Of a DNA stretch of 24,884 nucleotides, positions 1 through 24,884 are shown piece by piece (positions within the stretch are counted from its first letter, which is position 1; every line of letters starts with the position of its first letter). A program made the translations under genes and the position numbers. This stretch comes from a virus: positions 1-24,884 of the IMG/VR virus record IMGVR_UViG_3300033571_008377, one strand, 5' to 3'. The notes beneath the pieces are model-generated. The model was given only the letters and a program-made list of their open reading frames with translations. It was not told the origin of the DNA and did no database searches.

Positions 1-1
1 C

Positions 2-712
2 CGTGGCGCTATCATTGGGCAGGTGCCATCCGACTATGCGCGAGCCGAGATGCTCGCCGGGTCGACGGCCTACGTCCAAGGCGCTGCGGCGGAAATGACG
101 AACACGGTTCTCGCTCAAGGGCGGGAAGCGGAAATGAACGAGCGCGCCAATGACATCCGGCTCTATATCTACTCGGCTGTGCTGGACGTGCGAACGTGCG
201 GACCTTGTCGGGCTGCTGATGGTACGCGAGGACCGCGGGCCAGTCTGCCACCCGTTCCCAATCCGAACTGCGCCGGAGGAACCCGCTGCCGTTGCGTTAT
301 TTTGCCCGTGGCTGCAACGAACGTCACAGCTGGGTATGACGGGCAGGACGTGGAAGCAAAAGCGCGCTACAGAGGCAGAGACGTGAATCTCAAGCCTACT
401 GACGGAATGAAGAGCGAGGCTCAACGCGGCCTAGACTGGCGCTCAGAGTACGGGCGTGGCGGGACTGCGGTAGGAATCGCACGGGCCCGGGACATTGTCA
501 ACGGCAAAGAGTTGTCACCAAGCACCGTCCGCCGGATGTTCAGTTTCTTTGCCCGCCACGAAGTCGACAAGCGTGCCGAGGGCTTCCGGCCGGGTGAGAA
601 GGGCTACCCATCGAACGGGCGGATTGCTTGGGCACTCTGGGGTGGCGATGCTGGTTTTGCGTGGGCCAAAAAAAAGAGGGCCCAGTTGGATAATATCGAC
701 GACGAGGCATAG
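2..712 (+). CDS. MuF-like head morphogenesis protein, C-terminal part (5' truncated by window edge)
   Basis: The reading frame is open from base 2, so this is the end of a larger protein; the GTG at 23 is probably internal. Visible residues 66-98 carry a cysteine cluster: RTCGPC, then a DG pair, then PNPNC and CRC. This is the usual C-terminal signature of the MuF / SPP1 gp7 minor head protein family, which sits at the portal and helps head assembly or DNA ejection. A second conserved block follows at about residues 135-235 (GGTAVGIARARD, RHEVDK, GRIAWALWGGDAG). I recognise this block as a recurrent phage C-terminal domain of unknown function. The gene precedes the prohead protease by 8 bp, as expected. 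MuF assignment is fairly sure; the role of the second block is unknown. Confidence 0.75.
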   Translation, partial: RGAIIGQVPSDYARAEMLAGSTAYVQGAAAEMTNTVLAQGREAEMNERANDIRLYIYSAVLDVRTCGPCRAADGTRGPRASLPPVPNPNCAGGTRCRCVILPVAATNVTAGYDGQDVEAKARYRGRDVNLKPTDGMKSEAQRGLDWRSEYGRGGTAVGIARARDIVNGKELSPSTVRRMFSFFARHEVDKRAEGFRPGEKGYPSNGRIAWALWGGDAGFAWAKKKRAQLDNIDDEA

Positions 713-720
713 GAGCGTAT

Positions 721-1635
721 ATGGACCGAATTGGACAGATTGAGCAGAAGCAGGTGGACTTCGAGGTGAAGGCCGCTCAGATGGACGAAGGCCAGTACGC
801 GGGCACCTTCACGGGCTATGCCGCAGGCATATTGAATCTTGATTCTACCGGCGATGTCATTATGCCCGGTGCGTTCACCGAGGACCTCGACAGGTTTCTC
901 AAACAAGGCGTGATCTGCTGGCAACACGACTGGATGCAACCGATTGGCGTTCCGTTGGAAGTCCGCGAGGATGGCTACGGGCTCTACACTCGCGGCCAGA
1001 TCAGCCGGACGTCCAAAGGCGTCGACGTGATGACGCTCATTCGGGACAGGGTAATCAAGAAATTGTCCATCGGATATCAGGTCCTCGACTACGAAATGGT
1101 GGACCGCGCCGGGCTGCAGACTGCCCTTGAGCGGACCGCAATGCCACTCGAAAAGCGTGCGGCGCTGATGTCGGAGTATGACACCAGCGGACGACGCCAA
1201 GTTGCATTGCTCAAGAAATTGAAGCTCTTCGAGTATTCGCCCGTCACAGTACCGGCGAACAGCAACGCCATCATCACTGACGCCAAGTCGCTTACTGGCT
1301 TGACGTTCGCCGCCCACTCGGAAGCAGTGCTGACCGCTGTCGATGGGTTGTTTCGGCGAATTTCAGATATCACGGAACTGCGCAAGAGCCAAGACCGCGC
1401 ACCGAACCCAGATCACGGCAATCTCCTGATGGAGATCGCCGGCGACCTTGAGAAGATGTGCGGGCGCACTCGCAAGCTGGCAGAGGAGATGGGCTATATG
1501 CCTGAATCCGCGCCAATGGAAGAGAAGCCCGGCGACAAGCCACTGACTCCCGCAGAGATGGACGAAGAGGAGCGTCGACGTGCTGAAGGCAAGCGGCTCT
1601 ACGCGGAATATCTACGAATGGAAGCCAACCTGTAA
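721..1635 (+). CDS. HK97-family prohead protease (peptidase S78)
   Basis: This 304-residue protein should cleave the capsid scaffold domain during head maturation. The N-terminal ~190 residues follow the S78 pattern: a FTGYAAG strand, DVIMPGAF at 45-52, WQHD with the probable catalytic His69, a PIG turn, a GLYTRGQI strand, and KLSIGYQ with the probable nucleophile Ser116. LFEYSPVTVPAN near 185 matches the family's usual E-S-V-PAN block. The last ~110 residues are charged and helical and have no recognised fold; they may be a targeting or scaffold extension. The start is supported by AGGAG five bases upstream of the ATG. It lies between the MuF-like gene and the major capsid gene, the classic order. 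Confidence 0.9.
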   Translation: MDRIGQIEQKQVDFEVKAAQMDEGQYAGTFTGYAAGILNLDSTGDVIMPGAFTEDLDRFLKQGVICWQHDWMQPIGVPLEVREDGYGLYTRGQISRTSKGVDVMTLIRDRVIKKLSIGYQVLDYEMVDRAGLQTALERTAMPLEKRAALMSEYDTSGRRQVALLKKLKLFEYSPVTVPANSNAIITDAKSLTGLTFAAHSEAVLTAVDGLFRRISDITELRKSQDRAPNPDHGNLLMEIAGDLEKMCGRTRKLAEEMGYMPESAPMEEKPGDKPLTPAEMDEEERRRAEGKRLYAEYLRMEANL

Positions 1636-1652
1636 GCGAAAGGAAATCAACT

Positions 1653-3011
1653 ATGACTCGATTGCAAGAGAAGCTCGCCTCAATCGACGAGCTGAAGAAG
1701 CAGCAGAAGGGCGTGTTCGACGCCTACCCTGATCCGGGCAACATTCCAACCGAGGTGCTGGCCGATGTCAAACTGCGGAATGATGCCATCAAGAACCTCG
1801 AAGTTGAGGTGGCCAATCTCACCGAGCTGGAAGGCATCAAGAGCACGACGATGGGCTACGCGAAGGCCGAGCAGACGACGCATCACGGCGGGTCCGTCGT
1901 TGAGACGGCTACCAAGCACGCGCCGTCGTTCGAGTTCACGCGCGTTCGGAAGATCCAGCACTTCAAGGGCATCGTAGATGGCAAGTCCAGTGACTGGCGC
2001 GCGTATGCGTTCGGAAAGTGGTTCAAGGGCTTCATTGTTGGCGATGTCAAATCCCAGCAGTGGTGCCGTGAGAATGGCATCGAGAGCAAGGCACTCAGCG
2101 AGGGAAACAACTTCCTCGGTGGGTACTTGGTGCCACCGCAGTTCTCAAACGACATCATCGACCTTCGCGAGGAGTATGGCGTTGCCCGTCGTGTTGCCCG
2201 CATCGTTCCGATGTCCAGCGATACCCTGACAATTCCGCGCCGCACTGGTGGGCTCACTGCCTACTTCGTCGGCGAGGGCCAGGCAATCACGGCCAGCGAC
2301 AAAACCTGGGATCAGGTGAACCTTGTCGCCAAGAAGCTGGCATGTCTCACTCTGTGGTCCAGCGAGTTGAGCGAGGATGCGATCATCAGCATCGGCGACG
2401 ACCTCGCGGGTGAAATCGCCTACGCATTCAGCCTCAAGGAGGACGAGTGCTACTTCAATGGCGACGGGACGTCGACATATGGCGGCATCGTCGGCATCCG
2501 TCCGAAGCTGCGCAACGTCGACGGCACGATTGCGAACATCAAGGGCTTGCGCGTGGCTTCCGGTAATGCCTACTCGGAGATCACGCTGCCCGACTTCCAC
2601 GGCGTGCTGGGCCTCCTTCCGCTCTACGCTCGCGCCAATGCGGCGTGGATCATGAGCACCACCTTCTTCGACACTGTCGCGCATCGGTTGCAGACGGCTG
2701 CGGGTGGGAACGTGATCGCCGACATCGCCAATGGTGGCGTGCCGCGGTTCTTGGGCTACCCTGTCATCTTCTCGCAGGTGATGCCGAGCACCGAGGCCAA
2801 CAGTCAGATCTGCGCTCTGCTTGGTGACTATCGAATGGGCACGGCAATGGGTGATCGGCGATCCCTCACGCTGGCGCTCAGCACCGAGTACAAGTTCGCC
2901 GAGGACCAGTTGGCGATTCGTGGTACGGATCGCTTCGACATCAACGTTCACGACGTGGGATCGACGACGATTGCTGGCCCAATCGTTGGACTCATCACGG
3001 CGGCCAGCTAA
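1653..3011 (+). CDS. Major capsid protein, HK97 fold
   Basis: This 452-residue protein forms the head shell. Residues 1 to about 60 are charged and coiled-coil-like (LQEKLASIDELKKQQKG), as in the delta scaffolding domain that the upstream protease removes. A low-complexity linker runs to about residue 145. The mature part begins near GGYLVPPQFS (156-165) and continues with RIVPMSSDTLTIPR, a WSSELSEDA segment, FNGDGTSTYGGIVGI and a C-terminal region with ILHD-like strand order. This layout is typical of the Phage_capsid family. AAAGGAAA precedes the ATG. The exact cleavage point cannot be read from sequence alone. Confidence 0.93.
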   Translation: MTRLQEKLASIDELKKQQKGVFDAYPDPGNIPTEVLADVKLRNDAIKNLEVEVANLTELEGIKSTTMGYAKAEQTTHHGGSVVETATKHAPSFEFTRVRKIQHFKGIVDGKSSDWRAYAFGKWFKGFIVGDVKSQQWCRENGIESKALSEGNNFLGGYLVPPQFSNDIIDLREEYGVARRVARIVPMSSDTLTIPRRTGGLTAYFVGEGQAITASDKTWDQVNLVAKKLACLTLWSSELSEDAIISIGDDLAGEIAYAFSLKEDECYFNGDGTSTYGGIVGIRPKLRNVDGTIANIKGLRVASGNAYSEITLPDFHGVLGLLPLYARANAAWIMSTTFFDTVAHRLQTAAGGNVIADIANGGVPRFLGYPVIFSQVMPSTEANSQICALLGDYRMGTAMGDRRSLTLALSTEYKFAEDQLAIRGTDRFDINVHDVGSTTIAGPIVGLITAAS

Positions 3012-3023
3012 AGGAGGTGATCC
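3010..3023 (+). promoter_or_regulatory. Extended Shine-Dalgarno matching 14 bases of the anti-SD tail
   Basis: AAAGGAGGTGATCC is a perfect complement of the common 16S 3' end GGATCACCTCCTTT. It overlaps the stop codon of the major capsid gene and ends three bases before the ATG at 3027. The GGAGG core is nine bases from the ATG. It should drive strong initiation of the next capsid-associated gene. It is not part of an rRNA gene. Confidence 0.85.
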
Positions 3024-3026
3024 AGT

Positions 3027-3476
3027 ATGAAGCCACTTAAGGCCACTAAGACAACGGTGCTGCTTGCACCGCAGACGCTCACTCACGGGAGCACTACCAC
3101 GGCGAACTTCGATCTCTTGGACGTCAAAGGCCAGGCGGAGATTATGGTGTCGTTCGGCGCTCTCGCTGGTGCTGGTACCGCACCTTCCTCGATCGTGATC
3201 TCTGAGAGTGACGACACTGTCGTTTCCAACTTCTCTGAGATCTCGACAGCATTCTCGACTGGTGCCGCTGCTGTCGGTGCCAACGAGTCTGTAAAGTTCT
3301 TTGTGAATCGTTCCAATGGTGGACGCAAGCGCTACCTGCGGCTTGCTATCACGGTTCCATCCGGATCGACGAACAGCAATATTCTGGCGTCCGCCGTCGG
3401 CCGTGTCGTCCAGCAGGGCGAGGACCCGAGCGCGAACAGCGAGCTTGGCGCCACCGTCTTCCGCGAGGTGCTGTAA
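3027..3476 (+). CDS. Small capsid-associated protein, possible head decoration protein
   Basis: This 149-residue protein is rich in Ser, Thr, Ala and Val, with alternating beta-strand patterns and no membrane segment or cysteine. No catalytic motif is seen. It sits directly after the major capsid gene and has an exceptionally strong ribosome binding site, so it is probably made in high copy. Position and composition fit a decoration (head-stabilising) or other capsid accessory protein, but I do not recognise the family with certainty. The reading SSIVISESDD followed by FSEIST resembles small post-capsid proteins in other siphophages. A palindrome and hairpin follow its stop codon. Confidence 0.6.
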   Translation: MKPLKATKTTVLLAPQTLTHGSTTTANFDLLDVKGQAEIMVSFGALAGAGTAPSSIVISESDDTVVSNFSEISTAFSTGAAAVGANESVKFFVNRSNGGRKRYLRLAITVPSGSTNSNILASAVGRVVQQGEDPSANSELGATVFREVL

Positions 3477-3481
3477 TCAAT

Positions 3482-3511
3482 CCCACGTGGGCGGTTCTCA
3501 TCCGCCGCCCA
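3482..3511 (+). other. Palindrome plus hairpin after the capsid gene pair
   Basis: CCCACGTGGG at 3482-3491 is a perfect 10-bp palindrome. TGGGCGG (3488-3494) also pairs perfectly with CCGCCCA (3505-3511) across a 10-base loop. No U-run follows, so it is not a classical intrinsic terminator. It may act as an mRNA 3' stabiliser or a partial attenuator between highly expressed capsid genes and the modification gene downstream. Confidence 0.45.
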
Positions 3512-3532
3512 TTGTGGCTTTCAAGGAGGCAT

Positions 3533-4753
3533 ATGGTGAAGCTCAACTTAGGCGGTGGACTTCAGAAGATCCCGGGCTATGTCAATATCGACAAGAAGCT
3601 CGGGACTGATGTGTATCCGCTAGAATACGAAGACGGGACTGTAGACGAGATCCGCGCGTCCCATATCCTTGAGCATTTCTCCCATCGAGAGGCGCACGAG
3701 GTACTAGCCCACTGGGTTGCCAAGCTCAAAGTGGGCGGGATGATCCAGATCGCCGTTCCGTCGTTTGACTGGATCATTGAAAACAAAGAGAACCCGCAGG
3801 CAGAAGCCTACTTGATGGGCGGGCAGACTGATGCGGACGACTACCACAAAAGCGTGTGGACGCGGCGCAAGCTGGCTGATGTGATGGCCTACGTTGGGCT
3901 GGCAGATATACAGGAATGGGACAGTCAGATAGCAGACTGCGCTTCTCTTCCCTTGTCGCTCAACCTGCAAGGGACGAAGACAGCCGAGCAGCCTGCCCGA
4001 CGTGTTGATGTCAATCTAGGCAAAGTCGTTGCGGTGATGTCGATTCCTCGCCTTGGTTGGAATGATGCTTGGGGTGGGATCATTGACGCGCTGCGCACAC
4101 CAGAGTTCGCTATTCCGATCTACCGATACTCGGGCGCATTCTGGGATCAGTGCATCCAGCGCGCATTGTTCGAGGCACAGAAGCACGGTGCAAGCTGGGT
4201 GCTGACGCTCGACTATGACAGTCTCATCAGCGCCAAAGACGTCAAAGAGTTGATGGTACTTGCGGCTGAGTATCCGGAAGCGGATGCCATCGTGCCGGTG
4301 CAAGTCAAGCGTGGCTCAGGTGGGAACTTTATGTTTTCCGCCAAAACAGACAAAGGCGAGTTCCGGCGCGAATGGACGGAAGAGGATTTGAACGTCGATC
4401 TGATGCCCATCGACACGGGCCATTTCGGTTGTACCCTGCTACGTGTCGCGGGGCTTGAGAAAATGACGCCGCCTTGGTTCCACTCCCAACCCGCTGAGGA
4501 TGGGCACTGGGGCAATGAGCGAATCGATGCTGATATTTACTTCTGGCGCAAATGGAAGGCTGCTGGCAACACCGTCTTCCAAGCCAACGATGTCCGCATC
4601 GGTCATCTACAGGTGATGGCGACGTGGCCCACGAAGGATTGGCAGATCTTGCACCGACACGTGGACGAGTGGACGCAGAACGGGAAACCAGAGGAAAGCA
4701 GAGGCAAGTATGAAGATCCGAATCATCAAGGCGTGGGGATTGTCCAAGGTTGA
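3533..4753 (+). CDS. Bifunctional SAM methyltransferase - GT-A glycosyltransferase
   Basis: This 406-residue protein appears to have two enzymatic domains. Residues 1-145 look like a class I SAM-dependent methyltransferase: KLNLGGG glycine motif at 3-9, VNID acidic strand end at 17-20, SHILEH at 43-48, and LKVGGMIQIAVPSFD at 65-79. Such proteins occur in surface-polysaccharide clusters. Residues ~163-365 look like a GT-A glycosyltransferase: VVAVMSIPR start, LTLDYDS with a DxD-type DYD at 227-229, a DTGHFGC acceptor-side segment at 294-300, an IDADIYF segment at 331-337, and a possible metal-binding GH at 357-358. AAGGAGG precedes the ATG at 3533; an in-frame ATG at 3512 lacks this site. The substrate is unknown; capsid or tail protein modification is inferred from position. 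It overlaps the next gene by 44 bp. Confidence 0.8.
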   Translation: MVKLNLGGGLQKIPGYVNIDKKLGTDVYPLEYEDGTVDEIRASHILEHFSHREAHEVLAHWVAKLKVGGMIQIAVPSFDWIIENKENPQAEAYLMGGQTDADDYHKSVWTRRKLADVMAYVGLADIQEWDSQIADCASLPLSLNLQGTKTAEQPARRVDVNLGKVVAVMSIPRLGWNDAWGGIIDALRTPEFAIPIYRYSGAFWDQCIQRALFEAQKHGASWVLTLDYDSLISAKDVKELMVLAAEYPEADAIVPVQVKRGSGGNFMFSAKTDKGEFRREWTEEDLNVDLMPIDTGHFGCTLLRVAGLEKMTPPWFHSQPAEDGHWGNERIDADIYFWRKWKAAGNTVFQANDVRIGHLQVMATWPTKDWQILHRHVDEWTQNGKPEESRGKYEDPNHQGVGIVQG

Positions 4754-4916
4754 CGACGTTATCGATCCGCCCGCACCAGTGGCTATCGAATTGATCAACG
4801 CAGGACGTGCGGTAATCGTCGAAGACCGCACAAGGCAGACTGCACCGACCACCGAGACGTGGAACAAGAGTGTGACACCACCACAGAGAGGAAGACGAGC
4901 CAATGGCAAGCTTTAG
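4710..4916 (+). CDS. Small head-region protein, unknown function
   Basis: This 68-residue protein starts inside the end of the glycosyltransferase gene and overlaps the following gene by 14 bp. The N-terminal half (KIRIIKAWG, then AIELINAGRAVIVED) resembles a small domain often encoded after phage capsid genes, in which a short beta segment is followed by a helix ending in an LI-x-AG-x-A motif. The C-terminal 25 residues are basic and probably disordered. A weak GAGG lies upstream of the ATG, so translation may be coupled to the upstream gene. Its role is not known to me. Confidence 0.6.
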   Translation: MKIRIIKAWGLSKVDDVIDPPAPVAIELINAGRAVIVEDRTRQTAPTTETWNKSVTPPQRGRRANGKL

Positions 4917-5304
4917 TAATTTTCTCGAAAATGCGTTGCTCAATCGGATATTCAATGGTGCGACATTGACTCTTCCGTCAACACTCTACATCGGGCTTTT
5001 CACCGCCGCACCAACAGACGCCGGTGGCGGAACCGAGGTGTCAGGCAATAACTACGCTCGATTGGCGGTGCCTGCTGATGCCACGAACTTCCCGACGAGT
5101 ACATCTGGCTCAGTCCAGAATGCGCTGACACTGACGTTTGCTATTCCGTCAGGCAACTGGGGCACGGTGACGCATATCGGTATATGCGATGCTGCAACGG
5201 CTGGCAATCTGCTTGTCTGGGGCGCGCTGAGTTCGCCTCGCGTAATCACGTCGAGCGCTGATGTGAGACTCAATCAGAACCAGCTAACGATCACACTGGA
5301 TTAG
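4903..5304 (+). CDS. Putative virion structural protein (beta-rich)
   Basis: This 133-residue protein contains LYIGLFTAAPTDAGGG (29-44), GNWGTVTHIGICDA and a C-terminal LTITLD. I recognise this pattern from a common phage protein family annotated as minor structural or tail-associated. It is beta-rich, has no signal peptide and no cysteine cluster. Its place between the head modification gene and the connector gene suggests a head or neck decoration role rather than a tail fiber, but this is inference. It overlaps the previous gene by 14 bp and is followed nine bases later by the connector gene, which has its own strong AGGAGG. Confidence 0.65.
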   Translation: MASFSNFLENALLNRIFNGATLTLPSTLYIGLFTAAPTDAGGGTEVSGNNYARLAVPADATNFPTSTSGSVQNALTLTFAIPSGNWGTVTHIGICDAATAGNLLVWGALSSPRVITSSADVRLNQNQLTITLD

Positions 5305-5313
5305 GAGGATATA

Positions 5314-6039
5314 GTGGCCGTTGATCTCAAAGCAGATCTAGCAGGGCAATCAAACCTGAGCGCTTGGGTTGCGTTCCCTGGGTATGTGACGCTGGCCGAC
5401 GTGCGAGCCTATACATACCAGTCACAGACAACGGATGACATTATTCTCACGCAGATGATTGTACGGGCAAGCCGGATCTTCGACGCTGCTTGTTCGGTAT
5501 CGGATGAGTTCTTTGCGCAGGGCAACGCAGATCAAACAACAAGCACGCGGACGTTCTGGGGCGATGGGACAGATCACCTTCTGATTGATCCGCATCTATC
5601 TAGCAACGATCCGGTCGCCACGATGCCGACGGGCTTCCAGGTGCTGCCCTATACCTACGCAAATCCCTACCGCAACGCTCGCCAGTACGCCGGGCAGGAT
5701 TTCTTTCTTGTCCGGACGTACGGAGAATCGAATAGCCGGGTGAGTGCGCTGCAGGAGCGGCGTGACTACTTCTTTGCCGAGTTCTCGAACCAGATCGACT
5801 ATATCGGCTGGCCTGCGGGGATCGCTGTCACGGTGGCGGCGAAATGGGGCTGGGATAGCACACCGCAGGATGTGCAAGAGGCTGTGCTCGAGATGGTGGC
5901 GCTGATGTTCCGGTCGCGGGATCAGGCATTCGCTCGGGCGGTGGCGATCGATGGGAACGTCGTGGTGAACTCGGCAATGACGCCACGGGCGCAGGCGATT
6001 GCGGACGGGTATGCACGCGGGAGGGCGATGTTTGCTTAA
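5314..6039 (+). CDS. Head-tail adaptor (connector) protein, gp6/gp15-like
   Basis: This 241-residue protein starts with GTG, supported by AGGAGG seven bases upstream. It has the layout of phage head-tail connector proteins: an N-terminal helical block (YVTLADVRAYTY, then an ILTQMIVRASRIFDAA helix typical of adaptors), a variable beta insertion (TRTFWGDGTDHLLIDP), and a C-terminal part with VTVAAKWGWDSTPQDVQEAV, the usual G-x-W-G-W-P-DV-A signature. Such proteins bind the portal ring and form the neck. The stop overlaps the TTG start of the next gene by eight bases. Confidence 0.8.
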   Translation: MAVDLKADLAGQSNLSAWVAFPGYVTLADVRAYTYQSQTTDDIILTQMIVRASRIFDAACSVSDEFFAQGNADQTTSTRTFWGDGTDHLLIDPHLSSNDPVATMPTGFQVLPYTYANPYRNARQYAGQDFFLVRTYGESNSRVSALQERRDYFFAEFSNQIDYIGWPAGIAVTVAAKWGWDSTPQDVQEAVLEMVALMFRSRDQAFARAVAIDGNVVVNSAMTPRAQAIADGYARGRAMFA

Positions 6040-6541
6040 TCTTCGTCTGACAATTCGTGGTGAGACTCGGCTAGCGCAGGCGTTCAATCGGTTGGCTCGA
6101 TCGATTCAGAACTATCGTCCAGCGTGGCCTGCTATCACTGCGCTGTATCGGCAGATGATGAGCGAGCAATTCGAGAGTCAGGGCTCTCGGGGTGGTCGTC
6201 GATGGGTGGCACTGAGCCCGGCATACAAGCGCTGGAAAGACATCGTGGCACCGGGACAGCCGATCCTTGTGCTGAGCGGCAAGATGAAGGCGTCATTGGT
6301 GGGAAAGACAAGCGACACCATCGAGCAGTTCCGGCCAGCATCGGTGACACTCGGTACGCGGATCAGGTACGCGGGCTATCACCAGACAGGCACACGGCGA
6401 ATGCCAGCACGGCCACCAATCGTATTGCGGCCTCGAGACGTGAGAGCGATGACTGATGTGATCGTCAATCAAAACGCTGAGTACGGGACAAGGGCTGGCT
6501 TCCGAGTCACAAGGCGTCGGCTGTACGGGAGAGGATTGTAA
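6032..6541 (+). CDS. Neck / virion morphogenesis protein, Mu gpG or HK97 gp10-like
   Basis: I choose the TTG at 6032 because GGGAGGG lies seven bases upstream; the longer TTG start at 5999 has no site. The product is 169 residues. It begins with LRLTIRGETRLAQAFNRL, then a helix, a QGSRGGRRWVALSPAYKRWK segment, an ILVLSGKMKASL segment, YAGYHQTGTRRMPARPP, and a basic C-terminus. The W-x-x-L-x-P-x-Y / L-S-G-x-L / Y-A-x-x-H-Q-x-G order is the signature of phage virion morphogenesis and tail completion proteins. It should act at the head-tail joint. Its stop overlaps the next ATG (TAATG). Confidence 0.82.
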   Translation: MLNLRLTIRGETRLAQAFNRLARSIQNYRPAWPAITALYRQMMSEQFESQGSRGGRRWVALSPAYKRWKDIVAPGQPILVLSGKMKASLVGKTSDTIEQFRPASVTLGTRIRYAGYHQTGTRRMPARPPIVLRPRDVRAMTDVIVNQNAEYGTRAGFRVTRRRLYGRGL

Positions 6542-7044
6542 TGCCTTACACGACGAGCCAATTCGGCGCACAGTTCGGCCTGCGGATCCTTGACAATCTG
6601 CAAGTGTACCTTGAGGCATCGACAGGCACGGCTCTGGCTGCGATTGATCCGGCATTGCCTAACTTCGTCGACTATCGGACGCCGACGCCGATCATTCTCA
6701 ACTTCCCGGCGCTCTTTGTGTCGTCCAGTAATACGACAATCGAACAGAGTGACGATGATTCGCACTTGATCTCTGAGATTGAGCTGTACATCGACGTGGC
6801 GATTGATGGCGTGGATACCTATGCCCTTCAGCGCTCGATGCTCAAGTATCTGCTGGCCGTCGACCGGGTGATCCGTTCGATGACGTCAACGGATTTGCTT
6901 GGCGCCAACTGGAACACGGGCGGGATCGTCACCGAGCCCATATGGGAAGTCACGGCGCACCAGTTCGGCGTACTCAGGCAGGCTGACACCATTTACAGAC
7001 TAGATGCACGTATAGTGCTGATTGTTCAACTTCTTGAGAGGTGA
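6541..7044 (+). CDS. Tail terminator / neck protein candidate
   Basis: This 167-residue protein overlaps the upstream gene by one base. Position after the morphogenesis protein and before the tail tube matches the tail terminator (gpU-like) slot, which caps the tail and joins it to the head. The sequence has an N-terminal helix (ILDNLQVYLEA), a central beta pair (IILNFPALFVSSS, ISEIELYIDVAI), a helix (YALQRSMLKYLLAVDRVIRS) and C-terminal strands (DARIVLIVQLL). This mixed alpha/beta layout is compatible with terminator folds. No motif decides it, so the call rests mainly on synteny. Confidence 0.65.
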   Translation: MPYTTSQFGAQFGLRILDNLQVYLEASTGTALAAIDPALPNFVDYRTPTPIILNFPALFVSSSNTTIEQSDDDSHLISEIELYIDVAIDGVDTYALQRSMLKYLLAVDRVIRSMTSTDLLGANWNTGGIVTEPIWEVTAHQFGVLRQADTIYRLDARIVLIVQLLER

Positions 7045-7046
7045 TT

Positions 7047-7262
7047 ATGACGGTATATCAAGAGAAGGCTTCCAAGATGAATTTACCGCCGCTTCCGTGG
7101 ACATACGAGGCACTTGGTGAGGAGCTCTACTGCCAGCTCGCAACGCAGCTTGGCTATTTCAATCCAAAGGCAGAGCGCAAGGATTACCGCCCAACGCTGG
7201 ATCCTTCGCCTTTCGCCCAGTTCATCGGCAAGGGTGCGCCTAAGCCGACTACAAAGGAGTAA
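7047..7262 (+). CDS. Small protein between tail terminator and tail tube genes
   Basis: This 71-residue protein is of unknown function. ATG 7047 is preferred over the GTG at 7041 because GAGAGG ends five bases before it. The sequence has a PPLPW segment, an acidic helix (YEALGEELYCQLATQLGYF), then a basic proline-rich C-terminus. There is no membrane segment. It is followed by the tail tube gene after three bases. It may be a small assembly factor, but nothing in the sequence proves it. Confidence 0.6.
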   Translation: MTVYQEKASKMNLPPLPWTYEALGEELYCQLATQLGYFNPKAERKDYRPTLDPSPFAQFIGKGAPKPTTKE

Positions 7263-7265
7263 CCA

Positions 7266-7877
7266 GTGGCTGCAACACCAAAGAACTACAACGCGAATCA
7301 AATCATCTTGGGACCCTGCGATGTCTGGGTGAACACCGCCCTTCCAGCTGCGACGACTCGGATCACGCTGGCAACGAACGGAACACCGGATGATGTCACG
7401 AATACGGCCGTGATCCACCTCGGGATGACCGAGGCGGGTGTCACCTTCGAGTACACGCCAGAGGTCCAAGATTTCACGTCTGATGAGCTGACTGCGCCGC
7501 ATATGTCGCGGCTCATCTCAGAGAGCGCACGCATTACCGGCAATTTTCTCCAGGTGTTCAACTGGGCATTGCTTGAGAAAATGACGGTTGGCGGGAAGTA
7601 CAACACGAACAGCGCATACGAGGAGCTGACCTTCGGTGGTCTGTCCGATATTGCTACCTTCCCTGTCGCGCTGATCGGCAAGGACATCAGCGGCACGGAT
7701 CAGTACTGGGTGATCCACTTGTACAAGACCTACAACAAGGCAGGCTTCAGCTTCACCGTCACGCGACGTGACCAGAGCAAGGCACCGTTCGAGTTTATGG
7801 GCTTGGCGATCACTTCCCGGGCGGCTGGCGACCAGATCGGCAACTTCTGGCATCAGGGCGTTGCGAATACGGCCTGA
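7266..7877 (+). CDS. Major tail tube protein
   Basis: This 203-residue protein starts with GTG behind AAAGGAG. Its placement just upstream of the tail chaperone pair and tape measure is the standard position of the tail tube gene. Features include ILGPCDVWVN, a long VTFEYTPEVQDFTSDE strand-turn segment typical of tube proteins (the loop that contacts the next ring), then helical and strand segments ending in FEFMGLAIT. It should polymerise into hexameric rings around the tape measure. A 109-bp hairpin-rich gap follows, the longest spacer of the late module. Confidence 0.82.
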   Translation: MAATPKNYNANQIILGPCDVWVNTALPAATTRITLATNGTPDDVTNTAVIHLGMTEAGVTFEYTPEVQDFTSDELTAPHMSRLISESARITGNFLQVFNWALLEKMTVGGKYNTNSAYEELTFGGLSDIATFPVALIGKDISGTDQYWVIHLYKTYNKAGFSFTVTRRDQSKAPFEFMGLAITSRAAGDQIGNFWHQGVANTA

Positions 7878-7881
7878 TCCT

Positions 7882-7973
7882 ATGGGCCACACGTGGCCTA
7901 GGCTGCATTTTTGGTCCACACCCTATGGGTTGCTATGGGCTACCAACTGTCAAGCAATCCTTGACGGTTCAAC
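7882..7973 (+). other. Hairpin-rich spacer after tail tube gene
   Basis: The spacer between the tail tube and chaperone genes holds three repeats of CTATGGG (near 7880, 7922 and 7934). A short stem-loop, TGGGCCA-CACG-TGGCCTA, lies near 7883-7900 and a run of five Ts follows it within about ten bases. A second perfect stem, GTCAAG-CAATC-CTTGAC, lies near 7949-7965. Together they look like an attenuator or transcript-processing region that lowers expression after the abundant tube protein. No promoter pair with proper spacing is visible. Confidence 0.4.
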
Positions 7974-7986
7974 AAGAGGCTAACCG

Positions 7987-8460
7987 ATGAAGGCAAGAGA
8001 CTACCGCAGACTGCGCCAGCAACGGGAGGTGACTGCAGATGTCACTCTCCCGTCTGGTGCTGTATTCACACTCAGACGCCCTTCCCTCGATCTCTGGATC
8101 GCTTCGGGACGGATGCCGCAGACGTTTTTGAGAGCAATGCTTGAGACGCAACAGGCGACGCCAGGCGCTCAGGTTGTCTTCTCGGCTGAAGAGACGATGG
8201 ATGGGATCCACTTCGTGCGGGACCTTGTCTGCTTCGCTTGTGTCAGTCCACGGGTGGCCACAAATCCCGCGAGTGAGGACGTGCTCGACCTGGCCGAGCT
8301 GGACGCGGCTGATTACCAGTTCTTGGCCTCTTGGGTACAGTCCGGATCGCCGGATGTGCCGGTGACCACAGAGAATGGTGAGGTGCCTCAAGAAGGTGTC
8401 GCCCGCTTTCGTCAGAAACAACCAGGAAGGGCTGTTGGCGCTGGCACTGACGGCGAATAA
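7987..8460 (+). CDS. Tail assembly chaperone, upstream (G-like) frame
   Basis: This 157-residue protein lies just before the tape measure, where siphophages encode chaperones that coat the tape measure during tail assembly. The body reads REVTADVTLPSG, then FTLRRPSLDLWIASG, then VLDLAELDAADYQFLASWVQ, a pattern common in these chaperones. AGAGG lies seven bases upstream of the ATG. The final ~25 residues overlap another frame whose product resembles the T-like half, so ribosomal frameshifting is likely. A shift at TTT-C (8407-8410) would give a fusion of about 203 residues. Confidence 0.75.
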   Translation: MKARDYRRLRQQREVTADVTLPSGAVFTLRRPSLDLWIASGRMPQTFLRAMLETQQATPGAQVVFSAEETMDGIHFVRDLVCFACVSPRVATNPASEDVLDLAELDAADYQFLASWVQSGSPDVPVTTENGEVPQEGVARFRQKQPGRAVGAGTDGE

Positions 8461-8599
8461 GTTCGGTGGGCGGCCGTCCGGGATCCTCGGGATCTTGGAT
8501 GATGTGGTGGCGCTCGATCTCGACAATGCAGCGGCAATGAGACTGCAGCAGTGGGAAGACGAGCGATTGAAGATGATCCACGGAATCAAGGACGATTGA
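8375..8599 (+). CDS. Tail assembly chaperone, downstream (T-like) frame
   Basis: This frame is +1 relative to the preceding gene and is open from 8366. The ATG at 8375 has no convincing ribosome binding site, so the segment is probably expressed as an extension by frameshift, not as a free protein. From NNQEGLLALALTANKFGGRPSGILGILDD onward it is helical and acidic, and the RPS-ILGI-D motif with a downstream A-L-D-DNAAA block is usual for the C-terminal part of such chaperones. It ends one base before the tape measure start codon. Confidence 0.65.
   Translation: MVRCLKKVSPAFVRNNQEGLLALALTANKFGGRPSGILGILDDVVALDLDNAAAMRLQQWEDERLKMIHGIKDD
8407..8410 (+). promoter_or_regulatory. Candidate +1 frameshift site (TTT-C)
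   Basis: In the upstream chaperone frame the codons read CGC TTT CGT. Phe-tRNA can re-pair from TTT to TTC, which moves the ribosome +1 into the frame that encodes the T-like segment. The site lies inside the only region (8366-8460) where both frames are open. No classic -1 heptamer was found there, and -1 would not give the right frame. No pseudoknot was identified. Confidence 0.35.
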
Positions 8600-8600
8600 T

Positions 8601-11366
8601 ATGGCACTGAATAGAAATGAAGTCGGGCTACAATTCGTTCTTACCGTGGATTCTGTCGGCGCTGTGACCGAAATCAAGCGGATCACGAATGCCTTTATCA
8701 CGATGGGCAACAATATCCGTCAGGAAGTCGGGCGGATAAACGGCTCACTCGATCAGCTTGCCAAGGCAGCACAACGCACGGGCGAGAGAGTAGGCGATAG
8801 CTTCCGAGAGCCGCTGGAACGCGCTCGACAATCGACAAGCAGCCTTCAAGAGGCTTTCTCGAATCTTGGCAACGTGCTGACGGTGGGTGTTACACTGCCC
8901 TTGGCGGGACTGTCGGCCGCTGCGATCCAGTCGGCTGTGGATCTCGACAAGACACGGGCACGGCTCGCGGCTCTGATGGGCTCGACTGAAGAGGCGAACA
9001 GGGTAATCGGTGAGTTGAACAAGCTCGTGGCGCAGACACCCGGGTTGACGTCCGCCTTTGCAATGGACGCCTTCGCGCAGATGCGAGCACTGGGCACCAT
9101 TGGCGAAGAGTCGATTATGAAACTGACGGCGTCTCTGGGTCGTCTCAATGCCGTCTTTACGTTGCAAGATCCGCAGCAGTTCATCCGGAACATCACGCAG
9201 ATCTTTACCCAGGGCTTCGAGCGAGCTGACATCAAGGAAGCGCTTGGACAGGTGCCCATCTTCGAGCAGTTACTCGAACAGGCATTCGGGACCAAGGACG
9301 CGGCCAAGTTGCGCCAGCTCAAGGACGCAGGCGCTCTCACGTCAGATACCTATTTCCAAGGGCTGATTGAGGCCATCGACAGGAATCCGGCCTTCGCTAA
9401 TGCACAAGAGACGATTGCTGGACGATTCGCCAAGCTCACGACGCAACTACAGACAGCACTCGTGCCTCTTGGTGAGCGATTGCTTGCGGCAATCATTCCA
9501 GCGATCGAACGACTATCGCCGATCTTGATCGGGCTACTTGATGCCTTCTCGAAGATGTCGCCGGCTCTTCAGAATACCGTGATCGCTGGCGGCGCATTCC
9601 TTGCTTTCCTTGGTCCGGCGATCCGGCTCACAGGTGAATTGCGAACGGCCTTTGCCTCGTTGATGGTGATCTTGACGGCTGGGACTGGCGGCGGGCTCAT
9701 TGGTGCTCTTGGACGATTGCGGATCGCTCTTGGTGCGTTGGCAATCTCGAATCCCGTGACAGCCGCCGTCCTTGGTGCCTTGACGGCGATTGGCGCAGCA
9801 TTCGCCTACATCAACAGTGAGTTGGATGGGCTGACCACGAAGACGAAAGCATTTGCGGTGGCGGCGGCTAGTATTGCCGGCGGTGGTGGTGCGGCTGTGC
9901 TGTCTGGATTTGCGGCAGCAGCTGAGCGACGGCGCACACCAGCAGCAGCGGCCGAACAACCTGCAACACAACAGGCGACGGATATCGAGTCGATCAGGAA
10001 GCGATTGGCGGACCAGCTGAAGCTGACCACAGACGGCCAAAAGAAGATCACGCAACGGACGATCGACTATGAGCGGCTTGTGCGGGATATCGTCAACGAA
10101 GAGGGCCGGCAACGTTTGCAGCTCTTTGAGGTGCAGACGCAACAGCAGCTGGCAGCATTGAAGCGCAGGTATGACGCGCAAGAGTTGAGTGAACGGCAAT
10201 TTGGTGAGCAGACGCTTCGCCTTCAGATGGAACAGGCAAACCGAGAGATGGCCGTGTTGGGCGATCAGCGGGCTAGACTCGAGGGTGATCTTGCACGGAC
10301 GCGGAACGCAGAGCGACGGTTGCAGATCGAGAAAGAGCTTGCGCAGGTTGCCGGTGAGCAGGCAATCAAGCTGGCGCAGATCGGTGGGTTGCTTGATGAT
10401 CGGGCCCAGCGTGGGACGTTGCCGTTGTTCACCGTCGACCCGGCGCAGGTAGAGCAGGCGTTGGATATGGTGGACCCGATTCTCGAGGATTTCCGGGCAA
10501 GGCAACAGGCGCGACTGGATCAGATCACGGGACTGGATACCCAAGCGATCAGGACGCGGACTGAGATCATCACCATCGAGAACCAGCTTGAATTGCGACA
10601 GATCAGCCGGACGGAAGCGCAAGAGCGCATCAATGAGTTGCTCAGACAAGAGCGTGATCAGCGCATCGCCAGTCTACAAGCCCAGATGCAAGCGCTCGAC
10701 ATCACTGAAGAGCAGTCCGCCAAGCTCGCGCAGCAGATCGAGCTGTTGCGAACACAAGGCGAGACGGCGCGGCAGATGGGCTTGAGCGATGTCCTGCAGG
10801 GCGTGTTCGATCAGATCCGTGAACCCGCGGCGATGCTTGGCGATGCGATCAATGGGATTCGATCGGGTGCCGAGCAGATGATTGAGACGATGATTCTCAC
10901 AGGCAATCTGAGCGGCCAAGCCTTTCTCAAGATGGCGCGTGGTGCGATCGCTGCAATGGCAGCAGAGGCGGCCGTGTCAGCGATTATGCAGCTCGCCAAG
11001 GGCCTAGCGCAGTTGGCTGTCGGCAATGTCGTAGGCGCAAAGCTGCACTTCAGCTCGGCGGCGACCTTCGGCAAGGTGGCACTCGGTGCCGGACTAACAG
11101 CCGCTGCCCTCGGTGCAATCGCACCCGGTGGTGCGTCCGAGTCTGGTGGCACTGGTGGCCGTTTCGTCACGGGTAATACTGGGCGGCCTGAGACTATTTC
11201 ATTGATCCAGGGCCAGTCAGGGAACAGGCGAGAGCCGCAGGTGATTGTTATTCGCGCAGAGACAGAACCGGGTGTCGTTGTTCGGAAGGTGATGGAAAAC
11301 TATCGCGAGAATGGCGAGATGCGCCAGCTCATTCGTCAGGATATTATGGCAGGAGGGACTATCTGA
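8601..11366 (+). CDS. Tail tape measure protein
   Basis: This 921-residue protein should set tail length and be ejected during infection. The N-terminus (1-110) is helical and Gln/Arg-rich. Residues ~110-290 match the tape measure domain (LVAQTPGLTSAFAMDAFAQMRALG, then an IFTQGFERADIKEALGQVPIF segment). Residues ~325-450 are strongly hydrophobic (AFLAFLGPAIRL, AVLGALTAIGAAFAYI, AAASIAGGGGAAVLSGFAA), typical of membrane-inserting parts. Residues ~460-760 are long coiled coils. The C-terminus is Gly/Ala-rich. By the known rule of about 0.15 nm per residue, the tail would be near 138 nm, an inference. The start follows AAGGA with one base after the previous stop. Confidence 0.93.
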   Translation: MALNRNEVGLQFVLTVDSVGAVTEIKRITNAFITMGNNIRQEVGRINGSLDQLAKAAQRTGERVGDSFREPLERARQSTSSLQEAFSNLGNVLTVGVTLPLAGLSAAAIQSAVDLDKTRARLAALMGSTEEANRVIGELNKLVAQTPGLTSAFAMDAFAQMRALGTIGEESIMKLTASLGRLNAVFTLQDPQQFIRNITQIFTQGFERADIKEALGQVPIFEQLLEQAFGTKDAAKLRQLKDAGALTSDTYFQGLIEAIDRNPAFANAQETIAGRFAKLTTQLQTALVPLGERLLAAIIPAIERLSPILIGLLDAFSKMSPALQNTVIAGGAFLAFLGPAIRLTGELRTAFASLMVILTAGTGGGLIGALGRLRIALGALAISNPVTAAVLGALTAIGAAFAYINSELDGLTTKTKAFAVAAASIAGGGGAAVLSGFAAAAERRRTPAAAAEQPATQQATDIESIRKRLADQLKLTTDGQKKITQRTIDYERLVRDIVNEEGRQRLQLFEVQTQQQLAALKRRYDAQELSERQFGEQTLRLQMEQANREMAVLGDQRARLEGDLARTRNAERRLQIEKELAQVAGEQAIKLAQIGGLLDDRAQRGTLPLFTVDPAQVEQALDMVDPILEDFRARQQARLDQITGLDTQAIRTRTEIITIENQLELRQISRTEAQERINELLRQERDQRIASLQAQMQALDITEEQSAKLAQQIELLRTQGETARQMGLSDVLQGVFDQIREPAAMLGDAINGIRSGAEQMIETMILTGNLSGQAFLKMARGAIAAMAAEAAVSAIMQLAKGLAQLAVGNVVGAKLHFSSAATFGKVALGAGLTAAALGAIAPGGASESGGTGGRFVTGNTGRPETISLIQGQSGNRREPQVIVIRAETEPGVVVRKVMENYRENGEMRQLIRQDIMAGGTI

Positions 11367-11845
11367 TGTCATTCATCTATAACACGGCAAAGCAAGCCTT
11401 TCTTGGTGCGGACTTAGATCTACTTGGCGGTAAGATCGGCGTGGCGCTGATGCGCAACACCTACTCAGGCACGAACGCCGAGACGAGCCTTTCAACACAC
11501 GCGACGCTCGGCGCAATCGGAACGACGAATATCGTTGCCACCGCTTGGTTAAATGCTGCCACGAACGCAAATCAATCAAGCGGAATTACTATCACAAATG
11601 GCATCTTCGACGGGCCTGACGTAATCGTTCAGAGCGTCAGTGGCGACACAAGCGTGACAATCAACGCTGCTCTGATCTTCGAACATACTGCGACTGGTGT
11701 AACAGCTCTCAATACTAGCGCAACAGGTGCCATTCCAATTGCCTATATCAATCAGGTAAGCTCGGGATTAGATATCGTTGGGCCAGGTGGCGCAAACGTG
11801 ACAATCGTTTGGGATGATGGTGCCAATAAGATCTTCGCGCTGTGA
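11366..11845 (+). CDS. Minor tail / virion structural protein
   Basis: This 159-residue protein overlaps the tape measure stop by one base (TGATG). It starts MSFIYNTAKQAFLGADLDLL and continues KIGVALMRNTY, a pattern of a common phage structural family annotated near tail tips. The rest is Thr/Ala/Ile-rich beta structure ending in VTIVWDDGANKIFAL. There are no cysteines and no signal peptide. Its general plan (short helix, I-G-x-x-L strand, terminal beta hairpin) recalls the gene at 4903-5304, so the two may be distant relatives. Likely located at the distal tail. Confidence 0.6.
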   Translation: MSFIYNTAKQAFLGADLDLLGGKIGVALMRNTYSGTNAETSLSTHATLGAIGTTNIVATAWLNAATNANQSSGITITNGIFDGPDVIVQSVSGDTSVTINAALIFEHTATGVTALNTSATGAIPIAYINQVSSGLDIVGPGGANVTIVWDDGANKIFAL

Positions 11846-11854
11846 GGATGACCT

Positions 11855-13849
11855 GTGACGAAACTCTACAGGCCGCACTACGCATTCACCAAGCAATGGT
11901 TCGCGAGCAATCGTGACCGGCTGTGCCTTGTCTTCAACCTGCCAATTATCGGCAAGTGGTTACGTCGTCAGCTAGGCCTGCGCCTTAACGGCAAGCTGAT
12001 TGATATCACGACAGACTCACTCATAATTGAGATAGCACCGGGCGAGCGTGAGTATACGGGCTGGACGCGAGACGTCGTATCTCAATTCGTCTATGAGACA
12101 GCCAAGCCTTTGTGGTGGGCCATCCATTATTGGGATGAATGGATTGCAGATCGCTGGATCCCAGAGCTGTCCTATGGATTCTCGACAATCACTAGGCAAT
12201 TTATTACTCTGCCCGCCGACTTCGGTAATAAACCATTCGATATCATGATCTCCGCTGATGCCTCTGGTGAATTTTCTCGCGTGAGAAATACGCCAACAGG
12301 AATCAACCCTGTAGAACCTGCGACTTTTCAGGTATGGGAAGCTCCTCCCGGAAGCAATCCAACAAACATTGAAGTTGCTGTTGAGCGATATAATAGCGGA
12401 GGAATTAGGCACCGGCTCACTCGCGGATTTTTGCATTTTAGCGTGGAAATCCTCGCGGGCAATCGTGGCGAGTACAAGCCAGGAATGATTACCGTCAATA
12501 CTGCTCATGTGATCGGAGTAGTCGTAAGCGAGAATGCGCCTAAAGATGGCCTAGCAATCAACCAGTCGACGATCGATCCATCACGTTCAAGTGGCACGCT
12601 GCAAGGATCGGATTTTAGGCAGACGCCCGTGAGCACGGCAACCTACTTCCCTTTTGTTGGAGCGGTCAACGCAGGTACAACTTCGCCATCCCAATTCGTT
12701 TATGGTACGACACGAGCTATTGATCCAGACACTGGCAACATAATAGCCCTTCGACCTGGAAGCAGTCCTCAGAATCAACCTCTTGCCTACCAGTGGATTT
12801 TAAATGCTACGGGCAGAACCTACCTTGAGACATCATACTATCCACCAAGTTTCGGCGCGTTTGGGTCACATACTGGGTTGGCTCGTTTTTGTGTGAGACA
12901 ACGTGAGGACGTTACGGGAACACCAGACGTCACGTCTTCGACTACATTATTCTCGAAATACAATACGTTTCTTTCTCACGATTGGATTCAGCAAAACAAT
13001 CAAACACCTTTCCATGCCCCTAGGCTGACGATTCGATACACGCCAGCATTGATTTTTGACGCAGCATCGGTTGATCCGGTGACTACTCGATTCGGATTGC
13101 CGCAGGTTACCGCACCACGCAGGATTCAGGCAGTAGGAATTGCGCCGCTATCAAATCGGATTGGATTGCCAAATCTTAGCAAGCGAGAATTTCAGATACG
13201 GCCGCAAGGAATCGTGAGTACCCTGCGGATCGGCCTTCCTCGTATTCCATTGGTCAGAGCAACAGGTATTGCATCGACGACGGCGATTGGCAGGCCAACG
13301 ATCTTGCGTGCTATTCGCCCGATAGGATTTACATCGACTCAAATCGGGAAAGCTGTATGGTTCACGGGCAATGGTTTGCCCTTCCAGCTTATTGGATTGA
13401 ATGCCACGCCAAAGATCGGACAGCCATTCATTGAAAAGCAAGCGCCTCTTGAGATCCGTCCTATTGGTTTAGGCCCGCTGATCAAGATTGGCACTCGTGG
13501 CTATATCAGTGACGGCTTCCCGGACTATATCTACGCGTCGAAGCTGATTGACCTTCCGCTTGAGTACCAGACCGTGACGTATGAGTATGACGGCGGACGA
13601 GTAGACACAAACGTCCAGGTGTGCGGGATGCGTCGCTGGCGGCTCGAGTACGAAGGGCTCAGCGAGGTTGAGCTGGCCGCTCTCGTTGATCATTTCAATC
13701 TGGTACAAGGGCGCACTGGGACATTCATTTTCTACCACCGGCGCGACGAGATCAGGTACACGAACTGCCGCTACGTGTCATTCGACATTCCCGCACGGAT
13801 CAAGAAGTGGGCCAATAACGTGTCGATCGTGATTGAGAGGCAAGAGTAA
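11855..13849 (+). CDS. Distal minor tail protein with degenerate tandem repeats
   Basis: This 664-residue protein starts with GTG after GAGG. The N-terminal ~115 residues contain aromatic patches (WWAIHYWDEWIADRWIPELS) seen in phage minor tail proteins. A variable beta-rich region follows. Residues 412-550 contain about six degenerate repeats of 19-24 residues with an IGLP...I-P-GI-S core. The last ~75 residues (RRWRLEYEGLSEVELAALVDHF, then NCRYVSF) form a domain shared with the next gene and resembling distal tail proteins of the gpM/DUF2460 type. Part of the gene has lower GC content than its neighbours. It is probably a tail-tip or side-fiber component. Confidence 0.65.
   Translation: MTKLYRPHYAFTKQWFASNRDRLCLVFNLPIIGKWLRRQLGLRLNGKLIDITTDSLIIEIAPGEREYTGWTRDVVSQFVYETAKPLWWAIHYWDEWIADRWIPELSYGFSTITRQFITLPADFGNKPFDIMISADASGEFSRVRNTPTGINPVEPATFQVWEAPPGSNPTNIEVAVERYNSGGIRHRLTRGFLHFSVEILAGNRGEYKPGMITVNTAHVIGVVVSENAPKDGLAINQSTIDPSRSSGTLQGSDFRQTPVSTATYFPFVGAVNAGTTSPSQFVYGTTRAIDPDTGNIIALRPGSSPQNQPLAYQWILNATGRTYLETSYYPPSFGAFGSHTGLARFCVRQREDVTGTPDVTSSTTLFSKYNTFLSHDWIQQNNQTPFHAPRLTIRYTPALIFDAASVDPVTTRFGLPQVTAPRRIQAVGIAPLSNRIGLPNLSKREFQIRPQGIVSTLRIGLPRIPLVRATGIASTTAIGRPTILRAIRPIGFTSTQIGKAVWFTGNGLPFQLIGLNATPKIGQPFIEKQAPLEIRPIGLGPLIKIGTRGYISDGFPDYIYASKLIDLPLEYQTVTYEYDGGRVDTNVQVCGMRRWRLEYEGLSEVELAALVDHFNLVQGRTGTFIFYHRRDEIRYTNCRYVSFDIPARIKKWANNVSIVIERQE
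13088..13502 (+). repeat. Degenerate protein-level tandem repeats in minor tail gene
   Basis: About six repeats of 19-24 codons share the order (R/K)-(I/F)-G-x-P ... I-x-P-x-G-(I/F/L)-x-S. The units begin near residues 412, 435, 458, 477, 496 and 520. Identity is moderate and insertions vary, so they are old repeats. They probably form a beta-rich stalk. DNA identity between units looks low. Confidence 0.65.
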
Positions 13850-15117
13850 TGGCTGGATTCGTCAATGAAAATGAGACATATACGCTCAACCCTGATTTCA
13901 TTCGATATCTACCATCGGGCGGTCAGAGCTTTATTGCCACAGCAACTTGGAGAAATATATCAGGGGTGGCGAGCGAAGTTCTTTTGTCGAATGGGCGATT
14001 CGTGATTGTTGGCACCAGCAGTGTTGAGGATCGATGCGCAATTGCAGCGACAGATAAAAACCCAGCCATTGCACCGTCATTTTCAAACTCGGACTTCCCG
14101 TTGAATCTTGGCGCACCTGTACTTGGTGCGATTGCAGATGATACGAACGCAGTCCAGATGCCGGGCAATATGTCTTGGGAGGTGTCAACGACGCTTCGTC
14201 GATTCGGCGGGCTGACATATCAGAACGTGCTTGACAATGCATTCCCAAGCCGAAGTTCTACCGACGGCAATTTCTGGTTCGGGCTGACAAGGATTGCTAC
14301 TCGCGACATTCAACAGTGGGATTATTGCGTGAATATCTATGCGGGCACCGGAACGCGGAATATACGCAGCTTCCCGCATACGCCGAACTCTGTGCTGATT
14401 ATTGAGCAAGATCCGTTCGTGCAGCTACCACCGCGCCCAGTTTTTTGGCGTCAAGGTGTCTGGAAAAACGCCGATCAGGTAATCCGGATTCAGTGCATCA
14501 ACAAGGTGATTCGGTATTTCATCGATGACTTGCTGATCTATACGTCACGGGTGCCATTTGATTTCAACGATCCCGTCTATATGGCGATCCTGATGGATTG
14601 CCAAGGACAAGCGATAACGCCGCCCGTGCTGGTGACAGGAACGAATGTCCTTGTTGGGAACCCTGTTGCCCTTGGACCATCAACAGGCGCAGATTGTGCT
14701 GGTTTGTTCCCGTCACCCGGAGGTGTACCCTTGCCGATCAATGTCACCGCGATTCAAGGCGCTGTCGCTCAGATGCCAGCTCTACCGCAAGGGCCGACGG
14801 ATCCGATCCCGGTACGATTCCAAGAGGTGGCCGTCAACTGGGGCGAGTTCGAGCAGCGGTTCGGGACTGGACAGGGTGACGTGAACACGTTACAAAGGAC
14901 GCCAATCCGCCGCTTCGAGATTGAGTGGGATGGGCTGACACCTGAGCAGGCTGGCGCACTCGACGCGCACTATGAGCGCTCTCATGTTGGGTTGTCGTTT
15001 ATAATGACGTATCGTGGCGAGGTGTTGACGAACTGCCGCTATATGTCCTATTCCCGCACCGATCACACGCGCTACTGGGTGCAATCTCGCCAAGCCACGA
15101 TTGTGAGGTACCCGTAA
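13849..15117 (+). CDS. Minor tail protein with lectin-like domain
   Basis: This 422-residue protein overlaps the previous stop (TAATG). Residues ~20-260 look like a concanavalin/laminin-G-type beta sandwich: FWFGLTR, then a CVNIYAG segment, then IRIQCINKVIRYFIDDLLIYTS, and an AILMDCQGQAI segment. Such domains can bind carbohydrate. The C-terminal ~65 residues (RRFEIEWDGLTPEQAGALDAHY, then TNCRYMSY) align with the end of the preceding protein. A Pro/Ala-rich linker joins them. It is likely a tail-tip subunit with a possible host-surface contact role; carbohydrate binding is inferred only. Confidence 0.6.
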   Translation: MAGFVNENETYTLNPDFIRYLPSGGQSFIATATWRNISGVASEVLLSNGRFVIVGTSSVEDRCAIAATDKNPAIAPSFSNSDFPLNLGAPVLGAIADDTNAVQMPGNMSWEVSTTLRRFGGLTYQNVLDNAFPSRSSTDGNFWFGLTRIATRDIQQWDYCVNIYAGTGTRNIRSFPHTPNSVLIIEQDPFVQLPPRPVFWRQGVWKNADQVIRIQCINKVIRYFIDDLLIYTSRVPFDFNDPVYMAILMDCQGQAITPPVLVTGTNVLVGNPVALGPSTGADCAGLFPSPGGVPLPINVTAIQGAVAQMPALPQGPTDPIPVRFQEVAVNWGEFEQRFGTGQGDVNTLQRTPIRRFEIEWDGLTPEQAGALDAHYERSHVGLSFIMTYRGEVLTNCRYMSYSRTDHTRYWVQSRQATIVRYP

Positions 15118-18100
15118 ATGCAGAACACGTCACAGTCACTCGTCAATATCCTGTCGTCGTCTACGCGCGACTTCGTGCCTGTCGATCTGATCGAATTCTA
15201 CGAGCCAACGATTACTGAGCTTGTTCCAGGCTTGGCGTCCAAGCGGTTCGCGAATACATCTCTTGTCTGGTATGGGTGGCAATATGAGCAGCAGGCGGTA
15301 TCCCGCGGATCGACTGCGCGGTATATCGACGAGCGGTTCAATACTGTGTCGCTGACATTCTCGAACGTGGACCGATCGTTGTCTCAGTGGTTGTCGTCCG
15401 TTTCGGTGGCGGGCTATCGCGTCCTGATCCGTGCTGTCTCTCGCAGCGTGACGGGCGATTCGATTGTGCTCTTCATTGGGCGAGTAGAGAAAGCATTCAG
15501 CGTCTCCAATACCTCAGTTTCACTCACGATCAAGCAGGATCTTGGCTCGATCAATAGTGAGTTGCCTGCGCGGAAGTTTAGTCACGCTTGCCCGTTGAAA
15601 TTCAAGGGCAAGGATTGCCTAGGTGGACAGGCGATCACAGCCAAAACGCAGCGGTATCAAAACGCAACGACGTGTGACAAGAGCTGGCAGCAGTGCCGGA
15701 CGTACGGGAACTCGATCTTCTTCCAGGGTTTCCGGACAACAAACGTCACGGGCTCCTTCGTGCTGCGGGATCGATCGTCGTTTGGCATCCCAACGAAGAG
15801 CACGAAGCAATGGTCCAGCCAAGACGCCACGCCGATCAATGAGCACGTGCCAATGGGCCTGGGTCGCACGCAGATCGAGCTGACGCCGATCGCCTCAGCT
15901 GATACCGGCCAATATCTCTATGGGCATTGGGTCGCCGGTGAAGGCCCGATCGCCAAGTTCAAGAATGTGCGCAACGTGACACCTGGCTTTGCCCGTCGCT
16001 TCGAGGGACAGGCAGACAACGGCGAGCCGAGCGGTACTGGATCCTATCGTGAGCACCTCGGGACATATGGGGACGTTGCTGGGCAGCAGTCCGCAAGCGA
16101 TTTTTTGGGCACAGTGCATTATTCAGGCCGGGCCTATATCGAGGGTACCATTCAAGGTCAAAACCCTGATACAGGCGATCCTGCGCCAAGTATCGTGTCG
16201 ACTGTACTCTGGAATCCGATTCCAACGGCCACACGTGGCACGAAATACGATCCAGCCGTGACGGACTGGACAGACAACCCTGTCGATCACGTGCGGTATA
16301 TCCTCACTCACGAACGAGGGCTTCAGTATCCAGTCGAGATGGTCAACGACGAGGTGGCCATTGAGACGGCGAAATACTGCGACGAGCCTCTATATGACAA
16401 GAGCGGCGGGGAGGATCTCGTTGTAGGTCAGACGGATGATGTATTGTACGGATCATTCACGGCTGGACGTTTCCGATCGACGGGCCTGATCGATCCGTTT
16501 TTCTGGCGTCGTCGGCTCAACTCGAGTGCGCCGTATTCAGCCGAGAGACTGGCGAATATCACGTATTTTCCTGTGGTCGAAACGGTCACAAATGAATTCG
16601 GGCAGCAGGTAGAGCAGCTTGTACCACCACCTCTGAATTTCACACCCAATGAGTATTTCCGGAAGCGCTACACGGCAAACTGGCACCTGAAGAAAGGTGT
16701 CAAGGTGGCCGACTTCCTGTTCAAGCAGCTGCTACCCTCTTTCCAAGGCTACTTGGTGACGGGTGCGGATGGGCGTTTGCAGATCCGCTCTCAGCGGTCG
16801 GCTATTCAATCTCGATCATCGGGCACAGTCACGCCAGCGATGAACACCATCGATGTCTACGATGGGAAGCAGTTCATCGATCTGAATCTGCCGGTCAAAT
16901 ACGTCTTGATTCAATCGCCCGGATTTCCGGCAAGTGGTAACGTGAGACAGGTCGTTGGCATCGACTACCTCACGGCTGCGAATGCGATCACGATCGGGCC
17001 GCCGTCGTCGGGCGCGTCTGGAATGAATTGCCGCATCTGGGGCGCAAATCCAAACACGCAAGCGGCAACGACATTCAGCGGCGGTTCCACTCAGTATCAG
17101 GCGTTCGCGTATATTTTGGTGACCGATGGACTGACTCAAAATTCAACGGCTGGCGTTCGGATTGACGGCGTAGACGTGGGCGCGGGTGGGCCAGTAGGGA
17201 ACACGTCGGGTTATACGTCCAACTGGAGCGCAGAGATTGCGGCGATGATTGCCACGAACATCAACGCGAACCCAAACCTGCGCAACGCTCTCGGGATCCC
17301 ATTACGTGACTATATCGAAGCCATCTGGGAACCAAGCAACCCGCTGATGGTGCTCTTCCGATCCAAGCAGGCAACGCTGATTCTTGATCAGCCATTCAAC
17401 ACGACGTTTCCGATCAATGCACTGGTGACTCACTTCCACCTGCCCTTCTCTGACGGATCAGATGGACGGCCTAGCACGATCCTCAAAGACTCATTTGAGT
17501 GGCCCTTAGGAGGCCGCCAGAGCACCTACAATCGATTTTCGATCACGTATCAAGACTCTGTACAGGATAGTCAGAGCATCAACGTCTTAGAGAACGATTA
17601 CGACCACCAAGAGGCAACAAACCAGATCAACAAGATGGATGTGCTTGGCGGTGAGTGCGTCGACAATTACCACCAAGCGGATCGGCTCTTGTTGGCTGCT
17701 CGATACAAATACAGAGAAGGCGACTTCTTTGTTCAGTTCCAGACGGCGGGCTTGGCGATGCTACTCGAAGAGGGTGATTTGATTCTCGTGAATCACTCGT
17801 CGATGTTGTTATTCAAGAATTATCTGTATCGGATCGAAGAGCTAAGTATCAGCCAAGATCACCGGGTGACGATCACGGCTCGATTGTATGCCGACACTCA
17901 ATATCCAGAACAACCGGTACCAAAGACGATTCCTCTTACACGCTCGAATGATTGGCAGGCAGCGATAGCACCACCTGTCAGATCGTTTAATATTGAGCGA
18001 CTACCTAACAGTGGCAATTCCGCTCGCGTGACGATCGGATTTCCCGAGACTGTAGCACCGGTGACAATTCGCGTACTTGTTCGGCGAGCAGGAATAGATT

Positions 18101-19272
18101 CAAACTTTGTCGATACGGGAATGATGGTGGCAGCTGGTGAAAACAATCTCGGTCAATTCGAGCTGGCTGGGATTACTACGGGATCTCAGATTCAATTCAT
18201 CCCAGTAAGCTCCACAGGCATTGAAGGTGTATCCTCATTATTCACAGTTCATACATTGCCTTCCGATACCAGTGGCGGCGGGATCGGTGTCACGGATGGT
18301 GACAAGGGCGATATCGTCGTCAGTAACACCGGTGCAACGTGGACGATTGATACGAACGCAGTCACGACAGCCAAGATCGGCAATGATCAGGTCACCTACG
18401 CCAAGATCCAAAACGTCAGCGCGGCAAGTCGGCTGCTTGGACGCGGTTCGGAGAGTGGGTCGGGCGATGTCCAAGAGATTGCAATTGGTACCGGCCTGTC
18501 AATGTCTGACACGACATTCAGCAGAACTTACACCCAGCCCACGATTCAGGTATATACCAGCTCTGCTACCTGGACTAAGCCGTCAGGTTGCCGATTCGTA
18601 AAAGTGAAAGTTTGGGGTGCTGGTGGCGGTGGTGGAGGAACTGGAGTCGCAAACACATTTGTAGGTTATCCTACAACAGGTTATGAGTTCTCCTTAGGTG
18701 CAGGCGGCGGCGGCGGAGGTTATGCCGAAAAGATTGTAAACGTTGCATCGATATCAACAGTCATTGTAACGATTGGAGCCGGTGGGACGGGCGGCACGGG
18801 GAATGCAACGCCAAATAGTAATGGAGGTACTGGAGGCACCGGGGGGACGACGTCGTTCGGTACTCATGTATCTGCATCTGGGGGCGCTGGTGGTACTGGC
18901 GGCAAGAGCACGCCCTCATCTGGTCTGAGCAATTCATCAGGAGGGGGTCCCGGAAATGGCAGTAACGGCAACGTTAACATTGAGGGCCAAAGAGGAATAA
19001 ATCCTATTTGCCTTGTCTCGTACATTTGGAATAATGTTGCTAACACAAACGACAGCGGATTTGGACTGTTATTCGGCTTAAGCGGTGCTGGCGGTCCTGG
19101 CGCAAATGGTGGTGGTGGTGGGGCCAGTCAGTTTTTTCCAACAACAAGTGGGGATGGAAATGCTCCAGGTGGAGGAGGTGGGGGTGCGCACTCCGGATCC
19201 GCAAATACTGTTGAGCGGGCAGGAGGTGCGGGTGCTGCTGGAAGGTGTGTTATTGAGGAATATTATGACTGA
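15118..19272 (+). CDS. Tail tip hub / central fiber: gpL-like and gpJ-like fusion with glycine-rich adhesin
   Basis: This 1384-residue protein is the likely receptor-binding tip. Residues 1-205 resemble lambda gpL: Cys158, 167, 186 and 193 give C-x8-C-x18-C-x6-C followed by FFQGF. The first and last spacings equal those of the gpL iron-sulfur site. Residues ~380-1000 resemble gpJ: DNPVDHVRYILTHERGL, then a WHLKKGVKVADFLF segment, then an LLEEGDLILV segment. At ~1060-1140 is a fiber motif (GDKGDIV, then SAASRLLGRGSESGSGDVQEI). From about 1151 (WTKPSG) to the end is a glycine-rich domain with GGGGGG runs, resembling phage Gly-rich adhesins. Starts right after the upstream stop. Confidence 0.85.
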   Translation: MQNTSQSLVNILSSSTRDFVPVDLIEFYEPTITELVPGLASKRFANTSLVWYGWQYEQQAVSRGSTARYIDERFNTVSLTFSNVDRSLSQWLSSVSVAGYRVLIRAVSRSVTGDSIVLFIGRVEKAFSVSNTSVSLTIKQDLGSINSELPARKFSHACPLKFKGKDCLGGQAITAKTQRYQNATTCDKSWQQCRTYGNSIFFQGFRTTNVTGSFVLRDRSSFGIPTKSTKQWSSQDATPINEHVPMGLGRTQIELTPIASADTGQYLYGHWVAGEGPIAKFKNVRNVTPGFARRFEGQADNGEPSGTGSYREHLGTYGDVAGQQSASDFLGTVHYSGRAYIEGTIQGQNPDTGDPAPSIVSTVLWNPIPTATRGTKYDPAVTDWTDNPVDHVRYILTHERGLQYPVEMVNDEVAIETAKYCDEPLYDKSGGEDLVVGQTDDVLYGSFTAGRFRSTGLIDPFFWRRRLNSSAPYSAERLANITYFPVVETVTNEFGQQVEQLVPPPLNFTPNEYFRKRYTANWHLKKGVKVADFLFKQLLPSFQGYLVTGADGRLQIRSQRSAIQSRSSGTVTPAMNTIDVYDGKQFIDLNLPVKYVLIQSPGFPASGNVRQVVGIDYLTAANAITIGPPSSGASGMNCRIWGANPNTQAATTFSGGSTQYQAFAYILVTDGLTQNSTAGVRIDGVDVGAGGPVGNTSGYTSNWSAEIAAMIATNINANPNLRNALGIPLRDYIEAIWEPSNPLMVLFRSKQATLILDQPFNTTFPINALVTHFHLPFSDGSDGRPSTILKDSFEWPLGGRQSTYNRFSITYQDSVQDSQSINVLENDYDHQEATNQINKMDVLGGECVDNYHQADRLLLAARYKYREGDFFVQFQTAGLAMLLEEGDLILVNHSSMLLFKNYLYRIEELSISQDHRVTITARLYADTQYPEQPVPKTIPLTRSNDWQAAIAPPVRSFNIERLPNSGNSARVTIGFPETVAPVTIRVLVRRAGIDSNFVDTGMMVAAGENNLGQFELAGITTGSQIQFIPVSSTGIEGVSSLFTVHTLPSDTSGGGIGVTDGDKGDIVVSNTGATWTIDTNAVTTAKIGNDQVTYAKIQNVSAASRLLGRGSESGSGDVQEIAIGTGLSMSDTTFSRTYTQPTIQVYTSSATWTKPSGCRFVKVKVWGAGGGGGGTGVANTFVGYPTTGYEFSLGAGGGGGGYAEKIVNVASISTVIVTIGAGGTGGTGNATPNSNGGTGGTGGTTSFGTHVSASGGAGGTGGKSTPSSGLSNSSGGGPGNGSNGNVNIEGQRGINPICLVSYIWNNVANTNDSGFGLLFGLSGAGGPGANGGGGGASQFFPTTSGDGNAPGGGGGGAHSGSANTVERAGGAGAAGRCVIEEYYD

Positions 19273-19549
19273 GCAGACTGTTATTCTTGATTCAGAAGGC
19301 TATGTCGTGAATGTCGTGCTAGGGCAAATCGAGCCACCTATTGGTTTTTCTGTTGGCCCGCCGGGAGGTAGGATCGGAGACAGATGGGACGGTCACCAGT
19401 ATATTACTGTACCGGATAGACCTCCAGAGTTGGACTTGTCTGGATTTAATGCTCCTGTACGACCTGTGGCTCCTGGGCCATCGATCGAAGATCGCCTTGA
19501 AGCCGTCGAGCTGATCGTAGACTTAGGATTCATGGAGGGGCTGTTATGA
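19265..19549 (+). CDS. Small tail fiber-associated protein
   Basis: This 94-residue protein starts at ATG 19265, with GAGGA five bases upstream, and overlaps the adhesin stop by eight bases. It begins VILDSEGYVVNVVLGQIEPP and has IGDRWDGHQYI near the middle. This E-G-x-V-N-V ... G-D-x-W-D-G order is seen in fiber assembly or fiber-attached small proteins. The C-terminal 25 residues form an acidic helix. A chaperone role for the upstream adhesin is likely but not proven. The stop overlaps the next start (ATGA). Confidence 0.65.
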   Translation: MTEQTVILDSEGYVVNVVLGQIEPPIGFSVGPPGGRIGDRWDGHQYITVPDRPPELDLSGFNAPVRPVAPGPSIEDRLEAVELIVDLGFMEGLL

Positions 19550-19749
19550 CCGACACTGGAAGATTGCGTTTGTATAATCGTACCGTCTTGGGCTGGCTGA
19601 GCGGCACCGTGCAAGAGCGACAGGTGGATCTACTCGTCCGCACGCTGTGGCTGACGAAGGCTCAGGGTGAGACGATCAAGGCGATGAGACGCGGTGATCC
19701 TGAGCTATTGGAGCGATTCGCCGAGCCACCGCCACAACCCACGGAATAA
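19546..19749 (+). CDS. Small late protein at end of rightward module
   Basis: This 67-residue protein is coupled to the upstream gene by an ATGA overlap. It is mostly helical and charged (QERQVDLLVRTLWLTKAQGETIKAMRRGD) with a proline-rich C-terminus and no membrane segment or cysteine. I do not recognise the family. Its position after a fiber-associated gene suggests an assembly role. It is the last rightward gene before the convergent terminator. Confidence 0.6.
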   Translation: MTDTGRLRLYNRTVLGWLSGTVQERQVDLLVRTLWLTKAQGETIKAMRRGDPELLERFAEPPPQPTE

Positions 19750-19777
19750 AAAAATGGGCAGAGCGCTTGCTCTGCCC
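19748..19777 (-). terminator. Intrinsic terminator of the leftward operon
   Basis: Read on the minus strand, GGGCAGAGC pairs perfectly with GCTCTGCCC across the tetraloop AAGC, followed by A and seven Ts. The plus strand lacks a T-run after the stem, so the element ends leftward transcripts. It lies just past the stop of the last rightward gene. Confidence 0.9.
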
Positions 19778-19803
19778 GAGTCACACCAAAAGGAGCCACC
19801 ACG

Positions 19804-19914
19804 TCACACCAGCAGATAGACGATCACGCAAAGTAAGAGCGTGATCACGAACCAAGTACCGCCCGTCTTTGCGACCTCACCATACTCATCACCGCGTCTG
19901 TTTTCTTGCCTCAT
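19804..19914 (-). CDS. 36-residue single-span membrane protein
   Basis: The ATG at 19914 follows AGGAGGG at six bases, a strong site. The first 20 residues are charged (MRQENRRGDEYGEV), then TWFVITLLLCVIVYLLV forms one membrane helix reaching the C-terminus. It is the last gene of the leftward operon, ending about 25 bp before the terminator stem. The charge pattern suggests the N-terminus stays in the cytoplasm. A holin- or membrane-modulating role is possible but unproven. Confidence 0.65.
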   Translation of the reverse strand: MRQENRRGDEYGEVAKTGGTWFVITLLLCVIVYLLV

Positions 19915-19926
19915 TGATCCCTCCTA

Positions 19927-20007
19927 TTACCAGCCCAACAACAAGAGCACTACCAGGCCCATCAGCAGCACCGCCAGAATATCCTTGCACGTGATTCGAT
20001 CGTTCAT
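19927..20007 (-). CDS. 26-residue membrane peptide coupled to annealing protein gene
   Basis: The ATG at 20007 overlaps the TGA of the annealing protein (ATGA). It encodes MNDRITCKD followed by ILAVLLMGLVVLLLLGW, a single hydrophobic helix, then stop. The next gene begins 12 bases later with its own AGGAGGG. Small size makes it easy to miss, but the coupling and hydrophobic design support it. Function is unknown. Confidence 0.6.
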   Translation of the reverse strand: MNDRITCKDILAVLLMGLVVLLLLGW

Positions 20008-20801
20008 TGTACACCGCCTTTCGTGTCTGCCTTGGCGATGAGTGCGTCCAGCTTCAGGTTGTACGAGCTCAGGATCTTGGCCGCGGCGCCTGTCGTCAGC
20101 TCTGCGAGATCGTCGATCTCAAGGCCGCGGATATCTTGGTGGCTCAGGTTGCAGATGCCTTTGAGCAGCTTGGCATCCTCGACACCGTGATAGGCCAGCT
20201 GATCAAGGAGAGCGCCCAACTCGTTCATCTGGGTGTCCGTGATCAGATCGGCAAGCTCTGCCTCGATAGGATCGGCCTCGACTGGCGCGGGTGGCAGAGC
20301 GGCCGGGTGGGCTTGCTCGATGGCGACCGGCTGGGCGTTCGGAATGCTATCGGTCTCGGTCTCGTCGAGGATGCCGAGGCCGCACGCTGAGAGCGTCACG
20401 CGCCGCTTCGCCTTGGTCTCAGCCTTCATTATGGCGTTTGCGCGGGCCTCGCCTTTGAGGCCGCCAATGGCGACTGCGCCGATGCTTTCGTCCGTGCGCC
20501 CGTCGGCCATTGTCGCCCGGGCTGTCACGATGTAGACGTCGTCGACCATCTCGCGGCCTACGATAGCCAGAGAGACGCCGTGGATCTTCCGCAGCTGCTC
20601 GGTGGCATCCTTGCGGGCGTAGAGCGTGAGCTTCCCGTTGAGTGTGATGTACTCGAAGGGCTTGGTCAACGGATTTAAGCCCAACGAGTCGCACGTGTGT
20701 ACGTAGTAGGCAACGCGCTCTTCTGGACTGAGCTTGGCCAGATCGCCCTTGGCGATTACCTGCTCGATTACGCTTGGTGCTGTCTTTGTGAGTGCTGACA
20801 T
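20004..20801 (-). CDS. RecT-like single-strand DNA annealing protein
   Basis: This 265-residue protein probably anneals complementary single strands in phage recombination. Residues 20-150 contain LSPEERVAYYVHTCDSLGLNPLTKPFEYI, then NGKLTLYARKDATEQLRK, IVTARATMADGRTDE, GLKGEARANAIMKAETKAKRR and a GLGILDETE end. GLNPLTK followed by a G-K-L and a conserved basic helix is typical of RecT/Redbeta-type proteins, though this branch is often annotated only as hypothetical. The C-terminal ~95 residues are acidic and helical and may bind partners. GGAGGATACGTCA precedes the ATG. No partner exonuclease is in view. Confidence 0.65.
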   Translation of the reverse strand: MSALTKTAPSVIEQVIAKGDLAKLSPEERVAYYVHTCDSLGLNPLTKPFEYITLNGKLTLYARKDATEQLRKIHGVSLAIVGREMVDDVYIVTARATMADGRTDESIGAVAIGGLKGEARANAIMKAETKAKRRVTLSACGLGILDETETDSIPNAQPVAIEQAHPAALPPAPVEADPIEAELADLITDTQMNELGALLDQLAYHGVEDAKLLKGICNLSHQDIRGLEIDDLAELTTGAAAKILSSYNLKLDALIAKADTKGGVQ

Positions 20802-20831
20802 TGACGTATCCTCCAGGTTGATTGTGTGTTG

Positions 20832-20882
20832 ATCCGGCGAATCCGGATGAGTCTATTCTATCTATCGCTTGCTATTTGTCAA
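20832..20882 (-). promoter_or_regulatory. Sigma70-type promoter with inverted repeat upstream of annealing protein gene
   Basis: On the minus strand TTGACA (20882-20877) is followed 16 bases later by TAGAAT (20860-20855), close to TATAAT. The -35 box lies in the last codons of the thymidylate kinase gene. A perfect 6-bp inverted repeat, ATCCGG-ATTCG-CCGGAT (20848-20832), covers the expected start site and could be an operator or a 5' hairpin. This gives the annealing protein its own promoter in addition to operon read-through. Confidence 0.65.
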
Positions 20883-21480
20883 GCGTAGACAGGTAAGATT
20901 GCACAATATACGCTTGCTTTTGTGAGTCTACCTGCCACGGGATCCAACCGATGATTCGATCCGTGGTCCGTGACTCGCGGATCATATGCCAATCGTAGTT
21001 GGACGCCAGTCGAGACAAATCGTACTTGTCTGGCCTCTCGCCACGGAACACCAAACGCGAATAGGCGACACCGGGCGGCACGGGCAAATAGAACGTCACA
21101 TCAGGATAGCGGACGCCACTGTACGGATCAGGATCACCGATTGCCCTCTCGCCGTCCATCTGGTAGACGTAGGTGCTGTCTGCCCATCGATCCTGTAGGA
21201 CTATAGTGCCATCTGGCAGGTTGTCCAGCCGTTGTTGGATTGACAGGAAGTCGTCGGTATACCGATTGATCCGATCGGCGCGTGACAGATGGGCGTGCTC
21301 TGCCCTGACGGCCTCCTGCCTGTCGCGCCAGCTGGGCGCATAGGACGTGACGACGTGACACCACGGGCTCAACAGTTCACGCACGGATTGGATGAGCGTG
21401 GTTTTCCCTGCGCCGTCGATGCCCTCAAAGGCAAGCATTATCGTGGGCTTGGTGCCCATGATCTTCCTCTGGTATTGCAT
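20872..21480 (-). CDS. tmk: Thymidylate kinase (dTMP kinase)
   Basis: This 202-residue enzyme phosphorylates dTMP to dTDP. The P-loop is FEGIDGAGKTT at 18-28. A DRW motif (97-99) followed by DSTYVYQ matches the family's DR(Y/W)-x-x-S-x-x-YQ block. VTFYLPVPP near 128-136 is the usual strand before the C-terminal lid and helix. A start at 21480 is chosen because GGGAGG precedes it and its ATG overlaps the upstream stop (TGATG). Genes for thymidylate synthase lie in the same operon, so together they supply dTTP. The N-terminus has about ten extra residues compared with typical enzymes. Confidence 0.88.
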   Translation of the reverse strand: MQYQRKIMGTKPTIMLAFEGIDGAGKTTLIQSVRELLSPWCHVVTSYAPSWRDRQEAVRAEHAHLSRADRINRYTDDFLSIQQRLDNLPDGTIVLQDRWADSTYVYQMDGERAIGDPDPYSGVRYPDVTFYLPVPPGVAYSRLVFRGERPDKYDLSRLASNYDWHMIRESRTTDRIIGWIPWQVDSQKQAYIVQSYLSTLDK

Positions 21481-21671
21481 CACGCACCTCCCACGGCTGA
21501 GAACGCCACGATAATGACGCCGATCGCCATCACCACCTCGACGATCGCCACGTATAGCGGCCGATCGCCTTCCCACTCCTCGTGACGGATGATCTTGTGG
21601 ACGCCGTGCCATCCAGCTGATACGGCAATCAGGCAGGAAGCCAGATAGAAAAGGGCCAGTTCAGGACGCAT
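21480..21671 (-). CDS. Small two-helix membrane protein
   Basis: This 63-residue protein has two hydrophobic segments: LALFYLASCLIAVSAGW near the N-terminus and VAIVEVVMAIGVIIVAFSAVGG at the C-terminus, separated by a charged loop (HKIIRHEEWEGDR). GAGAGG lies eight bases before the ATG. It overlaps the upstream zinc-ribbon gene by 11 bp and touches thymidylate kinase by one base. It is of unknown function; a two-span hairpin is a holin-like shape, but position in a nucleotide operon argues for caution. Confidence 0.65.
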   Translation of the reverse strand: MRPELALFYLASCLIAVSAGWHGVHKIIRHEEWEGDRPLYVAIVEVVMAIGVIIVAFSAVGGA

Positions 21672-21951
21672 CGGTATTTCCTCTCTTTCTCAGTTTGCGT
21701 GTGCGGCGAAGTAGTGTCATTACGGCAGGCTCGTCGGCGTACTCGGTGAGCACGGCCTCAAGATCTGCCAGCAGGTTGAGCGCTAGATCAACCGTGACAT
21801 CGTTGCGGATGTCACGCTCGTCGCGCTCGTACGTTGTCCAGCGTGCCTCGCACTTGAGGCAGCCACGACGACGCCAGACTGCTTCCCGGTCGCCAGGTTG
21901 CGGCCGTGAGTCACGCACGATGCTATCGGCACCACAGGATCGGCACTTCAT
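21661..21951 (-). CDS. NrdR-like zinc ribbon protein lacking the ATP-cone
   Basis: This 96-residue protein begins MKCRSCGADS, continues IVRDSRPQPG, and has VWRRRGCLKCEARWTTYERDE. Cys3, Cys6, Cys31 and Cys34 plus the RDSRP, RRR and TTYER blocks closely match the N-terminal DNA-binding zinc ribbon of NrdR, the bacterial repressor of ribonucleotide reductase genes. NrdR normally continues into an ATP-cone of about 90 residues; here the C-terminus is a short helical tail ending in basic residues (LLRRTRKLRKRG). It could bind NrdR boxes without nucleotide sensing, or act as a decoy. The start overlaps the upstream stop (ATGA) and follows AGGAG. Confidence 0.8.
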   Translation of the reverse strand: MKCRSCGADSIVRDSRPQPGDREAVWRRRGCLKCEARWTTYERDERDIRNDVTVDLALNLLADLEAVLTEYADEPAVMTLLRRTRKLRKRGNTDAS

Positions 21952-22181
21952 TGCTCTTCTCCTCTCTGCTCATATTCACGCGCAGTCACGGCCAGCAGTT
22001 GATCGGCTATGCGTCCGTTGACCTGATGCAACGTCTCTTCCATATCCGGCGCGGCGGCGATCAGGTTGGCGTCACTCATTCCTTGGAATGGCTTGCTGAC
22101 AATGCGGGCGATGACTCGGTTCGTTTCCGTGTCGACGACCCGCGCCTCGCCGTCCTCAGTCTCGATTGCTTTCCAGGTCAT
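21948..22181 (-). CDS. Small AAPD-motif phage protein, copy 2
   Basis: This 77-residue protein starts MTWKAIETEDGEARVVD, then VIARIVSKPFQGM and NLIAAAPD, and ends in a helix. The A-N-x-L-I-A-A-A-P-D block is frequent in small early phage proteins of unknown role. It is paralogous to the gene at 22590-22811: about 31 of 46 aligned N-terminal residues are the same. The ATG at 22181 overlaps the upstream TGA (ATGA). The C-terminal parts of the two copies have diverged, so they may have different partners. Confidence 0.7.
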   Translation of the reverse strand: MTWKAIETEDGEARVVDTETNRVIARIVSKPFQGMSDANLIAAAPDMEETLHQVNGRIADQLLAVTAREYEQRGEEQ

Positions 22182-22363
22182 CGCTCCTCCCCCTTCCATC
22201 GTCGAGCCAACTCCTCAGCGCTCTTATCGTGTTTCCCGTAGATGAGCCGCTCGGCTCGACGGATCAGCAGGATCACGCCAACGGCACACAATGGTGCCAC
22301 AACGACGACCACAGCCAAGCCAAAGATCAGAACCGCCAGCCAATGCCAATGCAAGATGTTCAT
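22178..22363 (-). CDS. Small membrane protein with two hydrophobic stretches
   Basis: This 61-residue protein starts MNILHWHW and has a long hydrophobic run (LAVLIFGLAVVVVVAPLCAV, GVILLI) that could form one long or two short helices. It then has a basic-acidic tail (RRAERLIYGKHDKSAEELARRWKGEE). GGGAGGGGG lies before the ATG, which overlaps the upstream stop (ATGA). It is the third membrane protein of this operon to lie between soluble small genes. Function is unknown. Confidence 0.65.
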   Translation of the reverse strand: MNILHWHWLAVLIFGLAVVVVVAPLCAVGVILLIRRAERLIYGKHDKSAEELARRWKGEER

Positions 22364-22593
22364 CGTTCCACCCCCTCCCACAACGGGCATTTGTCGATCG
22401 GGATCATTGAACCCGTACCATCAGCGCGACCGCGAATCGGTAAAGCCGCAAACATCGGCTTGTCCAAAAAGCACAAATGAACCAGGCGGGCTCTCGCTTC
22501 CAAAAACTGACACGCTCCTTGGTTGCTCAAGCACGTCGGCTTGCCGTCCGTGTCCCGGTAGCGGATCACTGGTAGGTTGACTGTTTCCTTCAT
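22360..22593 (-). CDS. Small soluble early protein, unknown function
   Basis: This 77-residue protein begins MKETVNLPVIRYRDTDGKPTC and has scattered cysteines (21, 28, 41, 69) but no CxxC pair. It has no membrane segment. The ATG at 22593 overlaps the upstream TGA (ATGA) and follows AGGAGG. LCFLDKPMFAALPIRG forms a hydrophobic core. I do not recognise a family. Tight coupling to both neighbours supports expression. Confidence 0.62.
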   Translation of the reverse strand: MKETVNLPVIRYRDTDGKPTCLSNQGACQFLEARARLVHLCFLDKPMFAALPIRGRADGTGSMIPIDKCPLWEGVER

Positions 22594-22811
22594 TGCTCCT
22601 CCTTGCACGTGTCAATTTGTTGACGCAGATTGGCGAGTCTCTTGTAACTTGCCAACAGATGCAGGGTGTCTGGCGCCGCCGCCATCAACTCAGCGATTGC
22701 CATTCCCTTAAATGGCTCGCTGATGATGCGGGCCACCACTCGCACTTGATCTGTAGTGACGTCGATCACACGCGCCTCTCCGTCCTCAGTCTCAATGGCT
22801 GTCCATTTCAT
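22590..22811 (-). CDS. Small AAPD-motif phage protein, copy 1
   Basis: This 73-residue protein starts MKWTAIETEDGEARVID, then VVARIISEPFKGM and ELMAAAPD, then a helix ending in charged residues. It is a paralogue of the gene at 21948-22181; the DNA is also similar over the shared core, so the duplication is probably not ancient. AGGAGG lies five bases before the ATG. A 36-bp spacer with a weak stem (ATTCGG-GATTT-CCGAAT at 22828-22844) separates it from the upstream gene. Confidence 0.7.
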   Translation of the reverse strand: MKWTAIETEDGEARVIDVTTDQVRVVARIISEPFKGMAIAELMAAAPDTLHLLASYKRLANLRQQIDTCKEEQ

Positions 22812-22847
22812 CGTGTCCTCCTAGATTATTCGGGATTTCCGAATTTG

Positions 22848-23042
22848 CTATTGCCTGTTGATTTCAATTACGGCCTGCTCGTCCGGGTCGCAGTCATTGA
22901 AGTGGTCATAGGCGACATCAATTTTCCCGCATTCCGGGCATACCCGTATAGTTCCGCCGTTGTTGATCCATTTCAAAACATCGTCCTTGTTCCACTCGGA
23001 TGGGAAATCGACAAGCCTACCTGAGATCTTCCATTGATTCAT
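22848..23042 (-). CDS. Small single-knuckle protein after thymidylate synthase gene
   Basis: This 64-residue protein starts MNQWKISGRLVDFPSEWN, then a helix, then CPECGK (35-40), a following His47 and Cys51 that may complete a metal site, and an acidic tail. The ATG at 23042 follows GAGGA and lies seven bases after the thymidylate synthase stop. The frame extends upstream, but there is no good site there. Function is unknown; a zinc-binding early protein is plausible. Confidence 0.6.
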   Translation of the reverse strand: MNQWKISGRLVDFPSEWNKDDVLKWINNGGTIRVCPECGKIDVAYDHFNDCDPDEQAVIEINRQ

Positions 23043-23049
23043 GGCGTCC

Positions 23050-24000
23050 TCACACCGCCACCGGGTAGTCGATGCGCGGCTCGATCGGGTGATAGTCGAG
23101 TAGATCAAAGTCGTCGATGGTTGCGCTCAGTACGCTCTTGAACGACGGCTTGATCAGCAGCTTTGGTCCGCTCATTCGGGCAGGGATTGGCGGGTAAGCC
23201 AGTCCCTGGCGCTGCATCTGCTCGCCGAATGCGCTGGTGGCGATCTTCCTGTCGAGGTAGTCGTCAGAGAATGGCGCACCAAGGCGGGCGTTGTTCCGCA
23301 GGCGTGCTTCCTGCTGCAATGCCAGATCGATCTGATTTTCGTAGACGTGCGCGTCCGCCATCGAGATGCGCAGCTCGCCAGGCGCATAGCCTAGCTCACG
23401 GCACAGCATCAGCGTCAGCGTCGCGTAGGCCACGACGTTGAAGGGCACGCCCACGGGCAGATCAGCCGAGCGCATATGGACGAAGGTGTTGAGGCGCATC
23501 TGCGTATCGGTAGCGTGGTCGATGTAGAACTGGAACGCATAATGACAGGGTGGCAGGCGCATATGGTCGAGCTGCCTGACGTTCCACGAATCGACGATAT
23601 GACGACGGCTGAATGGGTCACTGTGCAAGTTTTGGATGACTCTTGCCAGCTGATCCACGTGAAGGTGCGGATATTGCTCAGGTGCTCCTGCTCGTCGCCA
23701 CTGTGCACCGTAGACCGGTCCAAGCTCGCCATCTGCACTCGCCCAGGCGTCCCAGATATGCACGCCCTGCTCTTGCAGCGGGCGGACGTTTGTCGACCCG
23801 CTGATCATCCAGAGCAGCTCTTTGAGGCACGTCTTCCACGCTACCGGCTTCGTGATCAGGATCGGGAACTCGGTTGACAAGTCCGCCGTCAGCACCGGGC
23901 CGAACTTCGAGCGCGTGCCCGTGCCCGTCCGGTCCGGGCGTCGCTGCCCGTAATGAATCACGTCGGTCATCAGTTGCAGGTATTGCTCTTCGAATCGCAT
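23050..24000 (-). CDS. thyA: Thymidylate synthase (ThyA type)
   Basis: This 316-residue enzyme converts dUMP to dTMP with methylene-tetrahydrofolate. Visible key residues are Arg24 in DRTGTGT, Glu61 in ELLW, WDAWA at 83-87, the SRR phosphate-binding pair near 131-133, catalytic Cys152 in LPPCHYAFQFYI, Asn188 in GVPFN (asparagine, as in enzymes using dUMP, not the aspartate of dCMP hydroxymethylases), His218 and Tyr220 in DAHVY, and the terminal PVAV. Residues ~230-285 form an insertion compared with the 264-residue E. coli enzyme. GAGGAG precedes the ATG. A 45-residue zinc gene overlaps its start by 31 bp. Confidence 0.93.
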   Translation of the reverse strand: MRFEEQYLQLMTDVIHYGQRRPDRTGTGTRSKFGPVLTADLSTEFPILITKPVAWKTCLKELLWMISGSTNVRPLQEQGVHIWDAWASADGELGPVYGAQWRRAGAPEQYPHLHVDQLARVIQNLHSDPFSRRHIVDSWNVRQLDHMRLPPCHYAFQFYIDHATDTQMRLNTFVHMRSADLPVGVPFNVVAYATLTLMLCRELGYAPGELRISMADAHVYENQIDLALQQEARLRNNARLGAPFSDDYLDRKIATSAFGEQMQRQGLAYPPIPARMSGPKLLIKPSFKSVLSATIDDFDLLDYHPIEPRIDYPVAV

Positions 24001-24107
24001 TCGCTCTCCTCTGTCTGTCGTGGGTGGGTGAATACGACCTCCCGTGCACAGCTAGGGCACACGGGAAGATCCGTCAAGTTGTCGTTACCGCATCTGTCGC
24101 AATTCAT
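23970..24107 (-). CDS. 45-residue zinc-knuckle protein overlapping thyA start
   Basis: The ATG at 24107 overlaps the upstream TAA (TAATG) and follows GGGAGG at six bases. The protein begins MNCDRCGNDNLTDLPVCPSC, giving two CxxC knuckles (Cys3/6 and Cys17/20) separated by ten residues, then a charged tail. Knuckle spacing is typical of small zinc ribbons. The gene ends 31 bp inside thyA in another frame. Without it, the 106 bp before thyA would be empty. Function is unknown; nucleic acid or protein binding is possible. Confidence 0.7.
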   Translation of the reverse strand: MNCDRCGNDNLTDLPVCPSCAREVVFTHPRQTEESECDSKSNTCN

Positions 24108-24544
24108 TATCGGCCTCCCTGGAAAAAGGACTCAATTTCGCTTTCCCAGTCCTCGATGGTGCCTTTCATCATCGTGGCGACTTCGTTCCAGTCATAAATG
24201 ACTTTGCCGTTTTCGTTCTCATCCGATGCCCATTCCATTGCGTGTTCAAGGGCCAGCAACGTCAGCCGCTTTGCGGCCTCGTCTGAATTGGCAAAGCCGT
24301 CCCAAGGCACACCGGGAAACTGGCCGTCGTCGTCCATGTTGTCGGCCAGCACTCGCTCCATTTGACGCAGTGCCTTTTGGTAGATTCCATAATTTGTCGT
24401 GCCTTCAATCTCTTCCAAGCACCAGAGCTGACCGTCGACCTCGTCTGGCACTGTGAGATCCAGGACGCTCATCGGGAATGGCTTGATCATTGGTGTCTCC
24501 TTCTTGACGTGTAGCGTTGTTTGCCGTAGAGTGATCACAGACAT
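24107..24544 (-). CDS. Acidic early protein, unknown function
   Basis: This protein has 145 residues from ATG 24544 (GGAGG six bases upstream) or 127 from ATG 24490 (AAGGAG six bases upstream); both sites look good. The body is acidic and helical (EEIEGTTNYGIYQKALRQMERVLADNMDDD, abbreviated) with a tryptophan-rich middle (FPGVPWDGF) and a helix (AAKRLTLLALEHAMEWA). No cysteine cluster or membrane segment is present. I do not recognise the family. It starts the run of coupled genes leading to thyA. Confidence 0.62.
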   Translation of the reverse strand: MSVITLRQTTLHVKKETPMIKPFPMSVLDLTVPDEVDGQLWCLEEIEGTTNYGIYQKALRQMERVLADNMDDDGQFPGVPWDGFANSDEAAKRLTLLALEHAMEWASDENENGKVIYDWNEVATMMKGTIEDWESEIESFFQGGR

Positions 24545-24570
24545 GTGATCCTCCAATCGTGTGTGTGTCG

Positions 24571-24604
24571 GGAAAGGCGGGTGGTTTCGGCCACCCGCTT
24601 TTCC
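24571..24604. terminator. Long hairpin, possible weak terminator or processing site
   Basis: GGAAAGGCGGGTGG (24571-24584) pairs with CCACCCGCTTTTCC (24591-24604) across a six-base loop TTTCGG, 14 pairs with one G-U on the plus strand. The minus strand, which is the transcribed one, has one A-C mismatch and no clear U-run after the stem. It lies in the 70-bp gap between two leftward genes, so partial termination or mRNA processing is more likely than full termination. Confidence 0.5.
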
Positions 24605-24614
24605 TTTGTGGTGC

Positions 24615-24884
24615 TCAGTAGGGCACCTCGTCGTTGCGCAACTGCGGGTTGCTCTCGGCGCACACGCATCGAGTCTGGTAGTCACCCTCGGGATTGTCCA
24701 TTGACCGAGCGCCCTCGATCCAAATCAGGCCAGTATCGTTGCAGTGCGGGCAGAAATGCTCGGCACCGTCGTTGAGCCGATCGGCTTCGTATTGCCGGAT
24801 GAGCGTCTCGATCGATGCAACGCAGTGACCACTACGGCGAGCCCAGTCAAGGAAGTCGTGCATTGCGTGGCGCAGGCTCAGCAC
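24615..24884 (-). CDS. Zinc-finger-like early protein (5' end at or beyond window edge)
   Basis: The frame is open to the window edge, where a GTG lies at 24884; an internal ATG at 24863 lacks a clear ribosome site, so the true start is undecided. Within 89 visible residues, CPHC (45-48) and CVC (73-75) flank NDTGLIWIEG. This C-x-x-C ... C-x-C layout with DTG is common in small phage zinc proteins. The N-terminal helical part (HDFLDWARRSGHCVASIETLIRQ, abbreviated) is unassigned. It ends before the 70-bp hairpin gap. Confidence 0.55.
   Translation of the reverse strand: MLSLRHAMHDFLDWARRSGHCVASIETLIRQYEADRLNDGAEHFCPHCNDTGLIWIEGARSMDNPEGDYQTRCVCAESNPQLRNDEVPY

What the first reader, a model, noticed from the sequence alone, without database searches (positions are those of the whole stretch)
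3533..4753. Methyltransferase-glycosyltransferase fusion inside the capsid gene cluster
A class I methyltransferase-like domain (LNLGGG, ILEH, GGMIQIAVP) and a GT-A-like domain (DYD, C-terminal GH) sit in one polypeptide between a capsid accessory gene and the head-tail connectors. Phage glycosyltransferases that modify virion proteins are known, but a fused pair in the structural module suggests a sugar that is transferred and methylated on the particle. This would be a virion-coating system that could affect immune or receptor recognition. An alternative is modification of host surface glycans.
Basis: partly seen in the sequence, partly recalled or inferred. Interest (0 to 1): 0.75.

Follow-up and report, generated by a model that had tools for sequence, protein, structure and literature searches.

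The report
Phage head-protein sugar-methylating enzyme cassette
A gene in the head-building region of this uncultured phage fuses an enzyme that attaches sugars to one that adds methyl groups, and across more than a hundred related phages it occurs together with one particular type of head-coat protein, so it probably puts a methylated sugar on that coat protein.

Summary
Observation confirmed. Window 3533-4753 (+) is one 406-aa protein: a compact class I methyltransferase domain (1-150) fused to a GT-A glycosyltransferase domain (158-390), between the small protein after the major capsid gene and the head fibre/adaptor genes. An AlphaFold2 model (pLDDT 91) gives both folds; the best GT match is A197 of archaeal virus STIV (Z 18.8). 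The family is absent from 50,697 cultivated-phage records but common in uncultured phages. New result: the enzyme is tied to one type of the adjacent head protein ('deco'). A scan with deco alone found the GT downstream in 68 of 69 decidable loci; the 69th shows the MT up to its contig end. Presence changes once on the deco tree but about ten times on the capsid tree, so deco and enzyme move together between capsid lineages. The GT is the constant part; FkbM methyltransferases, sulfotransferases, cytidylyltransferases or a GDP-mannose dehydratase are optional partners. Best reading: deco is glycosylated and the sugar methylated (in relatives perhaps also sulfated). Activity, acceptor and sugar are inferred, not shown. 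Phage capsid glycosylation with a nearby methyltransferase is known (Corndog), so this is a new variant of a known kind. Any immune role is untested.

The parts
3533..4753 (+). MT-GT fusion protein, 406 aa
   Evidence: ORF; AlphaFold2 model pLDDT 91; relatives over full length
3533..3982 (+). N-terminal compact class I methyltransferase domain (residues 1-150)
   Evidence: phrog_6636 E 4e-6; Foldseek matches to SAM-dependent methyltransferases; conserved motifs
4004..4702 (+). C-terminal GT-A glycosyltransferase domain (residues 158-390), DxD at 4211-4219 (D227-Y228-D229)
   Evidence: VIA-align Z 18.8 to STIV A197, Z 17 to LH3; invariant DxD
3027..3476 (+). deco: small head protein, the proposed glycan acceptor
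   Evidence: Position directly 3' of the capsid gene; phrog_5707 4e-11; Bbp16 PF21190 below its cut-off; one change of the MT-GT trait on the deco tree
1653..3011 (+). HK97-type major capsid protein
   Evidence: PF05065 1e-45
4710..4916 (+). small ORF overlapping the end of MT-GT; in loci with no cassette it often follows deco directly
   Evidence: phrog_829 E 0.011 only
4903..5304 (+). gp80-like fibre/head protein
   Evidence: PF23140 5e-42; phrog_240 head protein
5314..6039 (+). head-tail adaptor
   Evidence: phrog_442 3e-11

Best explanation
The protein is a phage-encoded virion-glycosylation enzyme. Its GT-A domain takes a sugar from a host nucleotide sugar and transfers it, most likely to Ser/Thr side chains, onto the small head protein encoded directly upstream (deco, 3027-3476), which probably coats the outside of the capsid. 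The fused N-terminal methyltransferase then O-methylates that sugar with SAM, capping it. In related phages the same core pair (deco plus GT) carries extra tailoring enzymes (FkbM methyltransferase, sulfotransferase, cytidylyltransferase-like, a sugar-nucleotide enzyme) that vary the cap. Shown: gene, folds, conserved motifs, fixed position, and linkage of the GT to one deco type with no clear exception. Inferred: catalysis, acceptor, sugar, linkage chemistry, and exposure on the capsid surface.
For: Both folds predicted with high confidence and matched to solved structures; DxD and MT motifs conserved over 45 diverged proteins. 46 of 50 fused genes with enough upstream sequence lie within 3 kb of capsid/deco. 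Deco-only scan: GT in 68 of 69 decidable loci, the other truncated inside the MT. One change on the deco tree against about ten on the capsid tree; similar capsids (56-69% identity) with opposite state have decos only 21-33% identical. Deco Ser+Thr +4.0 points in positive loci by PGLS on the capsid tree, p 1e-8, capsid Ser+Thr n.s.. Tailoring partners at the same site. Bacterial MT homologues sit beside sugar-nucleotide and rhamnosyl O-methyltransferase genes. Precedents: Corndog, STIV A197.
Against: No biochemical or virion data. The Ser/Thr effect rests on one transition on the deco tree (p 0.023) and the independent-pairs test on the capsid tree is underpowered (median p 0.25), so ancestry could explain it. 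Deco is not firmly assigned to any known decoration family. The deco query was built from enzyme-positive loci. The relative placing of the two domains is uncertain (pTM 0.63).
Confidence: 0.6

Rival explanations
1. The enzyme glycosylates and methylates another virion protein (major capsid protein or the gp80-like fibre), and the tie to deco is only hitch-hiking of neighbouring genes.
For: Capsid protein and tail tube are the reported targets in cluster O mycobacteriophages; all candidate genes are neighbours.
Against: Presence follows deco, not capsid: one change against about ten; GT distances track deco better than capsid (partial 0.37 against 0.12); a gp80 homologue was found in only a few of the relatives.
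Confidence: 0.17
2. The enzyme modifies host surface glycans (receptor masking or superinfection exclusion) and merely resides in the late operon.
For: Bacterial homologues of the MT lie in surface-polysaccharide-like clusters; matches to the GT domain include wall teichoic acid GTs TarP and TarS.
Against: Fixed place behind the deco gene and co-inheritance with it; no membrane or flippase gene among the partners scanned.
Confidence: 0.1
3. The enzyme takes part in DNA hypermodification together with the thymidylate synthase and kinase-like genes at the right end of the window.
For: Thymidylate synthase 23050-24000 and a thymidylate-kinase-like gene 20872-21612 in the same record; phage DNA glucosyltransferases exist (own knowledge).
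Against: The thymidylate synthase was found in 1 of 4 related records searched (fragments), whereas MT-GT is constant beside deco; best structural matches are protein and polysaccharide GTs.
Confidence: 0.03
4. The methyltransferase domain is a non-catalytic remnant and only the GT is active.
For: Very compact domain without a helix between the first two strands; some relatives have the GT without this MT (L328, L341, L348, L353).
Against: G7, E47, H48, H105 invariant and D20, H44 conserved over 45 diverged proteins; purifying selection; in L222 a different methyltransferase domain takes its place.
Confidence: 0.1

Closest known systems
Cluster O mycobacteriophages (Corndog gp35 O-methyltransferase, gp36/gp37 GTs, gp38 GlcNAc-transferase)
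   Same: Methyltransferase and GT genes inside the structural module; capsid modification proposed (PMC4351075) and capsid and tail-tube modification reported (Freeman 2023 as cited in PMC11600133).
   Different: Separate genes between portal and protease, in cultured phages of mycobacteria; here one fused protein 3' of capsid and deco, tied to a deco type, with sulfotransferase or FkbM partners in relatives. No direct sequence comparison with the Corndog proteins was made beyond the phage database search.
STIV A197 glycosyltransferase (archaeal virus)
   Same: Minimal GT-A fold, best solved match (Z 18.8, rmsd 2.0 over 157 residues, 14% identity); suggested to act on the viral coat protein (PMC10551542).
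   Different: No methyltransferase domain, different virus lineage; acceptor of A197 also unproven.
Small phage and bacterial class I methyltransferases (phrog_6636, Methyltransf_11-like; e.g. Pseudomonas phage 14-1, mycobacteriophage PLot)
   Same: Same compact methyltransferase domain type by sequence or structure.
   Different: Usually stand-alone, or fused to other domains, and not beside capsid genes; function mostly unknown.
Bbp16 cement protein of Bordetella phage BPP-1
   Same: Small protein encoded directly 3' of the capsid gene; weak sequence resemblance to deco (PF21190 best E 0.0014, below cut-off).
   Different: Homology not established (hhalign probability 11%); BPP-1 genes bbp17-bbp16-bbp15-bbp14 show no enzyme gene in between.

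Membership tests
GT-A superfamily glycosyltransferase | GT-A (nucleotide-diphospho-sugar transferase) fold | tested here: met
   Z 18.8 to A197, 14-17 to many GT-A enzymes over residues 158-361
GT-A superfamily glycosyltransferase | DxD metal-binding motif | tested here: met
   D227-Y228-D229, both Asp invariant in 45 sequences
GT-A superfamily glycosyltransferase | Activity with a nucleotide sugar | not testable with these tools
   Needs an assay
Pfam PF00535 Glycos_transf_2 | Score above the curated cut-off | tested here: not met
   16.2 bits against 23.3 for the window protein; relative L076 reaches 23.9. Not filed as a member; GT-A superfamily only.
Class I SAM-dependent methyltransferase | Rossmann-like methyltransferase fold | tested here: met
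   Foldseek matches to 2p8j, 1vlm and others, E about 1e-5, target TM 0.47-0.49; lacks a helix between strands 1 and 2
Class I SAM-dependent methyltransferase | Glycine motif I and acidic residue at the end of strand 2 | tested here: met
   G7 invariant, D20 in 90% or more of 45 sequences
Class I SAM-dependent methyltransferase | SAM-dependent methyl transfer | not testable with these tools
   Needs an assay
Phage virion glycosylation system | GT encoded in or beside the structural genes | tested here: met
Phage virion glycosylation system | Virion protein carries the sugar | not testable with these tools
   No virion data; uncultured phages
Bbp16 cement protein (for deco) | Match to PF21190 above the cut-off | tested here: not met
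   18.0 bits against 27.1 for the window protein; 3 of 10 members match at all at E up to 1. Not filed as a member.
Bbp16 cement protein (for deco) | Jellyroll fold bound to the capsid exterior | not tested

The most novel reading that the evidence does not exclude
A large group of uncultured phages carries a self-contained coat-glycosylation module: a dedicated glycan-acceptor decoration protein plus its GT, moved as a unit between capsid lineages, with interchangeable capping enzymes (methylation, second methylation, sulfation) that give each phage a different chemical coat, including sulfated sugars, which the one literature search made here did not find described on phage capsids.
Probability: 0.4. 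Interest if true: 0.8.

Novelty: new variant of a known kind. Interest (0 to 1): 0.62.

Why it matters
Few phage glycosylation systems come with a candidate acceptor. Here the genomes single out one head protein and one enzyme that co-occur without a clear exception, so a two-gene co-expression test would decide it. If right, many environmental phages wear chemically capped, and in some lineages perhaps sulfated, sugar coats that are exchanged as modules. That bears on how virions meet hosts and surfaces, and it offers a small soluble enzyme that may both glycosylate and methylate a protein.

Tried and rejected
First AlphaFold run with 7 sequences gave pLDDT 61 and was discarded. Sequence searches of the PDB gave only noise or one very weak methyltransferase hit. 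No match to the window protein in cultivated phages at E 1e-5; weak partial hits only at E up to 10; no match for deco. The NCBIfam MftM hit at 13 bits is not meaningful. Deco against Bbp16 by hhalign was inconclusive; small ORF 4710 against bbp15 showed no similarity. The independent-pairs test of deco Ser/Thr content was underpowered. The N-terminal extension of L074, L209a and the ORF at L073 358-999 look like non-coding or wrong-frame ORFs and were not counted as partners. Literature searches for glycosylated phage decoration proteins and for phage capsid with sulfotransferase found nothing relevant in the held library. Freeman 2023 full text is not held.

Full report
What is there. The ORF at 3533-4753 encodes 406 aa and is preceded by AAGGAGG. 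HMM libraries recognise it only weakly, but a 45-sequence alignment gave an AlphaFold2 model with pLDDT 91. Residues 1-150 form a reduced class I methyltransferase: strands at 3-6, 17-19, 37-43, 65-77, 123-128 and 142-149, with no helix between the first two. Residues 158-390 form a GT-A domain; the best solved matches are STIV A197 (Z 18.8), human LH3, mimivirus R699, B4GALNT1 and TarP. pTM is 0.63, so the relative placing of the two domains is not certain. D227 and D229 are invariant and H358 nearly so. MT residues G7, E47 and H48 are invariant, D20 and H44 nearly so. Both domains are under purifying selection.

Relatives. Cultivated-phage records hold no match at E 1e-5; only weak partial hits appear at E up to 10. 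IMG/VR holds about fifty relatives with both domains at 33-95% identity, and a few lie in MAG contigs. In fused genes with at least 1.5 kb upstream, 46 of 50 have the capsid or deco gene ending within 3 kb upstream. The order capsid - deco - (extras) - MT-GT - small ORF or connectors persists over this range.

An optional cassette at a fixed site. Capsid-based scans return loci with and without the enzyme. In loci without it, deco is followed by the small ORF or by other short genes, several of them connectors. On a capsid tree of 94 loci presence changes ten times at least, with six independent contrasts on well-supported branches. Capsids 56-69% identical can differ in state, and their decos are then only 21-33% identical.

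Tied to deco. On the deco tree of the same 94 loci the trait changes once. A new scan with the deco alignment alone gave 74 new loci. Five were too short to judge. Of the other 69, 56 have MT and GT, 12 have the GT without this MT, and one shows the MT up to the contig end; none lacks both. The 134-row deco tree again needs one change (support 95, shuffled mean 25.7). Bias: the deco query came from enzyme-positive loci, and the best 80 of 118 were kept, so it favours window-like decos; but the scan itself does not use the enzyme. The tree rests on 134 columns and FastTree. Physical closeness alone does not explain the pattern, since the equally close capsid-deco link is broken repeatedly while deco-GT survives insertion of other genes between them.

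Composition. Deco of positive loci has 4.0 points more Ser+Thr and 3.2 points fewer acidic residues (PGLS on the capsid tree, p 1e-8 and 5e-7), with no significant change in capsid Ser+Thr (p 0.1). Deco distances track GT and MT distances better than capsid distances do. On the deco tree the Ser+Thr effect is p 0.023 with a single transition, so shared ancestry cannot be excluded. I treat this as supportive only.

A tailoring island. Among 120 loci with distinct decos and at least one such enzyme, the GT is found in 116 and the compact MT in most. FkbM-type methyltransferases occur in 34, as a separate gene, an N-terminal fusion or an insert. Sulfotransferases occur in 12 and cytidylyltransferase-like genes in 6. 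One locus has a GDP-mannose 4,6-dehydratase (L230, 6e-117). L057 and L059 have the order GT-MT, and L222 has a different MT on the same GT. The window has the minimal form, deco + MT-GT. Bacterial homologues of the MT sit beside sugar-nucleotide, rhamnosyl O-methyltransferase and other methyltransferase genes, which points to a sugar rather than a protein as the methyl acceptor.

Mechanism. Most likely the GT transfers a host-derived sugar to Ser/Thr of deco in the cytoplasm before or during assembly, and the fused MT methylates the sugar. Extra enzymes in relatives would add a second methyl or a sulfate. Fold, motifs and linkage are shown; substrate, chemistry, surface exposure and order of steps are inferred.

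Compared with what is known. Cluster O mycobacteriophages place an O-methyltransferase and GTs between portal and protease, with capsid modification proposed (PMC4351075) and later reported for capsid and tail tube (Freeman 2023 as cited in PMC11600133; the paper itself was not held). STIV A197 is a viral GT-A enzyme suggested to act on its coat protein (PMC10551542). The kind is therefore known. The fused enzyme, the pairing with one deco type and the sulfotransferase/FkbM tailoring are the new parts as far as the searches here reached. Deco resembles the BPP-1 cement protein Bbp16 in size and place, but homology was not established.

Noticed in passing
L024:1374-2066, L034:6687-7328, L037:6483-7226, L042:1697-2335, L047:6725-7435, L072:885-1553, L190:6466-7107, L043 (fused N-terminally): Sulfotransferase genes (PF00685) in the head module of related phages, between deco and MT-GT.
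   Followed up: partly
L024:2056-2682, L034:7324-7989, L042:2331-2990, L190:7094-7765, L164:8052-9146: Cytidylyltransferase-like genes (PF01467) beside the sulfotransferase or MT-GT; substrate unknown.
   Followed up: partly
L230:1994-3250: GDP-mannose 4,6-dehydratase (6e-117) with a weak C-terminal cupin-like match, between deco and MT-GT in the head module.
   Followed up: no
L195:7419-8366, also L196, L198, L201, L228: Loci without the MT-GT cassette that carry two deco-like genes in tandem after the capsid gene.
   Followed up: no
L328:2023-2742, L341:3611-4288, L348:5375-6019, L353:1051-1695: A deco sub-clade whose GT stands alone, without the MT domain; the state before or after fusion could be compared.
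   Followed up: partly
L048:10318-11694, L049:9780-11174: A second protein with the reverse order GT-MT further downstream in the same phages.
   Followed up: no
window 20872-21612 and 23050-24000, minus strand: Thymidylate-kinase-like and thymidylate synthase genes; could be ordinary nucleotide metabolism or modified thymidine; the synthase was found in one of four related records.
   Followed up: partly
window 15118-19272: 1384-aa protein whose C-terminal part matches phrog_863, tail fiber assembly.
   Followed up: no
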